DNA from: Candidatus Methanogranum gryphiswaldense
Lineage (GTDB): Archaea; Thermoplasmatota; Thermoplasmata; Methanomassiliicoccales; Methanomethylophilaceae
Assembly: GCA_019262145.1 (NCBI GenBank)
Contig: CP076745.1
Coordinates: forward strand, 1,299,093-1,363,092
DNA length: 64,000 bases
Direction of reading: 5' to 3'
In this document: positions 1 through 64,000 of the stretch, in pieces
How positions within the stretch are numbered: position 1 is the stretch's first letter
How the letters are laid out: each line of letters opens with the position of its first letter
Position numbers and translations under genes: made by a program
Notes under the pieces: generated by a model
Told to the model about the DNA's origin: nothing
The model's input: the letters and a program-made list of their open reading frames with translations, nothing else
Database searches by the model: none

Positions 1-843
1 TGCGGACATGATCTTTAATGGATCGAACGATTGATGTATCTCTGCAATGTGCTTTTCCTGCTCGATCAATTTATCCTTGAAGAAGGGGCCTTCGGCCTCT
101 TTGGGATATATCTTGTTTATCACAAGACACTCGACGGTCTTGTTGTAGAGGCAAAGATAAGTGTATGAGCGCCTGGTCTCCACTATGGCCATCTTTTCGG
201 GATTGAGAACGAGACGTATTGTCGTGTGCTCGTGATCCTCCAGGATCTCCTTGACACGTTCCATATTGACCTTTATATCCTCGATGGATTGCATGACCTC
301 CTTGGAAGGCAAAGGAATGTCCATGACCTTTCCGACGGTGTATCTGGCGATCGATATCAATCTCTTGAACATGCCGTACATCTTCTCGATGTACCAATTC
401 GAAACATCCGGAAAACTAAGCAGTCTGAGGGTCTCTCCTGTAGGTGCTGTATCGATGACGACGACATCATACTGACCGCTGTCCTTGAACTGAAGTACGT
501 AGAACAATGCCGCTACCATTTCCATTCCGGGAAGTATGGCCATTTCCTCTGCAGAAATGTCATTGACACCCTGAGAAAGCATGAAAGCCGCAATGTATTC
601 ACTTATGGCATTCCATTTGGTACTCATCTCGTGGACAATGTCCAGTTCAAGGGCGTCGAGATTCGGAGCGATGTTCTTGATCTCTGCTCCTAACTGCACC
701 TCGTAGGAATCTCCTAAGGAATGAGCAGTATCGACACTCATTATGATCGTACGATGGCCGTTCTGAGCAATCCTGCGGGCCGTAGCTGCTGCAACGGAGG
801 TTTTGCCCACTCCACCCTTACCGTTGAATATGATCGTCCTCAT
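1..843 (-). CDS. Get3/ArsA-family ATPase (3' end cut by window edge)
   Basis: P-loop ATPase of the ArsA/TRC40/Get3 family. In the family this is a cytosolic chaperone that hands tail-anchored membrane proteins to the membrane, or drives arsenite efflux. About 281 residues are visible and the C-terminus lies beyond the left edge. The deviant Walker A motif KGGVGKT is at residues 9-15, followed by a switch-I-like DTAHS segment and a later VVIDTAPTGETLRLL stretch typical of the family. No ArsB or ArsD neighbour is seen, so a Get3-like role is the better guess. The ATG at 843 lies 26 nt from the centre of a TATA-like box (864-874), suggesting a leaderless mRNA. Confidence 0.88.
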   Translation of the reverse strand, partial: MRTIIFNGKGGVGKTSVAAATARRIAQNGHRTIIMSVDTAHSLGDSYEVQLGAEIKNIAPNLDALELDIVHEMSTKWNAISEYIAAFMLSQGVNDISAEEMAILPGMEMVAALFYVLQFKDSGQYDVVVIDTAPTGETLRLLSFPDVSNWYIEKMYGMFKRLISIARYTVGKVMDIPLPSKEVMQSIEDIKVNMERVKEILEDHEHTTIRLVLNPEKMAIVETRRSYTYLCLYNKTVECLVINKIYPKEAEGPFFKDKLIEQEKHIAEIHQSFDPLKIMSA

Positions 844-863
844 TGAAACTCAAATATCGTAAA

Positions 864-874
864 GGGTATAAAAC
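864..874 (-). promoter_or_regulatory. TATA box for the Get3-like gene
   Basis: On the minus strand the box reads GTTTTATACCC. Its centre is about 26 nt upstream of the ATG at 843, so transcription would start at or next to the start codon (inference). Confidence 0.45.
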
Positions 875-1033
875 AATAGATACACCCAATAAAAATTGGT
901 TATGGAATTGATCCAAAAATACGGATCACAGACAACGAATACATATCAAAAATATTCTGTCCAAAATCCAATCAAACGTACATCCAACAAAGAAAAATGA
1001 TCACAGCAACAATATAGCGCATTGTAAATCAAT

Positions 1034-1142
1034 TGGTGCCGAGGATGGGGTTCGAACCCATGACCTTCGGATTTCCCTGGAAGAGGTCTGTTAGACCAGA
1101 ACCCTATGAGTCCGACGCTCCACCAGGCTGAGCCACCTCGGC
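1034..1142 (-). tRNA. tRNA-Met(CAT), elongator, with intron
   Basis: The acceptor GCCGAGG pairs with CCTCGGC, followed by discriminator A and an encoded CCA (1034-1036). The T arm is ATGGG-TTCGAAC-CCCAT. The anticodon stem TCGGA/TCCGA encloses CAT at 1106-1108. A 32-nt intron (about 1073-1104) sits after position 37, the usual archaeal bulge-helix-bulge site, and elongator tRNA-Met is a common intron host in Euryarchaeota. It lies 65 nt downstream of rps3ae on the same strand. The other CAT-anticodon gene in the window (55024-55101) has initiator features, supporting an elongator assignment; tRNA-Ile2 is a less likely alternative. Confidence 0.9.
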
Positions 1143-1207
1143 ACGTGTGTTTTTTGGGGGGAATTGGTTTGGGTTTAAAGAGTTTGGGGAGGAGGATCCG
1201 GGCAGGA

Positions 1208-1954
1208 TCACTCTTTGACGGTCTCTTCTGATTCCTCAGTCTCTGCCTCTACTTCTTCGGTCTCTTCTGATTCCTCGGAAGTTTCTTTAGGCTGAGCCTC
1301 GGACACAGGACGGACCTCAATTATACACTCAGGCTCTCCGTCTCCGACCTTGAGAACCTCGGTCTTCCTTATCTCTATCCTCTTCATGGGGATGACGACA
1401 CGGCATGCTCTTGCGAGATCCTTTGCCAGATCACCGGATATGATGGATTTGATAAGTTCTGCTACAGTCATCTTGGATCCCATCTCGAGAAGGGTCACAC
1501 CTATGACATGCCTCATTCCGATCTCTTGAGAGGACTGGATCCTTCTCTCGGCGATAGACATCGTCTTGACCCTTATGAGGAAGTTATCTGATGTTGTGAC
1601 ATCGACGACGTGGTCGGTCTTTGTCTTCTTTCTGCGGGTAAGCCTTCTGACGTAATCGCTTGTGAGATCGTGTCCGATGAAAGTTGTCTTTGCATCGTGC
1701 CCATCTACCGCATTGATCTTGAATTTTAGCTTTATGTGCATCTTGGAGAAGTCACCAGTGAGGTCCTGAACTGTGACCTCGGACGTCCTTCCGATAAGAT
1801 ACTCGGGGTCTGCTGAGGGGGTCTCTCCGATGACGACCTCATTGAACATATGAGGTGCGTGAACAGAGTACCACTCCTTCGCTTTCCACTTGTCTTTGAC
1901 CTTACGGCCTGCATTTCCTTTAGCTTTCTTTGATGCTGCGCTTGCTCCTGCCAT
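1208..1954 (-). CDS. rps3ae: 30S ribosomal protein S3Ae (eS1)
   Basis: 248-residue archaeal/eukaryal small-subunit protein eS1, located at the platform near the mRNA exit. The basic N-terminus (residues 1-27), the KEWYSVHAP segment and the RRLTRRKKTK patch are family signatures. The last 30 residues or so are a Glu-rich tail, longer than in many homologues. A strong GGAGG Shine-Dalgarno lies 6 nt before the ATG, and an AT-rich TATA-like stretch lies near 2000-2010. It stands alone on the minus strand, with a tRNA-Met gene just downstream. Confidence 0.95.
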   Translation of the reverse strand: MAGASAASKKAKGNAGRKVKDKWKAKEWYSVHAPHMFNEVVIGETPSADPEYLIGRTSEVTVQDLTGDFSKMHIKLKFKINAVDGHDAKTTFIGHDLTSDYVRRLTRRKKTKTDHVVDVTTSDNFLIRVKTMSIAERRIQSSQEIGMRHVIGVTLLEMGSKMTVAELIKSIISGDLAKDLARACRVVIPMKRIEIRKTEVLKVGDGEPECIIEVRPVSEAQPKETSEESEETEEVEAETEESEETVKE

Positions 1955-2171
1955 TTGAATCCTCCTTTAGATTCTAATAAGTGGAACATCGAGTATTCAT
2001 ATTAATAGCTTTGTCCAACATTCATTTTTAAAATTTATTATACCCAGCATTTTTAAATATATCACAATATGGATAAAATTATACTTTGAGGTTGGTACCG
2101 CTACTACATAAAACTTACTATATTTTCATGCAACACAAAAAACAATGACAATTAATAATAAAAAGTAAGAA

Positions 2172-2188
2172 GAGGGCGCAAGGCCCTC
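2172..2188 (-). terminator. Hairpin after hdrB
   Basis: Perfect 6-bp stem GAGGGC/GCCCTC with a 5-nt loop, 10 nt past the hdrB stop, followed on the minus strand by a T-rich run. Archaeal termination depends mainly on the T-run; the hairpin may stabilise the 3' end. Confidence 0.45.
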
Positions 2189-2197
2189 AGATTATTC

Positions 2198-3043
2198 TCA
2201 GAGTTTAACAGGCACAACGTGTGCACTGAGGCCCAATTCGGCCTCAGACATACCCATCGCGATACCATAGAGCTGGCAGAGGTGAAGGACAGGGATCTTG
2301 TATCCAAGGTCTCCCTGGACTGTGTCGAACTGCATCTGACAGAAAGGACAGATATCGACTATGTACTGTGCTCCGGATGCCTGCATGTTCTCAAGATTGG
2401 TCTTGGTGAACTCTTTTGCAACATCTCCGAAGGCGGCTTTGAGACCTCCTCCTGCACCGCAGCATAGCATCTTCTGCTTTCTGGGCATGCTCTTGGCACC
2501 TGTTGCCTCAACGAGATCGTCAAGAACATGTGCGTTCTCGGGATCGTCGAGCTCCTTTATGGAGCTGGGCTTAAGGAAGTGACATCCGTAGAATGCAGCT
2601 ACCTTGTAGTCGAGGGGGTTGGTGATCTTCTCTTTGATCTTCGCGATACCGACATCCTTGTAAAGGACCTCAGCGAAATGGTAGACCTTGGTTGTACCTT
2701 TGTATTCCATTCCGATCTCTTTGAGGATCTTGTTGACCTTTGCGAGCTCTTCAGGGTTATGATTCAGCTCATGTGCTGCCTCGAAGAGTGATCCGTAACA
2801 TCCGTTGCAGATGGTGACGATCGGAAGGCCTTTTGCCTCAGCAAGTGCGAGGTTCCTGGCAGCCGCGGCAAGCCATGTAGCTTTGCTGAAAGCCCTGATG
2901 ACTCCGGGTGCAGGACAGCAGCTTGCGTCCTCGAGGTCTACGAGCTCTACTCCGAGCCTCTCGCAAACGACCCTTGTGGATTTCTCGACACCTGGGTATC
3001 TCAGAGGTGCGATGCAACCTAGGAAAAATGCGTATTTTGCCAT
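2198..3043 (-). CDS. hdrB: Heterodisulfide reductase subunit B
   Basis: 281-residue HdrB, which carries the two non-cubane iron-sulfur clusters that reduce the CoM-S-S-CoB heterodisulfide in methanogens. Both cysteine-rich CCG domains are intact: first Cys9, a CC pair and CNGC; second FYGC, CCGAGGG and CPFC. Length is normal. It lies 4 nt downstream of hdrC, with a GGAGTGA ribosome site overlapping the hdrC stop, so the two are co-expressed. The partner hdrA and the hydrogenase genes are not in the window. It acts in the cytosolic electron-bifurcating Hdr complex. Confidence 0.95.
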   Translation of the reverse strand: MAKYAFFLGCIAPLRYPGVEKSTRVVCERLGVELVDLEDASCCPAPGVIRAFSKATWLAAAARNLALAEAKGLPIVTICNGCYGSLFEAAHELNHNPEELAKVNKILKEIGMEYKGTTKVYHFAEVLYKDVGIAKIKEKITNPLDYKVAAFYGCHFLKPSSIKELDDPENAHVLDDLVEATGAKSMPRKQKMLCCGAGGGLKAAFGDVAKEFTKTNLENMQASGAQYIVDICPFCQMQFDTVQGDLGYKIPVLHLCQLYGIAMGMSEAELGLSAHVVPVKL

Positions 3044-3047
3044 GTTA

Positions 3048-3554
3048 TCACTCCACGATCTTGTTGAATCCAGTGGCCTTCAGGATCTTATCGAGCTGGG
3101 CCATGGCATCTTTGTTCGAAAGGACTGTGGGAGGAACTTCGGGAAGACCGATGCTCTTTCTCTGCGCCTTTATCTTATCATTGATCTGAACTGTGTGCCC
3201 GCTCTTGTAGAAGTTGGTTGCGGTCACTTTGTGGTTAGCACGGATGTGTCCCTCTGAAACTGCAATGTTCCTAAGAGCGACGACCACATCGACAATCGGG
3301 ACCTGGCGAGGGCACCTTTCAACACATGTGTAACAGGTACTGCACTCCCAAAGCTCGTCACTGTTTACGATCTCGTCCTTGAGGCCGAGCTGTGCCATTC
3401 TCATGAGTTTCCTTACCCTGTAGGAAGTACGCCTTCCAGACGGGCATCCTGCGGTACATGTTCCGCACTGGAAACACATCTTAACGTCAGCACCGCCGGC
3501 AGCTGCCAGCTGTGCTTCGAATTCCGGATTTGCCTTGATTTCCGTAATAATCAC
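3048..3554 (-). CDS. hdrC: Heterodisulfide reductase subunit C
   Basis: 168-residue iron-sulfur subunit passing electrons from HdrA to HdrB. Two complete [4Fe-4S] motifs are visible: Cys27/30/33/37 (CFQCGTCTAGCP) and Cys71/74/77/81 (CSTCYTCVERCP). The start is a GTG at 3554, just after an AGGTGA-like site; no in-frame ATG lies near the expected N-terminus. A TATA box sits at 3577-3587. First gene of hdrCB. A LysR-like regulator is encoded just upstream on the same strand, 75 nt away. Confidence 0.94.
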   Translation of the reverse strand: MIITEIKANPEFEAQLAAAGGADVKMCFQCGTCTAGCPSGRRTSYRVRKLMRMAQLGLKDEIVNSDELWECSTCYTCVERCPRQVPIVDVVVALRNIAVSEGHIRANHKVTATNFYKSGHTVQINDKIKAQRKSIGLPEVPPTVLSNKDAMAQLDKILKATGFNKIVE

Positions 3555-3576
3555 CTAGGCCTTGAATGAGGTTATC

Positions 3577-3587
3577 CTATATAAAAA
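3577..3587 (-). promoter_or_regulatory. TATA box of hdrCB
   Basis: Minus-strand TTTTTATATAG centred near 3582, 28 nt from the hdrC GTG. This gives a very short or absent leader (inference). The 75-nt gap to the upstream regulator gene is otherwise AT-rich with no other feature. Confidence 0.5.
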
Positions 3588-3629
3588 GTGGACTTCAAAA
3601 CAAAAAGGTATTACCTTCTAAGGCAATAG

Positions 3630-4433
3630 TCATTTTATATTCTTTGCCAGCAGTGCCCGCAGTATCCTAGTTATCTGCTTATCTTCTCTACGATATATCG
3701 CAGTGATGGCATGTCTGAGTATCTTTGGATCGACAGCACTCTTCATCCTAAGGCCCTTTCTCAGTAGAAGGAACTCGTCGACGAAGAAGCTCTTGCTCGA
3801 TCCAAGAAGTTCAGGCAAAGAGAAGGTCTCTGAATCGATGTTGTACTTACGGTCCATGGTATCCAAGAACATGAACGCAACCCTCTGCGCTCCATACCTA
3901 TACCTTATGAAGGAATCCCCGTTATCGACGAAGACCATCCCCATATAACCGATCTCTGTTGCCTCGAACTCATCAGCATCGAACAGATACAACGGATCAT
4001 CAATGATGGCGAAGTCCGCGAGATTCTCCCTCATCATCCTAAGGTTGTGTTCATCATCGGATATCACCAATTCTACATCCAACATCTTTAATGCTGAGAG
4101 CACCGTCATCATAAGATCCTCGGTGACGGGACTGCAACACACTGTGAAACCGTGATCGTCGCAACATCTCAATTCCGTTGAATCGTATGTCATAACGATC
4201 TGTTTTCCTTCATCGGTTAGAATGGTCCCTGCCGGGGTGGATTTTGTCACTGGTGAACCGACCGCATCCTCTATGGTACCTATGTACCTGTGAACGACGG
4301 GAACGGAGATCCCCAGCCTCTTGGCGGCAGACGTCTTGCTACCAGTCACAGCAACGGTCTTAAGAATCTCCAACTGACGGTTCGTGATGGTGTGCCCGTT
4401 TATCACCTGCTCCGTCCTTACATTCAAATCCAC
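3630..4433 (-). CDS. LysR-like one-component transcription regulator
   Basis: 267 residues. Residues 15-75 form a winged helix of the LysR/ModE type (NRQLEILKTVAVTGSKTSAA, then a recognition helix around VPVVHRYIGTIE). The remainder looks like a periplasmic-binding-protein-like sensor domain with alternating strands and helices. Its ligand is unknown. It is divergent from the DUF1538 membrane protein across 85 nt and directly upstream of hdrCB, so it may control either or both (inference). The GTG start at 4433 is 26 nt from the centre of a TATA box at 4455-4464, which argues for a leaderless GTG start. Confidence 0.7.
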   Translation of the reverse strand: MDLNVRTEQVINGHTITNRQLEILKTVAVTGSKTSAAKRLGISVPVVHRYIGTIEDAVGSPVTKSTPAGTILTDEGKQIVMTYDSTELRCCDDHGFTVCCSPVTEDLMMTVLSALKMLDVELVISDDEHNLRMMRENLADFAIIDDPLYLFDADEFEATEIGYMGMVFVDNGDSFIRYRYGAQRVAFMFLDTMDRKYNIDSETFSLPELLGSSKSFFVDEFLLLRKGLRMKSAVDPKILRHAITAIYRREDKQITRILRALLAKNIK

Positions 4434-4518
4434 GAATGCGAATCAGTAATTGCGTTCATATATCTGTCCATACAACAGAATGCCTTTTTTTATATGCACA
4501 AGCACATGACATAAACGA
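4434..4518. promoter_or_regulatory. Divergent promoter region, regulator / DUF1538
   Basis: The 85-nt gap holds one TATA box per strand: minus GATATATGAA at 4455-4464 and plus TTTTTATATG at 4487-4495. Each is centred 26-27 nt from its start codon. The boxes are back to back, so a protein bound between them could affect both genes. Confidence 0.5.
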
Positions 4519-6003
4519 ATGTTGGATTTCAAAAAACAACTGATCGACGTCGGTAGGACCACTCTGCCCATAAGTGCATTGATCATCATACTGGACATTC
4601 TTCTGTTAGAACCTTCTGTGAACGAGTTCTCATTGGTATTACTATGTTGTGCTTTCATAGTGCTTGGATTCACTCTTTTCCTGTATGGCGTAGATATCGG
4701 TGTGATCCCTATGGGCATAGCCATAGGGTCAGAGATGCCTAAACGCAACTCGGTGCCTTTCATAATAACTGTGGTGTTCATAATCAGCATCACCGTGACC
4801 ATCGCAGAGCCCGATATCTCTGTTTTCAGCAATATGGTTTGCAGAGTGTATTCGACCGTACAATTCTGGCCACTCGTCCTGTCCATCGCAGTTGGAGTAG
4901 GCACATTCCTCGTGATCGCCGCGATGAGGCTGATACTGAACCTTTCTCTACGCCTTCTCTTGACCGTTGGCTATGCGATAGTCATAATGTTAGCACTGAT
5001 AACTCCGGAAGCCTTTCTTGGAGTGGCATTCGATGCAGGTGGTGTCACCACAGGACCGATGACAATTCCAGTACTCCTGGCGATGGGGATGGGTATCTGC
5101 ATAACGATCTCCTCCAGGAACAGCATGAGCGGATTCGGAATGATCGGTCTTGCATCCATAGGCCCTATAATCGCTTTACTGATATACGGTATTCTTATGG
5201 ATCCTGGACAGACCACTGTCGTTACGGAGACCGTAACCAATAGCAACATCGGTCAATTAACGATAATACATCAACTTCTGGAATGCACCAAAGATGTCCT
5301 GCTGGCAGTTGGCCCTCTCTACATGATCTTCCTGATATTCCAAAAATATTTCCTACATTACACATGGAGAGACTTCAGGATAATGAGCATCGGTATCGGA
5401 ATAGCATCATTCGGAATCATATTGTTCCTGACCGGAGTGTATGCTGGATTCATGCCTCTCGCAGACAAACTCGGAGAATACATGGCCGAGAACGACTATG
5501 GGATACTCATACTGATCTTGGGTGCCGTTATAGGGCTCTTGGTGATAATGGCCGAACCGGCTGTAAAGATACTTAGTACCCAAGTGGAATCGGCATCTAA
5601 TGGTACGCTCACAAGAAGATCCATCACACTGGTGATAGCGGTTGGCGTAGCTACATTCGTAGGTATAGGGATGTATCTGCTTTCAATAGGGGCGATGTCC
5701 ATGTACTACCTCCTACCGATCTATGCGATAGCAATAATATTGGTCTGGTTCATAGATGAGGACCTGGTGGGCATAACATATGATGCCGGAGGCGTAGCAA
5801 CAGGCCCCATGTCCGTCGCGGTGATAATGACGATGTACGCTGCCATAGCCGAGACCGTTTACTCAGGAAGCGGAACGGTACACGCATTCGGCGCAATAGC
5901 CCTCATAGCGTTGGCACCTATAATCTCTTTGTCTATACTGGGACTTATTACCCGTAGGAATAAAAACAAAAATAAAAATAACAAAACTAGCGACCAGATC
6001 TAA
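4519..6003 (+). CDS. DUF1538 double-repeat membrane protein
   Basis: 494 residues, about a dozen hydrophobic segments, made of two homologous halves. Each half has a G-V-x-x-G-x-M-P-like motif (VDIGVIPMG; VYAGFMPLA), an AEP motif (TIAEPDI; IMAEPAV) and a DAGGVxTGPM motif (FDAGGVTTGPM; YDAGGVATGPM). These are the signatures of the DUF1538 family, whose members are predicted transporters with no proven substrate. The ATG at 4519 fits a TATA box 27 nt upstream. The C-terminus ends in a short Lys/Asn-rich tail. It is divergent from the LysR-like regulator, the obvious candidate controller. Confidence 0.82.
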   Translation: MLDFKKQLIDVGRTTLPISALIIILDILLLEPSVNEFSLVLLCCAFIVLGFTLFLYGVDIGVIPMGIAIGSEMPKRNSVPFIITVVFIISITVTIAEPDISVFSNMVCRVYSTVQFWPLVLSIAVGVGTFLVIAAMRLILNLSLRLLLTVGYAIVIMLALITPEAFLGVAFDAGGVTTGPMTIPVLLAMGMGICITISSRNSMSGFGMIGLASIGPIIALLIYGILMDPGQTTVVTETVTNSNIGQLTIIHQLLECTKDVLLAVGPLYMIFLIFQKYFLHYTWRDFRIMSIGIGIASFGIILFLTGVYAGFMPLADKLGEYMAENDYGILILILGAVIGLLVIMAEPAVKILSTQVESASNGTLTRRSITLVIAVGVATFVGIGMYLLSIGAMSMYYLLPIYAIAIILVWFIDEDLVGITYDAGGVATGPMSVAVIMTMYAAIAETVYSGSGTVHAFGAIALIALAPIISLSILGLITRRNKNKNKNNKTSDQI

Positions 6004-6091
6004 GATACACAATGATCGAATGTTAGAAGATCTATGAATAAACATGATTCCCAAAAACTACTAAAATATCAAAAGATCCAGAGGCTAATAA

Positions 6092-6598
6092 ATGGAAAAA
6101 ATACTTAATGACAGATTCATGGTAATAGGGCTGGGAAGTCCCATAATGACAGATGACGCTATAGGATTGCGCGTTGTTCAAGCAATATCAGATATGCACC
6201 TGGAACAGATAGATACGCTCCAGGAAGCAGTCGGGGGTCTGGAGATATTGCCGATGATACGTGGATATGAGCATGTCATTATCGTAGATGCGATACAAAC
6301 GTATCAGCAGAAACCTGGAACTGTAATGATCTATGACCCAGACGACTTTGATGACACTGTAGGGAACACCTTTGCCCATGATATCAACCTCGCCACTGCC
6401 TTAAAAATAGGAAAACAAATGGACCCGTACACTATGCCGTACAAGGTAATGTTCATCGCCATAGAGGTACAAGACATACAGACGATGAGCGAGACCATGA
6501 CCCCCGAGGTCGAGGCCTCGGTGGGCCCCGCGATTAACGCGGTACTCTATCTGGTGGATCAGCTCAAATGTCAACGTGGGCTAGATCGAACTTCTTGA
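6092..6598 (+). CDS. Hydrogenase maturation protease (HycI/HybD family)
   Basis: 168 residues. This endopeptidase clips the C-terminus of a [NiFe]-hydrogenase large subunit after nickel insertion. The three expected metal ligands are present: Asp22 in GLGSPIMTDDAIG (position of HybD Glu16), Asp66 in IIVDAIQ and His96 in FAHDIN. GAGG lies 8 nt before the ATG. Its 3' end overlaps the convergent M16 peptidase gene by 35 bp. In a methanogen the client would be a hydrogenase such as MvhA; the nearby hdrBC fits an H2-fed Hdr complex, but no hydrogenase gene is in the window. Confidence 0.88.
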   Translation: MEKILNDRFMVIGLGSPIMTDDAIGLRVVQAISDMHLEQIDTLQEAVGGLEILPMIRGYEHVIIVDAIQTYQQKPGTVMIYDPDDFDDTVGNTFAHDINLATALKIGKQMDPYTMPYKVMFIAIEVQDIQTMSETMTPEVEASVGPAINAVLYLVDQLKCQRGLDRTS

Positions 6599-7838
6599 TC
6601 TCTCTGTTACCTTTTCCAAGAACTGTTACATTCAATGAATTAGACCTTAATAGATCATTAGCTACGTGCATGACCTGTTCTTCGGTCACATCTTCTACGG
6701 CAGCAAGACGACTTTCTAATGTCTGGCACTTTCCATTTAGCATATAGTCCCTTCCAAGCCTGTACATCCTATGCTCCGTAGATTCCATCGACCTTACGTA
6801 CGCTCCTTTTAGAAGTCTCTTGGTCCTTATGAGTTCGCCTTCCTGAAGACCTTCACTCTTTATTTGAGAAAATACCTTGGCAGTTGTCTCGATCGCTTTG
6901 ATTACATTCTCATCAGTACAAGACATGTATGCCACAATGGATGCTGCATCACAATACTGTTCGACCGTGGTATTCACAGAATATACCAATGCCCTCTTTT
7001 CCCTGACTTCCTGAAAAAGCCTCGAACTTGTACCCGCTCCGATCATTGTATTCAGAAGCAATGCCGGAATACGATTTTTATCATTCGGCCCATATGATGG
7101 TAGGCCCATTGCAACATGATAGTGATCGGAATCATTCTTTACGAATCCGTAAAACATGTCTGGTCTTTTAGGAACTTCTCTCTTTATGACCTTCTTGCCT
7201 GCCATACCATCGAATTTCTCCGACGCCCACATCACCGTATCCTCGCTCTCTATGTTACCTGCTGCGAAAACCGCTATGTTGGGTATTCCGTATCTTTCCT
7301 CGTAATATGCCCTCAGTTCCTTGGAACCAAGTGACTTCACGACATCTATTGAGCCGCCCTCATCCTGACAAAGCGGGTGCCCTCTCCACATATTCTGGGC
7401 AAAAAGATCGTGTATGTACGCCTCTGGCTCATTTTTGACCATACTAAGTTCTTGAAGGACCACTTTCTTCTCAAGTTCCACATCGTTATCGTTGATCATC
7501 GGATTAGCCACAATATCCGATACCATTTCCTTGGCGACATTTTTCGTTTCTTTTATCGTGATCCCGAAGAATGCCGTTAGCTCTCTGCCTGTGAAGGCAT
7601 TCAATTCTCCACCCGCACCCTCCATCTCCTTCGACATTTGATACGATGTGCGATTCTTGGTCTCTCTGAATACCACATGCTCCAAAAGATGGGATATCCC
7701 GAATATGTCCTTGGTCTCATCCCTGGAGCCCGTACCAATCGCCACCATATACCCAGAACTTTCACATCCTGGAATCAATTCTGTCACCACGGGGATGCCC
7801 CCGTCGGTCTTCGAAATATTAATGGTATTCTCACTCAT
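6564..7838 (-). CDS. M16-family zinc metallopeptidase
   Basis: 424-residue pitrilysin-type peptidase. The inverted zinc motif HxxEH is intact (His50, Glu53, His54 in ISHLLEHVVF), with the downstream Glu-rich helix (NDVELEKKVVLQEL) supplying the third ligand. The second half is the usual non-catalytic repeat containing the R/Y-type MIGAGTSSRLFQEVREKR stretch. The start chosen is the ATG at 7838 with GGAGG about 11 nt upstream; an upstream in-frame ATG would overlap the divergent PAC2 gene. The substrate is unknown. Rare in archaea compared with bacteria, so possibly acquired (inference). Confidence 0.88.
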   Translation of the reverse strand: MSENTINISKTDGGIPVVTELIPGCESSGYMVAIGTGSRDETKDIFGISHLLEHVVFRETKNRTSYQMSKEMEGAGGELNAFTGRELTAFFGITIKETKNVAKEMVSDIVANPMINDNDVELEKKVVLQELSMVKNEPEAYIHDLFAQNMWRGHPLCQDEGGSIDVVKSLGSKELRAYYEERYGIPNIAVFAAGNIESEDTVMWASEKFDGMAGKKVIKREVPKRPDMFYGFVKNDSDHYHVAMGLPSYGPNDKNRIPALLLNTMIGAGTSSRLFQEVREKRALVYSVNTTVEQYCDAASIVAYMSCTDENVIKAIETTAKVFSQIKSEGLQEGELIRTKRLLKGAYVRSMESTEHRMYRLGRDYMLNGKCQTLESRLAAVEDVTEEQVMHVANDLLRSNSLNVTVLGKGNREIKKFDLAHVDI

Positions 7839-7899
7839 GTTATCACTAGCCTCCCATTGATGCATTAAATTAATAGTTTTAGTGAGATACACCGGTACA

Positions 7900-8619
7900 A
7901 TGTCGGAGTTTAAGGTCATCAAACGCAGAGATATGGAACTTAAAGATCCTGTGGCGATCATTGGCTTTCCCACGATCGGTCTTGTCGGTTCCATTCTAGC
8001 CAGCTATATCTCGAAAGAAAAGGATATGCAATTCATTGCAGGAATGACCTCTCCAGAACTGCCACCCTATACATTGATACAGAACGGTGAACCTTTCCCG
8101 CCTGTGCGTATATACGGTTCCAAACTAGGGGAGGACCACAGTATCATCATTGTGACATCGGAGATCTCTCCCAAACCGGAATTGTGTTATGAGCTGTCAA
8201 TAAAGATAATGAGTATCCTGGAAGAAATGGGCGTTCACAGAATAATAGCACTGGAAGGTGTCGCACAATATGACGATGCATCAATAGTCATATGTGGAAC
8301 TAACAAAGATACTCTTGACAAAGCAAAAGAAGCAGGCCTTATTGTACTCAATGACGGACTTGTACGCGGCATCACCGGGATCATGCTATATGAAGGAAAA
8401 GAAAGGAACATGGATGTTCTAGCACTTCTCTGTCCGGCTGACCCGAATATGCCTGACCCCAGGGCCTCGGCTTCCATTATCGAACCTCTATCAAAATTGA
8501 TCCCAGATCTGAAACTGGACGTCGAACCTCTACTCAAAGAAGCAAATGAGATGGAAAATAGGATACGCGACGAGATACAAAATAATTATAAAGATGAAAC
8601 CAGACAGCTGTACGGATGA
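7900..8619 (+). CDS. PAC2-family proteasome-assembly-like protein
   Basis: 239 residues of the PAC2 (DUF75) family, archaeal homologues of proteasome assembly chaperone 2. Signatures: IIGFPTIGLVGSILASYI near the N-terminus, then the PPVRIYG and ALEGVAQYDD segments. The ATG at 7900 is chosen over the GTG at 7882 because an AT-rich TATA-like box near 7870 would start transcription about 4 nt before it. It is the first gene of a three-gene operon, 4 nt before pyruvoyl arginine decarboxylase. The proteasome role is family knowledge; nothing nearby proves it. Confidence 0.85.
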   Translation: MSEFKVIKRRDMELKDPVAIIGFPTIGLVGSILASYISKEKDMQFIAGMTSPELPPYTLIQNGEPFPPVRIYGSKLGEDHSIIIVTSEISPKPELCYELSIKIMSILEEMGVHRIIALEGVAQYDDASIVICGTNKDTLDKAKEAGLIVLNDGLVRGITGIMLYEGKERNMDVLALLCPADPNMPDPRASASIIEPLSKLIPDLKLDVEPLLKEANEMENRIRDEIQNNYKDETRQLYG

Positions 8620-8623
8620 GAAA

Positions 8624-9097
8624 ATGAAACTAATACCAACACAATTCTTTATTACATCGGGCAAAGCGATCAGCATTGTCTCCGACCTAAATGCATTCGA
8701 CGTGGCCTTGATCAAAGCAGGCATCGGAGAGCAGAACCTTGTAGCAGTTTCCTCGGTTATTCCCGTAGGGGCAAAAAAAGTTGAAAAGCCCGAAATGGAC
8801 ATGGGCGCTGTGACGCACTGTGTCCTATCCCAGATGAGAGGAAAGAACGGTGAGGTCGTAGCTGCAGGAATAGCATATGCATATAGAAAGGACGGAAAAG
8901 GAGGGTATGTTGCAGAAGGACATCTCCACGGATCCGCAAAGAATCTAGATGTGGAACTTAGGAACAAAATGGCAGAGATGGCCAGGATAAGAGGTATAGA
9001 ATTGAATGAGACCACTACTCTTACCGAAGAATTGAAGATCCCTATGGGGCAATTCGGTTGCTGCATCGCATCAGTCGTTTTCACAGAATATAGGTGA
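8624..9097 (+). CDS. pdaD: Pyruvoyl-dependent arginine decarboxylase
   Basis: 157 residues. It converts arginine to agmatine, used in archaea for polyamines and for the agmatidine base of tRNA-Ile2. The self-cleavage site is Ser43-Ser44 in LVAVSSVIP; cleavage makes a small beta chain and an alpha chain starting with pyruvoyl. The conserved GIAYAYR, AEGHLHG and FGCCIASVVF segments follow. The start is the ATG at 8624, 4 nt after the PAC2 stop, with GGATGAG as ribosome site. Translationally linked to its neighbours. Confidence 0.93.
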   Translation: MKLIPTQFFITSGKAISIVSDLNAFDVALIKAGIGEQNLVAVSSVIPVGAKKVEKPEMDMGAVTHCVLSQMRGKNGEVVAAGIAYAYRKDGKGGYVAEGHLHGSAKNLDVELRNKMAEMARIRGIELNETTTLTEELKIPMGQFGCCIASVVFTEYR

Positions 9098-9101
9098 AAA
9101 C

Positions 9102-9533
9102 TTGTACTCTGTCATTTCATGTCCAGGATGTAATCGGCTCAAAATAGCCGACCTCGATACTCTGACATCTGAATGTCCATACTGTGGAAAGACATGTGAG
9201 CACAGACACGTGAAGAGACTATATGATAATGAAGACCAAACCGCGTGCAGAGATGCCATTGCACACCTGTATGGTTTTACCCCAGAAAAAAAGAATAACA
9301 AGGAACGTATAGAAAAGGCCGATCCTCACTCGACACTTGTCTACAAATATGAACAATGCAGAAGCATAGATGAAAAAATGGATGTGCTTTCAAAAGGATT
9401 GACTGAGATACACGGAACATTCACATTTGAAGATATTGAAAAAATAGATCCCAAGAATGCAAAGAAACTCCTAGAGGCCATGTGTGACGAATGCATTATA
9501 GCTGAGATCAAACCTGGCAGATATAGGGTATGA
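9102..9533 (+). CDS. Zinc-ribbon / winged-helix-like small protein
   Basis: 143 residues, unrecognised beyond its folds. Residues 6-30 form a zinc ribbon with two Cys pairs (CPGC and CPYC). A charged helical middle and a C-terminal segment (FTFEDIEKIDP onward) resemble a small winged helix. The start is a TTG at 9102 with AGGTGA a few bases upstream, 4 nt after pdaD. Such ribbon plus helix proteins in archaea are often nucleic-acid-associated; that is inference only. Third gene of the PAC2-pdaD operon. Confidence 0.65.
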   Translation: MYSVISCPGCNRLKIADLDTLTSECPYCGKTCEHRHVKRLYDNEDQTACRDAIAHLYGFTPEKKNNKERIEKADPHSTLVYKYEQCRSIDEKMDVLSKGLTEIHGTFTFEDIEKIDPKNAKKLLEAMCDECIIAEIKPGRYRV

Positions 9534-9535
9534 CA

Positions 9536-10252
9536 TCATTTCGGTACATCATCACGTTTCTTTCCTTCCATTCTCAATACGTCCTTAACTACGCTTGAAA
9601 GTTTTACCACTACTGTACGGTAGAAATATCCTGCAGAAATTAAGAACGCTACAATAAGACACACCCATACCATTATATCGTTGGATGATTGGAAGGACGC
9701 TGTCATTACCAATGCAAATGCGACATTGAAGAACATCGACTGCATCGCGAATTCCATTACCCTGTGTCTTGCGATACCTTCCCCCACGGTGGTTCCTATG
9801 GCCGCGAAAGCCAGAATGAATGCAAACCCGTAAAGGAACAGCATTACATATCCAGCAATGTCTATATCGGATCCGAGATTTATTGCACTCCTTGCAATGA
9901 AATATATGAAACCGAACGCGAAGGTACATCCGAACCCCAAACCGAATCCATATCCGTAAAATACGGTATCCGATTTCCCACGGAATCTCTTCAGGTTGAA
10001 TACCACTACGAATATCAATATCTCGACAACGGCGAACAATATCGCATAGATTATGCTCGCCCAAACGTAAGTATACATTGCAAAAGTGATAGTACCAACT
10101 ATCAATGCTATTGAGAACAATGTGAAGAACGTCGGGTCACTAAAGAACGGCTGTTCCACTGCCGGATAAGTGTATTTCTTCAAAACAAGATACATTACCA
10201 ACAATGCAGGCGCGAACGCCATGACAGCGGCCGCCATCAAGAGCATATCCAT
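9536..10252 (-). CDS. Multi-pass membrane protein, unknown
   Basis: 238 residues with about seven hydrophobic segments (N-terminal AAAVMAFAPALLVMYLVL, ending with FLISAGYFYRTVVV) and a short basic C-terminal tail. Several Gly/Phe-rich stretches (FYGYGFGLGFG) lie mid-protein. I do not recognise the family; it loosely recalls PrsW-like proteases but lacks clear catalytic Glu/His motifs. It is convergent with the zinc-ribbon gene, separated by 2 nt, and lies 24 nt downstream of the PP-loop/ferredoxin fusion gene on the same strand, so it may be read from that gene's transcript. Confidence 0.6.
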   Translation of the reverse strand: MDMLLMAAAVMAFAPALLVMYLVLKKYTYPAVEQPFFSDPTFFTLFSIALIVGTITFAMYTYVWASIIYAILFAVVEILIFVVVFNLKRFRGKSDTVFYGYGFGLGFGCTFAFGFIYFIARSAINLGSDIDIAGYVMLFLYGFAFILAFAAIGTTVGEGIARHRVMEFAMQSMFFNVAFALVMTASFQSSNDIMVWVCLIVAFLISAGYFYRTVVVKLSSVVKDVLRMEGKKRDDVPK

Positions 10253-10276
10253 GATACTCCCATGGACATATCGTTT

Positions 10277-12232
10277 TTAAGCTTTTGTTCTTGCGTTCTT
10301 CGTATCACATTTCGAAGAACACTTAGGATCCATACGTTCCTTCGATACCATGATCTTGTCATAATAGTGAATCACCATGCAAGACCTCTCACATTTACCG
10401 CAATGGTTGCAAGCTTTTGGATCGACACGCATTCCTCCGGCGATTTTAATGGCGTGCCTAGGACATCCTTTTGCACAGATACCACAGGAAGTACACAACT
10501 GAGCCCTAAGCAATCCTTTTACCGTTCTCTCAAACAGATACTGCGCATCTTTGACATCGTCTGCAGTTACTGATATCTGGCCTCCACCGAAGACCTTGGA
10601 ACGGCCCCTTGCAGTCTTGAGAAGTATTATCTCGAAATCGGGTGAATACTTGACCTCCCCGATAGTATTGAGCGCATCCTCAACATAAGAAAAATCCCTG
10701 TTCCTCGGAACACCCACGACTGCTTCCATCGAGTATCCTCCGGCCGTACATGGCGATGCTCCCTTCAACATCTTCAATGACAACTTGTCACCTTTAGCGG
10801 GCTCGGTCCTTAGATCCAACCCTTCTGCTAGCTGTACCATCTTAGGTGGCAGGACCTTCCATCTCCAGAACCCCATATCCACATACTCTTTTGGAAGTCC
10901 GCGGTCATCTGCATTCTTATGAAGATAGCCTTCCCAATTAGAATACATATCCGGATGTATGCGCTCGGTATTCCGCCATTCACTGGAAAGACATGAGGCA
11001 CAAAGATAGCATCCTATCCTCTCAAAATCTCTGTCGTACAGCGTATTATATCTCAATTTCCTCATCCAAATATATCCCCATATCTCCGCAGCAGACCAGG
11101 TCCTGACCGGATTGAGGTTGGTCTGATTGGGAACAAATGGATTCTTTGAAACAAAACCAATATTGGAACGCGCAAACGATTCCAATGCTCTATTGCCTTC
11201 GACGGTTATTGTTCCCATCGGATAATCCCTGGATATCATATCGGTTATCGGCCCTAATTTACAAACCTTGCAGCACCATCTGAAATCTTTCGCAGGCGGA
11301 CCAAAGGTCCCAACATTATCCCAGAAAGCATTGCCTGCACTTGCGATGTGAAGGGTCTCACCGTATTCTTCTGCAAATGCCTTCACATACTTCAATGTCT
11401 CCGGAAACTCAAGTCCTGTATCTATGAAAAGCAGCCCTGGATGGTCTGAGGCCCTTGATGCAATACCATATGCGGCAAGTGAGTCCTTACCTCCGGAAAA
11501 GGAAACCGTAACCGGCTGTTTCTTGCCTTTTATGAATGAACGAATATCACTGACACCTATCGATTCTAGTGCCAAAAGATGGTCTTTGTTTACCTTCACA
11601 AATATCTCCCTGTCGGAGATGGGCGAGATATGTCTCTCCTCCGCAGCATTAAGATCGCGGACCCTGATCGCCTTCTCTGCCTTCTTCATATTGCCACTAC
11701 AGGTCAAAGCGACACCTGGACCGGCCTTCAATGCCTTCCTGACTATGATGGGGTCCCCTTCTGAGAAATCACCTTTGACCTCTATCACATTCTCTCCAGG
11801 AATGCTCTTTCCCTTGAGGTGCCCTGAAATGTTACCGAATATCACGATATTCTTCGTTGCTACATCCCTGAAAAGATCCACTCCAGGCTGCCTTAACTCG
11901 ATCTTCAGACAATTGTCCTTCATATCGAATCTCAATATGCCTATGACCTCTCCGTGCGCAACGATCTCGTCGGTACGGTCCTCCCCAGGCACCTTGTTGA
12001 AAAATATCATCCTGCCATCTAATGGAGAAAATGTTCCAAAGGTATCCTCGAATAGACCCTTCAAGATAGCATAACTCTCACCCATGCAGGGACGGATATC
12101 ACCAGGACTGTTTATTTCGAACTTACGACCTGGTTCACCGCAAAGTGAACATTTGTTACCAAGGATCAAAGTGCCGCATCTGTCACACCATTGGCTCATC
12201 TCCTTCCCGTGTGCGACGTTGCTGCTGACCAT
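10277..12232 (-). CDS. PAPS-reductase-like PP-loop protein fused to zinc ribbon, PUA-like and ferredoxin domains
   Basis: 651 residues with four parts: zinc ribbon (Cys16, 19, 28, 31), a PUA-like region (about 110-200), an adenosine-phosphosulfate-reductase-type PP-loop ATPase domain with SGGKDS at 246-251 and Cys clusters WCCKVC and CYLCASC, and a C-terminal two-cluster ferredoxin (CTSCGICAKGCP and CNHCGKCERSC). The PP-loop activates a substrate by adenylation; the PUA-like part hints at RNA, the clusters at redox or sulfur transfer. The actual reaction is not known to me. Start at the ATG 12232 behind GAGGT; a second ATG 11 codons later follows GGAG. Confidence 0.8.
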   Translation of the reverse strand: MVSSNVAHGKEMSQWCDRCGTLILGNKCSLCGEPGRKFEINSPGDIRPCMGESYAILKGLFEDTFGTFSPLDGRMIFFNKVPGEDRTDEIVAHGEVIGILRFDMKDNCLKIELRQPGVDLFRDVATKNIVIFGNISGHLKGKSIPGENVIEVKGDFSEGDPIIVRKALKAGPGVALTCSGNMKKAEKAIRVRDLNAAEERHISPISDREIFVKVNKDHLLALESIGVSDIRSFIKGKKQPVTVSFSGGKDSLAAYGIASRASDHPGLLFIDTGLEFPETLKYVKAFAEEYGETLHIASAGNAFWDNVGTFGPPAKDFRWCCKVCKLGPITDMISRDYPMGTITVEGNRALESFARSNIGFVSKNPFVPNQTNLNPVRTWSAAEIWGYIWMRKLRYNTLYDRDFERIGCYLCASCLSSEWRNTERIHPDMYSNWEGYLHKNADDRGLPKEYVDMGFWRWKVLPPKMVQLAEGLDLRTEPAKGDKLSLKMLKGASPCTAGGYSMEAVVGVPRNRDFSYVEDALNTIGEVKYSPDFEIILLKTARGRSKVFGGGQISVTADDVKDAQYLFERTVKGLLRAQLCTSCGICAKGCPRHAIKIAGGMRVDPKACNHCGKCERSCMVIHYYDKIMVSKERMDPKCSSKCDTKNARTKA

Positions 12233-12240
12233 GAATTACC

Positions 12241-12292
12241 TCAAAAAAACAAGATAGTTCATATTTATAAATAATGATGCAAATGACCGGCC
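12241..12292. promoter_or_regulatory. Divergent promoter, PP-loop fusion / M50 protease
   Basis: A shared AT-rich core around TTTATAAATA (12264-12273) can be read as a TATA box on both strands. On the plus strand its centre is 25 nt before the M50 ATG (leaderless). On the minus strand it precedes a short GAGGT-containing leader. Confidence 0.45.
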
Positions 12293-12937
12293 ATGGACTT
12301 GGAAGGACTCAAAAGGGTAGACCCCGGCTTCAAGAGAGGGCCCAGCGGCCTTAGTTTCAGTAAGACGGAGATAGCCCATATTACAATAGCGGTCATAGTG
12401 CTTTCAATTGCATTCGCGATAATGATGTACAGTGATAGCTACCTTGATGCAAATAAGACTCTTAATTTCCTCAAGCTGTTGATCATCTCTGTACTGCTTG
12501 TCACATGCAGCTTCCTTGTGCACGAACTTGGACACAAATACGTAGCTCAATCATATGGGGCCTGGTCAGAGTTCAGGATGTATCCCCTTGGACTGATGAT
12601 GGCACTAGTATTCTCATTCTTCGGATTCCTATTCGCAGCACCTGGGGCTGTATATATCCAAGGCAACATCAGCAAGGAACAGAACGGGAAGATCTCAATG
12701 GCTGGACCTATGATGAACTTTATAATTAGCGCTGTGGCGATCGTCGCAATGCTCATGACCACAGGGTTGACATCTCAGATATTGTTACAACTGGCTTGGC
12801 TCAATGCATTCCTCGGAATATTCAACATGATACCCATATTCCCATTCGACGGTTCCAAGATATTCGCATGGAAATGGCAGGTATTCTTGATCATGGTCAT
12901 CATCGGAGCTGCAGAAATGATATTCCTTATCATCTAA
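12293..12937 (+). CDS. M50-family membrane metalloprotease
   Basis: 214-residue site-2-protease-like integral membrane peptidase. The zinc site HELGH lies in LVHELGHKYVAQ on the second or third hydrophobic segment; the second conserved motif is NMIPIFPFDGSKIF, with the Asp ligand. Members cut membrane-bound substrates such as anti-sigma or regulatory factors; the archaeal targets are unknown. The start at 12293 is 25 nt from a TATA centre. It is followed by about 100 nt without a gene, then another membrane-protein gene. Confidence 0.85.
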   Translation: MDLEGLKRVDPGFKRGPSGLSFSKTEIAHITIAVIVLSIAFAIMMYSDSYLDANKTLNFLKLLIISVLLVTCSFLVHELGHKYVAQSYGAWSEFRMYPLGLMMALVFSFFGFLFAAPGAVYIQGNISKEQNGKISMAGPMMNFIISAVAIVAMLMTTGLTSQILLQLAWLNAFLGIFNMIPIFPFDGSKIFAWKWQVFLIMVIIGAAEMIFLII

Positions 12938-13038
12938 AATCTTTAAAATGGTCCTTCAAAGAAAGTATTTTCTTTGAAGACCAAAATAAATTCTTTTATC
13001 CACAGTCGCATACGCCCTTTAATGAATCCGAGGCCAAG

Positions 13039-14187
13039 ATGTCTTCGACCCTGCACAACTTGAAAACCAATGTTCTGAAGGAAGTCTCCACACCATATGA
13101 GAAACTTCTCATGATCGTACTTGGAATACTTTTCATAGTCAGCGGAATATACGAACTTTCTCTTTATCCGGATGGCTCGGGGAATATGAACTCGATAGAG
13201 GGCCTTTTCCTACTGATCATCTCGTTCAGGATACTATCTGGAGATACGGTCCTTGGAAATTTTCACTGTTCTTTACCTTTAGCAATATTAGGCGCCATCG
13301 GTATCGCTGTCAGTGTTGTAAGCCTCCTTGTACCCACAATTATGACAGAAGTAGTTGGTACGATCTCGGGGGCAATACTTTTTGTTTACGCAATCGTATG
13401 TATGATCGCCCCAATTATAGGTAAAAACAAAGAAACGCCACTGTATTTGTTGCTATGTTTCATTTTTGGAACGATGTTGCTTCTGATAACATTGAATAAT
13501 CTTGGTCTAGATATTTTCTCGAATTATAATGCGGCAGGACTTACACTGACCGCGATGGGATTTATCTTGATAATGATGGCCCTGCTAAGGACTGGATTCA
13601 TTAAACATGATAACAATGAATTCCCAGTGATATCACTTACCGTTCTCCTGACAGGACTGTCCTTATTCTGTTGCATAATCGCAATAATCATATGTAATGG
13701 GGACCAGAATGTGTACTCTATAACTGGTTCCATGGCAGTTTTCATGATGGCGATAGGGGTCAAAATAATTTCTATTGGGAATACTCCCTTCGGAAACATA
13801 CGAAGATCCAGATTGGCGATAGGCCTTGGTATCTTCTGCATATCACTCACCATGGTCGCAGTGATACTTCCAATTGAAACTCTCAAGACGCTTTTAAGCT
13901 ATACTTTAGGGACGGTCAACATACTCGGTGGATTGTATATAGCGAACCAGATCGTGAAAAAACACGGTCTCCCCCATAAAATGCCAATTAGATTTTCAAT
14001 TGCATTTTTATCGATGCTACTTTTCGGATTTAACAGACTTTTCCCTGGAATATTCGCAGGCGACCTCCTGATGCCCACGTTGATATTGTTTGCGTTTGTG
14101 ATGACCTCTGTAGGTGCAACGATATTCTCCATATCGATATCTAATTATGAAAAACAAAAAAAAGACAATAACTGCAGTTCGACATGA
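13039..14187 (+). CDS. Multi-pass membrane protein, HdeD/DUF308-like
   Basis: 382 residues with roughly a dozen hydrophobic segments in regular short repeats (LLMIVLGILFIVSGIYELSL, then GLFLLIISFRILSG). This recalls the HdeD/DUF308 pattern, but I could not confirm it. The ATG at 13039 is chosen because the ATG at 13022 is in another frame. The C-terminus is Lys/Asn-rich. The 101 nt upstream hold an AT-rich stretch (about 12985-13000) that could be a promoter. Function unknown. Confidence 0.6.
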   Translation: MSSTLHNLKTNVLKEVSTPYEKLLMIVLGILFIVSGIYELSLYPDGSGNMNSIEGLFLLIISFRILSGDTVLGNFHCSLPLAILGAIGIAVSVVSLLVPTIMTEVVGTISGAILFVYAIVCMIAPIIGKNKETPLYLLLCFIFGTMLLLITLNNLGLDIFSNYNAAGLTLTAMGFILIMMALLRTGFIKHDNNEFPVISLTVLLTGLSLFCCIIAIIICNGDQNVYSITGSMAVFMMAIGVKIISIGNTPFGNIRRSRLAIGLGIFCISLTMVAVILPIETLKTLLSYTLGTVNILGGLYIANQIVKKHGLPHKMPIRFSIAFLSMLLFGFNRLFPGIFAGDLLMPTLILFAFVMTSVGATIFSISISNYEKQKKDNNCSST

Positions 14188-14220
14188 TATCAACAATTGA
14201 TTTGAAAACTCTGATAAATT

Positions 14221-14238
14221 AAGGGGGTAACCCCCCTT
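14221..14238. terminator. Hairpin between convergent genes
   Basis: Stem AAGGGGG/CCCCCTT with a 4-nt loop, followed by a T-rich run on the plus strand, in the 62-nt gap between the HdeD-like gene and the GlcD-type gene. Confidence 0.45.
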
Positions 14239-14249
14239 TGATTGTTTGT

Positions 14250-15683
14250 TTATTCGATACCAGCGCACGGATATCTCAAGTGAGTCAATATTGAACCTTC
14301 CCACTGCTCAAGTTTACCAGGATTTAGAATGTTCTTTGGATCCATGGCCTTCTTGATGGCAATTATACTTGAAAGCTCAGAAGCTCTTTCCTTCTTGAAA
14401 TTAGGTGCCTTGGATATGCCTACGCCGTGCTCACCAGTGACTGTGCCTCCCAATTCCACACACACATCGAATATCTCATCTACGGCCTTGATACCTCTTT
14501 CCCACTCATCCTTGTTCGTAGGATCGATGAGCATCTTTGTATGAAGATTTCCGTCGGATGCGTGCCCGTATGTAGCGATTATTACATTGTACTTCGCAGC
14601 TATATCTTGGAATGCCTTGACCGCCTGTGGAACCTTAGAGACAGGCACTCCCATATCGTCCGCGAGAGACACCGATGCATAGTCTGGTTTCAATGCTGAA
14701 AGAGATGTCATTACTGATTTCCTAGCATCTGTCCATTTCGCTATTTGCTTATCATCAAAAGAAGGAGTTACAGCTATGGCACCTGTGGCCTTAGCCACAT
14801 CCTCCACGATCTTTAGATCTCTGTGAATTATCTCATCCGTCTCCCCGTCAACCTCCACAATGACCAATGCGTTGACGTCGGGAAGTGGATGCCCACGCGC
14901 TTTGTTGACAGCTTCGATACTGACACTGTCCATAAGCTCACAGGAAGCAGGAATCAAAGGCTTTGCAATTAACGATGCAATGCATGTTCCAGCATCTGTC
15001 ACGCTCTCAAAGCCGCACAGACACGATGCTGATTTCTTGGGCTTTGTGGTAAGTTTGAATGTTATCTCTGTTATTATGCCAAGAGTTCCTTCGGAACCGC
15101 ACATGAGACGTGCGAGTTGATATCCAGATGAATCTTTGATTGTCCTTGTTCCACTGCGAACGATCTCCCCGTCGGACTTTACGAAGGTGAGTCCGAGAAC
15201 AAAATCTCTTGTAGCCCCATATTTTACGGCCCTCATACCAGATGCATTGGTAGCTACCATGCCACCGACCTGACATGCCTCAGCTGATCCTGGCGATGGA
15301 GGAAAGAAAAACCCATGTTTCGAGAGTTCGGCGTTCAGATCGTTGTATATACAACCGGCCTCTACATCGACCCAAAGATCTGCTACACTGATATTCTTGA
15401 TCTTGTCCATCTTCTGCATCGCCATGACGATGCCCCCTTTTATGGGAACAGCCGACCCACATAGCCCTGTACCAGAACCTCTTGGGACAACGGGAATATT
15501 CTCCCTGTATGCGATCTTCATGATCTCTGACACCTGCTCCGTCGATCTTGGCTGAACAACGATCTCCGGAGTATTGTGGAATATCGACGCGTCGAACCCG
15601 TAAGTATAGAGGTCGGCAACCTTTGTAGAGTATCCGTCCTTGCCTACGATCTTCTCGATTTCGTCTATAATTCTCTGTTCCAT
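14250..15683 (-). CDS. FAD-linked oxidase, GlcD / D-lactate dehydrogenase type
   Basis: 477 residues. The N-terminal FAD_binding_4 domain contains the VPRGSGTGLCGSAVP loop; the C-terminal domain ends with the TVTGEHGVGISK and MDPKNILNPGKL motifs of GlcD/D-2-hydroxyacid dehydrogenases. It probably oxidises glycolate or D-lactate, giving electrons to an unidentified acceptor. No Fe-S partner (GlcF-like) is adjacent, although hdrC/hdrB-like folds are related. Single gene, divergent from adk across 114 nt. Confidence 0.88.
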   Translation of the reverse strand: MEQRIIDEIEKIVGKDGYSTKVADLYTYGFDASIFHNTPEIVVQPRSTEQVSEIMKIAYRENIPVVPRGSGTGLCGSAVPIKGGIVMAMQKMDKIKNISVADLWVDVEAGCIYNDLNAELSKHGFFFPPSPGSAEACQVGGMVATNASGMRAVKYGATRDFVLGLTFVKSDGEIVRSGTRTIKDSSGYQLARLMCGSEGTLGIITEITFKLTTKPKKSASCLCGFESVTDAGTCIASLIAKPLIPASCELMDSVSIEAVNKARGHPLPDVNALVIVEVDGETDEIIHRDLKIVEDVAKATGAIAVTPSFDDKQIAKWTDARKSVMTSLSALKPDYASVSLADDMGVPVSKVPQAVKAFQDIAAKYNVIIATYGHASDGNLHTKMLIDPTNKDEWERGIKAVDEIFDVCVELGGTVTGEHGVGISKAPNFKKERASELSSIIAIKKAMDPKNILNPGKLEQWEGSILTHLRYPCAGIE

Positions 15684-15797
15684 TTGAACACCAAAGGCCC
15701 AAATATCCTATCAGATTATAAAACAAATAGATAGGCGTAATATAATTACGAATTTCGAAGATAGGCTTTTTAAATATTGAGGAGGTTTGCCACCCCC

Positions 15798-16430
15798 ATG
15801 AAAACGAAAATCGTCCTCCTAGGCCCTCCGGGATCCGGAAAAGGTACCCAAGGGGAGAAACTCAGCGAAAAACTCGGCTATGTCAGACTGTCCACCGGCG
15901 ACATGCTCCGTGAGGCTGTAAGGAACGGCACCGATCTAGGGAAAAAAGCAAAAGGATACATGGATAGTGGTGCACTCGTACCAAACGACCTTATAATCAA
16001 CCTAATGAAAGAAAAGATCGAATCCCTCAAACCTGGAACTGGTGTCATATTTGACGGCTTCCCGAGAACCGTTGAACAGGCCGATGCTTTGGGAGAGCAA
16101 ATAAACATTGATCTGGCACTTAATCTTGATGTCGATGATGAGGAACTCATTGCCAGACTCACCGAAAGACGCAGCTGTCCAGAATGCAATTCTGTATATC
16201 ACCTGATCTATAATGCACCTAAGAACGAGGGACACTGTGACAAGTGCGGGTCCGACCTCTACCAGAGAGATGACGATAAAGAACAGACCGTCAGGAACAG
16301 ACTGAATGTTTATCGCGAGAACACTCTCCCGCTCATAAACTACTACAAGAACAAAGGTACACTTGTAACTCTTCCTGGCACCGGTGACATCTCCGAGATT
16401 TTCGAAAAAGTCAAAAAGGCTATCCAGTAA
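15798..16430 (+). CDS. adk: Adenylate kinase, bacterial-type with zinc lid
   Basis: 210 residues; catalyses ATP + AMP = 2 ADP. P-loop GPPGSGKGT at 9-17, FDGFPRT near 85-91, and a long LID with Cys127, Cys130, Cys147 and Cys150 binding zinc. This is the bacterial/eukaryal AMP1 family rather than the short archaeal trimeric AdkA, suggesting ancient transfer from bacteria. The ATG at 15798 is preceded by GGAGGT 11 nt away; the upstream TTG at 15777 lacks a site. In many archaea adk sits by secY; here it is separate. Confidence 0.95.
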   Translation: MKTKIVLLGPPGSGKGTQGEKLSEKLGYVRLSTGDMLREAVRNGTDLGKKAKGYMDSGALVPNDLIINLMKEKIESLKPGTGVIFDGFPRTVEQADALGEQINIDLALNLDVDDEELIARLTERRSCPECNSVYHLIYNAPKNEGHCDKCGSDLYQRDDDKEQTVRNRLNVYRENTLPLINYYKNKGTLVTLPGTGDISEIFEKVKKAIQ

Positions 16431-16438
16431 ACTTTTTT

Positions 16439-16454
16439 GCAGGCTCCGGCCTGC
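16439..16454 (+). terminator. Hairpin after adk
   Basis: Perfect 6-bp stem GCAGGC/GCCTGC with a tetraloop, 8 nt after the adk stop and directly behind a run of six T. Confidence 0.45.
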
Positions 16455-16507
16455 ATTCCCTTTCAACAAAAAACATTATAAAGTATTTCGCGATAAGCGG
16501 AATCGAT

Positions 16508-16583
16508 AGCCTCGTAGTGTAGTGGTCAATCATGCGGGATTCTGGATCCTGCGACCGCAGTTCGAATCTGCGCGAGGCTACCA
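16508..16583 (+). tRNA. tRNA-Gln(CTG)
   Basis: Acceptor AGCCTCG/CGAGGCT, discriminator A and encoded CCA at 16581-16583. Anticodon stem CGGGA/TCCTG around loop TTCTGGA gives anticodon CTG. The D-arm (GTGTAGTGGTCAATCATGC) and the unusual pattern match archaeal tRNA-Gln. No intron. GatDE, the archaeal Gln-tRNA maker, is not in the window. Confidence 0.9.
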
Positions 16584-16707
16584 TTTTCTTACTGGCTATT
16601 AAAGATTCCAGATTGTCAAAATATCAATGCTTCTTGAATTCACGATATTCAAATTTTTACTCCTGCTTCCACCATCATTGGTAGATCCGTTCCTGGCCTT
16701 TCAATTA

Positions 16708-16755
16708 CATTATATAGAGACAATACGGTATTAATTCGCGGATATCAATATCCGC
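16708..16755 (+). promoter_or_regulatory. Ferritin promoter with perfect palindrome
   Basis: A TATA-like box (ATTATATAGA, about 16708-16717) is followed by the perfect inverted repeat GCGGATAT-CA-ATATCCGC at 16738-16755, placed about where transcription should start and 14 nt before the ATG. It is a good candidate operator for an iron- or redox-responsive repressor. It does not match the classic DtxR/IdeR box. Confidence 0.55.
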
Positions 16756-16769
16756 AGGAAAGGCACTAA

Positions 16770-17261
16770 ATGATATCTGATAAAGTAGTAAAAATCATTA
16801 GCGAACAAATAAACATGGAATATGCTTCTGCATACATATATCTGGATATGTCCACCGCAATGGACCACCAAGGTTTCAAAGGGTATGCAAAATGGCTCTT
16901 CATACAGTACAAGGAAGAATTGAAACACGCTGAGAAATTCATAGATTTCCTTCAAAGAAGAGGTACAGAACCTGTTCTGACCGATATAGCAGCACCAAAA
17001 CTTACTGCCAAAGCCCCATTAGAAATTGCCAAAGCAGCATACGCCCATGAAATGAAAGTTTCTGCTTCGATAGACAAAATCTACGACCTCGCAGTCAAAG
17101 AAGGCGACCATGCATCGGCCTCATTCCTCAAATGGTACATTGATGAACAAGTGGAAGAGGAAGAGAATACAAGGAACATCGTCGATATGTTCACAATAGC
17201 CGGTAACGATACGCTTTCTAAATTCGAGATCGATAAGCTCTTGGGAAAAAGAGACGATTGA
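16770..17261 (+). CDS. ftn: Ferritin
   Basis: 163-residue bacterial-type, non-haem ferritin forming an iron-storage shell. All diiron residues are in register with E. coli FtnA: Glu17, Glu50, His53, Glu94, Gln127 and Glu130. Iron is oxidised at this site and mineralised inside. GGAAAGG lies before the ATG. It stands alone and is followed by a strong terminator. In a strict anaerobe it buffers iron for the many Fe-S proteins and protects against oxygen. A palindrome in its promoter suggests regulation. Confidence 0.95.
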   Translation: MISDKVVKIISEQINMEYASAYIYLDMSTAMDHQGFKGYAKWLFIQYKEELKHAEKFIDFLQRRGTEPVLTDIAAPKLTAKAPLEIAKAAYAHEMKVSASIDKIYDLAVKEGDHASASFLKWYIDEQVEEEENTRNIVDMFTIAGNDTLSKFEIDKLLGKRDD

Positions 17262-17267
17262 AATATC

Positions 17268-17290
17268 AGGCCCTAGGGCCTTAATTTTTT
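17268..17290 (+). terminator. Ferritin terminator
   Basis: Stem AGGCCC/GGGCCT with a 2-nt centre at 17268-17281, followed by TAATTTTTT. It looks like a classical intrinsic terminator. The rest of the gap to 17452 is AT-rich with no recognised riboswitch. Confidence 0.6.
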
Positions 17291-17452
17291 ATTTAATTCA
17301 TCATGAACCGCACATGATAACTTAAATCCGCACCTGCAATGCTACCTATCGCCCTGGATGTGCTTTTATTTTCCAATTTTATTTGAAAGATGACATTCCG
17401 ATATCATATGAAAACACCAAATAATTAAACAGAATGACTAGTATTAGCTGCC

Positions 17453-17827
17453 ATGAATTCGGAAATGCTGACGATCATCGCATGTGTCGCGGTCGGCGGT
17501 GCGATTGGTGCCGTATTGAGATATCTTCTCGGACACTACGTATGCAGTCCCACATTTCCATGGGGAACATTCTTGGTCAACATGATCGGATGCACCCTTT
17601 TAGCATTCCTAACATTCTCTGTAAGCGGACAGATGTCCAGCAATATGAAATTCTTTGCATTCACTGGTATATTCGGTGCATTCACCACGATGTCCACATT
17701 CACGGTCGAGACAGTGTCTCTATTCTACGACGGGGAGATGCTGAAGGCCTTCGAGAATGTTATGCTCAATGGAGGGGCATGTCTCCTGGGCGCATTTGCA
17801 GGAAGGTATCTGGCACTTTTGATATGA
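17453..17827 (+). CDS. crcB: Fluoride channel Fluc/CrcB
   Basis: 124 residues, four membrane helices. Exports fluoride as a dual-topology dimer. Conserved segments: GGAIGAVLRY, WGTFLVNMIGC and GAFTTMSTF (the STF motif that lines the pore and coordinates Na+). Only one copy is seen, which suggests a homodimer. No fluoride riboswitch consensus was found in the 190 nt upstream. It ends immediately before the convergent PhoU/TrkA-C gene (no gap). Confidence 0.93.
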   Translation: MNSEMLTIIACVAVGGAIGAVLRYLLGHYVCSPTFPWGTFLVNMIGCTLLAFLTFSVSGQMSSNMKFFAFTGIFGAFTTMSTFTVETVSLFYDGEMLKAFENVMLNGGACLLGAFAGRYLALLI

Positions 17828-18403
17828 TCAGAGTTCCCTCTCGGTCCCATCGCAAAGATTCTTGAAATAAAGGACCCCTTCTTCAGGTCCTTTGGCTATC
17901 ATGACATCCCCTGCTTTGATTACCGTTCCCCTTCCCGGTCCAAATACGTATGTCCTATCGCGCTTGAAAGCTATGACGAACATACCGCTTATCGTACTCA
18001 AACTCACGTCTCCGAAAGTCTTTCCCACCAATACGGAATCTTCAGATACCTTTCCTATCGCAATGGTAGTCTCGGACTCCTTGATGGACATCGCAAGTAC
18101 GGGATGCTCACCCAATCCTCTGAGGACCACATCCGCGATAGACCTGGCGGCCTCGGCGATACACATTATAGAGGTTTGAAGCCTTATGACCACCGCGATC
18201 TTCGCTACCTCACCAGGATCGCTCTTTCCCAATTCAATGGCTGCATCCTGGATCTTTATCGATAACTCATCGAGCGTGTCCGAAAGGAAGATCACCTCTT
18301 CAGCAATCTCTGTATTATTGTATAACAGTGAAGAATATGCCAGATCCACCATGAACTCAGATGTGTCCTTCAATTCAAGAAGCATTAACTCGAGTCTGTT
18401 CAT
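17828..18403 (-). CDS. PhoU/TrkA-C domain protein, shorter paralogue
   Basis: 191 residues. An N-terminal PhoU-like helical region (ELMLLELKDTSEFMVDLAYSSLLYN) is followed by an RCK_C/TrkA-C domain (about 110-185) that usually binds a small ligand or nucleotide. It overlaps the upstream paralogue by 4 nt (ATGA), so it is translationally coupled. It is clearly a tandem duplicate of that gene. In archaea such proteins neighbour MgtE-like permeases, as here, and probably form their cytosolic regulatory subunits (inference). Confidence 0.82.
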   Translation of the reverse strand: MNRLELMLLELKDTSEFMVDLAYSSLLYNNTEIAEEVIFLSDTLDELSIKIQDAAIELGKSDPGEVAKIAVVIRLQTSIMCIAEAARSIADVVLRGLGEHPVLAMSIKESETTIAIGKVSEDSVLVGKTFGDVSLSTISGMFVIAFKRDRTYVFGPGRGTVIKAGDVMIAKGPEEGVLYFKNLCDGTEREL

Positions 18404-19086
18404 TCGTCCTCATACTCCTCAAGATTCTCTGCTTCATCCTCTGCTTCTTCAGGTTCCTCATCCGACTCTTCCGGGAACTCCCAAGACATCACACCGTCAG
18501 CGAACTTCACAAGACGATTGTATCCGTCCTCTGTTCCGCGCACTATGATATCATCGTTCGCACGTACCTTCACTTCATCTTCAGGGTCATATGTCCAGCC
18601 CTGACGATTCTTAATAGCTATTATCTTACAGCCTGTACATGCCTCAACGGCCAACTGTCCTATTGTATATCCTACCATTCCAGAATTCGGTTTGACCTTG
18701 GTGGCACGGATCTTTTCGTCTGACTCGTACAACATTGCCGATACGAACGGACGTCTGTCCAACGGTACATCTAGAAGGTCCACTATGTCTGCCGCGGCAT
18801 CCGATATCCTGTCTGCCGCGGAAGCGACCTGCAGAAGGCCAGATAACTGCCTGGCATCCTCTTTTGTCCTTGATGATAATAGCACTTTATAACGAATTGC
18901 GAACTTGAGATTGTTCATCTCTTCCTCAAGCTCATTAACCTTATCTGCCATGCTCTCGCTGTTGTACATGAGAGACGCGTAAGCCAAATCTACAATGACT
19001 TCCGAAGTATCCTTCATTTCTGTCAAAAGTTCGCGGACGGTCATATCGACATGGTCCAGCTTTTTGAAGTCTTCAGGCTCGCTCAT
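18400..19086 (-). CDS. PhoU/TrkA-C domain protein, longer paralogue
   Basis: 228 residues with the same layout as its downstream neighbour: PhoU-like helices (ELLTEMKDTSEVIVDLAYASLMYN), then a TrkA-C domain (about 120-205) and a highly acidic Glu/Asp tail not found in the shorter copy. The TrkA-C domain in known K+ and Mg2+ systems gates transport. It is divergent from the MgtE-like transporter gene across 198 nt. A leader hairpin (19108-19133) and a G-run serving as a ribosome site precede the ATG. Confidence 0.82.
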   Translation of the reverse strand: MSEPEDFKKLDHVDMTVRELLTEMKDTSEVIVDLAYASLMYNSESMADKVNELEEEMNNLKFAIRYKVLLSSRTKEDARQLSGLLQVASAADRISDAAADIVDLLDVPLDRRPFVSAMLYESDEKIRATKVKPNSGMVGYTIGQLAVEACTGCKIIAIKNRQGWTYDPEDEVKVRANDDIIVRGTEDGYNRLVKFADGVMSWEFPEESDEEPEEAEDEAENLEEYEDE

Positions 19087-19107
19087 AGCAAGCCCCCCGC
19101 ATTACAT

Positions 19108-19133
19108 CCGGAAGAGCTACTATTGCCCTCCGG
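19108..19133 (-). promoter_or_regulatory. Leader hairpin upstream of the PhoU/TrkA-C pair
   Basis: On the minus strand CCGGAGGGC pairs with GCTC-T-TCCGG (9 bp with one bulged T) around a 7-nt loop. It ends 21 nt before the start codon, inside a leader of about 100 nt predicted from a TATA-like box near 19207-19220. It could be an attenuator or translation control element for ion sensing. No known riboswitch matches by eye. The other half of this 198-nt gap holds the promoter of the divergent transporter. Confidence 0.4.
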
Positions 19134-19284
19134 GTCATCTGAGTTGATCGACAATTTCGGTCACCTTTTCTGATTATTCTTTCAGTGAGCAATCCAACGT
19201 GTTACTTGTATATTAAAAATTTTACCAGCCTTTAAGTAATATCAATGAATTCGTCGTTTGATAATAATGTCATGAGGTGATTTT

Positions 19285-20541
19285 TTGGCGATCGTGAGTT
19301 CAATAAGCGACTTTGTTGTTCGGAACAGAACCGTGTTCATAATGGGGCTCGCTGCACTCATAATCGCCGGTACCGCTGACCTGTTCGCCGGTCTCCTCCT
19401 TGACAGCATGGAAGAGTACCTTCTCCTGATACCTGGAATGATGGTGTTGATCTACAGTGCGATCGGGATGCGCGGTAATATATTCGGCGCCATGGGGAGC
19501 CGTATCGGCACTGCGATGCACATGGGTACATTCCAGATGAATTTCAAGAAAGGCGGTGTACTCAGAGCCAACATAGAATCCGCGATGTGTCTCTCCCTCG
19601 TCCTTTCTGCGGCGATGGGAATTGTCACTTGGGTCGTAGCCAAATATTTGTTCAACGGACCGTACAGCGTTTGGGACTTCGTTTTCATCTCCTCCTTGGG
19701 TGGACTCCTTTCCGGAATGTTGGTCGTTTTATTCAACATACTCATAGCAAAGGAAGGATACAAGAAGGACTGGGATGTGGACAATATTACTGCACCCCTG
19801 ATAGCAGCCATTGGTGATATTATCACAATGCCGATGATATTCCTGTCGACAATACTATTCTTGAAAATACTGGACCTTAACACCGGAGAACAAATGGTCA
19901 TGGTATTCGCGATCATATTCATCGTGGCCGCTGTCGTGTATACGGCCAAGATCGTCCTCAGAGAATATAGTAAAAGAGATTACTCCGGAGAAACAAAAAG
20001 GATAGTCATCAATTCACTTCCTGTCCTTTTATTCTGCCTTATATTCGAAATTGGAGCGGGTATCACCATACAGAACGAAGAAGAAAAACTGTTCGAATAC
20101 TCTGTTCTCCTGATCATGCTTCCTGCGTTCCTCAATCAGGGGAATGCGCTTTCTGGAATGCTGACCTCAAGGCTCTCTTCTATGATCCATTTAGGTACTC
20201 TAAAGACGAAGGCAGTGCCTTCCAGTGATGCTCTAGAGAACTTCAACATCATGTACATATGCGCCATGCTTACTTTCCTATACATAGGTCTGATGGCCTA
20301 TTTGGCAACAATCCTCTTCTCTGGAGGATCCGACAATATGGGAATAGGTACCGCGTTGCTCATAATCTTGATCGCAGGATTCCTTGCCACGACACTTTTG
20401 AATTTCCTATCCTATTATGTTGCCATATTGGCAACCAGATTTGGTCTGGACCCCGACGACCACTGTATTCCCATCACATCTTCGATAATGGATCTGATCG
20501 GTTCCATGATTCTGGTCGGTGTGATACTATTCTTCATCTGA
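19285..20541 (+). CDS. MgtE/SLC41-like divalent cation transporter
   Basis: 418 residues of integral membrane protein in two homologous halves. Each half has the MgtE-domain pattern (GMRGNIFGAMGSRIGTAMHMG and NQGNALSGMLTSRLSSMIHLG, each with a later Asp: VDNITAPLIAAIGDI and DDHCIPITSSIMDLIGS). The halves lack the CBS and N domains of bacterial MgtE. The substrate is probably Mg2+ or another divalent cation. The start is a TTG at 19285 with GAGGTGA 4-5 nt upstream; no nearer ATG exists. The divergent PhoU/TrkA-C pair likely supplies its regulatory domains. Confidence 0.85.
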   Translation: MAIVSSISDFVVRNRTVFIMGLAALIIAGTADLFAGLLLDSMEEYLLLIPGMMVLIYSAIGMRGNIFGAMGSRIGTAMHMGTFQMNFKKGGVLRANIESAMCLSLVLSAAMGIVTWVVAKYLFNGPYSVWDFVFISSLGGLLSGMLVVLFNILIAKEGYKKDWDVDNITAPLIAAIGDIITMPMIFLSTILFLKILDLNTGEQMVMVFAIIFIVAAVVYTAKIVLREYSKRDYSGETKRIVINSLPVLLFCLIFEIGAGITIQNEEEKLFEYSVLLIMLPAFLNQGNALSGMLTSRLSSMIHLGTLKTKAVPSSDALENFNIMYICAMLTFLYIGLMAYLATILFSGGSDNMGIGTALLIILIAGFLATTLLNFLSYYVAILATRFGLDPDDHCIPITSSIMDLIGSMILVGVILFFI

Positions 20542-20597
20542 CCTCCCACTAAAAGGTTATATTACGCGGAGGCTATCGAGTGCACAGAGGTAAACCG

Positions 20598-21755
20598 ATG
20601 ATAAGCAGAGATGAAGTTTTGGCCAATCTGAATAAATACGATCTCAGAGAAGCCAAGATCGGAGTTGTGGCATCACACTCTGCCTTAGATACGTGTGACG
20701 GTGCGATTTCTGAAAAATTTCATACCGTAGCCGTGTGTGAAAAAGGAAGAGAGAGGACATTTGCGAATTATTTCAAAACCCAGAGGGATCCCTCGGGTAA
20801 CATAATCCGCGGAGTGGTCGACGAAACTATCATGGTCGACAAGTTCAAAAATATCATCCAACCACAGATCCAACAAGAGCTGATCAAAAAGAACGTTCTC
20901 TTCGTTCCCAACAGATCCTTTGTATCTTATTCAGGCATTGATGCAGTCGAAGATGATTTCAAAGTACCGATAGTAGGAAGCAGAAATCTTCTAAGGTCTG
21001 AAGAAAGAGGGGATGAGAAGGACTATTACTGGATATTAGAAAAGGCAGGAATGCCGTTCCCTAAAAAAGTATCAAGGCCCGAAGATATCGAAGACCTTAC
21101 GATCGTCAAAGTTCACCACAAGGTCAAGAAACTCGAAAGAGGATTCTTTACCGTGAAGGATTATGATCAATTCGTAGAAAAATCTACAGAACTCATAAAA
21201 CAGGGAGTCATCGAGGAAAATTTCCTAGAAGAGGCCAGAATGGAACAGTATATCATCGGTCCTGTCTTCAATCTGGACTTCTTCCGCTCACCTCTTGAAG
21301 AACACGGGGAGCAGATAGAACTACTTGGGGTCGACTGGAGATTCGAAAGCTCGCTTGACGGATACTGCAGACTTCCAGGAAAACAACAGGTCGAACTCGA
21401 GAACGACGGCATAATACCAGAATATACTGTTTGCGGTCACAATTCGGCAACCCTTAGAGAATCGTTGCTGGACAAAGCATTCGACATGGCTGAGAAATAT
21501 GTAGCGGCAACAAAAAAATACTACAACCCTGGTATAATAGGACCTTTCTGCTTACAGACATGTGTTGATAAGGACCTAAACTTCTACGTTTACGATGTTG
21601 CACCCCGCATAGGCGGAGGAACCAATGTCCACATGTCCGTCGGACATCCATATGGAAACGCACTCTGGAGGAAAGAGATGAGCACCGGAAGGAGACTTGC
21701 GATGGAGATCAGGAAGGCAATTGACGCAGAACGCGTCGAAGAAATCATTACCTGA
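20598..21755 (+). CDS. purP: Formate-dependent AICAR formyltransferase (IMP pathway)
   Basis: 385-residue archaeal ATP-grasp enzyme that formylates AICAR with free formate and ATP to give FAICAR, replacing the bacterial PurH step. Features: GVVASHSALDTCDGA at the N-terminus, the ATP-grasp core around KVHHKVKKLERGFF, and metal/phosphate residues in FYVYDVAPRIGGGTN. The ATG at 20598 is selected because AGAGGT lies 6 nt upstream; the earlier GTG at 20580 has no site. It is followed after 10 nt by a membrane-anchored protein gene. Confidence 0.93.
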   Translation: MISRDEVLANLNKYDLREAKIGVVASHSALDTCDGAISEKFHTVAVCEKGRERTFANYFKTQRDPSGNIIRGVVDETIMVDKFKNIIQPQIQQELIKKNVLFVPNRSFVSYSGIDAVEDDFKVPIVGSRNLLRSEERGDEKDYYWILEKAGMPFPKKVSRPEDIEDLTIVKVHHKVKKLERGFFTVKDYDQFVEKSTELIKQGVIEENFLEEARMEQYIIGPVFNLDFFRSPLEEHGEQIELLGVDWRFESSLDGYCRLPGKQQVELENDGIIPEYTVCGHNSATLRESLLDKAFDMAEKYVAATKKYYNPGIIGPFCLQTCVDKDLNFYVYDVAPRIGGGTNVHMSVGHPYGNALWRKEMSTGRRLAMEIRKAIDAERVEEIIT

Positions 21756-21765
21756 GGGAATTCAA

Positions 21766-22557
21766 ATGAAAACCAAAAAAATATTAGTAATCACGGCCGC
21801 AATGATGCTGACATTGGTACTGGGCTTAAGTATGGTTGACCAGGAAGAATCCGATGCTACTGTCTCAATAATAGAGGCCTATCAGGACACGATCACACCT
21901 GACGGTGGAACCATATATGTTCAATTCAACAGCACGGAAGGCGTAGACAGGGAAATAACCATCACAATCACCAACTCCAATACGGGGTCTACTGTTGGTA
22001 CAGCTACGATAACAATACCTGCAGATACGGAAAATTACAAAGCTTCAGTACATGTTAATTTGGGCGGTACTGGAGAATATAATATCAAAATAACATGTGC
22101 ACCAACATCTTATTTCGATAACAAAGAGGCGTATTACACAACAACAATTACAGTAAATGTAACAGAATCCATATGGTCCAGTTGGACCGCATATGCAGCG
22201 ATCATCATTGTGGTCATAATAATTGTAATTGCTATATTCCTACACATGCGTAACGCCCCGAAGATCAAACCAGACAAAACATTCACAGAGCTCGAATCTG
22301 AAAGAAACGATGGTAAGCCCTCCAGATCGACAGAACGTATTGCATCCTCTACCGAGAGAAAAAAATACAAATCAACGAAATCTGAAACAACGCAGGAACC
22401 CCCTGTAAAAAAGACAGAACCTGTGAAGGAAGAACCAAAGAAAGCACAGAGTTTCACAGAAATGGAAGAAAAGAAGAAAGTAGCAAAAGAGAAGAAAGAT
22501 TCCTCCGATGATACTGAATCTAAGAAGCCTAAATATGTGAGCTCTAGAAGAAAATAA
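21766..22557 (+). CDS. Membrane-anchored surface protein with charged cytosolic tail
   Basis: 263 residues, unrecognised. An N-terminal signal-like segment (KKILVITAAMMLTLVLGLS) is followed by a beta-rich, Thr-rich domain (about 30-140, Ig/CARDB-like), one transmembrane helix (about 145-166, very Ile/Val-rich) and a tail of about 95 residues rich in Lys, Glu and Ser that would lie in the cytosol. The tail resembles disordered linkers. The ATG at 21766 follows GAGGGA. It is 10 nt after purP but the functional link is unclear. A strong terminator follows. Confidence 0.6.
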   Translation: MKTKKILVITAAMMLTLVLGLSMVDQEESDATVSIIEAYQDTITPDGGTIYVQFNSTEGVDREITITITNSNTGSTVGTATITIPADTENYKASVHVNLGGTGEYNIKITCAPTSYFDNKEAYYTTTITVNVTESIWSSWTAYAAIIIVVIIIVIAIFLHMRNAPKIKPDKTFTELESERNDGKPSRSTERIASSTERKKYKSTKSETTQEPPVKKTEPVKEEPKKAQSFTEMEEKKKVAKEKKDSSDDTESKKPKYVSSRRK

Positions 22558-22566
22558 ACAATTTAT

Positions 22567-22595
22567 ACGGCCCCTTCCGAAAAGGAGGGGGCCGT
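22567..22595. terminator. Strong hairpin between convergent genes
   Basis: 12-bp stem (one G-T pair) from 22567-22578 to 22584-22595 with a 5-nt A-rich loop, in the 50-nt gap between the anchored-protein gene and the GNAT gene. Serves either direction. Confidence 0.6.
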
Positions 22596-22607
22596 TAAAT
22601 CTAAATT

Positions 22608-23105
22608 TTAAAGTTTCAAATTGGGATCTTGAAGATCGAGCAACGCGATCTCGCGCCTATCCATAAAGAATCCTGCTTTCTTATGAAGCATTATTGAGGG
22701 AGCATTGTCGGACTGTATCATACTGTGGGCTACCTGACCGCCCATCTCGCGTCCTTTTCTCAAGACCTCTCTCAGAAGTTTATATCCGATCGCATTATGA
22801 CGAACATATGGATGGACCCCCATGTTCTCGATCCAGACAAGATTGTCCACATCCGCTATGTGATGCAACATCTGAGCAAATATGAATCCATAGATCTCCC
22901 CATCTTCTTCAGCGACAAAACTTAGGCCGCTATCGAGATATGCCTTGAAATGATTCTTACTACTCGCGCCGATGTTCTCCTTCCACTGCTGAGGAAGGTC
23001 TTCCCACTTGTTCTCTAATGTCTTGGCGAAATATTCTCTGATACAGGATAGCTCTAATTCCCTGACCTTCTCGATATCTTTGAGTTTCAATGGGCGTATA
23101 TCCAT
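22608..23105 (-). CDS. GNAT-family acetyltransferase
   Basis: 165 residues with the GNAT fold: N-terminal IRPLKLKDIEKVRELE, strand 4 with WIENMGVHPYVRHNAIGYKLL (the acetyl-CoA-binding region, a variation on the Q/R-x-x-G-x-G/A motif) and the C-terminal ALLDLQ. The pyrophosphate loop is degenerate (RHNAIG). The substrate is unknown, perhaps a protein N-terminus. The ATG at 23105 is 1 nt past the argS stop, so the gene is the last of the aRF1-argS-GNAT operon. Confidence 0.8.
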   Translation of the reverse strand: MDIRPLKLKDIEKVRELELSCIREYFAKTLENKWEDLPQQWKENIGASSKNHFKAYLDSGLSFVAEEDGEIYGFIFAQMLHHIADVDNLVWIENMGVHPYVRHNAIGYKLLREVLRKGREMGGQVAHSMIQSDNAPSIMLHKKAGFFMDRREIALLDLQDPNLKL

Positions 23106-23106
23106 C

Positions 23107-24831
23107 TTACATCTCCTCTGGTGCTTCCATTCCCAGACATGATATGACATTCTTAAGAACGGTCTGTGTGCATTCGACCAAGGTCAAACGGGCATTTCTG
23201 TTATTTCCCGCAACTAGTACAGGCACTGCTGCATAGAACTGATTGAACGCCGAGGCCACCTCATGCCCGTATGCCGGAAGCATATTGATGCGCTTCTGCT
23301 CTCCTGCCACCTGGATCGCTGCCTCAAATCTTGAAAGGACCTTGATCAGTTTTATCTCATACTCGTCTGTGAGCTTGGCTGGATCGTAATCATATTCGAA
23401 ATCCCCCGCCTTTCTGAGCATACTGCATGTCCTAGCATAAACATACTGAAGATATGGTCCACTGTTCCCATCAAAATTAAGAGCATCTTCCCATTTGAAA
23501 ACGAATTGCTTCTCCGGACTCACCCTTACGATGTTGTATCTGATCGCACCAACACCGATCTGTTTTGCGATGTCTCTCATCTTTTGTTCCGAAAGATCGG
23601 AGCGTCTGCTCTTGATTTCTTCATAGGCACGCGCGACGGCCTCATCGATAAGATCGTCCAAATAGACAACGACGCCTCTTCTGGTGGACATCTTTCCCTC
23701 AGGAAGTGAAACGAATGAATAGAACATTGCCTCTGGCATCCTTTCGCATCCCAGGATCTCCAACGCGGAACACAGCTGTTTGGAACCGAGCTTCTGATCC
23801 TCACCGAGGACATCTATCACAATATCTGCCCTGCTAAACTTATCAAGATGGTACGCAAGGTCCCTGGTGGTATACAATGTGGTACCATCGGACCTCGTGA
23901 ATGTGAATTTGGTATTCTTTCCCTGCACACCGAAATCCTTGAGATCTAGGAACCAGGCTCCGTCTTCCGACTGACCGGCATATTTGGATGTCTTGAGTCT
24001 CTCGACAATTGCCCTTGCGGAACCATCCGCTATGAAATCCGATTCCCAGGTATATTTGTCAAGAGTAACATTTATGTATGCCAGTGTATCCTTCAAGCCA
24101 CCGAGCATTATCTCCGCAGTCTGTCTTACCATGGTGATGGTCTCTTGATCTCCAGCCTCGAATTTCCTCAGAAGCTCCGATATGTGCTCCTGTACTGCTG
24201 GATCTTCCTCCATCATCTTATTCGCAAGACGGTAATTTGCAACCAATTGATGGTCTGGCTTATCGCGCTCTTCTTTCTTCTCGACCTTTTCTGCAGGAAT
24301 GTTGTTCACACCCCATGCGAGTATTACCACTTGCTTACCCACGTCATTCACGTAATACTCGGTCTGTATCTCATACCCGCATCTTGCCAGACATCTTGCC
24401 AACGTATCCCCTATGATGGGATTTCTGGCCCTTCCAACATGAATGGGGCCGGTGGGATTTGTCGAAGTATGTTCGACATTGATCTTTTTACCTTTGGACG
24501 GCAGGGTGCCGTAATCGTTCCCCTTCTCCACTATGTCTTGAAGTGTAGCTTTTACCAGTACATTCTGGTCCATCATGAAATTGAGATACCCGTTCAACGC
24601 GGATATGCCTGTTATCAACCCATGCGGAACGATCGCTTCCGAGATCTTGATGGCTATATCCTTTGGAGGCATCCTCATCTCCTTGGACATGGTAAAACAG
24701 GGAACAGACAGGTCTGCCATTTCTGAGACCTCTGTTACAAATTGAATTCCTGGAAATCCCATATCTGAAAGTACTTCACTCACAGCCTCTGAGACCTCAT
24801 CGCTAAACTGATTCTGGACCTTCATATTCAT
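23107..24831 (-). CDS. argS: Arginyl-tRNA synthetase
   Basis: 574 residues, class I enzyme. HIGH-type motif HVGRARN at 131-137, KMSKS-type motif KMSTRRG in the catalytic end, an N-terminal Add-1 domain and a C-terminal DALR anticodon-binding domain (YVYARTCSMLRKA onward). Overlaps the aRF1 gene by 4 nt (ATGA), making release factor and ArgRS translationally coupled. Length and domain order are normal for archaea and bacteria. Confidence 0.96.
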   Translation of the reverse strand: MNMKVQNQFSDEVSEAVSEVLSDMGFPGIQFVTEVSEMADLSVPCFTMSKEMRMPPKDIAIKISEAIVPHGLITGISALNGYLNFMMDQNVLVKATLQDIVEKGNDYGTLPSKGKKINVEHTSTNPTGPIHVGRARNPIIGDTLARCLARCGYEIQTEYYVNDVGKQVVILAWGVNNIPAEKVEKKEERDKPDHQLVANYRLANKMMEEDPAVQEHISELLRKFEAGDQETITMVRQTAEIMLGGLKDTLAYINVTLDKYTWESDFIADGSARAIVERLKTSKYAGQSEDGAWFLDLKDFGVQGKNTKFTFTRSDGTTLYTTRDLAYHLDKFSRADIVIDVLGEDQKLGSKQLCSALEILGCERMPEAMFYSFVSLPEGKMSTRRGVVVYLDDLIDEAVARAYEEIKSRRSDLSEQKMRDIAKQIGVGAIRYNIVRVSPEKQFVFKWEDALNFDGNSGPYLQYVYARTCSMLRKAGDFEYDYDPAKLTDEYEIKLIKVLSRFEAAIQVAGEQKRINMLPAYGHEVASAFNQFYAAVPVLVAGNNRNARLTLVECTQTVLKNVISCLGMEAPEEM

Positions 24832-26063
24832 GCCACCTTGTACCTTAGAAGTGCAGCTACACCGCCGAACGCCTTAAGGAGCATATCTCCCTCTTCCGAA
24901 TCTCCGGAGATCAACTGTAAACGTGCATTGAATGAATCTGCGATCTCAAAGAAGTTGTCAATGAGATCTTCCGAATTGGTTATCTTGACAAGCTGTTGGC
25001 ACTCTGGACAGACAATGGACTCGTCCGTATTGGCCACGGTCATTACATGAGTGTGCCCGTTAGAACAGACCACCGTCACGCGACTTTTCTTGAGGGTCTC
25101 GGATATCAGCAGTACATCCACAGCACCCAGTTCTGCAGCGGCCCTTACCTCAGCCTCTCCGTATGCGGAAAGGCCCCCGTCTTGTTTCCTGATCTCTCTA
25201 AAGAGTCTCTGCATGTAATCTTTCTCTATTGTAAGTTGCATGTCCTGTATTGCATCCTGCGCATCATCCACAAGTTCCTTGAGTCCTGATTCGTCGGTAT
25301 ATCCTGTATCGAATAGGGGACTTACGACCTTTTTCTGAAGTTCGTGATGAAGATAATTCTCTTTAACAAAGAAATCCTTTGTAGCGCCTGGCCCTCCAAC
25401 TAGGATGCCTTGCATCTCCAATATGCTGTCAAGGAAAACAGTGGTCGCATTGTCCGCAACCTTCTTGTAGAATTCGTGAGCCGCGATCTCGATCAATCTT
25501 TCAAAACGGACGGACGACTGACCTCCTTGGTGATGCTTTGATGGAACTAATGAATCGAAATGCTTCAATACAGTTATCTTGCTGCCCGAAAGCATACCTA
25601 TCGTGGCCTCTTTCCTGTCGATAACAATGAGACCGTAGTATTTTTTATCTAAAAGCATACTCTCTAGAGGTTCAGTAAAGAATGTTGAGTCACATCTGTA
25701 AAGGAATGCCGTTATCGCCTCTGGGGGTTCTATTACGTATTGGACCATCTTTGTCTGGTCACCTGCGCGAGGTACTTCTCCGCAGAATATGACGACACCA
25801 TTCGCAGGTGCAGCTTTGTATGTCTTCAAACGTGACATAATGGAGTCTATCGCTCCTGTCACATTCTTCAAGGTTGTCTTTGATTTTATATTGGACGCCT
25901 GGGACTGCTCTTCCCTCAAATAGGCCATTACATCGGATATCAATTTGGTCTGTGGGACATAAACAGAAATCAGCTCTGTTCCCCTTCCCTTATAATCTGT
26001 GATCTCCTGCATTGCCTTCTTGAAGTCGTATCGTGCTCTATCCACAGTATTTGTTTCGCCCAT
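24828..26063 (-). CDS. prf1: Peptide chain release factor aRF1
   Basis: 411 residues. Recognises stop codons and triggers peptide release. NIKS motif at 58-61 in the stop-codon reading domain; GGQ at 180-182 in HHQGGQSSVRF. A C-terminal zinc-like mini-domain carries Cys residues in CSNGH and CPEC. The start is the ATG at 26063 with GGTGA 5 nt upstream; upstream TTG/GTG codons would hide that site. In a genome that avoids TAG stops, its residues near NIKS and the YxCxxxF region are worth comparing with pyrrolysine-using archaea. Confidence 0.96.
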   Translation of the reverse strand: MGETNTVDRARYDFKKAMQEITDYKGRGTELISVYVPQTKLISDVMAYLREEQSQASNIKSKTTLKNVTGAIDSIMSRLKTYKAAPANGVVIFCGEVPRAGDQTKMVQYVIEPPEAITAFLYRCDSTFFTEPLESMLLDKKYYGLIVIDRKEATIGMLSGSKITVLKHFDSLVPSKHHQGGQSSVRFERLIEIAAHEFYKKVADNATTVFLDSILEMQGILVGGPGATKDFFVKENYLHHELQKKVVSPLFDTGYTDESGLKELVDDAQDAIQDMQLTIEKDYMQRLFREIRKQDGGLSAYGEAEVRAAAELGAVDVLLISETLKKSRVTVVCSNGHTHVMTVANTDESIVCPECQQLVKITNSEDLIDNFFEIADSFNARLQLISGDSEEGDMLLKAFGGVAALLRYKVA

Positions 26064-26117
26064 TTGGCTCACCAATATATTTATCTAAATTGCGCATATG
26101 TATTAAATGTATTGTAT

Positions 26118-26807
26118 ATGAGCAAAAATAAGGTTGTGGTATCGATCGGAGGATCGATTTTGATCCCTGACAGCAACGATTCTGTTTTCATTAGAAGCTT
26201 GGCTGATATGATTAAAGAATTGAACAAAGAGGTTCAGATCGTGATCATATGTGGAGGCGGTAAGATCGCAAGATATTATGCGAATATCTCGTCGGAACTT
26301 GGAGCCACCACGTACCAACAAGACATGCTTGGCATAGGTACTACCAGGCTTAACGCTGAACTTTTAGCGATTGCTCTTGGAGATATATCTTCCACAGAGA
26401 TCCCCCTTACGGCAAAGGATGCCGCCAAAATAAGCGTCCCTGGAAAAGTTGTGGTCATGGGAGGAACAGAACCTGGACACACTACCGATGCCGTCGCAGC
26501 CATGGTGGCCAAGGAAATTGGAGCTGATCGCGTCATAAATGCGACATCTGTTGATGCGGTGTATTCAACAGATCCTAAGAAGGACCCAAATGCCGTAAGA
26601 TATCCCAAATTGACGATCAAGCAACTTGGAGAACTCATATACAAAGATCACGGCGCTGGAAAGTCCAGTGTCTTCGATCCTCTCGGCATAAAGATCGCCA
26701 CTGAGAATAAGATAGATATCTTGATCGTCAATGGTAGAGACCTGAACGACCTAAGAAACGCCATTTTAGGAAATAATATACATGGAACGTTCGTCAATTC
26801 CCATTGA
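26118..26807 (+). CDS. pyrH: UMP kinase
   Basis: 229-residue archaeal-type UMP kinase of the amino-acid-kinase fold; makes UDP from UMP. VVVSIGGSIL binds phosphate at the N-terminus; IICGGGKIARYY and the NATSVDAVYSTDPK segment are signatures. The ATG at 26118 follows a T/A-rich promoter with a leader of about 10 nt or less. Its last 14 bp overlap the convergent D-aminoacyl-tRNA deacylase gene. Divergent from aRF1. Confidence 0.95.
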   Translation: MSKNKVVVSIGGSILIPDSNDSVFIRSLADMIKELNKEVQIVIICGGGKIARYYANISSELGATTYQQDMLGIGTTRLNAELLAIALGDISSTEIPLTAKDAAKISVPGKVVVMGGTEPGHTTDAVAAMVAKEIGADRVINATSVDAVYSTDPKKDPNAVRYPKLTIKQLGELIYKDHGAGKSSVFDPLGIKIATENKIDILIVNGRDLNDLRNAILGNNIHGTFVNSH

Positions 26808-27633
26808 TCGGTTCTAGATCTGCAGACCTTATCATATCATAGCCTGCGCCTTCAATGAGATCCACTAAATGGTGTTGCAGAGGCTTCCTGAGAGAATTCC
26901 TATGCAGATATACCATATTTGTACCAGTAGAACTAGTGGCATCGTGGAGAATTCTCAATACATCTTCGTCATCCCTGCCTTCGATCTGGTAATTGGGAAC
27001 CATATGTCCAAAATTCACCTGATATGATAACGCCACCTCGGTAAAACGAGGCGCATAATGTCCTCCGGCAACCCCTACGACATTCGGATAATCGTTCTCA
27101 CCCATATCTGTAAGGACCTTGGCCAGGATCTCGGCCGCATGTATATTGCCCCAGTTGCGTTCATCCGAACCTATCTCTATGAAAAATGTCGGTTTTTCTA
27201 ACCAAGGACCGTGATGAGTGACCTCAAAACACTTCTGGAATTCCGGCATATCACAATATTTCGAGATGCATCTCATCGCATCGGTCATCAAGGACGGACA
27301 AGGTCTTACCAATCCTTTTTCCTTTCCGCCATAAAGATTCTCGTGATAATTACCTATAGGATGTACAGTAAGTGCTGGGTCTCCCGAAGCGGCAGAATGT
27401 TTTGACATAAATATCACTACATCGACATTTATGCCGAACCCACTTGCAACATCATCTAGACCATCGGTAAATATATGCAGGTCCGGCGTAGACAGGATAT
27501 AATCCTCGCCATTATAGTGGAATTTGTATTTGCCCTGAGTTCCCGCATCTTCCCATCCTCCAATCTTTAGAAGCTGATCCCTCATATTGACTGAGGGGAG
27601 GTCGGGTTCACTGCATACGAAGACCTTTGACAT
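26794..27633 (-). CDS. dtdA: D-aminoacyl-tRNA deacylase (archaeal DtdA/DTD2)
   Basis: 279 residues. Hydrolyses D-amino acids wrongly attached to tRNA, giving quality control in translation. Signatures: FMSKHSAASGDPALTVHPIGNY, THHGPWLEKPTFFIEIGS and VGVAGGHYAPRFTE with the catalytic-like His residues. The ATG at 27633 is chosen because the in-frame upstream codons lie in the promoter of the divergent regulator. Ends overlap pyrH by 14 bp. Length is normal. Confidence 0.93.
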   Translation of the reverse strand: MSKVFVCSEPDLPSVNMRDQLLKIGGWEDAGTQGKYKFHYNGEDYILSTPDLHIFTDGLDDVASGFGINVDVVIFMSKHSAASGDPALTVHPIGNYHENLYGGKEKGLVRPCPSLMTDAMRCISKYCDMPEFQKCFEVTHHGPWLEKPTFFIEIGSDERNWGNIHAAEILAKVLTDMGENDYPNVVGVAGGHYAPRFTEVALSYQVNFGHMVPNYQIEGRDDEDVLRILHDATSSTGTNMVYLHRNSLRKPLQHHLVDLIEGAGYDMIRSADLEPINGN

Positions 27634-27666
27634 GGCACCACTTAATGGTATAGCAATTGCGAAGAT

Positions 27667-27675
27667 GATATAAAT
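27667..27675 (+). promoter_or_regulatory. TATA box of the winged-helix/TPR gene
   Basis: GATATAAAT centred 27 nt before the ATG at 27698, implying a leaderless transcript and choosing this start over the ATG at 27686. Confidence 0.5.
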
Positions 27676-27697
27676 CCATGTTCTGATGCTCCGCTCG

Positions 27698-28927
27698 ATG
27701 CCGACCGAGAACATAACGATCAGAGAACGTCTCCTTCTTCACCTCAACCGTTTTCCGGAATACAGCCCGGACGAGATTTATAACATACCATTCGACCTGA
27801 CACAGGATGGGATCGCATCCGTTCTTGGCATATCGCGCGCACATGCATCCCTGGAACTAAAAAAGCTAAGGGAAACGGAAAAGGTCTATGAGTGGCTGGC
27901 ACATATAAAATCATCAGGTTCCAAACGAAAAGCCTATTGCCTCTCACCTGACGGTATGAGAGATGCGAATCTACTGAAAGAAAGATTCATCTCAGAAGGA
28001 GTGTCGATTGGAAGTCTACTTGATATGAAAAGATGCGACCCCAATGTGATGTGGGATGCATTGAGCGCAGAAGATCGCGAGACATTCGGATTGGCCTGCA
28101 CATTCAGAGAACCGATACCCAGAAGAACAATACCTGATACAAATACTGGAATAATACCTGCTGATTTTGAAGGCATGGTACGGATATCTGAAGAAGTTCG
28201 CCGTAAATACCTAGGTGTTGCGAGCAAAGAAAAAATAAAAGACTGGCACAGTCGTGCCGCAGACTGGTATATCGACAATAGTGATAATGAACAGGAAAAA
28301 TTATTTCATTTATCCTCTGCAGGCAGAGATACTGAAGCCACAAAACTTTTGATCAAAAACGCAGAGAAGTTTATTGAAAATCCCAATGAAGACCTTTTAG
28401 AGATCGTTAAAAACATAAATGTACCACCGAAATATAACGAGACGGTACTTGGTATCCGCGCGGTCATCGCTCTGGACTGCCTAAATACCCAGGATGCAGA
28501 ATTCTGTGCGGACAGACTAGAAGAATACGGATCTATCGACTCGACGATAATACGCTCAGAATCCGATATGATCAACAACGATCCCTACAAAGCCTACGAA
28601 CGTTCCATTGAAACTTACAAGTCATCACAAACACCAAGTCTTGCACTTGTCACTGCAAAAGCACTTTTCAAAATGAAAAAATACGATGAGGCCGAGAAAT
28701 TCATTTCAGAGGCCGTAAAAACATTCACCGACTCCGGAGATGTGAGTCATCTGGATGAGATAATGGTCCTCAGAGCAGGTATTGCGCATGCACATGGGAA
28801 GAACGATGACTGCATCAGCTACCTGAACAAAGCATTGAGATCTTGCAGAAAGGACTCTTACAGATCGAAGGTCAAGGACATCATATCCAGCATCAATGAT
28901 GGTAAAGATGATGTCCATTTCCTCTGA
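27698..28927 (+). CDS. Winged-helix regulator with TPR-like C-terminus
   Basis: 409 residues. Residues 8-80 form a winged-helix DNA-binding domain (GIASVLGISRAHASLELKKL is the helix-turn-helix, followed by a wing ending in KRKAYCLSPDG). The rest is helical with TPR-like pairs (KAYERSIETYK, AKALFKMKKYDEAEKF, CISYLNKALRSCRK). There is no ATPase domain, so it is not a full STAND protein. The target is unknown. Stands alone between the divergent dtdA and the convergent pheS. Confidence 0.68.
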   Translation: MPTENITIRERLLLHLNRFPEYSPDEIYNIPFDLTQDGIASVLGISRAHASLELKKLRETEKVYEWLAHIKSSGSKRKAYCLSPDGMRDANLLKERFISEGVSIGSLLDMKRCDPNVMWDALSAEDRETFGLACTFREPIPRRTIPDTNTGIIPADFEGMVRISEEVRRKYLGVASKEKIKDWHSRAADWYIDNSDNEQEKLFHLSSAGRDTEATKLLIKNAEKFIENPNEDLLEIVKNINVPPKYNETVLGIRAVIALDCLNTQDAEFCADRLEEYGSIDSTIIRSESDMINNDPYKAYERSIETYKSSQTPSLALVTAKALFKMKKYDEAEKFISEAVKTFTDSGDVSHLDEIMVLRAGIAHAHGKNDDCISYLNKALRSCRKDSYRSKVKDIISSINDGKDDVHFL

Positions 28928-30448
28928 TCAAAGGATCGGGTTCTTCTTCAAAGTATCCAGATCAGATATGTAAAGTTCCCTAATGTCCTTGATGTTCCAT
29001 TTTAGCATGGCCAATCTCTCGAATCCGAATCCCCATGCGAGTACTGGACATTTAACTCCGAATGGTTCCACCACTTCAGGCCTGAATATACCGGCACCAC
29101 CGAGCTCCATCCACTTCCCATTGAAGAAGACCTCCAATTCCAGAGAAGGTTCCGTATATGGGAAATATGCTGGCCTTATCCTTATTTGATCGAATCCCAT
29201 CCTGGAATAGAACTCTTTGATCATGGATATCAACATGTCAAAATCGGCGTTCTCATCTATCACGAGCCCCTCGATCTGAGTAAATTCCGGGAGATGAGTA
29301 GCATCTATGGATTCATTCCTGAATATCCTGGAAATTGAGAATGCCTTTTGTGGCGCATCAGGATGCTCTGCGATATATCTGATGCTGCTGACGGTACTGT
29401 GTGTCCTAAGCAATGCCAGTTCCGCCTTATCTCTTGACCAGGTTCCTCCCCATCCGGTAGAACCGGTGTTACCTCCGTGCTCGTGCTCGCATTTCACCTT
29501 CATGACGAGTTCCTCGTCATCAATATGGATCGATTTAGGATTCTCTAGATAGAATGTGTCCTGGAGATCCCTTGCAGGGTGGTCCTGAGGTGTGAAAAGA
29601 ACATCAAGGTTCCAGAATGCTGGCTGAACATATTCAGACGCCATCTCGGTGAATCCCATGTCTGTAAAGAGCCTCCTGACCTCGAAACCCAATCTCGAAA
29701 GAGGATGTTTCTTTGCAGGCACCATTGAAGGTGCGAATGTCTGAACATCGTATTTACGGAAATCAACACTCTCCCATTCCCTGTTTTGAATGATACGATC
29801 CGTAACATCGGTGATCTGCTTCTTCAGTTCGATACCAGATCTGACGGCCTTATGCCCGTCCGATGTAAGTGTTATCTCTCTGAGGGTTATCATCCTCTCC
29901 TGGATCATGCCCTGACGACCTTTTAGGTCTTTTATTATCCTCGGATCGGCGTCCTTTTCCTCCAAAGGCCCCTTTGAAAGAGCTTCGAGTAAAAGCTCGT
30001 CCGGCATATTGGATCCTAATGCGGTCTTGCCTGCTGCAGTTAAGATTAGGTATTTGCCGTCACCTTCTTTGACGATCTCCGCAAGACCCTTTCTCTTGAG
30101 CCATCCAACAGCGATCTTGTCATCTCCGTTGAGCATTTTCTTAGAAAGAAGATCTAGGTCCATCTTTCCGCCATTCGCAGATATGAATGAAATAGCACGT
30201 CTTTCCGGAAGACCCTCGCAAACTATCTTTGGATCTGAGATCTCGAAGAATTTGAAGGATTCTTCCTTCATCTTGACAAGTCCTTTGGACGATAGCCAAG
30301 AAGCAGCTCCCATTATCTCTACCTCGAGATCGAATTTACCTGCCGAAATAAGATCCGCTGGAGTACTGCTGCCTCCTGCCTCTTCGAGTGCCAATAACAG
30401 TCTTTTCTCATTATAGCTAAGTCCTTCGAGGACGTCCATCATATCCAT
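28928..30448 (-). CDS. pheS: Phenylalanyl-tRNA synthetase alpha subunit
   Basis: 506 residues, archaeal/eukaryal-size alpha chain with N-terminal winged-helix repeats (1-200) before the class II catalytic core. Core motifs: HPLSRL, FTPQDHPARDLQDTFYL, FRNESIDATHLPEFTQIEG (motif 2) and GFGFERLAMLKW (motif 3). It needs a PheT partner, which is not in the window. Starts 4 nt after the trpS stop with GGTGA as ribosome site; co-transcribed with trpS. Confidence 0.95.
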   Translation of the reverse strand: MDMMDVLEGLSYNEKRLLLALEEAGGSSTPADLISAGKFDLEVEIMGAASWLSSKGLVKMKEESFKFFEISDPKIVCEGLPERRAISFISANGGKMDLDLLSKKMLNGDDKIAVGWLKRKGLAEIVKEGDGKYLILTAAGKTALGSNMPDELLLEALSKGPLEEKDADPRIIKDLKGRQGMIQERMITLREITLTSDGHKAVRSGIELKKQITDVTDRIIQNREWESVDFRKYDVQTFAPSMVPAKKHPLSRLGFEVRRLFTDMGFTEMASEYVQPAFWNLDVLFTPQDHPARDLQDTFYLENPKSIHIDDEELVMKVKCEHEHGGNTGSTGWGGTWSRDKAELALLRTHSTVSSIRYIAEHPDAPQKAFSISRIFRNESIDATHLPEFTQIEGLVIDENADFDMLISMIKEFYSRMGFDQIRIRPAYFPYTEPSLELEVFFNGKWMELGGAGIFRPEVVEPFGVKCPVLAWGFGFERLAMLKWNIKDIRELYISDLDTLKKNPIL

Positions 30449-30452
30449 TTTA

Positions 30453-31574
30453 TCACCATTTGAAACCTTCGAAGGTCATGGAATCCACGACCCCTCTGGC
30501 TTCCTCTCTCTTCGCCTGGTGTTCCTCAAGGAACACATTTATCTTGTTCGTAAGCACCATCTTGCATTCGCCACAAAGTATCTCGCCGCGTCTGCATTTT
30601 TCAGCCATCTCATTGACCTTTGAGTCATCCTTCTCAAAAAGATAGTAATTGTACTTGAATACTGCACAGACCTCGGGATTACCGCCTTTGGTCTTCTGTT
30701 CTTCGACAGTGACACACCCTCCAGTGAATGCTTTTCCAACCTTTTTCTTTACCTCTTTAGGCTTATCGGTCGTATATATCGTGGCCATCGGGTCTGAGGA
30801 TGACATCTTGTCACCACCGCTTAAACCGGGGAACATCTTGCAATAAAGCATCGCGGGTTTAGGATAGTTGAGTCCTGGTGCCACATCCCTTGCGACCCTG
30901 AAATGAGGATCCTGGTCGATTCCGCACGGAATAAGGCATGGAACCTGTTTTCCAGACTGTTCTGTGGGAAGGAACGCGGGTGCAGCCTGTATCGTGGTAA
31001 AGAATATTGAACCGATATTGGTAGAATTATCAAATCCGAATACAGCCTTTGCCGTTGAAAAAGTGACCTTCTTTGCCACCTTCAAAGATATTGGATATAG
31101 TGTCTTTATACACTCGGAATCCAAGATTATCTTTGTATTGTCCGGATCGAAACCCAAAGCTACGAAATCCAAGGCGTTCTCATATGCAAGACCCCTTGTT
31201 TCCTGTAAGGTCAGATCTTTGAAAAGGAACTTTTCATCATCGGTCATTTGAAAAAGCATCGGTACCTTGAACGTATCCTGTATCCATTTGTTGAAGATCC
31301 AAGGCATCAGATGTCCCAAATGTGTATTACCTGAAGGACCTCTTCCGGTATAGAGGAAGAACTTATTCCCCTTATCATACTGGTCCAGCAATTGGTTCAG
31401 ATCCCTATGGCAATAGAATATTCCCCTCCTGAGCATTGGATGGATCTCTCCATATCCTCCAAGTCTTTTCAGTAGACCTTCGTCTATAGGCGTCGTTCCG
31501 AAATTCTGCATCAGACGCTCATAGTCGATGTCTCCAGTGACCTCCCAGGGCGTGACCTTGAAATCCTCTGCCAT
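30453..31574 (-). CDS. trpS: Tryptophanyl-tRNA synthetase
   Basis: 373 residues, archaeal/eukaryal type of class I synthetase. GRGPSGNTHLGHLMPW holds the HIGH-type motif, GGDKMSSSDP the KMSKS motif. The FQMTDDEKFLFKD segment is characteristic of the archaeal group. First gene of trpS-pheS. The 5' end faces the promoter of a divergent orphan gene. Confidence 0.96.
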   Translation of the reverse strand: MAEDFKVTPWEVTGDIDYERLMQNFGTTPIDEGLLKRLGGYGEIHPMLRRGIFYCHRDLNQLLDQYDKGNKFFLYTGRGPSGNTHLGHLMPWIFNKWIQDTFKVPMLFQMTDDEKFLFKDLTLQETRGLAYENALDFVALGFDPDNTKIILDSECIKTLYPISLKVAKKVTFSTAKAVFGFDNSTNIGSIFFTTIQAAPAFLPTEQSGKQVPCLIPCGIDQDPHFRVARDVAPGLNYPKPAMLYCKMFPGLSGGDKMSSSDPMATIYTTDKPKEVKKKVGKAFTGGCVTVEEQKTKGGNPEVCAVFKYNYYLFEKDDSKVNEMAEKCRRGEILCGECKMVLTNKINVFLEEHQAKREEARGVVDSMTFEGFKW

Positions 31575-31642
31575 ATTTGACCTGGGACGAGTAGCGATAA
31601 CATCGTTTTTAATGTTTCGAGTGGACTCGCACGATAAATCCC

Positions 31643-31650
31643 TTTATATG
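31643..31650 (+). promoter_or_regulatory. TATA box of the orphan gene
   Basis: TTTATATG, centre about 26 nt before the ATG at 31672. This is the same spacing seen at other leaderless genes in this window. Confidence 0.45.
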
Positions 31651-31671
31651 GGAATAACATTCACAATGACC

Positions 31672-32103
31672 ATGTGGAAGATACTCGGCAAGGACACCAT
31701 CTATCTGGATATCGGAAAGACGGCAAGAGATAGATTTGAGGAATTGGCAGGCAAGGATGACAAAGCCAAGGAATTCAAAGACCTACTTGATAGATCCGAG
31801 ATAAACTTCATGATCAATGGGGCCACTGAGTACAATACCTTCTTCTTCAAGGTACCGGACGAGTTCACCCCAGAACAGATCCAATTTATGGCCGACGTTA
31901 CTCTCTCCATCGTACGTGAGAGTACAGTCCCCATGATAGAGGTGGAAAACGTAGAACAAAGGTTCCTGATAATATTCACCAATGATAAGGAACCCGAACT
32001 TCTTGGTATCCGTAAGACACCTGGAATGTCATCCGGAGCGATATTCAACCCCATAATTCAATCTTTAGATTCACCTGGAAAATTGAACAGACAATTTGAA
32101 TGA
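31672..32103 (+). CDS. Unrecognised small soluble protein
   Basis: 143 residues, acidic, mixed alpha/beta, no known motif. The strongly hydrophilic C-terminus contains MSSGAIFNPIIQSL. ATG 31672 is preferred by TATA spacing; an ATG two codons earlier (31666) is also possible. The stop lies 3 nt from the convergent membrane-protein gene, so both end at a shared boundary. Probably a lineage-specific gene. Confidence 0.55.
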   Translation: MWKILGKDTIYLDIGKTARDRFEELAGKDDKAKEFKDLLDRSEINFMINGATEYNTFFFKVPDEFTPEQIQFMADVTLSIVRESTVPMIEVENVEQRFLIIFTNDKEPELLGIRKTPGMSSGAIFNPIIQSLDSPGKLNRQFE

Positions 32104-32106
32104 ATC

Positions 32107-33210
32107 TCATTTACCCGGAAAATTCAATTTTCCAAAATCGGTCTTATCTCTCATGGGGGTGCCTGGAACCTCATCGAAATCTGACCTTTCCTTTTTTTCC
32201 AATCCAACAAACAACGGTGCAGGACGTAGGACCATCCACTTGGACTTGATATCGTCGACTATTATGGGCTCGAACATGACATAATAAATCACAGACGTAA
32301 AAACGATGACCAGTGCGATCGTCACCCCTGACGTGATGATGTATGCCAAAACAATGAATATATTCGTATTGTTGATCGCGATGACGACAAAAAACAATGT
32401 TGCGAATACAGGAAGTGCCATCCTTATGAGCGTTGCCTTTATCCCGTCATAAAATCTGTAATCACGATAATTGGTCTGTATCCTTACATTCAATGATTTG
32501 AAAATGGACCATGGAAGTACAAACAATGGTATCAACAACACCAGAGAAAAAACGTACATGGGAATGTTGTAGTTAGAAGAATTACCCATAAAGGCTGGAT
32601 TCATCGATATGTAGATCCATAACAGCATACCGACCATTAGGGCCAGGAATATCGTCTCCCCCATCTCCCTCCATGGAAGTTTATCCCTGCGCAGATCATA
32701 ATCCAAGACTATGTTCCTGGTGTCGAGATCTCCGGGAACATTGAACGCAAAAGCGAGAGCTCTGTCCCAAAAACTCAATTTCTTCTTTATATTGATGTAC
32801 TCAACAATACGGATTATCCTATAGAACATCCACCTCTGTATCGCATTCACCAATGCCACACACCCTGCTGCACCGAGAGTTATGAATAGGACAAGATAGA
32901 ACAACATGTCAGGTAATTTCAACATCAATATCGCTATTATCACCAGCATGACCGAGATGAACATCCACAACTTGTTGCGGATCATATAGAACGCCCCACA
33001 AAAGAAAAAGAGAGATGTAAGCAAAGGTATGCTATTGTACAGAGAATCACCGATCAGGAACTTGTACGCAATTAGTATGACAGACCCCAAAAGTACAATA
33101 ACTGCGATTATCAGAGTCATCCTGTCAGAAGGGCGAAGGAGTGAGAGACCGTCCGGTATGCTGTCCTTCCAATATTTTCCGTTCCTTCCTTGCTCAAGAT
33201 GAAAACTCAT
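32107..33210 (-). CDS. Unrecognised polytopic membrane protein
   Basis: 367 residues, about eight or nine hydrophobic segments in two clusters separated by a soluble, basic loop of about 60 residues (RIIRIVEYINIKKKLSFWDR onward). The cytosolic tail is charged. The ATG at 33210 overlaps the upstream TGA (ATGA), so it is coupled to the preceding small gene. An in-frame ATG at 33225 would give a longer overlap. No recognised family. The two appear to form a two-gene unit. Confidence 0.6.
   Translation of the reverse strand: MSFHLEQGRNGKYWKDSIPDGLSLLRPSDRMTLIIAVIVLLGSVILIAYKFLIGDSLYNSIPLLTSLFFFCGAFYMIRNKLWMFISVMLVIIAILMLKLPDMLFYLVLFITLGAAGCVALVNAIQRWMFYRIIRIVEYINIKKKLSFWDRALAFAFNVPGDLDTRNIVLDYDLRRDKLPWREMGETIFLALMVGMLLWIYISMNPAFMGNSSNYNIPMYVFSLVLLIPLFVLPWSIFKSLNVRIQTNYRDYRFYDGIKATLIRMALPVFATLFFVVIAINNTNIFIVLAYIITSGVTIALVIVFTSVIYYVMFEPIIVDDIKSKWMVLRPAPLFVGLEKKERSDFDEVPGTPMRDKTDFGKLNFPGK
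32117..32133. repeat. Perfect palindrome at a convergent gene boundary
   Basis: GGAAAATT-C-AATTTTCC, inside the last codons of the minus-strand membrane gene and 14 nt past the plus-strand stop. It could form a hairpin in either transcript. Confidence 0.5.
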
Positions 33211-33545
33211 GATCTTTCCATCCATACATCGAGATCCACTTTAGCCTTATCGCCTGGATAAACACCCAAGATAAGACCGATCTCCTTATTGTCATTGGTC
33301 GGGATTGGTCCGTAGCTGAACTCTTTGATGTCCTCTTTATGATATATCGAGGAATTGTCACTATTAGCAAAAACGATTGAAACTGGAATTTCAGATTTCA
33401 ATTCGAAAAAGATGTATCTCTTTGGTTTAACCTCTATAGTAAATGTTTTAACATTGTCATAACAACCGGGTTTTGTTGGATCGAAATCCCCGATATGTAT
33501 CTGTTGAACATTGAACACCTGCGTACGTTTCTCAAAGAGTGCCAA
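33207..33545 (-). CDS. Small beta-rich protein, unknown
   Basis: 112 residues, no signal peptide, predicted mostly beta strands (VKTFTIEVKPKRYIFFELKS, IPVSIVFANSDNS). This recalls small lectin-like or pre-peptidase C-type folds, but I do not recognise it. The start is a TTG at 33545 with AGGTGG a few bases upstream. Coupled by ATGA overlap to the membrane-protein gene, which suggests a common function. It lies 46 nt downstream of where the cbf5 gene ends on the same strand. Confidence 0.5.
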   Translation of the reverse strand: MALFEKRTQVFNVQQIHIGDFDPTKPGCYDNVKTFTIEVKPKRYIFFELKSEIPVSIVFANSDNSSIYHKEDIKEFSYGPIPTNDNKEIGLILGVYPGDKAKVDLDVWMERS

Positions 33546-33591
33546 TTTCCCACCTATTTCCCGATTAACATTCCGATAGATAGGAATTTCG

Positions 33592-34587
33592 TCACTCTAT
33601 CGTTATATCTTCTTGAAGTTCATCAAGATCTGTAGAAAATTTCCACATCTTGGGATAATGCCCGCGTTCCATGAAAACACGCTCCGTAGAAACCGCTTTG
33701 CCCTGCTCAGTTGCCATTATCTTTGCGGATGACATCTGCATTTTACCTAAGGCGATAAGTTCACCTCTGGCTGTGATCATAGCTACCAACGCATTCTTTC
33801 TGATCTCGTCATCGAGCATGTGTATTCCCTGTATGTTAAGATCGGCACCATGACAAACAGCATCTACTGCGGTAGGTTTGACAATGACCTTTGGCAAAGG
33901 TTCCACAAGGACCTCCATTGGTTGGATGAGACTCCTAAGCCACTCTTCGCGTCCATCTTGTTGCCAGAATACATACGCATCCGTAATGTCCTGCAATGTC
34001 GCTGCTTTCTCCTCTGTCATGATACCAGAACGAGAACGTCTTAGTTCCTCCATGTTCGCACCGCAACCGAGAACTTCGCCAACATCTGTGCAAAGTGTGC
34101 GTATGTAAGTACCTGCGTCGCATGAGACCCTAAAAAGCACCTGTCTATCCTTGATCTCCAATATATCTATCTCTTTTATCGTCCTGATCCTGAGCTGTCT
34201 TTTCACAGCAGATCTTACCGGTGGAAGCTGATAGATCTTCCCTTGGAATCTTGACATGACATCTCTTATACGTTTCTCGGACCTGTCTGCGTGTATCCTC
34301 ATCAAGCACACGTATTCCTTATCTGAGGACAATACTACATCCGTCAAACGAACGGCCTTACCTGTGCATATGGGAAGAATACCGCTCACGTAAGGGTCCA
34401 ACGTACCTCCGTGACTTATCTTATCCGCATGTATAACATCCCTTGCCCATGCAGTTACCTGGTGTGATGTCGGTCCAGAAGGCTTATCCAATGCGATGAC
34501 GCCGGCACCCAGCAATTCCCCTACGGAACGGTCGGAAGGTCTCTTGCCCCATCTATCGGGTATCGTCTTTGGGTCTTTTATCAACAT
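33592..34587 (-). CDS. cbf5: rRNA/tRNA pseudouridine synthase Cbf5
   Basis: 331-residue dyskerin homologue; catalytic subunit of H/ACA RNPs and able to make Psi55 in tRNA. Catalytic Asp64 in HGGTLDPYVSG; KPSGPTSHQV upstream; a C-terminal PUA domain (about 240-315) with ALGKMQMSS. It overlaps cmk by 7 nt and ends the long ribosomal protein transcription unit. Confidence 0.95.
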   Translation of the reverse strand: MLIKDPKTIPDRWGKRPSDRSVGELLGAGVIALDKPSGPTSHQVTAWARDVIHADKISHGGTLDPYVSGILPICTGKAVRLTDVVLSSDKEYVCLMRIHADRSEKRIRDVMSRFQGKIYQLPPVRSAVKRQLRIRTIKEIDILEIKDRQVLFRVSCDAGTYIRTLCTDVGEVLGCGANMEELRRSRSGIMTEEKAATLQDITDAYVFWQQDGREEWLRSLIQPMEVLVEPLPKVIVKPTAVDAVCHGADLNIQGIHMLDDEIRKNALVAMITARGELIALGKMQMSSAKIMATEQGKAVSTERVFMERGHYPKMWKFSTDLDELQEDITIE

Positions 34588-35117
34588 CTATGGTCCTTTA
34601 AAGAATCGAGTATCTTGCGAGTGACCTCTTTAGGGGTCATGTTATCTGTCAAAATAACGAGGTCGTAGACACTGAGGTCTTCGACATCTATATCATAATA
34701 CATTTTGTAACGTTTTGCCTCGGATGCTTGACGCTCCGCGGTCTTCTTTATCGCTTCGTCAAAAGATTCCCCCTCACGAAGGCCGACCCTCATCATCCTG
34801 ACCTTCGGGCTTGCACCCAAATATACTTTATAAGCAGGAATATTGTTTCTTGAGAGCATATAAGCGGATAATCTCGATTCCAAAATGATATCCGGATTCG
34901 CACGTGCGATCTCCAATATCTTAGAATCGATCGTTTCGTCGATCTTCGGGTCTTTCTCCGCGACCGCACTGAACTCAGCGAGTGTAAGTTTTCTTTCGGC
35001 AGCCATTTCACGGAAGAACTGTCCGAAGACCACGGCTTTAAGGCCGAGGGCCTCGGACAGCATCTTACACGTGGTGGTCTTCCCCGATCCGGGAGGACCA
35101 CTTATGGTTATCCTCAT
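34581..35117 (-). CDS. cmk: Cytidylate kinase, archaeal type
   Basis: 178 residues. P-loop GPPGSGKTT at 7-15, then the archaeal short-CMK pattern with LESRLSAYML and the AERQASEAKRYKMYY lid. Phosphorylates CMP and dCMP. The ATG at 35117 is 10 nt downstream of the DUF106 gene; an in-frame upstream ATG would overlap it. Typical archaeal neighbour of cbf5 and secY. Confidence 0.93.
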   Translation of the reverse strand: MRITISGPPGSGKTTTCKMLSEALGLKAVVFGQFFREMAAERKLTLAEFSAVAEKDPKIDETIDSKILEIARANPDIILESRLSAYMLSRNNIPAYKVYLGASPKVRMMRVGLREGESFDEAIKKTAERQASEAKRYKMYYDIDVEDLSVYDLVILTDNMTPKEVTRKILDSLKDHRC

Positions 35118-35127
35118 TTGAAGGCCT

Positions 35128-35808
35128 TCAATATACGACATCCAGTTCCTTCAGACGTTTTTTCAGGAGATAGTATCTTACGAATCTATTCTCCAACTGT
35201 CCGATGGGTAAGCTGATCATCGTGTAGATGACGATCCAATACGGCATGAATCCCATTACTGAATTCGCAAGGTTCAACACTCCCCACGGCATATTAATGT
35301 AGAGATCCACAGGGTCCACAGTATATGATATGAAGTAATAGACCCAGGCATACACCGGGAGGATGATGACCATGGTGACGGGCATGATCTTCATTTGATC
35401 GGTGCTCATCTTCATGGATTTTCCCATCATCTGCGGCTGCTGTTCTTGGAGCTTTTTCAGTTTGAATAGATTGTTCTCTATTCTTGCCTGACGAAGTTCT
35501 GCGTTGAACCCCGACTGCTCCTGTTGAACTTTTGCCTGTTCTATTGGATCGGTGATGAATCCCCTGATCACCGTGCTTAGGGTGATCATGATTATACCTG
35601 AGATGATCAGAGTGAACACAGGCCATTGACCACCAAAGTCAATGTACTGGAACACTACATTCAACGCTTTACCGATCGGGTCTCTGAACATCATGACGAC
35701 CATCATGACGACCAGGGCGATCATCATGCCGATCAGGGTGCCCTTGGGCATGGCCGGCACGGCCTGTTGCGATCTCTGCATTTGTTCGGGTGATCCGGGG
35801 TTTGCCAT
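35128..35808 (-). CDS. DUF106 / archaeal Oxa1-YidC-EMC3-like membrane insertase
   Basis: 226 residues. Three or more membrane helices with a cytosolic coiled coil (LRQARIENNLFKLKKLQEQQ) between helices, the layout of archaeal YidC-like/EMC3 insertases, which bind ribosomes and insert short membrane proteins. It lies directly after secY, fitting a role next to the translocon. The M-rich N-terminal helix and acidic C-terminus match the family. Get3 also occurs in this window. Confidence 0.88.
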   Translation of the reverse strand: MANPGSPEQMQRSQQAVPAMPKGTLIGMMIALVVMMVVMMFRDPIGKALNVVFQYIDFGGQWPVFTLIISGIIMITLSTVIRGFITDPIEQAKVQQEQSGFNAELRQARIENNLFKLKKLQEQQPQMMGKSMKMSTDQMKIMPVTMVIILPVYAWVYYFISYTVDPVDLYINMPWGVLNLANSVMGFMPYWIVIYTMISLPIGQLENRFVRYYLLKKRLKELDVVY

Positions 35809-35809
35809 C

Positions 35810-37348
35810 TTAACTCTCTCCTCCGAAGAATCCTCTCATTACTGGATTCATCTCCATCATCTGTTCACGACCGACCGCCTCATAGAAGTGGATCATTATA
35901 CCCACCGCTAACAGCAATCCTGTACCTGAAGCATTTCCTGTTGTACCTATCATGTCGGCACAAGCCGCCAGAGCTCCTATCAGAGCTCCAGATAGAACCG
36001 TGATCGTCGGAATATACCTTTCGAGCACACGTTTCAGTACACGAGGATCCCTACGGAATCCTGGAATCTGCATACCACTCTTTTGGATCTGATTTGCCAC
36101 TGCTTCCGGACCGAGATTTGTCGTTTCGACCCAGAACTTAGCGAACATTATCGATCCCATCACCATGACCGTACCGTATATCGATACACGACATAGATTC
36201 TCCAACGCTCCATGGTCATTACCGTAACTTGCTGGGTCTAGTATCGGCATAAGCCAATCAGTCAGACCTTGCGGGGCCGACAGATACCATGCTATCCCTC
36301 CAGACGCCGTAGTGGAATCATCAGCGAAAGATCCGATTATATCGTTATGTCCGATCAATGGAATTCCGCTAAGGAAATCATTGGTATAGAGGAGTAACGC
36401 GATCATGCTGATGTTTGCCAACAACGCGGACATCAATATGACCGGGATGTTACTTGAATACATCAATTTGATCGGATACCTTCCTCTGGCACCTCTCGCA
36501 TTACCGTGTGATAGCGGCAATTCGATACGACTCGATTCTAGATAGACCACCACAAGGAAGATCACTATCGTCCCCACTAGTGCTATCATAGGATTCGGTT
36601 GTCCAAGGAATATCGACTCATACCCACCGCTTGCCATCTCCGATGAACTGGTGTTCATCAAGATGTAGATGGCCTTGGGAATTGTTCCAGCAGGCGGATT
36701 CGATACGCTCATTACTTCGCTTGCGTCCACCGCATACCAGTTCAATGCTCCTGTGAACACGGCCTGGGAAACTCCCGCGGCGATGAACAAAGAGATACCG
36801 CTTCCGATACCCCATTTAGATACCACCTCATCGAACAAGAACACCAGATATGATCCGATGCAGAGCTGCAGGATGATGAGCAGTTTAGATCCGTTCGAAC
36901 CGAAGGTCGAAACGAAATCATCGGACGGTACCAGGTATCCAAATACCTGAGGTACCGCCTCGACGACTATCATTACTATGACCAACAGTTTCAAAACGGA
37001 TTGGTAACACGCTTTGTCTTTTTTGTTCGTGAGATCGAGTTTGATTATCTTCGCTCCCACGAACAATTGCATGATGATTGAGGCTGTGACGATGGGCCCA
37101 ATACCCAGCTGCAGGATCGTACCAGACGCTCCTGCCATGATGGTCCTGTACTGTGCGAACAGATCAAGCGATTCCGACTGATCCAGGCCGTATATGTACA
37201 CGTTGGTCATTATGAAGTATACGACCAACACGACAATGACCCACATCATCTTCGTCCTGAAGTGCACATGGCCTTCAGGACGCTTGACTGCGGGGAGCCT
37301 GTCGCCTAGAGGTTTTACCTTGTACAACAGGCTAGGTTGTTCATCCAT
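35810..37348 (-). CDS. secY: Preprotein translocase subunit SecY
   Basis: 512 residues, ten predicted membrane helices; core of the Sec61/SecYEG channel. The GSGISLFIAAGVSQA stretch and the plug/lateral-gate pattern are recognisable. Somewhat longer than many SecY proteins because of an extracellular loop between helices (DIIGSFADDSTTASGG region). It lies 23 nt downstream of rpl15 and is followed, 1 nt later, by the DUF106 insertase gene. Confidence 0.96.
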   Translation of the reverse strand: MDEQPSLLYKVKPLGDRLPAVKRPEGHVHFRTKMMWVIVVLVVYFIMTNVYIYGLDQSESLDLFAQYRTIMAGASGTILQLGIGPIVTASIIMQLFVGAKIIKLDLTNKKDKACYQSVLKLLVIVMIVVEAVPQVFGYLVPSDDFVSTFGSNGSKLLIILQLCIGSYLVFLFDEVVSKWGIGSGISLFIAAGVSQAVFTGALNWYAVDASEVMSVSNPPAGTIPKAIYILMNTSSSEMASGGYESIFLGQPNPMIALVGTIVIFLVVVYLESSRIELPLSHGNARGARGRYPIKLMYSSNIPVILMSALLANISMIALLLYTNDFLSGIPLIGHNDIIGSFADDSTTASGGIAWYLSAPQGLTDWLMPILDPASYGNDHGALENLCRVSIYGTVMVMGSIMFAKFWVETTNLGPEAVANQIQKSGMQIPGFRRDPRVLKRVLERYIPTITVLSGALIGALAACADMIGTTGNASGTGLLLAVGIMIHFYEAVGREQMMEMNPVMRGFFGGES

Positions 37349-37371
37349 CCCAATCTAACTCCTCGATTTGC

Positions 37372-37794
37372 TTACTCAACAATACTTCCACCAGAGGCCT
37401 CGATCTTCTCGCGAGCTTTCGCGGAGATCTCGGCCACTGTGACGTTCACAGCCACGCTGATGGTTCCGTTTCCGAGCAGCTTGTCTATGCCTGCATCAGT
37501 TAGGTTGATATTATAGATATCCCCATTCTTCGCTCCGAAGCCCATTTCTACGAAATGGTCAGCCTGCTCCTCGAGTTCCGCAATGTTGAGGGTCGTGTTT
37601 GCCTCGACCATGCATTGGGGTCTCTTGAAACCGTGTCTTCCGAAGTGGTCCCTGTCATACTTCAGCATACCGATCTTGCCTGTCTTTCCGAGACCGGCCT
37701 GACCGCGTCCACCGATTATACCAGCTCCACGTCCAGATTTCTTTCCACGGCCGTGCGTCCTAGATCCTCTCATTTTTTTGGTTCTGCTTGGCAT
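37372..37794 (-). CDS. rpl15: 50S ribosomal protein L15
   Basis: 140 residues; organises 23S rRNA near the peptidyl-transferase region. N-terminus KKMRGSRTHGRGKKSGRGAG is the Gly/Arg-rich L15 hallmark. The ATG at 37794 follows GAGGTG with spacing 8; the earlier GTG at 37809 is part of that site. Overlap region with the rpl30 stop. Confidence 0.95.
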   Translation of the reverse strand: MPSRTKKMRGSRTHGRGKKSGRGAGIIGGRGQAGLGKTGKIGMLKYDRDHFGRHGFKRPQCMVEANTTLNIAELEEQADHFVEMGFGAKNGDIYNINLTDAGIDKLLGNGTISVAVNVTVAEISAKAREKIEASGGSIVE

Positions 37795-37805
37795 TTCTTT
37801 ACACC

Positions 37806-38270
37806 TCACAGCATCCTGTTGATGAGATCGTTGATGGCCTCTGCCCTGTAACCGAGTGCCCCACCGTTCTGGTAGGAACGCTTGTTGCCTTCAAATCCCT
37901 TTACAGGGGGGTGAAGACGGAACACAGGCTTTGCAGCCTCAACATCTCTCAGTTTGTAATCATTCTCAATTATTGCCTTCGAAAGTTCCTCGACTGAGGT
38001 GAATTCTGATTTCTCCTTGAGATAATCGTCGGTGATCTCCTTGTCGCCTGCAAGTCTTCCGCGTGCGCGGATCATCGCAGTGAGGGTCTCCTCGCTGATC
38101 TCTCCCCAGGTACAGTAATCCTTAACTTTCTGAAGCATTCCATCCGTAGATCCGTTCTCGGGAACAACCACGCAGTGGTTGACCCTTGTAAGGCCTAGAA
38201 GGTCCATCGTGTAAGCAATGTTGTAATTGACATCAGGCTGTCCACGAACACGAATTATTGCGTATGTCAT
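37806..38270 (-). CDS. rpl30: 50S ribosomal protein L30
   Basis: 154 residues, the long archaeal form (about 150) as opposed to the 60-residue bacterial one. TYAIIRVRGQPDVNYNIAYTMDLLGLTRVNHCVVV is the ferredoxin-like core; the C-terminal FRLHPPVKGFEGNKRSY region is archaeal/eukaryal L7-like. Starts 2 nt after the rps5 stop. Confidence 0.95.
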   Translation of the reverse strand: MTYAIIRVRGQPDVNYNIAYTMDLLGLTRVNHCVVVPENGSTDGMLQKVKDYCTWGEISEETLTAMIRARGRLAGDKEITDDYLKEKSEFTSVEELSKAIIENDYKLRDVEAAKPVFRLHPPVKGFEGNKRSYQNGGALGYRAEAINDLINRML

Positions 38271-38272
38271 CT

Positions 38273-38953
38273 TCAGTCCTCCTTGTCAAAGTTAACGTCG
38301 GTCTCTTCTATCGACAGACCGACTGGTCCCGATACGATACGAAGTCTCTGGATCTGCTCAGCAGTGACTCTCATACGGGACGTCTCTTTGAGCGCCTCGA
38401 ATGTTGCCATCGCATAGTTGACCTTGGTCTTCGTATTTCCTGTCGCAAATCCCCATGCATCCTTGACACCGGCAAGCGTTAGAAGACTCTTTGCGACATC
38501 TCCGACAGCTAATCCGATACCACGTGGTGCAGGTTTCAAATAGACAGTTACAGACCCTGTACGTCCAATGACCTCGTATGGGAACGAGTGAGGCTCACCG
38601 CAACCGCACTCCCATGAACCGCATCCTCTTTTGATTTCGATGATGTTCAGTTTTGCGTTGTCGATGGCCTTCTTTATAGAAGGTCCGACCTCCTTTCCTT
38701 TCGACCTTCCGATTCCGATGAATCCATCGCCGTTTCCAACGATACACGTCACCGCGAACCTGACCCTCCTTCCGGAGTCGGTCATCCTCTGGACCATGTT
38801 GAGGTCGATGACCTCATCCTTCATGTCCGGGAGTAGGATGTCCACGATCTCTGCCTCACGAAGGGGCAGTCTTGTGGCCAATGCGTCGCTCATGGTTGTG
38901 ATCTCACCGTTGAGCACCATCTGGCCCAATCTTGTCTTAGGGACCCAATCCAT
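38273..38953 (-). CDS. rps5: 30S ribosomal protein S5
   Basis: 226 residues. DSGRRVRFAVTCIVGNGDGFIG is the dsRBD-like S5 core and a C-terminal uS5 domain follows (GIGLAVGDVAKSLLTLAGVKDAWG). The N-terminal WVPKTRLGQMV is typical of archaea. 1 nt between it and rpl18. Involved in decoding accuracy. Confidence 0.95.
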   Translation of the reverse strand: MDWVPKTRLGQMVLNGEITTMSDALATRLPLREAEIVDILLPDMKDEVIDLNMVQRMTDSGRRVRFAVTCIVGNGDGFIGIGRSKGKEVGPSIKKAIDNAKLNIIEIKRGCGSWECGCGEPHSFPYEVIGRTGSVTVYLKPAPRGIGLAVGDVAKSLLTLAGVKDAWGFATGNTKTKVNYAMATFEALKETSRMRVTAEQIQRLRIVSGPVGLSIEETDVNFDKED

Positions 38954-38954
38954 T

Positions 38955-39455
38955 TCACTCAGCCTCCATCTTGTCTTTCAGACCGTTAACTGCGGCCTCG
39001 ATCGCATCATCGATGTGTTTTCCGTAGAGCCTATCCTCAGTGGGAAGGACATCCTCGGAAACAGGTACTTCAAGTCCCGCATCGACCATACCCTTTACAA
39101 CTGCGAAGAGAACTCCGCCGCGCTTGGGGTTTTGCATGCCGATGTCGAGAACAGCGTACTCGATTCCTGCTTTGATTGCTCTTTTGCCTGCAAGGTATCC
39201 AAGGAGATACGCCGCGGGAATGGTTGAACATGAGTTCTCCCATCCCATCTTGACGAGGTCTTTGGTACTTGCCGACATAATGATTCTGTCGCCCTCCATC
39301 CCGAACTCTACGAACTGGACGTTGGTGTTCTTGTTGGACCTTCTGACGACTGCCCTCGCTTCGCGGCTCGTAAGGAGCTTGCGGCGAACGTAGTAGTCAG
39401 TACGGCACTCTCTTCTTCTGCGGAACGCAACTTTATATCTTGGTCCTGTAGCCAT
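38955..39455 (-). CDS. rpl18: 50S ribosomal protein L18
   Basis: 166 residues; binds 5S rRNA. FRRRRECRTDYYVRRKLLTS at the N-terminus is the L18/L5e signature. The ATG at 39455 overlaps the rpl19e stop by one base (TGATG); an upstream in-frame GTG-like start would intrude into rpl19e. Confidence 0.95.
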   Translation of the reverse strand: MATGPRYKVAFRRRRECRTDYYVRRKLLTSREARAVVRRSNKNTNVQFVEFGMEGDRIIMSASTKDLVKMGWENSCSTIPAAYLLGYLAGKRAIKAGIEYAVLDIGMQNPKRGGVLFAVVKGMVDAGLEVPVSEDVLPTEDRLYGKHIDDAIEAAVNGLKDKMEAE

Positions 39456-39916
39456 CAGTTCTCCTCCTCCTTGAGGCAACCTTCGGCGATCATGTGCTGT
39501 TTGAGGTTCCTACGAGATTTGTAAACTCCTCCCTTGGCCCTTCTATAGTACAGCCTGTATACGGAGGGAGTGATCTTGCCATCGGCCCTTAGGGTCTTAA
39601 GCTCGTCACGGATTGGCCTGATCGTGGCCATCCACCTGCTCTTGTCGGAAACGCGTGCGTTGGCTGTTCCCTTCCTTGAACCGGGTCCCTTCCTCTTTCC
39701 ACTTGCCTTCTGACCTGCGGCGTATCTTATCCTTCCTTTGGAAGTGCCATTCTTTGCCTTTGCCTTGATAAGGCCGGAATCAATGGCCGTGCGAATATCG
39801 CCGCGGGTGATACAGTCTTCGACATCCTCGATCTTATCGGGGTTGATCCAGACTCTATTCTCACCACAGTTCAGAATGTCAGCTGCCATTCTTCTCTGGT
39901 TTCTAAGATCGGACAT
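39455..39916 (-). CDS. rpl19e: 50S ribosomal protein L19e
   Basis: 153 residues, archaeal/eukaryal-only protein of the large subunit. LRNQRRMAADILNCGENRVW and GPGSRKGTANAR are characteristic. The ATG at 39916 follows the rpl32e stop by 2 nt with GGTG as ribosome site; a GTG at 39922 is less likely. Confidence 0.95.
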   Translation of the reverse strand: MSDLRNQRRMAADILNCGENRVWINPDKIEDVEDCITRGDIRTAIDSGLIKAKAKNGTSKGRIRYAAGQKASGKRKGPGSRKGTANARVSDKSRWMATIRPIRDELKTLRADGKITPSVYRLYYRRAKGGVYKSRRNLKQHMIAEGCLKEEEN

Positions 39917-39918
39917 GT

Positions 39919-40614
39919 TCACACCATCCTGTTGAGAACCCTTATACCGAGCTCTGCAGCCCTGTCCTCTATGACGATTCTTTTCTTGGTCCCTACTGTT
40001 CCGCCTATGCGGACAGCCTGAACCTTAGGATTGATGTTCTCGAGACCGTCTACATTGTAGATCAGAACCTCTTCGAACCCTGAGGGGTGAAGTTCCCTTG
40101 TAGAGACTGGCCCACGGTAACCGATATCGACCATCGGGGGACGCCTCTTGAGCTGTCTCTTCATCTTGGAGTGAATACCTTTCGGCTTTCTCCATTTCTC
40201 TCCGAGTTTGGAGTATCTGAACCACTCCTGTCTCTTGAAAGCAGGCCTACGTCCAGAGATTAACGCTCTTTTAGCCAATGCATCGGCCATCTCTTCGCTG
40301 ATCTCGGGCTTAGCCTTTACGACATATCCTTCGTTCTCAACGACCTCGACGACTTCTACAGTCTTCTCCTTGGACTCTGACCTCTTGGTCTCCTTCTTTA
40401 CCTCTGTGGGTACTATTTCCCCGCTGAGGGTCTTTTTCCAGTTCTCCACGGTCTTTGGACCGACACCGGAAAGCGCCTTGATTATCTCCTTGACCTTTGC
40501 ATCGTCCGACAAGGCTGCCTTGAGCTCATCGACGCTTGTGATGCCGATGCTCTTCAGCTCGGCCACGTTGGCTTCTTTGAGGCCTGTAAGGTCCGTGAGT
40601 GTTTTTACGGTCAT
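39919..40614 (-). CDS. rpl32e: 50S ribosomal protein L32e with N-terminal helix-hairpin-helix extension
   Basis: 231 residues, about 100 longer than the core protein. Residues 1-60 form a helix-hairpin-helix-like domain (LKEANVAELKSIGITSVDEL, then ALSGVGPKTVENW), followed by a charged linker (65-95) and the L32e core from about 120 (KRQEWFRYSKLGEKWRKPKG). Such HhH extensions occur in several euryarchaeal L32e proteins. The extension may bind rRNA or DNA. Starts by ATGA overlap with rpl6. Confidence 0.93.
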   Translation of the reverse strand: MTVKTLTDLTGLKEANVAELKSIGITSVDELKAALSDDAKVKEIIKALSGVGPKTVENWKKTLSGEIVPTEVKKETKRSESKEKTVEVVEVVENEGYVVKAKPEISEEMADALAKRALISGRRPAFKRQEWFRYSKLGEKWRKPKGIHSKMKRQLKRRPPMVDIGYRGPVSTRELHPSGFEEVLIYNVDGLENINPKVQAVRIGGTVGTKKRIVIEDRAAELGIRVLNRMV

Positions 40615-41162
40615 TCTTTCACCTTGTGGGATTTGTGGACGATATATATTCCGTCCTGGAACGTTCTCTTGTCGAAACCGGGCCTGGAGGTTGCTTTCTC
40701 TAGGTTGGCTGCGGTCTGACCACAGGCCTCGATGCTTATTCCCTCTATGGTAACATCAGCACCGCTGACCTTTACCTTACAGTTATCAACTATCTTGGCG
40801 TAACGCGGAGCGTGTCCTCCCATGTAGTTGTTGATCTCGACCTGATTTCCTTTTACAGTCACTTTCATCGGGAAGTGGGAGAATACGACCTTAAGACCGT
40901 ATGTGAATCCTATTGTGACACCTTTCATCATGTTATTGATGTGTGCCACAAAGGTTCCGACCATGGCCTTTTCCTTGATCCTGGGGTACTCGCAGCTAAC
41001 GCTGATTTGTCCCTCTCCAACTTTCACGATGACGCGAGGGTGCGCGAAGTTTCTGCTCAATTCTCCCTTAGGTCCCTTGACCTTTACTATGTCGCCGTCC
41101 CTAGAGACAGTGACACCGCCGGGGATGGCGATAGTGCTTTCGATTTTCCCTGCTATTGTCAT
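40611..41162 (-). CDS. rpl6: 50S ribosomal protein L6
   Basis: 183 residues with two homologous L6 domains; near the sarcin-ricin loop and factor-binding site. IAIPGGVTVSRDGDIVKVKGPKGELSR is the first; GKIESTIAIP typical archaeal. 9 nt between it and rps8, with GAGGAATA as ribosome site. Confidence 0.95.
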   Translation of the reverse strand: MTIAGKIESTIAIPGGVTVSRDGDIVKVKGPKGELSRNFAHPRVIVKVGEGQISVSCEYPRIKEKAMVGTFVAHINNMMKGVTIGFTYGLKVVFSHFPMKVTVKGNQVEINNYMGGHAPRYAKIVDNCKVKVSGADVTIEGISIEACGQTAANLEKATSRPGFDKRTFQDGIYIVHKSHKVKE

Positions 41163-41171
41163 TTTTATTCC

Positions 41172-41561
41172 TCAATAGATGTATGCTAACAACTTTCCGC
41201 CTATTCCGAGCTCTTTGGCACGTTCCTGGGTGATAACACCTGCGGTAGTGGTCATGACGAGAACTCCGAAGTCCTGTGCGGGGAGGAACCTCGCTTCGAA
41301 CTTCTCGATTTCTACGATTTTGACCGAATACCTCGGCTTGATAACACCACAGTCGTTGATTGCTCCTTTGAGCATAACGCGGAATTTACCTGCTTTTCCG
41401 TCCTCAATGTACTCGAACTGATTGATGTATCCGTGGTCCTGCATTACTTTCAGCACGCGGCCGATAAGTTTTGAGGAGGGCTGGATAACACATTCGCTCT
41501 TTCCGTTGAGAGCTGCATTCTTCATGACGCACATTGCGTCGTTCAATGGATCGCACTGCAT
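41172..41561 (-). CDS. rps8: 30S ribosomal protein S8
   Basis: 129 residues; assembly protein binding 16S helix 21. DPLNDAMCVMKNAALNGKSEC at the N-terminus and the C-terminal GVLVMTTTAGVITQERAKELGIGGKLLAYIY are full matches to archaeal S8. Follows rps14 with a 10-nt gap. Confidence 0.95.
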   Translation of the reverse strand: MQCDPLNDAMCVMKNAALNGKSECVIQPSSKLIGRVLKVMQDHGYINQFEYIEDGKAGKFRVMLKGAINDCGVIKPRYSVKIVEIEKFEARFLPAQDFGVLVMTTTAGVITQERAKELGIGGKLLAYIY

Positions 41562-41571
41562 TTCTCACACC

Positions 41572-41718
41572 TCACGAATACTTCTTGAACCCGAGTTCCG
41601 GGGCCATATCTCTGAAGCACTGGCGGCAAAGATGCATTCCATATCTTCTGATGATTCCTCTTCTGCGTCCGCAGCGGGTACATCCAATAGATCTGCCAAA
41701 CTGTTTCTTGGGCTTCAC
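41572..41718 (-). CDS. rps14: 30S ribosomal protein S14 (zinc type)
   Basis: 48 residues, read directly from the minus strand. GTG start at 41718; the stop is at 41572-41574. It has the zinc motif CTRCGRRRG...CRQC typical of S14 type Z, and ends FKKYS. It overlaps the rpl5 stop by 4 nt (GTGA), which explains the GTG start, and lies between rpl5 and rps8 exactly as in other archaeal spc operons. Confidence 0.93.
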
Positions 41719-42224
41719 TCTACCACCTCTACTTCATAATTGTCTTTCATATACTGGATCGCCTCATCGCGATCCACACGGTGACCTTTGGAGGCCTTCC
41801 TTTTAAGGAGTGCCCTCGTCGAGATCCTACCGCCCTTTCTTCTGAGAACTACGCTTACATCCATTCCAAAGATACCGACATCAGGATCATATTTCATTCC
41901 TGCGAAATCAGTATAATCGGAGATACCGAAGGACATGTTTCCCTCTTTATCGAACGAATACTCGTAAACGCGCTGTTCTCTGATAGCAAGAGACTTTCTA
42001 AGAAAATCTTCTGCGGCCTCTCCCCTAAGGGTGACCTTACATCCAAGAGGCATTCCGATACGAATACCGAGATCCCTGTTTACATGCTTGGATATTGTCT
42101 GGACAGATGCCTGTCCTGTGACCATTTTCAAGACCTTCTGTGCTTTTGCAAGCCTCTCTCCTGCCTCTCCGACACCGATATTCACAGTGATCTTATCGAT
42201 GTGGAGTTCCCTCATTGCATTCAT
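41715..42224 (-). CDS. rpl5: 50S ribosomal protein L5
   Basis: 169 residues; binds 5S rRNA and contacts the P-site t[20 protein letters not shown] and the later [25 protein letters not shown] are diagnostic. Starts by ATGA overlap with rps4e (ATG 42224), preferred over an internal ATG at 42215. Confidence 0.95.
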
Positions 42225-42928
42225 GCAGAGGCCTCCGGCATTGTGATTTCAACCTTGCGCTCTCCAACTACGAATATATTGCAGTTGGTAGTTTCAGTTC
42301 CGTCATCGAAGACGACTATGTTCTCCCCGGATCCTTTGACCACGATGAGATCTTTGACCGTCTTGATCTTTCCAGACTGCGAACCTTTGACTATAAGGAC
42401 CTTGGCTCCGGATTTAGCTGGATAGTGCTCGATGACCTTCTGGTCTGGAACTTCTATCTTAAGCGTATCTCCTACCTTGTAGTCGTTCTTGTCAAGAATG
42501 ATGTTCCTTCCACCACTAAGGTTTATCTGGAACTTTCCATCCTTGACCGTCGTCTTGTCCTCTATCCTGCAGAGTTTGACCTTCGCCTCGTCTGCACTGA
42601 TAGGTACAAGTATGAACTTTCCCTTTTCGCTCAAAAGCATGCGGAATGCCAGTCCCATCTTGGGGATGACGATCGTGTCCATGACTCCAACGGGGGCCTT
42701 AGGATTTTTCACGGCCTTTCCGTCAACGATAAGTTCACGGTTGCCTATGATCCTCTTTGCCTCCCTAGCGGTGTCACATACGCCGATCATATCCCTGAGG
42801 ATTAGAACTGCGGGCATGCTGCTCTCCACAGAGTGTGCTCCGGGAGACTGCTTTGTTGCCCAGACCGAGACCTTCCTCTTGAGGGGCCATGTCCTGGGTG
42901 CTGCCAATCTCTTCATGTGATCGCTCAT
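42221..42928 (-). CDS. rps4e: 30S ribosomal protein S4e
   Basis: 235 residues, archaeal/eukaryal protein with S4-like and KOW-like domains. HMKRLAAPRTWPLKRK is the universal N-terminus. Coupled by ATGA overlaps both to rpl24 upstream and to rpl5 downstream. Confidence 0.96.
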   Translation of the reverse strand: MSDHMKRLAAPRTWPLKRKVSVWATKQSPGAHSVESSMPAVLILRDMIGVCDTAREAKRIIGNRELIVDGKAVKNPKAPVGVMDTIVIPKMGLAFRMLLSEKGKFILVPISADEAKVKLCRIEDKTTVKDGKFQINLSGGRNIILDKNDYKVGDTLKIEVPDQKVIEHYPAKSGAKVLIVKGSQSGKIKTVKDLIVVKGSGENIVVFDDGTETTNCNIFVVGERKVEITMPEASA

Positions 42929-43299
42929 TGTTTAGCCTCCTTATTCTTGGAGAGCGCATCCATCCTCCACGGATCTTCCGTGTTCAACTTTGTGATCACG
43001 AGATTTGATGCGTGAATTGGACGGACAACGGCTGTCCCGTCCGCCTGATTGATGGTTACTCCATCGACTGAAACGCGCCCTGTTTTTGTGAATACCTCGA
43101 GAACCTTTCCCTCGGTACCACGGATGTCCGCATCACCGCGGAGTACTGCAACGGTATCTCCCTTGCAGACCCTTGCTGTGCGGCCCCCGTACTGCTCGCG
43201 GAGTTCAGCGGAGAGGTGTGCTGAAAGCATCTTCCTCTTCTTGTGGGCAGGTGCGTGTGCCTGAGCTTTTCTCTGTACCCTTGCTTTGCTGCTTGCCAT
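42925..43299 (-). CDS. rpl24: 50S ribosomal protein L24
   Basis: 124 residues with a KOW motif (VCKGDTVAVLRGDADIRGTEGKVLEV); an early assembly protein at the exit tunnel. GAGGA is 6 nt before the ATG at 43299, which decides it over the ATG at 43305 that touches the site. Confidence 0.95.
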   Translation of the reverse strand: MASSKARVQRKAQAHAPAHKKRKMLSAHLSAELREQYGGRTARVCKGDTVAVLRGDADIRGTEGKVLEVFTKTGRVSVDGVTINQADGTAVVRPIHASNLVITKLNTEDPWRMDALSKNKEAKQ

Positions 43300-43308
43300 A
43301 TTCATTCC

Positions 43309-43707
43309 TCACACGATAGTGTTGGCCGTTGCTGCAATACGTGGCCACCTTTCGGCTGCCTCCCTTGCAACAGGCCCTTTTATGTCTGTTCCTTTTGTCT
43401 CGCCCGTATCGGTCGTAAGTACTGCGGCGTTATCCTCGAAGAATATCATTGTTCCGTCAGGACGTCTCATTGGGCGTCTCTGGCGTACTATGACCGCAAA
43501 TACGATCTGCTTCCTCATCGCAGGAGTTCCCTTTTTCACAGATGCGATGACAACGTCACCGACACCAGCTGCGGGGATCCTCCTTGCCACTCCGTGGTAG
43601 CCAGGAACGGTAATGATCTCGATGACCTTAGCTCCAGAGTTATCTATAACCGTGAGCTGTGATCCGTTGATGAGTCCTCTTGTCTGATTTCCAGCAATTC
43701 CCTTCAT
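43309..43707 (-). CDS. rpl14: 50S ribosomal protein L14
   Basis: 132 residues; forms an inter-subunit bridge. GSQLTVIDNSGAKVIEIITVPGY is the L14 signature. GGAG lies 10 nt before the ATG at 43707, within the end of rps17, so the two are coupled. The longer upstream GTG-start reading would overlap rps17 further. Confidence 0.95.
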   Translation of the reverse strand: MKGIAGNQTRGLINGSQLTVIDNSGAKVIEIITVPGYHGVARRIPAAGVGDVVIASVKKGTPAMRKQIVFAVIVRQRRPMRRPDGTMIFFEDNAAVLTTDTGETKGTDIKGPVAREAAERWPRIAATANTIV

Positions 43708-43714
43708 CTCTTCA

Positions 43715-44047
43715 TCACTCCTTTTTCTCAACTACTACGAACGACACGGTCTTCGAAATTGGTCTACATTCCATGATCCTTACACGGTCCCCTACCTTGA
43801 GTCCAAGGCAAGGAGATGCATGGCATGCATATCTTGCAGATCTTTTCTCGTATCTCTCGTATTTTTTCTCGAATCTAAGGTAATTGCGCTCAACGATGAC
43901 TGTTTTACTCATCTTGACGGTCGCAACTACACCCTCAATGACCTGTCCCCTGACCGGTAAACTGCCATGGAAGGGGCAGTTCGGGTCGTTACACTCAGAT
44001 GTGGGGGGAACAACGTCAATTCCAATGTTTCTTGTTTTTGCTGTCAT
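43715..44047 (-). CDS. rps17: 30S ribosomal protein S17
   Basis: 110 residues, archaeal length. GIDVVPPTSECNDPNCPFHG is an archaeal N-terminal extension; core OB-fold follows (GVVATVKMSKTVIVER and YACHASPCLGLKVGDRVRIMECRPIS). 4 nt between it and the RNase P gene. Confidence 0.95.
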   Translation of the reverse strand: MTAKTRNIGIDVVPPTSECNDPNCPFHGSLPVRGQVIEGVVATVKMSKTVIVERNYLRFEKKYERYEKRSARYACHASPCLGLKVGDRVRIMECRPISKTVSFVVVEKKE

Positions 44048-44051
44048 TTTT

Positions 44052-44306
44052 TCACCTAACCTTTTTTATTCTATCTTCTGGTCGGTGTTGTATTTCTATA
44101 CCTTTGATGTCTATCTGTATGTCTTGGTATGTGAATCTGAACTCATTGCCTGGCTTTGGTACCATTCTATCAGTTCCGGCCGATTCAATGGTGAACGTGT
44201 TTTTTGTCTCGTCGACCACAACCCCGGATAATCCCGAGAATGGTGCTGACAGCACTACCACGTCCAGACCTATGAGTTCAGACCTCATGAATTCGCTTCT
44301 GTTCAT
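44052..44306 (-). CDS. rnp1: RNase P protein component 1 (Rpp29)
   Basis: 84 residues, archaeal Rpp29/Pop4, a protein cofactor of RNase P in tRNA 5' maturation. RSELIGLDVVVLSAPFSGLSGVVVDETKNTF forms the Sm-like barrel. It is placed between aIF1 and rps17 as in many archaea, linking tRNA processing to ribosome synthesis. Only 1 nt after aIF1. Confidence 0.93.
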   Translation of the reverse strand: MNRSEFMRSELIGLDVVVLSAPFSGLSGVVVDETKNTFTIESAGTDRMVPKPGNEFRFTYQDIQIDIKGIEIQHRPEDRIKKVR

Positions 44307-44307
44307 T

Positions 44308-44604
44308 TTACCTAACTTCAGTACGGAAGCCCATTTCTTCCAAGACTACTTTCACTTTTTTCTTGTGATCGCCCTGGAGTTCTATACGGCCATCCTTGCA
44401 TGTTCCGCCGGCAGCACATCTATTTTTAAGCTGCTTGGTCAGATCGTTTATGTTGATATCATTCTCATCGATTCCATCAATCACAGTAACCATCTTACCA
44501 TATCTGCGGCTATCAACTGAGATCCTAACGCACTGCTGTTCACGTGCGATTTCCTCGCACATGCAGAGTTCCTTAGGCAATCCACATACTGGACAGATAA
44601 CCAT
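44308..44604 (-). CDS. Translation initiation factor aIF1 (SUI1)
   Basis: 98 residues, archaeal homologue of eIF1; scans for and proofreads the start codon in the P site. CPVCGLPKELCMC at the N-terminus is a small zinc-type knuckle usual in archaeal members; the SUI1 core follows (YGKMVTVIDGIDENDI and KNRCAAGGTCKDGRIELQGDH). One-base overlap with the rpl29 stop (TGATG). Confidence 0.93.
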   Translation of the reverse strand: MVICPVCGLPKELCMCEEIAREQQCVRISVDSRRYGKMVTVIDGIDENDININDLTKQLKNRCAAGGTCKDGRIELQGDHKKKVKVVLEEMGFRTEVR

Positions 44605-44807
44605 CAGAATTCTTCCTCCTCCTTCTGGACGGTCAGAATGCGCGCAATGTTCAACCTGAGGGCACGGATTATTCCAGGACTGGAGGGGGCACCTCCCATA
44701 GCGGAAACTCCTCTCTCGTGCATGAGTTCATTGCGAAGCTCTTTGAGCTTCTGATTACGTTCCTCGACACTCATGTTTCTGATGTCCGCGGTCTTGAGAG
44801 AAGTCAT
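44604..44807 (-). CDS. rpl29: 50S ribosomal protein L29
   Basis: 67 residues, two-helix protein at the peptide exit; docks SRP. IRNMSVEERNQKLKELRNELMHERG is the core; the middle has a Gly/Pro insertion (AMGGAPSSPG). One-base overlap with rps3 (TAATG). Confidence 0.94.
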   Translation of the reverse strand: MTSLKTADIRNMSVEERNQKLKELRNELMHERGVSAMGGAPSSPGIIRALRLNIARILTVQKEEEEF

Positions 44808-45499
44808 TACTGAACCCCTCCTTTGACCGATGTGGGCGCAGAAACTATGCCTTCAGCTTTAACTGGTGTCGCGAACAGATCCGGAAGGAGTGCTGCGGCC
44901 TCAGTTTTTCCGACAACCGAAATCTCGGCAGGCAGTTTTGCGTCGGGTCTCATGATCTCCACAGTGACTCCGATGACTCCCATCTTGAGCTTCGCGACCG
45001 CGTATCCGTGATCGATGAAGTTTATCTTGGGCTCACCGCAGAACTTTATGTAACCCTCTTTGAATTTTTCCGTTCTGTGTCTCTGTCCGGTTAATTTACC
45101 TGCAATTATGATATGACATCCGCGTGCACCCGCATCCATGATCCTACGGACCGTGGAATGCCCTGCTCTACGGAAATGCCAGCCTCTCTCGAGAGAGAAG
45201 GCCAGTTTCTCTGCCATGATCTGTGCGTTAAGACTTGCATTCGCAACCTCTTGAACTTCGATCTGAGGATTCTCAAAACCGAATTTCTCTTCGATCGCCA
45301 ATGTAAGGTTCTTGATCGTCTGACCGCGCCTTCCGATAACTAGTCCGGGTCTCTCTGTGGTGAGGATGACACGGGTTCCCATGGGCGTCCTCTGGACGTC
45401 CAGCCCGCCGAATCCTGCACGGCTAACCTCTTTCATGAGGTACTCTTTAAGGAGAACCCTGCGGACGTTCTCGGCAACAAATTTTCTCTCTGATGCCAT
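44807..45499 (-). CDS. rps3: 30S ribosomal protein S3
   Basis: 230 residues. KH domain with GLVIGRRGQTIKNLTLAIEEKFG, part of the mRNA entry helicase site. The ATG at 45499 is preceded by GAGGTT/GAGTGA within the rpl22 end; an in-frame ATG at 45508 would overlap rpl22. Ends in a Val/Ala-rich tail. Confidence 0.95.
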   Translation of the reverse strand: MASERKFVAENVRRVLLKEYLMKEVSRAGFGGLDVQRTPMGTRVILTTERPGLVIGRRGQTIKNLTLAIEEKFGFENPQIEVQEVANASLNAQIMAEKLAFSLERGWHFRRAGHSTVRRIMDAGARGCHIIIAGKLTGQRHRTEKFKEGYIKFCGEPKINFIDHGYAVAKLKMGVIGVTVEIMRPDAKLPAEISVVGKTEAAALLPDLFATPVKAEGIVSAPTSVKGGVQ

Positions 45500-45500
45500 T

Positions 45501-45953
45501 TCACTCAACCTCCTCGAGAATTACCTCAATGTTGGCGGTCTCTTGATTCCACTGTGTAGCCCTTCCCTGTGCCCTCGGCCTGTGGCCGGGGATGGTCTGG
45601 CCCCTTGCAATTGTAATCGTGGCGATCGCCATATTTGACGGACTAAGTCCTTTGTACTCTGCATTTGAAGCAGCGGACTGTATCACTGCAAGGATCGCCA
45701 AAGATGCCTTTACGGGGTATCTTCCGGGTCCGACTCCCTTCTTGTGAGATACACGTTTGTTGTATCTCTTCAGAGGGACAGCCTTCTCCATTGCGATTAC
45801 TTCCTCGAGCTTTACCACTGCTGTGTCTACCTTCATTCCGCGGATCATACCGGCCACCTCGCGTGCGAACTTGGGGGAGACGGGCTGATCCTTAGCCCTT
45901 GCCTTAGCGGATGTGTCTGGGTCTGCAACTGTTGTGTAACCTTTGTTTGTCAT
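45501..45953 (-). CDS. rpl22: 50S ribosomal protein L22
   Basis: 150 residues; its long hairpin lines the exit tunnel. TIARGQTIPGHRPRAQGRA is the hairpin region and KPKFAREVAG-like helix near the N-terminus. It lies 11 nt after rps19, with GAGGTG upstream. Confidence 0.95.
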   Translation of the reverse strand: MTNKGYTTVADPDTSAKARAKDQPVSPKFAREVAGMIRGMKVDTAVVKLEEVIAMEKAVPLKRYNKRVSHKKGVGPGRYPVKASLAILAVIQSAASNAEYKGLSPSNMAIATITIARGQTIPGHRPRAQGRATQWNQETANIEVILEEVE

Positions 45954-45964
45954 ACCTTAACACC

Positions 45965-46432
45965 TCACTTCAGCGGCATGAACTTCGAAGATCTTGTAGC
46001 ACCGACTCCGGGTCCAGAGTGCTGTGGTGCTTTTCTTGTAGGAATGAACTCCCCAAGGAAACATCCAAGCATTTCGGGCTTGATCTCTACGTTCTTGAAT
46101 TCGTGTCCGTTGTAAACACTAACGGTCTTTCCTACGAACTGCGGGATTATTGGGAGATCCCTGCGGTGTGTCCTGATGACATCTTCCGGTTCCGCTGCTT
46201 TTAGCTTATCAAAAAGCAACTGCTGTTCGTAGTTCAGTCCGCGGAGGTATGTCCTCCTTGACCTGGAAGGAAGGAGACCTAGAATCTCGTCGAAAGACAT
46301 GGCGAGCAACTCGTCCATGGTGAATCCACGGTACATGAACTCCTTCTTCCTCTTTGACTGGATCGCGGATGCCTTCTTTCTCGATTTCCTTCTGGAGGCT
46401 TTTGCCGATCCTGCGATAATTTTCTTTGCCAT
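45965..46432 (-). CDS. rps19: 30S ribosomal protein S19
   Basis: 155 residues; the head protein near the A site. The long basic N-terminus (RRKSRKKASAIQSKRKKEF) is an archaeal trait. FVGKTVSVYNGHEFKNVEIKPEMLG is the core. The ATG at 46432 is 5 nt past the rpl2 stop. Confidence 0.95.
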   Translation of the reverse strand: MAKKIIAGSAKASRRKSRKKASAIQSKRKKEFMYRGFTMDELLAMSFDEILGLLPSRSRRTYLRGLNYEQQLLFDKLKAAEPEDVIRTHRRDLPIIPQFVGKTVSVYNGHEFKNVEIKPEMLGCFLGEFIPTRKAPQHSGPGVGATRSSKFMPLK

Positions 46433-46437
46433 TGGAA

Positions 46438-47127
46438 TCACTTCCTCTTCTTAGGAGGCAGGAATCCTGCCTTCTGACCAGTAGATGCGGTCCTCTTCTG
46501 ACAGTTCGGTCCTCCGACATGGGGGTGGCTTCCTCCTCCGTGGGGGTGATCGACTGCATTCATTGCAACTCCGCTGACAACTTTGTTGGCAACGGATCTC
46601 GACCTAAGCGTAAGGTAATTCTTACCTGCTTTAGCGAGTGGCTTGTCCCCTCTTCCTCCACCTGCAACTACACCGATAACGGCGCGGCAGTTAGGGTTGA
46701 ACTCCTTCATCTGTCCGGAAGGCATGAGAATCATAATGCTCTCTCCCCTGCTGACAATTGTTGCGGACGAGCCTGCTGTCTTTGCATACTTTCCTCCGTC
46801 TCCGGGTGTTCCCTCGATGTTGTGTACATAACTTCCCTCAGGAATCTTGCTCAACGTCGTGATGTTTCCGGCTACGATCTTGTCTGTTCCTACTGCTATC
46901 TGCTGTCCGACCTTGGTCCCTTCAACAGCGATCTGGTAGTCTGTCTTGCCTTGGAAGACAATGACTGCCAGCGGGCTGGTCCTTCCGGGTGCCTGTATCA
47001 GATCTTTGATTGTTCCGACCCCATTTTCCATGTGAGGAAGCCTGACATCGTCTACATGCCTGTGGCTTGGGGAACGGTAGTGGGAGCCTCCGCGGCCCCT
47101 TCTCTGTGTTCTCAATCTCTTTCCCAT
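46438..47127 (-). CDS. rpl2: 50S ribosomal protein L2
   Basis: 229 residues; needed for subunit joining and peptidyl transfer. VAMNAVDHPHGGGSHPH contains the conserved His of the active centre. It ends in the basic PPKKRK. 9 nt after rpl23. Confidence 0.96.
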   Translation of the reverse strand: MGKRLRTQRRGRGGSHYRSPSHRHVDDVRLPHMENGVGTIKDLIQAPGRTSPLAVIVFQGKTDYQIAVEGTKVGQQIAVGTDKIVAGNITTLSKIPEGSYVHNIEGTPGDGGKYAKTAGSSATIVSRGESIMILMPSGQMKEFNPNCRAVIGVVAGGGRGDKPLAKAGKNYLTLRSRSVANKVVSGVAMNAVDHPHGGGSHPHVGGPNCQKRTASTGQKAGFLPPKKRK

Positions 47128-47136
47128 ATATTCACC

Positions 47137-47418
47137 TCAGAATACTCCAACCCTCATTCCAACATCTTCAGCGGAGTAACCCTCTGCGAGTTTAATGATG
47201 GCATGTTTACCGTCTTTCTGAATTCTTGTCCAAACACACTCGACTTTGACCTCGAAGCGCTCTTCGAAGGCAACTTTCACATCCTTCTTGGATGCTTGCC
47301 TGTGAACTATGAACTCGATCTTATTTCCATCCCTGAATTTCTGTGCAGGTGTCCCGGCCATGAAATTCAAGGATTTCTCTGTGACATAAGGCCTTATGAG
47401 AATATCGCTCTGCTTCAT
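47137..47418 (-). CDS. rpl23: 50S ribosomal protein L23
   Basis: 93 residues; trigger-factor/SRP docking site at the exit. IRPYVTEKSLNFM is the family start. ATGA overlap with rpl4 fixes the ATG at 47418 rather than the one at 47427. Confidence 0.95.
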   Translation of the reverse strand: MKQSDILIRPYVTEKSLNFMAGTPAQKFRDGNKIEFIVHRQASKKDVKVAFEERFEVKVECVWTRIQKDGKHAIIKLAEGYSAEDVGMRVGVF

Positions 47419-48185
47419 TCCGTCCACTCTCCTATCTGTGCGATAGCTGATTTAGTATAGACTACGAGTCTTCCTGCATCTCCTCCAGGAGCGAGTATGC
47501 CCGCGTTTAGTGTGCCGACCGTTTCGATCTGTACGCCGGGAAGGTTAGATGCACTCTTGAATATGGGCAGTTCCCTGTCGCATACTACAATAAGAATAGA
47601 TACAGGTGTCCTGTACTTTCTGTTCCTCATCTTTCCCCTTCCTGCACGGATCTTGGTTCCGTCCTTTGCACGCTCAACATCGTATCCTATGCCGATGAGA
47701 TCTAGGATCTCTCCGACCGCTTTGGTGCTTGTGATATTCTGGAACTCGTCGTCAATAACAACTGGGAACGAAAGAGAATCATCGAACTGATGCCCACGTG
47801 CTTTTACACAGTCTGCACGGCCGGTTGCTGCAAGAGCAGACATACGGGCCATTCTCAATTCTTTTCTGTTGACTTTCTGTGCCCATATCCTCTCAGGTAG
47901 CGGGGGGTGTGCCCTTCTTCCAGAAACGTTGTTAGGCGACTCTGTCGCTCTCTTTCCATCCTTAACTCTCTGTACACGTGAAACTCCACGTCCCTTTCCC
48001 CATGTGCTAACAGAATGTCTCATTCCTGCATTGGGTGATGGTCCGTAGGGCTGCCTTTTGTTGGCTGCCGCCGCGAGAATGGCCTTCTTTATGACGTCGG
48101 GCCTGTATTCTGTTGCAAATGCGGCGGGGACATCGATGGTTCCGGAGATCTCTCCCTTGACTGAATAAACGTTTGTCGTTGTCAT
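47415..48185 (-). CDS. rpl4: 50S ribosomal protein L4
   Basis: 256 residues; long loop reaches the tunnel and it is an autogenous regulator in some organisms. GKGRGVSRVQRVKDGKRATESPN is the loop; KMRNRKYRTPVSILIVV follows. Starts 5 nt after rpl3. Confidence 0.95.
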   Translation of the reverse strand: MTTTNVYSVKGEISGTIDVPAAFATEYRPDVIKKAILAAAANKRQPYGPSPNAGMRHSVSTWGKGRGVSRVQRVKDGKRATESPNNVSGRRAHPPLPERIWAQKVNRKELRMARMSALAATGRADCVKARGHQFDDSLSFPVVIDDEFQNITSTKAVGEILDLIGIGYDVERAKDGTKIRAGRGKMRNRKYRTPVSILIVVCDRELPIFKSASNLPGVQIETVGTLNAGILAPGGDAGRLVVYTKSAIAQIGEWTE

Positions 48186-48190
48186 CTAAA

Positions 48191-49189
48191 TCATGCCCCC
48201 TGCTTGGACTCTGTGGACACATAAGTGATCTCAGGTGCCGCTGTGTTTGCCTTCTTGGGTGCTCTTGTTGCATCTCTAAGCCTTATGAGCCTCTTGGTAG
48301 GTCCTGGTACGGATCCGTGAATGAGAACATAGGTGTTCCTTATTTCTCCGTAGTTGATGAAACCTCCCTTGGGGTTAATATCTGCCCCGTCGGCTCCCAT
48401 CTTAACGATCTTCTTGTTACACTCTGTTCTCTGGTGGTATCCCATCTGTCCTGCCTGTGGAACTGTTCCTCTTACGTATCCGGGTCTCTTAGGACCGAGG
48501 TTACCGATTCCACGGCGGTGCTTGCTGTTCCTGTGGGACAGAAGTTTTACTCCCCAACGTTTCGTTACACCCTGGAATCCTTTTCCCTTGGTGATTGCGA
48601 TAACATCGATAAGTGCTCCTTCGAGTGCAAAGTCTGTGATCTTAACCTCTTTTCCGAGGATTCCTTTAGCGTATGCGATCCTTTGTGGAATCGTTCCGCC
48701 ACCAATCCTAAGCTCCATGATCTCGGGAACCTTCTTGGGGACTCCCGTTACGAGCTTTGGCTGGGTGTATGCGATCACACGCACATCTTCCACGTCAAGG
48801 CCAGAATACCTCTCAAAGGAAGCCTCGTTGTGATTCTTTGGAACATTGAGCTTCTTGGAAAGGAGTATATCGACATCCTGTGCCCATACTTCTCCTGCCG
48901 TTTTAAGGCCCAAAATTGTGTTCTCATAGAATCTCACTGCAGCTATCCTCATCGGGGGGACCTCGATAACCGTGACCGGTGTCTGGAGTTCCATACCGGA
49001 TGTGGTGCTCTTTACCCTCTTATCCACGACGAACGCGTGTGTCATTCCTGCTTTATATCCTGCGAAACCCTGTATTTTAGGTGCTCCGCTGATCTCTGGC
49101 CACGAATCAAACCTAGGTGTCTGAGACTTTGCTCTCTTCCTGGGACCGTATGCTTGGGATCCTCTCTTTGGACGTCTTCTTTGTGACAT
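48191..49189 (-). CDS. rpl3: 50S ribosomal protein L3
   Basis: 332 residues, archaeal/eukaryal size; an early assembly protein near the peptidyl-transferase centre. The RRRPKRGSQAYGPRKRAKS basic N-terminus and KGFQGVTKRWGVKLLSHRNSKHRRGIGNLG loop are diagnostic. First gene of the 28-gene ribosomal block. Only a weak ribosome site (GTGTGA) precedes it and a leader hairpin (49205-49229) ends 15 nt upstream. Confidence 0.96.
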   Translation of the reverse strand: MSQRRRPKRGSQAYGPRKRAKSQTPRFDSWPEISGAPKIQGFAGYKAGMTHAFVVDKRVKSTTSGMELQTPVTVIEVPPMRIAAVRFYENTILGLKTAGEVWAQDVDILLSKKLNVPKNHNEASFERYSGLDVEDVRVIAYTQPKLVTGVPKKVPEIMELRIGGGTIPQRIAYAKGILGKEVKITDFALEGALIDVIAITKGKGFQGVTKRWGVKLLSHRNSKHRRGIGNLGPKRPGYVRGTVPQAGQMGYHQRTECNKKIVKMGADGADINPKGGFINYGEIRNTYVLIHGSVPGPTKRLIRLRDATRAPKKANTAAPEITYVSTESKQGA

Positions 49190-49204
49190 ATTTCACACAT
49201 GCCT

Positions 49205-49229
49205 GCGAGGGTATCTTCGCTAACCTCGC
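49205..49229 (-). promoter_or_regulatory. Leader hairpin of the ribosomal protein block
   Basis: Perfect 6-bp stem GCGAGG/CCTCGC with a 13-nt loop in the leader of about 170 nt between the TATA box and rpl3. It could regulate the first gene's translation. The remainder of this 245-nt gap has an AT-rich inverted repeat (CGAAAAATTTCG type, near 49285-49303) and a TATA box. Confidence 0.4.
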
Positions 49230-49379
49230 TTTGTATTCGACGAACCGTCTTATGCTCCGACCGTGACGCCTTATTCATCTCGAAAAATTTCGATATGAGT
49301 GAACATGGGTTGCAATTGCATTGCCCGTTGCGTCTGGTCAGAGATTAGTCTGTCCAATCTAGGGCATGGTAAGGTCGTC

Positions 49380-49393
49380 TTGTATATAAAGGC
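49380..49393 (-). promoter_or_regulatory. TATA box of the ribosomal protein block
   Basis: Minus-strand CCTTTATATACAAG. Predicted start near 49360, leaving a leader of about 170 nt before rpl3; most genes in this window have leaders under 30 nt. Confidence 0.6.
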
Positions 49394-49394
49394 T

Positions 49395-49424
49395 GCCCTT
49401 CTCTATTATAAATAAAGAGAGGGC
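49395..49424 (-). terminator. Hairpin between DUF5611 and the ribosomal block
   Basis: Stem GCCCTCTCT/AGAGAAGGGC (one mismatch or bulge) with an A/T-rich loop, 10 nt past the DUF5611 stop on the minus strand and just before the ribosomal TATA box. Probably separates the two transcripts. Confidence 0.5.
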
Positions 49425-49434
49425 TTGGAAAAAA

Positions 49435-49761
49435 TCAGATTTCGCCTTTCTTTGCTTTCTGCTGGGCACGCTTCATACGTGCCTTTGCATCGAATCCTGT
49501 CGCCTTCTCCGCGAAGACGTTCAGTGTCCTTTTGCTATCGAGTATCGCTGCGTCGGTAAAAGTGGATTTCTTGTCGTTCTCGACCGTGATTTCCATACAG
49601 TCCTTGGACTTGATCTTCACATTTATGCGAGCCATGACCCCATAGGAAGATACCAGTGCATCGCCTTCCTGCTTTGCATTACCGAATATCTCTTCCATGA
49701 GACCTTTCAATTTCTCCCCATCTATGTTCTTGTACCAACCTTTCTTGATGTCGTAGTCCAA
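49435..49761 (-). CDS. DUF5611-type small protein
   Basis: 108 residues, mixed alpha/beta with a basic C-terminal helix (KARMKRAQQKAKKGE). It resembles the archaeal DUF5611 family, mostly of Thermoplasmata; no function is known to me. The start is a TTG at 49761 with GGAG 8-10 nt upstream inside the end of raSEA, 5 nt after that stop. It is therefore probably co-expressed with the archaeosine gene. I see no catalytic motif. Confidence 0.6.
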   Translation of the reverse strand: MDYDIKKGWYKNIDGEKLKGLMEEIFGNAKQEGDALVSSYGVMARINVKIKSKDCMEITVENDKKSTFTDAAILDSKRTLNVFAEKATGFDAKARMKRAQQKAKKGEI

Positions 49762-49766
49762 TTAGC

Positions 49767-50759
49767 TCACTCCTTGATTGTCAAATCGCCGTCGAACCCA
49801 CGTTCGAGGTCGGCTGCTGTGCCCAGTAATCTCTCGGCATCCATATAGTTTTTCCATTTCTCGACGCATGGACATGTAACATCCAAATCTCTGATATTCT
49901 GAGAAAATGAGAACTTCTCGATGGCATCTAGCACATTCCTGTCGCACTCTCCACAGTTGTGAACTCCCCTCTGAGACCCCCCTCCCGAAGGTGATGACAT
50001 AAGACGAGCATTAACAGTGCCAGACAACGTTCTGAATACTTCTACTAGAGACCATATCCAAGGGGACCTGAACTCCCCTCTTCTCCACAATCTTTCAACG
50101 TATGTTCCACGCTGAACATTCAAAGGATTTATCGATATCTCATCAGAAAAAGGATCTGCAAACCTTGCAGACCTTACCACATCATCAATGGCCATTCTCT
50201 CGGTCATGAATGGAGGCTTCAATAGAAGGTACGTTCTAACAGTAAGGCCTGCATCCTTAATGGCCATTCCTGCTCTTCTGCTGTCCTCCTGTGTAAAACC
50301 CTTGTTTATTGAGATCCTCAACACATCTGGATCTGCACTTTCCATCCCCAAAGCAATGGTCATTGTTTTTGGCAAAACGGATAATGTTCCAGGAGTAATA
50401 AATTCCGGACGGCTTTCCACCAAGATGCGCTCACACCCGGAAAATTCATTTAAAATCCTATCTCTTACAGACCCAGGTATCTCTTTTTCATCAAGAAAAC
50501 TACCAGATGTATAAATTTTTACAAACGGTTCTCCTTTGTATTTAGAAACGGCTTGATCTATCTGTTTGTTTAGATCCTCAACTGTCACTTCCCGGACAGA
50601 TGCTTGCCTGTATCCGCACATCGTGCAACCGCCGGTCTTTGCCCAACAGCATCCGCTTGTACGCATGATCATTACCATCGCATCAACGACTTTTCCGTTA
50701 GAAAGATCCTTCTCTTTCCAAAGTGTCTCTAATTCTGACGGCAATCTTTTCTCCTTCAT
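49767..50759 (-). CDS. raSEA: Archaeosine biosynthesis radical-SAM protein RaSEA
   Basis: 330 residues. With ArcS it turns preQ0-lysine-tRNA into archaeosine at position 15 of archaeal tRNAs. Radical-SAM cysteines lie in SGCCWAKTGGCTMCGY (Cys37/38, 45, 48), the TIGR01210-type signature; the last third has HNCGECDRNV and TCPCVEKW cysteines. The ATG at 50759 follows GGAG by 8 nt; a GTG eight codons earlier lacks a site. ArcS is not in the window. Its operon partner is the DUF5611 gene. Confidence 0.9.
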   Translation of the reverse strand: MKEKRLPSELETLWKEKDLSNGKVVDAMVMIMRTSGCCWAKTGGCTMCGYRQASVREVTVEDLNKQIDQAVSKYKGEPFVKIYTSGSFLDEKEIPGSVRDRILNEFSGCERILVESRPEFITPGTLSVLPKTMTIALGMESADPDVLRISINKGFTQEDSRRAGMAIKDAGLTVRTYLLLKPPFMTERMAIDDVVRSARFADPFSDEISINPLNVQRGTYVERLWRRGEFRSPWIWSLVEVFRTLSGTVNARLMSSPSGGGSQRGVHNCGECDRNVLDAIEKFSFSQNIRDLDVTCPCVEKWKNYMDAERLLGTAADLERGFDGDLTIKE

Positions 50760-50875
50760 CTTGGTGACTCCGTCGTTCCACACGTATTTCTTGTAATTAA
50801 TCCTTCGCGGTTCGCGCCCGCGCTCATAAGAAACATTAATAACTGATGGTTTAATGGAGAACCAAGGTAAGCCAC

Positions 50876-52225
50876 ATGGCTAAAGAAATCATTATAATCG
50901 GTTCGGGAGCCGCTGGAATGACCGCTGCTTCCTCTGCCAGGGCAACAGATGCTTCAGCAAAGATTACAGTTTTTACAGAAGATGAGGATATCGCATATTC
51001 TCCCTGCATAATTCCTTGGGTCCTTGAAGGAAAATCAACATGGAAAAACGTCATTATGCACACACCAGAATTCTACAAGAAAGAAAAGAACATTGAGGTC
51101 TTTACAAAAACAAAAGTAGAATCTGTAGATGGCGATAATAAAACCCTCGTAGCAGCTGGAAAGACATACAAATACGATTCGCTTGTCATAGCCACTGGCG
51201 GTAAGGTATTCATTCCCCCTATACCTGGAGTGGACCTTGAAGGGGTCTTCATGGTAAGGACCATACAGGATGGGAAAAAGATCGAGGCCGCACTTAAGAA
51301 CTCGAAAAAAGTTGTTATCGGCGGTGCAGGTGTCATCGGACTTGAGATCGCCCTTTCGTTGGTCAATATTGGAAAAGAAGTTACCGTCATCGAAATGATG
51401 GACCAAGTAATACCTAGAATTGCCGATAAGGACATGGCTGACCCTATACAGGCCTACCTTGAAAGCAAAGGCGTTAAATTCATAATGAAAGCACCCATAC
51501 AGGCCGTTAATGGAACCATTAAGGTCTCAAGCATTACTGCCGCAGACAAGACCTATCCTTGCGACATGATCATATTTGCGACAGGCGTGCGCGCAAACGT
51601 CGATATCGCTAAACAACTCGGATTTGATCTTGGACAGCTCGGTGCCGTTGTTGTTGCACCCACATTGCAGCCTTACAGAAAAGGACGCCTTGTTCCTGAT
51701 ATATATGTTGCAGGGGATGTAATCCAATGTGAGTCTGCAATAATGCCTGGCCCTACAATGAGCCAGTTGGGATCGTCCGCTGTCAAAGAAGGAAGGGTGG
51801 CAGGTATCAATGCTGCAGGAAATAAAGCCCTTTTCGGCCCGGTAGCAAGCCCATGGGTCAGTGTCATAGGCGATAAACAGATAGCTGGAACAGGACTTTC
51901 TCTCGGACTTGCATCATGGTACGGCATTAGTGTAGTTGCAGGAAAAGCAACGGGAACAACCCGTGCAAGATACTACCCTGACGGAAAGGAACTGATTGTA
52001 AAGCTCCTTGCTGACAAGACCTCGCACAGGATCATAGGAGCGCAGATAATAGCAGGTGAAGAAGCCACCGGTCGTATCGACTGGCTCACATCTGTTGCGA
52101 TCGAGGGCGTAACCGCAGAAGATTTCCTTGTCCGTGCTGAAAATGCATACTGCCCACCAACATCGATGGTTCAAGATGTTGTTCTGAAAGCCGCAGAGGA
52201 CCTTTGCCACAAATTTAACCAGTGA
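50876..52225 (+). CDS. FAD-dependent pyridine nucleotide-disulfide oxidoreductase (CoA-disulfide reductase/NADH oxidase-like)
   Basis: 449 residues. FAD site IIIGSGAAGMTAASSAR, then YSPCIIP with the redox-active Cys44-type cysteine of CoA-disulfide reductases/NADH oxidases, the NAD site VVIGGAGVIGLEIALSL, and IYVAGDVIQ for the second FAD contact. It reduces a disulfide such as CoA-disulfide or polysulfide, or removes O2; which one cannot be told. Starts behind AAGGT. 6 nt before the CDIN1-like gene, so operon partners. Confidence 0.88.
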   Translation: MAKEIIIIGSGAAGMTAASSARATDASAKITVFTEDEDIAYSPCIIPWVLEGKSTWKNVIMHTPEFYKKEKNIEVFTKTKVESVDGDNKTLVAAGKTYKYDSLVIATGGKVFIPPIPGVDLEGVFMVRTIQDGKKIEAALKNSKKVVIGGAGVIGLEIALSLVNIGKEVTVIEMMDQVIPRIADKDMADPIQAYLESKGVKFIMKAPIQAVNGTIKVSSITAADKTYPCDMIIFATGVRANVDIAKQLGFDLGQLGAVVVAPTLQPYRKGRLVPDIYVAGDVIQCESAIMPGPTMSQLGSSAVKEGRVAGINAAGNKALFGPVASPWVSVIGDKQIAGTGLSLGLASWYGISVVAGKATGTTRARYYPDGKELIVKLLADKTSHRIIGAQIIAGEEATGRIDWLTSVAIEGVTAEDFLVRAENAYCPPTSMVQDVVLKAAEDLCHKFNQ

Positions 52226-52231
52226 GATACA

Positions 52232-53002
52232 ATGGATTTCAAGGAATATAAAAAACTCTATGACGGTCTCGTCATTACCGATGACATAGATAGGTTCATT
52301 GCCGAAGGCTATGACTCCAGACTTCTGGAGACGTTATATACCCAGAAGGTCAGTAGAAACGTTAAGAAACGTTTCCACATGGTAAAAAACAATTCCAAGA
52401 ACATGTTAAGGGACTGGAAAAAAGGACACAGTTTCCTGGAGATAGCGAACACCTACAAATTCCCTCCAATACTCATAATGATGATGATATTCCAAGAAGA
52501 TGGCGTATCAAAGAAAAAGTTTTGGGAGATCATCAGAGACCCAGATATTCTGGAATGCCCGGAAGCCGCAGAAGAAGTACGTGAGGCTGTGAAGAACGAT
52601 CTTGTGTATTCTCCGGATGCTAACGAGAAACAAAAGGAAAGAGGTCAATGGGGGGAGTGTTTACTTCAAGGGTGGCTAAACGACCAAGGTATAGAATATC
52701 TAACAGAAAATGACATACGCGATGTTGAAGGAAGCACAAAAACACCCGACTGCCTCCTCAAAGAACCGATGATGTATGAGGGCCATAAGATCTTCTGGGT
52801 CGAAAGCAAGGCTTCGTTCGGAGATAATGTAGAATTCAGGTTCAATTCCAGAAAACAACTTCTCCCATACACGCAGCTATTCGGGCCGGGAGTGGTCGTC
52901 TATTGGACTGGATGTCTCAACGATATGGAATGCCCATCCGACATTTATATCGAAGATATGGAAATACTAAAGAAGAAGTTGAAAAGGATCGAATGTGAGT
53001 GA
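52232..53002 (+). CDS. TPD-motif nuclease, archaeal CDIN1/C15orf41 homologue
   Basis: 256 residues. N-terminal helical region with helix-turn-helix-like segments (KGHSFLEIANTYKFPPILIMMMIF), then a PD-(D/E)xK nuclease domain: GQWGECLL (Glu142), the TPD motif at 171-173 and ESK (Glu191, Lys193) in FWVESKASF. This is the family of human CDIN1, a nuclease mutated in congenital dyserythropoietic anaemia type I; archaeal members are poorly studied. It probably cuts DNA with a divalent metal. Cotranscribed with a flavin disulfide reductase. Confidence 0.8.
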   Translation: MDFKEYKKLYDGLVITDDIDRFIAEGYDSRLLETLYTQKVSRNVKKRFHMVKNNSKNMLRDWKKGHSFLEIANTYKFPPILIMMMIFQEDGVSKKKFWEIIRDPDILECPEAAEEVREAVKNDLVYSPDANEKQKERGQWGECLLQGWLNDQGIEYLTENDIRDVEGSTKTPDCLLKEPMMYEGHKIFWVESKASFGDNVEFRFNSRKQLLPYTQLFGPGVVVYWTGCLNDMECPSDIYIEDMEILKKKLKRIECE

Positions 53003-53005
53003 TAC

Positions 53006-53896
53006 TCACTGTTCGATCCTTTCTTCCCTTAACTCTCCCATAAAGGCGGTCCTCTCTGCATATGCATTGTGCTTATGAATGGATTCCTCTGACTCACTCT
53101 TCACAAATACCTCTACATTGTCTGGAAGCTGTGGGTATTCGGATACCATATTTTTCAAGGTCATCCTTACAACATCTTCAACGAACCTTGGATTGCTGTG
53201 AGCATTGATAACAACCTGTCCCTCGTCATCTCTCTTCAACAGCTCATATGTTGGAGATGAGAATGATTTATGAACTAGATTTATCAGATCGTCGGCCTCT
53301 ACATTCACTTCCCTGTCCATTGTCAACAAAAGTGTACATATATTTCTCTGGTTGTGAGACATCACAGGATGCTCCGTACTGCAATTCAACATTTCGGTAA
53401 CAGTCTGTTGAGCACAAGGACACGCAGTCATACCTATTACTTCTACACCGATCGTCTTTCTTACATATTTTTCACGTGTTTCATGCGCCTTCGCAATGAG
53501 TTTGTAAATCTCGTAAGTCTCTTTTCCGAACGGGGTCTTGCTTTCACAAAAATACTCTGCAACGATATCAACATAGGCGTTCTGTGCATACTCATGATGA
53601 ACAAGAAGCTTATCGCACATGTCTGCCGCCATATTCTCAAGCCCAGTAACAGGCTTATCAATGCTATTTATGGCAACCTCTTTCAAAACCTCCACGTTTC
53701 TTGAAAGATGCGAACCTTTCTGCTCTGCGGGAAGGTCCACAAAAACATCAATAGAACAATTTAGTGCCCCATTTAACTTATTGTTTTTTCCTTCCCTTTT
53801 TACAAGTACTGGTTTCCTTACACCAGTAACTCCGACCTTAGTGAGTTTGAAACCGGTATCGCCTTTACCGTATTGAATATCGCATTTCAGAGCCAT
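53006..53896 (-). CDS. mptA: GTP cyclohydrolase MptA (FolE2 family)
   Basis: 296 residues. Converts GTP to dihydroneopterin cyclic phosphate, first step to tetrahydromethanopterin in methanogens, and the COG1469 enzymes can also feed archaeosine synthesis. MTACPCAQQT has the metal Cys; VTGVRKPVLV, the HHEYAQNAY segment and the ENMAAD segment match the family. A Fe2+ enzyme in archaea. Convergent with the CDIN1-like gene. Close to raSEA (2.2 kb), also an archaeosine gene. Confidence 0.94.
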   Translation of the reverse strand: MALKCDIQYGKGDTGFKLTKVGVTGVRKPVLVKREGKNNKLNGALNCSIDVFVDLPAEQKGSHLSRNVEVLKEVAINSIDKPVTGLENMAADMCDKLLVHHEYAQNAYVDIVAEYFCESKTPFGKETYEIYKLIAKAHETREKYVRKTIGVEVIGMTACPCAQQTVTEMLNCSTEHPVMSHNQRNICTLLLTMDREVNVEADDLINLVHKSFSSPTYELLKRDDEGQVVINAHSNPRFVEDVVRMTLKNMVSEYPQLPDNVEVFVKSESEESIHKHNAYAERTAFMGELREERIEQ

Positions 53897-53992
53897 GTTG
53901 TATCCAGAACCGCTTTATCAACTTAAAATATATAAATCTACCATTAAATTGGTCACAATAAAATTATATCGCCCGTAGTGTTGACAAATCTT

Positions 53993-54634
53993 ATGTTCTG
54001 TGGTGTGGACGAAGCAGGCAGGGGATCTGTAATGGGGCCTCTCGTCGTCGGTTCGGTTTATGTTGATAATGACAGTGCTTTGAAAAACATAGGTGTTAAA
54101 GATTCAAAAAAACTAACCGAAAAAACAAGAGAGAGGATGTATGATGAGATATTGACCTCGAGTAAATTATGTTGTACTGTTATCGCATCCGCTGAGGACA
54201 TTGATGAAAGAAGAAAAAAACTTTCACTGAATGTTATAGAGCTGGAAATGTTTCAAGAGGCCACCTCAAAGATCAAAGTTGATACTGTATATGCTGATTG
54301 CCCAGACCCCAGTGAGATGATGTTCTCCAGTTCACTGTCAGTAAGATTAAACAATACGGATGTTATAGGGAGACATAAAGCCGACGACACATACCCTGTT
54401 GTATCTGCAGCATCCATAATAGCCAAAGTGACCAGGGACCGAATGATTGCCGATATCGAAAAAGAATTCGGAGTGAGAATCGGTAGCGGATACCCCAGTG
54501 ATGATCTGACCATGAACTTCATAAAAGGATGGATCAAAGACAACGGTTGTCCACCGAAACACACACGTTGCTCGTGGGAACCTGTTAAACATCTTATGTC
54601 CGCCTCCCGTAACACTAAATTAACAGACTGGTGA
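53993..54634 (+). CDS. rnhB: Ribonuclease HII
   Basis: 213 residues; removes RNA from RNA-DNA hybrids and Okazaki primers. FCGVDEAGRGSVMGPLVVGS holds the catalytic Asp6-Glu7; a third Asp is in VYADCPDP. The ATG at 53993 is 27 nt from the centre of an ATTATAT TATA box, giving a leaderless start; the GTG at 53978 is rejected. Also matches the usual family N-terminus. Followed by an SCP2 gene 4 nt later. Confidence 0.94.
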   Translation: MFCGVDEAGRGSVMGPLVVGSVYVDNDSALKNIGVKDSKKLTEKTRERMYDEILTSSKLCCTVIASAEDIDERRKKLSLNVIELEMFQEATSKIKVDTVYADCPDPSEMMFSSSLSVRLNNTDVIGRHKADDTYPVVSAASIIAKVTRDRMIADIEKEFGVRIGSGYPSDDLTMNFIKGWIKDNGCPPKHTRCSWEPVKHLMSASRNTKLTDW

Positions 54635-54638
54635 TCAA

Positions 54639-54971
54639 ATGACAATGCACGACCAAATTCAGACCCTTATCGATAAATTTCACAAAAAAATGGAAAAAAA
54701 CGAAGACGCCCGAAAAGAGATCGAGCCGATCACAAAAACCTTCAACATAGATCTTGGTGAAGAAAAATACTCCATGATTTTAAAGAATGCACAGATTACA
54801 GACTTTGAAGATCACATTCTCCCGAATGCTGATGTAACATTGATCACAACTCCTGATAATCTACAAGCCCTCATTGATGGTACGCTCAGACCGATGAAAG
54901 CATACGTCACAAAAAAGGTCACAATAAAAGGAAAAGTGCAAGATCTAATGTTTTTGAAGAAATTCTTTTAA
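54639..54971 (+). CDS. SCP2 sterol-binding-domain-like protein
   Basis: 110 residues matching the SCP-2 lipid-transfer fold (TLITTPDNLQALIDGTLRPMKAYVTKKVTIKGKVQDLMFLKKFF). Family members carry hydrophobic ligands; in archaea the ligand is unknown. The second gene of an operon with rnhB, without obvious functional link. Confidence 0.75.
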   Translation: MTMHDQIQTLIDKFHKKMEKNEDARKEIEPITKTFNIDLGEEKYSMILKNAQITDFEDHILPNADVTLITTPDNLQALIDGTLRPMKAYVTKKVTIKGKVQDLMFLKKFF

Positions 54972-55023
54972 ACCATCTTTATTGTGCAAAGTATTTATAC
55001 CGAGTGTTGCTAGCCTGTGATAT

Positions 55024-55101
55024 AGCGAGGTAGGGTAGCCAGGATATCCCGTCGGGCTCATAACCCGGAGACCGATCGTTCAAATCGATCCCTCGCTACC
55101 A
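55024..55101 (+). tRNA. Initiator tRNA-Met(CAT)
   Basis: Acceptor AGCGAGG/CCTCGCT, discriminator A, encoded CCA at 55099-55101. The anticodon stem has the GGG/CCC pairs (CGGGCTCATAACCCG) that mark initiators. D-arm GGGTAGCCAGGATATCCC is typical of archaeal initiators. No intron. Together with the intron-bearing gene at 1034-1142 the window holds two CAT-anticodon genes. Confidence 0.92.
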
Positions 55102-55190
55102 TTTCCTTTTGAATATTACATTTGATCTTAAATCTGATTTTTTTTAAAAAAAATAATTTGTAAATAGTTTATGGATCGTTATTACTATAC

Positions 55191-55511
55191 TCACTCGGAC
55201 CTTATCCTTATGAACTTCTCGATCGGCAGGACGATTATCCTTCCATCTCCAGGCTTTCCAGTCTCTGCAGCCTTTATGATCGCATCTATTACTGGTTGCT
55301 CGAGAGAATCATCCTCAATGATCACTTCAACCTTGGTCTTATCGAGTTCATCAACGACGAACTCTCCTACCCTGCTTGTGAACTTAAGTCCTGCTTGTGA
55401 TCCGCGTCCGAGAACATGTGTTATCGTTATACCGTTAACACCTATTCCCTTTAGCGCATCCTTTACCGGCTGACACATTTCTGGACGAATGATTGCTACT
55501 ATCATCTTCAT
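55191..55511 (-). CDS. glnK: P-II nitrogen regulatory protein (GlnK)
   Basis: 106 residues. Trimeric sensor of 2-oxoglutarate/ATP that plugs the ammonium channel. C-terminal GDGRIIVLPIEKFIRIR and the core TGKPGDG are typical. In the T-loop the uridylylation Tyr51 is Phe51 and Tyr46 is Ser46, so it cannot be modified like E. coli GlnB; control must be by ligand alone. The ATG at 55511 is chosen with GAGGTGA 7 nt before it. 10 nt after amt, same operon. Confidence 0.93.
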   Translation of the reverse strand: MKMIVAIIRPEMCQPVKDALKGIGVNGITITHVLGRGSQAGLKFTSRVGEFVVDELDKTKVEVIIEDDSLEQPVIDAIIKAAETGKPGDGRIIVLPIEKFIRIRSE

Positions 55512-55521
55512 ATCATTCACC

Positions 55522-56841
55522 TCACATCAGATAGGCCGGCTCCCCGTGCTCTGTAAGATCTTGTCCAACCATTTCTTCCTCTTCCGTCACACGGACTCTC
55601 ATGAACTTCGAGATCAACCATATGATAGCATAAGACATTGCGAAACAGAACACTATCGTAACTGCTACTGCGATCAACTGTCCAACAATGAGATCTGTTC
55701 CTCCATAGAAGAGACCTGCATACTTATCAGTAACAATAGCGGGATTTGCAAAGAGACCTGTTGCGATCGCTCCCCAGATACCACCTACACCGTGAACTGC
55801 GAAAACATCGAGTGCATCATCGATCTTGGTCTTATTCCTGAAGAAGCTGACCGCGAAGTAACAAAGACCTCCTGCCACGAGACCGATGACCAGAGAAGCC
55901 CAGATATCCACATATCCTGCTGCAGGAGTGATTGCAACCAATCCGGCTATCGCTCCAGCGATCAATCCTAGGACACCGACACGTCCAACCTGAATATACT
56001 GTATGACGGCCCATGCCATCATGGCACATGCAGCTGCGATCTGTGAAACAACTACCGCGTGAACCGCTGTACCATTGGCTGCAAGTGCAGAACCTCCATT
56101 GAATCCGAACCATCCGAACCAAAGGAACACACATCCCAAGAATGCAAATGGAATGTTGTGAGCACGTGCAGAACGTGTTCTCATACTTCTGCTTCCTACA
56201 AATGCCACAATTGCAAGACCTGTTACTCCTGCACATATATGAACGACGGTTCCTCCTGCGAAATCAAGAACAGTTAGATATTGGGCAAAAAGACCGCCTC
56301 CCCATACCCAGTGAGCCATAGGCGCATAGACCAAAATGGACCAAAGAGCAAGGAACCACACCATTGTTGTGTATCTTACACGCTCTGCACAAGCTCCGAG
56401 GACGATTGCTGCAGTAACGATGGCGAACATCATCTGATAAAATGCGAACTCCAGTGTGTTAGAAGTGATCCCATTTTCAGCAGATTCAGAAAGATTATTC
56501 ATTAGCATATACTGAAGATTTCCGATGATCGTCCCATCTCCACTGAACGCAAGGGAATAACCTATGATGACCCATGTAAGGGTCATAACACCGATTGCTA
56601 TCAGAGTTTGTGTGATCATGGATGACATGCTCTGCTTTCTGAGCATACCTCCATAGAACAATGCTATTCCCGGAGCCATGATGAACACCAGTGCGGAACT
56701 CACCAAGATCCAGGAGATGCTACCAGAATCTTCTGTACCTTCAACTGTCGCGGCGGTTGCGCCGGGAATCGATAACATCAGGACCGCGATTGCAGATACA
56801 ACAATCGCCAATGCGGCCATTATCTTGATACTTGTCTTCAT
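55522..56841 (-). CDS. amt: Ammonium transporter Amt
   Basis: 439 residues. N-terminal signal-like helix (IMAALAIVVSAIAVLML), then 11 membrane helices. The core WVWGGG, the DFAGGTVVHICAGVTGLAIVAF helix with conserved His, and LDVFAVHGVGGIWGAIATGLF (second His) line the NH3 path. Cotranscribed with glnK. GAGGA before the start. A perfect palindrome lies in the promoter (56877-56894). Confidence 0.96.
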   Translation of the reverse strand: MKTSIKIMAALAIVVSAIAVLMLSIPGATAATVEGTEDSGSISWILVSSALVFIMAPGIALFYGGMLRKQSMSSMITQTLIAIGVMTLTWVIIGYSLAFSGDGTIIGNLQYMLMNNLSESAENGITSNTLEFAFYQMMFAIVTAAIVLGACAERVRYTTMVWFLALWSILVYAPMAHWVWGGGLFAQYLTVLDFAGGTVVHICAGVTGLAIVAFVGSRSMRTRSARAHNIPFAFLGCVFLWFGWFGFNGGSALAANGTAVHAVVVSQIAAACAMMAWAVIQYIQVGRVGVLGLIAGAIAGLVAITPAAGYVDIWASLVIGLVAGGLCYFAVSFFRNKTKIDDALDVFAVHGVGGIWGAIATGLFANPAIVTDKYAGLFYGGTDLIVGQLIAVAVTIVFCFAMSYAIIWLISKFMRVRVTEEEEMVGQDLTEHGEPAYLM

Positions 56842-56876
56842 GTAATTTCCTCAATTGTACCATTATAAACGGGTTG

Positions 56877-56894
56877 ATTAGACATTTGTCTAAT
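56877..56894 (-). promoter_or_regulatory. Perfect palindrome in the amt-glnK promoter
   Basis: ATTAGACA-TT-TGTCTAAT, an exact 8+2+8 inverted repeat 36-53 nt upstream of amt. On the minus strand it sits just downstream of a TATA-like CATATATTATT (about 56893-56905), the usual position for a repressor in archaea. It does not match the NrpR operator GGAA-N6-TTCC. A TetR-type gene is adjacent. Confidence 0.6.
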
Positions 56895-57008
56895 AATATA
56901 TGAATATTACCTCTCATATGATTACAGTACACAGTATAAATGTACAAATATTAGCATATATACCCAAAAGATTGCCTAAAAAATTAAGAAAATATTAAGC
57001 TCTTAAGC

Positions 57009-57722
57009 TCAACCTTCATAGGCTTTGACGTCAAATAACCCCAATAACATCTCTGTCTTGAACAAAGAAATTATGCCCTCAACCTTTTCCTCGATACCGT
57101 CCATAGGAACATCAAAAAGCACACAGAATGTCTTTAAGCAATTTGTTATTCCCTCTGTACAATCTTGAGGGCCCTCGGAATAATATTGAAATACATATCT
57201 GCCAAGGACAGCACCGTTGATCATGAGCTTATTTTTCATCTCCTCGGTAGCAACATCCTTATCGAATTCCTTTATGTAATTCAATTCCCACTCAACGGTC
57301 TTATCCACCATCGCGTTGAAAACTGGCCAAGTATGGTGCGCAACTGTGAGAAGCTCGGCATATCTGCGATTTACACTTGAAGCATAAATTTCAACACACA
57401 TCGGGAAAGATATCGCCACTAGAGGGTCCACATCATCTTTTAAAAATGATTTGACCTCTTTTATCACAACATCATAACCATCTAGAATTATGTCCTGCAG
57501 GATATCCTCTTTACCATCGAAGGTATTGTAAAGGCTGCCAGCACCAAATCCGGTCTCTTCAGAGATCATACGCATTGTAGTGCTATCATAACCTTTTTCC
57601 ATAAAAAGTATGAATGCTGCTCTATCTACCTGCTTTCTAAGCTGATAGGAAGGACAGTTCTTAGCCCTGGCCCTAACTGTCTTTTTGTGTTCATTGGAAG
57701 GCTTCGCAGCTTTCTGCCTCAT
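57009..57722 (-). CDS. TetR/AcrR-family transcription regulator
   Basis: 237 residues. The N-terminal HTH domain is clear: VDRAAFILFMEKGYDSTTMRM, then ISEETGFGAGSLYNTFDGKEDIL. The C-terminal ligand domain is all-helical and unspecific. It lies upstream of amt-glnK on the same strand, 167 nt away. The palindrome before amt is the size of a TetR operator, so this protein may repress amt (inference). Its own promoter contains another imperfect palindrome. Rare in methanogens. Confidence 0.85.
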   Translation of the reverse strand: MRQKAAKPSNEHKKTVRARAKNCPSYQLRKQVDRAAFILFMEKGYDSTTMRMISEETGFGAGSLYNTFDGKEDILQDIILDGYDVVIKEVKSFLKDDVDPLVAISFPMCVEIYASSVNRRYAELLTVAHHTWPVFNAMVDKTVEWELNYIKEFDKDVATEEMKNKLMINGAVLGRYVFQYYSEGPQDCTEGITNCLKTFCVLFDVPMDGIEEKVEGIISLFKTEMLLGLFDVKAYEG

Positions 57723-57786
57723 AAAAGAACGATTGCTCTTATATGATTTAAATATATAGAATACGGAACACTATGATACATCTGTC

Positions 57787-57814
57787 CGCGGGACGGACAC
57801 GATGCCGTCCCGCG
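57787..57814 (-). terminator. Strong hairpin after the TPR gene
   Basis: Perfect 10-bp stem CGCGGGACGG/CCGTCCCGCG with an 8-nt loop, 13 nt beyond the TPR gene stop. GC-rich compared with its surroundings. The minus-strand continuation is AT-rich. It also lies 65 nt upstream of the TetR start. Confidence 0.55.
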
Positions 57815-57826
57815 ATGAATAGTTTT

Positions 57827-58351
57827 TCAAAGAAGAGTCTTTGCTTCTTCCGGAGAGATCTCCAACGCTTTCAACATATATTCGAGTGCCTTCTTTGCAT
57901 ACGGTGCTCTTGCTTTTGGATCCTCCATGATCTCACCATATGTTGCCATCACATTGTTGAAATATTCAATGGCAAATTCTGAATACAAAGAAGATTCCAT
58001 GGATTCGTCGATCTGGGCCGCTTCTTTGTACGCTTTCTCTGCTTCGTCATACTTATTTATTGAAATGCAGAATAGACCATAAGATTGGTAATAATCTACC
58101 CTATCCCCATCTAATTCAATTGCTTTTTTGTATGCTTCCATTATCTCTTCAGGTGAGACTTTGGCACCAAACATACCCGATGCATAGTTTCCGCACTCGG
58201 CTTTGTAATACCAACACTCTGCGTTATTTGGATACTCTTCTACGAGTTTCTTGAACGCTGTGTATGCTTTTTTGAAATCTCCCTCGTCCATTGCCTTCAT
58301 TCCTGCGGCAAGCTTCTTCTCAGGATTATCGGCTGCTGCCATTGTCATCAT
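57827..58351 (-). CDS. Tetratricopeptide-repeat protein
   Basis: 174 residues with about three TPR motifs: MDEGDFKKAYTAFKKLVEEYPN, then EIMEAYKKAIELDGDR, KYDEAEKAYKEAAQID, and a final AKKALEYMLKALEISP. Protein-protein interaction scaffold of unknown partner. The ATG at 58351 is used; alternative Met codons lie 1 and 3 codons later. Gene stands alone with its own hairpin terminator. Not recognised further. Confidence 0.7.
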   Translation of the reverse strand: MMTMAAADNPEKKLAAGMKAMDEGDFKKAYTAFKKLVEEYPNNAECWYYKAECGNYASGMFGAKVSPEEIMEAYKKAIELDGDRVDYYQSYGLFCISINKYDEAEKAYKEAAQIDESMESSLYSEFAIEYFNNVMATYGEIMEDPKARAPYAKKALEYMLKALEISPEEAKTLL

Positions 58352-58455
58352 TTCTGTGATGTTTCCTCATATTTTAATTCCTTCTACGTGACTTTATATA
58401 CAATCTTAATCAGACATTGACAATCCTTATCTAACTACAACACAATCATTGACGC

Positions 58456-59004
58456 ATGATAGCGGATATCTGGTCAAAATTAAGTTCCGAACCCGATTTC
58501 AATGAGTTCAAAATTAAGGTGATCGCAGCGCCTAGCCCCGATATTCATACCATTTCCACCTGCAGAAAACTCTGCAGACAGAATAGATGCGGTTCTTTCA
58601 ATAGAAATTGGGGATGCCCTCCCGGAGCCGGGACAGATGAGGACTGTCTCTGGTTGATCCACGAGTACCACAAAGCTGTTGTCATATCCCGCAAATTCGA
58701 CGATGCAAACATGAAAGATCTTGATTTCATCGACAAAAGTGCGCACAGACATCAGGACATGATACGAAAAATGTCCACTGCCATGAAAAAAGCAGGATAC
58801 AAAGATGTACTCCCATTATCGGATGGCGGATGCAAATATTGCGGCGAATGCTCATATCCTGATGAGCCTTGCAGGTTTCCTGATCAAATGATACCCTCTG
58901 TAAGCGGGTTCGGAATAATAATGGAAGAATATCTTGGATCACAAGGAATTGATTTCAAATTCGAAGATGACGCATTCACACTTTACGGGCTCATATTGTT
59001 CTAA
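58456..59004 (+). CDS. DUF2284 metal-binding protein
   Basis: 182 residues. Cys-rich archetype of DUF2284: CRKLCRQNRCGSFNRNWGCPPGAG in the first half and GGCKYCGECSYPDEPCRFP in the second, which could hold two Fe-S clusters or metals. It is common in anaerobic bacteria and methanogens, with no known role. Start at ATG 58456; a TATA-like TTTATATA lies near 58391-58401. It precedes gatC by 57 nt. Confidence 0.82.
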   Translation: MIADIWSKLSSEPDFNEFKIKVIAAPSPDIHTISTCRKLCRQNRCGSFNRNWGCPPGAGTDEDCLWLIHEYHKAVVISRKFDDANMKDLDFIDKSAHRHQDMIRKMSTAMKKAGYKDVLPLSDGGCKYCGECSYPDEPCRFPDQMIPSVSGFGIIMEEYLGSQGIDFKFEDDAFTLYGLILF

Positions 59005-59061
59005 TCTCCGTTGTGGACACATTTATAACCAAGTCCTCCAATGCGTTCAGTAGGTCTGATC

Positions 59062-59334
59062 ATGGATAGAGAGATCATCGAAAGAGTAGCGCGCGCAGCA
59101 CATATAGCACTCACCGAAGAAGAACTCGCCAAGTACAGCCAGGACCTAACAGACATTCTGGATTATTTCAAAGTACTTGACGAAGCGCCCGATTTTAAAG
59201 GCTCCGGGGTGAATCCGGTAGAGATCGCTGACATCCTCAGAGAAGATGAACCTAGAATGGACATTGCCCCTGATGACCTCCTAAGAGACATGAACACCTA
59301 TGACAATTACGTTAGGGGGCCCAGATTATCATGA
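59062..59334 (+). CDS. gatC: Asp/Glu-tRNA amidotransferase subunit C
   Basis: 90 residues. Clamps GatA and GatB together. VARAAHIALTEEELAKYSQDLTDIL and FKVLDEAPDFKG are typical. The ATG at 59062 is preferred over one at 59041 because a TATA box (59022-59028) would start transcription near 59051, downstream of the latter. AGGT upstream. First gene of gatCAB. Confidence 0.92.
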   Translation: MDREIIERVARAAHIALTEEELAKYSQDLTDILDYFKVLDEAPDFKGSGVNPVEIADILREDEPRMDIAPDDLLRDMNTYDNYVRGPRLS

Positions 59335-60659
59335 ACATGCAATCAGTACTATCATCGTTGGAAAAGACCAACCTAAGATACTCAATGTTCAACGATTTCC
59401 TGAAAAACGGAGAACAAGGAAACTCTAAATTCCTATTCTCCGCGAAGGATAACCTAACATCTAAGGATTTTGAAACTTGCAGTGGATCCAGGATCCTTGA
59501 AGGATATCATCCGGTTTTCGATGCCACGGCTATAGCTAAGATGCGTGAAGCCGGAGGCAAACTGATCGGTAAAACCAACATGGATGAATTTGGATTTGGA
59601 ACGTTCTCAACAAATTCTGGATTTGGAATACCTCGAAACCCATTCGACCTCGAAAGATCATGCGGAGGTTCATCGGGTGGATCGGCATGTGCCGCAGCTG
59701 TCCTTGAAGACCATGTGTCCCTCGGAGTCTCGACGGGAGGATCGATCTGCTGTCCAGCAAGTTTCTGCGGCGTATATGGTATCGCACCCACTTACGGACG
59801 CGTATCCAGATACGGACTTATCGATTATGGTAACTCACTAGATAAGGTCGGATTGCTTTCCGCAAAAGCCTCTGACCTTTCAAAATATCTTCCAATAATA
59901 TCCGGAATTGATGAAAAGGACCCGACATCATGCGTACAACCCAAACTAGACCTAAAAAAAGAAAAGATCCGCAACATCGCCATACCCAAGGAAGCGATCG
60001 ATGGTCTCAGCAAAGATGTCATGACCGCATTCCAATCATCCATCGATACGCTTAAGGGAATGGACATTGATGTGAAATTCATTGAGATGCCAGCTTTGAA
60101 ATATGCAATGCCTGCGTATTATGTCCTTGCCACCTCAGAAGCATCAACCAACCTTGCCAGATACGTGGGCATGAGATACGGACATCAAGACGGGGACCTC
60201 TCGCTGAAATTCGACGATTATTTTACATATTTCCGTTCCAAATATTTCGGAGACGAAGCAAAAAGAAGAATCCTCCTCGGAACATATACCAGAATGGCAG
60301 GATTCAGGGACAGATATTACGCAAAGGCCCTTAATGTAAGAATGTACGTTATCAACCAATACAAACAGATATTCAATGAATATGATGCTGTTTTAACACC
60401 GACCATGCCTTTTGTGTCTCCGAAATTCGAAGATATATCAAAGATGACACCGGTAGAAGCATACAAAGCAGATTACCTGACCGTTCCCGCGAACCTTGCT
60501 GGAACGCCTCATCTGTCTGTGCCTTGCGGATATGACGGCAACGGAATGCCGATAGGGATGCAATTCGTGACAGACCATTGGAAGGAAGACCTGCTTCTGA
60601 CAATGGCTAACGAATGGGACCACACATTCGATATGAAAAGAGCAGAGGTGTCACTATGA
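59331..60659 (+). CDS. gatA: Asp/Glu-tRNA amidotransferase subunit A
   Basis: 442 residues, amidase-signature enzyme that releases ammonia from glutamine for the GatB transfer. Catalytic Lys39 in SAKDN; the cis-Ser in CGGSSGGSACAAA (111-123); nucleophile Ser in VSTGGSICCPAS. A little shorter than the usual 470-490. Starts by ATGA overlap with gatC. Confidence 0.94.
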   Translation: MNMQSVLSSLEKTNLRYSMFNDFLKNGEQGNSKFLFSAKDNLTSKDFETCSGSRILEGYHPVFDATAIAKMREAGGKLIGKTNMDEFGFGTFSTNSGFGIPRNPFDLERSCGGSSGGSACAAAVLEDHVSLGVSTGGSICCPASFCGVYGIAPTYGRVSRYGLIDYGNSLDKVGLLSAKASDLSKYLPIISGIDEKDPTSCVQPKLDLKKEKIRNIAIPKEAIDGLSKDVMTAFQSSIDTLKGMDIDVKFIEMPALKYAMPAYYVLATSEASTNLARYVGMRYGHQDGDLSLKFDDYFTYFRSKYFGDEAKRRILLGTYTRMAGFRDRYYAKALNVRMYVINQYKQIFNEYDAVLTPTMPFVSPKFEDISKMTPVEAYKADYLTVPANLAGTPHLSVPCGYDGNGMPIGMQFVTDHWKEDLLLTMANEWDHTFDMKRAEVSL

Positions 60660-62014
60660 AGATAGGATTGGAGATACATGTACAACTTCCGACCAGATCC
60701 AAGATGTTCTGTTCCTGCCCTACCACAGATGCTGATGCACCGAACACACATGTATGCCCAACATGTCTTGGTATGCCAGGTTCTAAACCTGTTCTTAACA
60801 AAAAAGTACTGGAATACGGAATAAAACTAGCTAAGATGTTAGGATGTACCATTGCAGACACAACATGGTTCTCGAGAAAGACATACTTCTATCCAGACAT
60901 GAGCAAGAGCGTCCAAATAACACAATATGACAACCCCATCGGATATGGTGGGATGTATTATCTGAACGGTAGAACCCCAATAAGAATAACAAGGATCCAT
61001 CTGGAAGAGGACCCTGGCAAGACAAAAAGGGTTGGTGAGTTGTCATCCCTCATAGATTATAACAGATCGGGAATACCGCTGGCTGAAATTGTCACAGAGC
61101 CTGATCTGAAAACGCCCGCGGAAGCGAGGGAATTCCTTGGACAATTGATCCAAGATATAAGGCATATTATCGATCTTCCGGGAGATGGTGAAAGAAGCAT
61201 TCGCTGTGACTGCAACATCTCCATGGGCATCGAAAGATGCGAAGTTAAGAACGTTACTGGATTGAAAAATGTGGAACGCGCACTCACATTCGAGATGGTC
61301 AGACAGACAAAGATCCTAAAGGCCGGTGGAAAGATCGACCGCGAAACCAGACGTTTTGACGAGGAACGTGGCGTTACAATTTCTGTCAGAAAGAAAGAGT
61401 TCGAGGCTGATTACGGATATATAGACGAACCCGACCTCGGAATATATCACGTAAAGGAATTGGCCAACTCTATAAAAATAAAGGAAAGTCCCCTCAACCG
61501 GTCCGTAAGACTGTCTAAAGAATATGGACTGGATGAAAAAACTGCAAAACAGCTTATCGCCACATCGATGGAATTGACTGATCTTTTCGAAGAAGTCGCC
61601 AAAGCAACAGATGTGCAAACGGCCAAGACATGGATAGCGGGCGTTGTAAGTGCAAACTGGAAAGCATTCGAATGCCGCTGTTCCGAACATTTAGAACAAG
61701 ATTCGACCAGGAACGGAATACTGGAAATAATATGCAAATACAAAGCTGGGGAAATAACAGATACGGAATGTTCACTGGAAATAAAGGCGTACATGACAGG
61801 CAAAGACCCGGAATCAGTACAGACTGAATCTTCCGACCTTGATTCAATAATCGGAGAATTCCTTATTGCGAACCCAGAAATAATAGAGGACTATCGTAAA
61901 AACGACAAGGCCATCAACAAAGTCATCGGATATGTAATGAAACGGGCTGGCGGCACGTATTCATCAACGGATGTTGTTTGTGCCGCTAAAAAATTGCTTC
62001 AGGAAAAAATTTGA
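60656..62014 (+). CDS. gatB: Asp/Glu-tRNA amidotransferase subunit B
   Basis: 452 residues; activates Asp-tRNA(Asn) or Glu-tRNA(Gln) by phosphorylation and transfers the ammonia. N-terminus GLEIHVQLPTRSKMFCSCP, then IHLEEDPGKTKR and the DYNRSGIPLAEIVTEPD signature; a C-terminal YqeY-like tail domain. ATGA overlap with gatA (ATG 60656). In archaea GatCAB normally makes Asn-tRNA while GatDE makes Gln-tRNA. Confidence 0.95.
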   Translation: MKIGLEIHVQLPTRSKMFCSCPTTDADAPNTHVCPTCLGMPGSKPVLNKKVLEYGIKLAKMLGCTIADTTWFSRKTYFYPDMSKSVQITQYDNPIGYGGMYYLNGRTPIRITRIHLEEDPGKTKRVGELSSLIDYNRSGIPLAEIVTEPDLKTPAEAREFLGQLIQDIRHIIDLPGDGERSIRCDCNISMGIERCEVKNVTGLKNVERALTFEMVRQTKILKAGGKIDRETRRFDEERGVTISVRKKEFEADYGYIDEPDLGIYHVKELANSIKIKESPLNRSVRLSKEYGLDEKTAKQLIATSMELTDLFEEVAKATDVQTAKTWIAGVVSANWKAFECRCSEHLEQDSTRNGILEIICKYKAGEITDTECSLEIKAYMTGKDPESVQTESSDLDSIIGEFLIANPEIIEDYRKNDKAINKVIGYVMKRAGGTYSSTDVVCAAKKLLQEKI

Positions 62015-62040
62015 CCTTAAAAATATTTAGAATGAGATTA

Positions 62041-62063
62041 CCGGGCCGTTGATAACGACCCGG
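62041..62063. terminator. Hairpin between gatB and aspS
   Basis: Stem CCGGG-C-CGTT/AACG-A-CCCGG with one mismatch and a 3-nt loop, in the 57-nt gap between the convergent genes. Confidence 0.5.
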
Positions 62064-62071
62064 CATTTATC

Positions 62072-63895
62072 TCATTGATCCTCGTCAGGCTCCCCTTCGA
62101 ATTTACCTATGTCCAGGTCTTCTGATGCCAAAGATATTATCTGAAGCTCTTCCAACTTGCTATCATCGATCTTCTCAGGAGAACCGTCGAACAAAGACAC
62201 TGCTCTCTTGTTCTTTGGGAAAGCAATGACATCACGAATGGACTCTCTGCCTAGAAGTATCGCTGTAAATCTATCGACACCCATGGCGATACCGCCATGA
62301 GGAGGAGCGCCATACCCGAGTGCTTCTATGAACCATCCAAAGTCCCTTTCGATCTTCTCGTCCGACATGCCAGTCTTCTTTAGTACAGCTCTCTGAAGTT
62401 CGGGATTGTGTATCCTTAATGATCCGGAACCAAGCTCGTTGCCGTTAAGGCATATGTCGAAGCATGCTCCGCCAACATAATCGTCATCCAGATCATTCTC
62501 TGGAAGAACGAACGGATGATGGAACGCGTCATATTTCCCGGAGACGGGGTCCACCTCGAACATAGGACAATCCACCATCCAGAAGAATTGGAATACATTT
62601 TCCGGAACAAGTCTGAGATCTTCCGCGATCTTCCGTCTGAGAACTCCTCCGCCCTCGTATGTGGCCTTCCAAGGTCCTGCAACTAAGAATATGAGGTCGC
62701 CTTCTTTGACGTTCATTGCGTACTTAATGTGCTCTAAAATCTCAGGAGTGAAGTACTTGGTGATATTACTGGTAAGAACACCGTTCTCGCATCTCATCCA
62801 TGTGAGACCTCCGAGTTTGGCCTTGTTCTTCGCGAAATGAATGTAACGGTCGACCTCGTTCCTTCCGACCTTTGAACTATCCTTGCCCAGATTTATACCA
62901 GCAACGATCCCGCCGCTCTTGAGTATCCTCTGGAATATCTCATAGGGAACATCCCTTACAATATCCGTAAGCTTAACGAATTCGAGACCATACCTCATAT
63001 CTGGCTTATCCGATCCGAATCTCTCCATCGCATCCTTATAGGCTATCCTGGGGAATGGCGTCTTAAGAACCTCATTGTAAAGTCCTTTCCAGATGTATGA
63101 TATCAAACCCTCGATCATATTCTGTATGTCTTTCATATCAACAAAGGACATTTCCATATCGATCTGGGTAAATTCAGGCTGACGGTCCTTACGCGAATCC
63201 TCATCACGGAAGCATCTTGCCACTTGATAATAACGATCCATGCTTCCAACCATGAGCATCTGCTTGAACAGCTGTGGCGACTGAGGAAGAGCATAGAACT
63301 TCCCAGGATGGATCCTGGAAGGAACGACGTAATCCCTGGCACCTTCTGGAGTTGATCTTCCCAGAATAGGCGTCTCAATTTCCAGGAATCCGTTTTGCTC
63401 CAGATACTGTCTCATTAAATGAACGAATTTGCTTCTGAACTCTATGGCCTGGATCATTTCTGTCCTTCTTAGGTCCAGATACCTGTATTTCATTCTGGTG
63501 TCTTCATTTGGAAGAACACCTTCCTTTTGATCCCCGATCTCGAAAGGCGGGGATGCCGATCTGTTAAGAAGTTCAGCCTTTATGATCAGGACCTCTACCT
63601 CTCCTGTGGGGTTCCTAGCATCGTTTGTTCCCTCTACTCTTTTTCTGACCGTACCGTTTATCGATACCACCGACTCACGAGTGAAAGTCTTCATAACCTC
63701 AGATATCGAATTGACATCCGCCCCATTAGGAAGGTCCTCAGGATCGAAAACAATCTGAGTTATTCCATATCTGTCGGCGAGATCGATGAAAGCCACTCCA
63801 CCATGATCTCTCGAGAATCTTACCCATCCTTGCAGACAGACCTCTTTACCGGCGTCTGAGAGTCTGAGTTCCCCACACGTGTTTGTTCTTCTCAT
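62072..63895 (-). CDS. aspS: Aspartyl-tRNA synthetase, bacterial type, probably non-discriminating
   Basis: 607 residues; archaeal AspRS is about 430. The extra length is the bacterial GAD insertion (about 300-420, DKPDMRYGLEFVKLTDI onward) and a C-terminal extension. Class II motifs: motif 2 FRDEDSRKDRQPEFTQIDME and motif 3 GGIAMGVDRF. Residue 31 is His in RDHGG, where discriminating bacterial enzymes have Leu (E. coli Leu30) and the non-discriminating Pseudomonas enzyme has His31. With GatCAB next door it should charge tRNA-Asn with Asp. GAGGT precedes the ATG and a TATA box lies at 63941-63949. Confidence 0.95.
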   Translation of the reverse strand: MRRTNTCGELRLSDAGKEVCLQGWVRFSRDHGGVAFIDLADRYGITQIVFDPEDLPNGADVNSISEVMKTFTRESVVSINGTVRKRVEGTNDARNPTGEVEVLIIKAELLNRSASPPFEIGDQKEGVLPNEDTRMKYRYLDLRRTEMIQAIEFRSKFVHLMRQYLEQNGFLEIETPILGRSTPEGARDYVVPSRIHPGKFYALPQSPQLFKQMLMVGSMDRYYQVARCFRDEDSRKDRQPEFTQIDMEMSFVDMKDIQNMIEGLISYIWKGLYNEVLKTPFPRIAYKDAMERFGSDKPDMRYGLEFVKLTDIVRDVPYEIFQRILKSGGIVAGINLGKDSSKVGRNEVDRYIHFAKNKAKLGGLTWMRCENGVLTSNITKYFTPEILEHIKYAMNVKEGDLIFLVAGPWKATYEGGGVLRRKIAEDLRLVPENVFQFFWMVDCPMFEVDPVSGKYDAFHHPFVLPENDLDDDYVGGACFDICLNGNELGSGSLRIHNPELQRAVLKKTGMSDEKIERDFGWFIEALGYGAPPHGGIAMGVDRFTAILLGRESIRDVIAFPKNKRAVSLFDGSPEKIDDSKLEELQIISLASEDLDIGKFEGEPDEDQ

Positions 63896-63940
63896 TGCGG
63901 TACCTCAAAGGTATATACTACTCACGCGAAGAACAGCGCA

Positions 63941-63949
63941 ATATAAAAC
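63941..63949 (-). promoter_or_regulatory. TATA box of aspS
   Basis: Minus-strand TTTTATAT about 50 nt before the ATG, leaving a leader of about 25 nt with the GAGGT site. No gene is recognised between 63896 and 64000. Confidence 0.45.
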
Positions 63950-64000
63950 CGTTGTTCTATTATCTGCGCTTATCAGACGTCCATTATGTCAGGCACGTAA

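Follow-up and report, generated by a model that had tools for sequence, protein, structure and literature searches.

Human CDIN1 (C15orf41), which is mutated in congenital dyserythropoietic anaemia I, belongs to the Pfam family PF14811, and an arrangement of the type E...D...(D/E)xK...Q is the pattern of the PD-(D/E)XK nucleases. Two N-terminal HTH domains have been reported for the human protein, together with a resemblance of C15orf41 to Hjc (PMC7261414). Tests of human CDIN1, by itself or together with a codanin-1 fragment, covered plasmids, ssDNA, dsDNA, forks, flaps, Holliday junctions and RNA, and on none of these was nuclease activity detected (PMC7261414); such activity is still unpublished according to PMC13370696. 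Archaeal orthologues were reported in Euryarchaeota in 2020, with a human-archaeal sequence similarity of E = 1e-34, and codanin-1 was reported as eukaryotic (PMC7092493). In view of that report, it is not in itself new that archaea have relatives of CDIN1.

We analysed a stretch of 64,000 nt, hereafter the window, from Candidatus Methanogranum gryphiswaldense (GCA_019262145.1, CP076745.1 positions 1,299,093-1,363,092, forward strand), which contains a TPD (PF14811)/CDIN1-family gene directly downstream of a flavin-dependent disulfide reductase gene. Judged by its sequence, the gene is well preserved and belongs to the same nuclease family as CDIN1, the human anaemia gene. We argue below that the reductase, in which an initial annotation of this DNA had seen a hint of a redox-linked role, is a late-arrived and clade-specific neighbour, and that the more informative context of the family is a second gene, of Cas4/Dna2 type, that is found beside TPD in relatives of the window.

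The TPD protein and its predicted active site

The gene occupies 52232-53002 on the + strand and encodes a predicted PD-(D/E)XK nuclease of 256 aa, an assignment drawn from Pfam, AlphaFold2 and conservation. Its product matches the TPD profile with E 1e-42 and 145.7 bits (cut-off 27) over profile positions 3-136 of 138, so that membership of the CDIN1 family, given as homology in the initial annotation, holds across the full length of the profile and above its cut-off; the label "archaeal" is likewise borne out by its relatives, which are Methanomassiliicoccales. The open reading frame is genuine, with dN/dS values of 0.036 and 0.080 in two near-relative pairs from the window's clade (the one that lacks the Cas4-like gene described below), and we conclude from these pairs that purifying selection acts on the TPD family. 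Between the window TPD and its nearest relative, synonymous sites are saturated.

A scan of genomes for relatives returned, as its best 80 loci, sequences that are all close to the window TPD. The gene is found in 240 of 390 Thermoplasmatota genomes, among them 59 of the 61 genomes of Methanomassiliicoccales, and nearly all carriers have one copy. Methanosarcina acetivorans has a TPD gene as well. Searches of phages, plasmids and IMG/VR gave no match, so nothing obvious marks TPD as a mobile or defence gene, and we set that reading aside.

Conservation was assessed in alignments of 30 and then 124 distinct TPD relatives, which span one phylum and reach down to about 22% identity. Eight positions are without exception among the 124: E142 (codon 52655-52657, +), the first acidic residue of the predicted active site; T171, P172 and D173 (52742-52750, +), the TPD motif with the predicted catalytic aspartate; W189; K193; Q209 (52856-52858, +), a helix residue C-terminal to the (D/E)-x-K strand; and Y213. 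The (D/E)-x-K motif itself, E191-S-K193 in the window (52802-52810, +), has E at position 191 in 116 relatives and D in the other 8. The residues that the initial annotation had named as intact are therefore at the positions it gave, and E142, D173, E191 and K193 are kept in 124/124, with E or D at 191. Together with purifying selection, the retention of E142, TPD, [E/D]xK and Q209 supports an intact nuclease at the sequence level. A divergent and longer form of TPD, in frames of 345-400 aa, occurs at loci L062-L067 (families f34 and f42); it has about 22% identity to that of the window and D-x-K instead of E-x-K, and it adjoins a leucyl-tRNA synthetase, a pantoate-kinase-like gene and RNA polymerase subunit D.

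An AlphaFold2 model of the window TPD, built from 30 sequences and with secondary structure assigned by DSSP, has a mean pLDDT of 95.6. Its N-terminal region (residues 1-125; 52232-52606, +), entirely helical over residues 3-122, corresponds in position to the pair of HTH domains that human CDIN1 is reported to have and, searched alone, matches no Pfam or HTH profile. The core that follows consists of helix 128-151, strands 156-158, 174-182 and 185-193, helix 199-217 and strand 220-224; as modelled, it is an alpha-beta-beta-beta-alpha-beta core of PD-(D/E)XK type, with the TPD and E-x-K motifs borne on its strands and the active-site residues in place. A fold search of the PDB with this model gave no significant match (best E 0.02), and its weak matches include many proteins of the PD-(D/E)XK fold (the Rpb5 N-domain, DdmD, BbvCI, BamHI, AgeI, NucS and R2 endonuclease). 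By sequence, neither a solved TPD homologue nor a chain of CDIN1 itself was found in the PDB, the best profile match being TraH at a non-significant E of 0.077. Among the predicted viral proteins of BFVD, the model matches the giant-virus proteins A0A8F8SNR0, A0A167RJG3 and A0A2L2DJP4, namely an unnamed 303-aa protein, a Powai lake megavirus TPD protein and a mimivirus "CDAN1-interacting nuclease 1", with E 2e-15 to 2e-9 and TMq 0.55-0.86. The first of these (303 aa, TMq 0.86) spans the whole archaeal model, including the N-terminal half, which supports the same two-part architecture. We note in passing that giant viruses (a mimivirus and Powai lake megavirus) thus encode TPD/CDIN1-like proteins.

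The reductase and the Cas4/Dna2-like neighbour

Upstream of TPD, at 50876-52225 (+), lies a gene for a CoA-disulfide-reductase-like flavoprotein of 449 aa (Pyr_redox_2 3e-59; TIGR03385 4.8e-88, at 295.8 bits and hence below the curated cut-off of 578.8). The initial annotation had placed a disulfide reductase beside TPD, and it is indeed there, on the same strand and with a gap of 6 bp. Genes on the opposite strand flank the two, the divergent archaeosine radical SAM protein RaSEA (49767-50783, -; TIGR01210 9e-104) 92 bp upstream and the convergent GTP cyclohydrolase MptA (53006-53896, -; TIGR00294 1.8e-92) 3 bp downstream, which makes it likely that reductase and TPD form a bicistronic unit. 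MptA occupies the site at which relatives have the Cas4-like gene.

The comparison of gene neighbourhoods that had been suggested across archaea was run here within Thermoplasmatota, and there it finds the reductase link in one clade only (21/21 genomes). The reductase is present in 59 of the 61 Methanomassiliicoccales genomes, and it adjoins TPD on one strand in 20/20 genomes of the window's own family, f1, and in the single genome (1/1) of its sister family f55. In families f2, f3, f4 and f5 the two genes are never adjacent: where both lie on one contig they are mostly 29-41 kb apart on opposite strands, in G171 and G397 they share a strand at a distance of about 5-6 kb, and in the remaining genomes they lie on different contigs. 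The adjacency is a single change on a tree of the 124 TPD proteins, in a clade with support of 98, and we conclude that one rearrangement joined two separate blocks. The operon is therefore young and the reductase a late-arrived, clade-specific neighbour that says little about the function of TPD. In one f3 genome (L072, 16052-17683) a small protein that by eye resembles MoaD/ThiS is encoded directly after the reductase, next to a ribonucleotide-reductase-like gene, and these neighbours may be the truer functional context for the reductase.

The gene directly 3' of TPD in f2-f5 is usually a Cas4-like one, on the same strand and usually 0-120 bp away. The encoded protein is of 325-345 aa (PDDEXK_1 3.8e-12, Cas_Cas4 1.1e-8), with invariant Cys18, Cys315, Cys318 and Cys324 and an inserted hydrophobic helical stretch at residues ~60-190, and a fold search of the PDB with its model finds Cas4, MGME1, Dna2 and AdnAB nucleases at E 5e-7 to 1e-3; it is predicted to be a membrane-anchored DNA nuclease of Cas4/Dna2/MGME1 type. 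The same gene order is also present in f55 and in early f1, and outside Methanomassiliicoccales at L032, L047 and the Thermoplasmata/Euryarchaeota loci L117-L130, L135 and L139. Among the 124 distinct loci, the Cas4-like gene is directly downstream of TPD in 48; 39 have this neighbour only, 23 the reductase only, 9 both and 53 neither. The nine loci with both (L077, L105, L118, L127, L138, L141, L147, L156 and L163) form the basal branches of the reductase-linked clade on the TPD tree, from which we infer that the order reductase-TPD-Cas4-like came first and that the Cas4-like gene was then lost. In the window's genome and the other crown f1 members listed, no Cas4-like gene is matched at E 1e-10.

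The Cas4-like adjacency changes 7 times on the TPD tree. Each gene also occurs without the other, TPD in crown f1 and the Cas4-like gene in families f7 and f22, and the Cas4-like gene is hence not an obligate partner of TPD. Genomes of the latter kind are G034, G068 and G195 (f7) and G002, G023 and G234 (f22), with L172-L177 as examples; where the Cas4-like gene is not beside TPD, we saw no constant neighbour for it. When the neighbours in 60 loci were clustered for other conserved partners of TPD, only lineage-bound synteny emerged besides the Cas4-like gene. An isopentenyl phosphate kinase-like AA kinase, a RIO kinase, a Ras-like GTPase and the CCA enzyme were considered as partners and did not recur. 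Beyond the reductase and Cas4-like groups, the neighbours of TPD are mixed housekeeping genes, several of them tied to RNA. We find the Cas4/Dna2-like pairing to be a more informative context for TPD than the reductase, and it makes a role for TPD in nucleic-acid maintenance more plausible. In the open-access literature, where the pairing itself was not the subject of the search, we found no description of it.

Possible roles of the TPD protein

The reading that we prefer, and to which we give roughly even confidence as a whole, is that the window TPD is a single-copy, vertically inherited gene whose product, a predicted PD-(D/E)XK phosphodiesterase, is probably active as a structure-dependent nuclease with a role in genome maintenance. 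The helical, HTH-like N-terminal half of the protein would grip nucleic acid, in all likelihood DNA with branches or ends, while E142, D173, [E/D]191 and K193 would hold Mg2+/Mn2+ for the cutting of one phosphodiester, and this cleavage would be part of genome maintenance. In the ancestral arrangement, the gene for the membrane-anchored Cas4/Dna2-like nuclease came after TPD, and the window's clade lost it while keeping TPD; the reductase would be co-transcribed by an accident of the ancestral rearrangement, and the nuclease would work independently of it. The initial annotation had called the nuclease likely active, and conservation makes this reasonable, but the failure of human CDIN1 to display activity in the published tests (PMC7261414) is the main evidence against both that claim and the reading as a whole. 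The 53 of 124 loci with neither partner, set among mixed housekeeping genes, also count against it, as does the fact that TPD and the Cas4-like gene are not obligate partners. The same human results (PMC7261414; PMC13370696) would favour a catalytically silent, nucleic-acid-binding scaffold, as some suspect for human CDIN1; such a scaffold would not need the catalytic positions that are kept in 124/124 proteins across the phylum, and we think it very unlikely. That TPD is a nuclease for the processing of RNA and does not act on DNA seems to us unlikely as well, though not to the same degree. A CCA-adding enzyme (L036), a Mut7-C RNase (L038) and a wyosine enzyme (L052) are found among its neighbours, and a comparison has been drawn between the CNOT1 scaffold and codanin-1, the partner of human CDIN1 (PMC11911400); these RNA enzymes, however, do not recur across families, and the sole partner that does recur belongs with the DNA nucleases of Cas4/Dna2/MGME1 type.

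That partner also invites the more specific idea that TPD and the membrane nuclease form a two-nuclease unit, acting for example on DNA ends at the membrane, of which the window's clade keeps a reduced version. We regard this as a tentative possibility: the close same-strand order in f2-f5, in f55 and early f1 and outside the order speaks for it, as do the Cas4 Pfam match of the neighbour and its fold matches to Cas4, MGME1 and Dna2, but many genomes have either gene without the other, and the 7 changes of the adjacency on the tree also count against it. Slightly more doubtful is the stronger proposal that the two would make up an undescribed two-nuclease unit of Thermoplasmata, representing the ancestral context of the CDIN1 family and later dismantled in host-associated methanogens. 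As for a redox-linked enzyme, in which the reductase would control or repair the TPD nuclease or both would answer oxidative damage, the two-gene unit with its 6-bp gap and the adjacency kept in every f1 and f55 genome are what would recommend it. If the reductase acted on thiols, cysteines common to the linked TPD proteins would be expected; in the 124-sequence alignment, however, no cysteine is common to all of them, the positions vary, and the reductase-linked protein of L147 has none at all. One observation keeps the idea alive, namely that Cys228 (codon 52913-52915), a loop residue, is present in 18 of the 23 crown-clade proteins without a Cas4-like gene (the window and 17 relatives) and in 0 elsewhere, for which shared ancestry may be a simple alternative. 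With an adjacency that arose once and a separation of 5-41 kb, mostly on opposite strands, wherever it can be measured in the four other families, redox coupling through the reductase fails as a general explanation; the role that the initial annotation had read from the adjacency does not stand, and we consider a redox-linked enzyme highly improbable. The recurring Cas4/Dna2-like neighbour is a concrete candidate partner of TPD, which the reductase is not.

Comparison with described systems

The window reductase shares with the CoA-disulfide reductase family (TIGR03385) the Pyr_redox_2 fold and also Cys44, a conserved active-site cysteine of SPC type, but it differs from the models of that family in scoring far under their curated cut-off. 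The Cas4-like neighbour of TPD in relatives has, like Cas4, four conserved cysteines of Fe-S type; unlike Cas4, it carries the hydrophobic insert and sits outside a CRISPR locus. The archaeal Hjc/Hje resolvase is also an archaeal PD-(D/E)XK nuclease, as is predicted for the window TPD, and we would draw a distinction between them in that TPD proteins have an additional 125-residue helical N-terminal half; Hjc is absent from the best 50 of the 129 PDB fold matches to the TPD model.

With human CDIN1, the window TPD has in common the Pfam family and the order of a helical N-terminus followed by a PD-(D/E)XK domain, and D196, the residue of the human "nuclease-dead" mutant (PMC7261414), probably corresponds to D173 in the TPD motif of the window. 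In contrast to the human protein, the archaeal one would be expected to have neither codanin-1 nor ASF1 as a partner, and no erythroid role. Small, free of codanin-1 and endowed with all of the predicted catalytic residues, the archaeal TPD protein may hence be the simplest place in which to test whether this family cleaves nucleic acid, and on which substrate.
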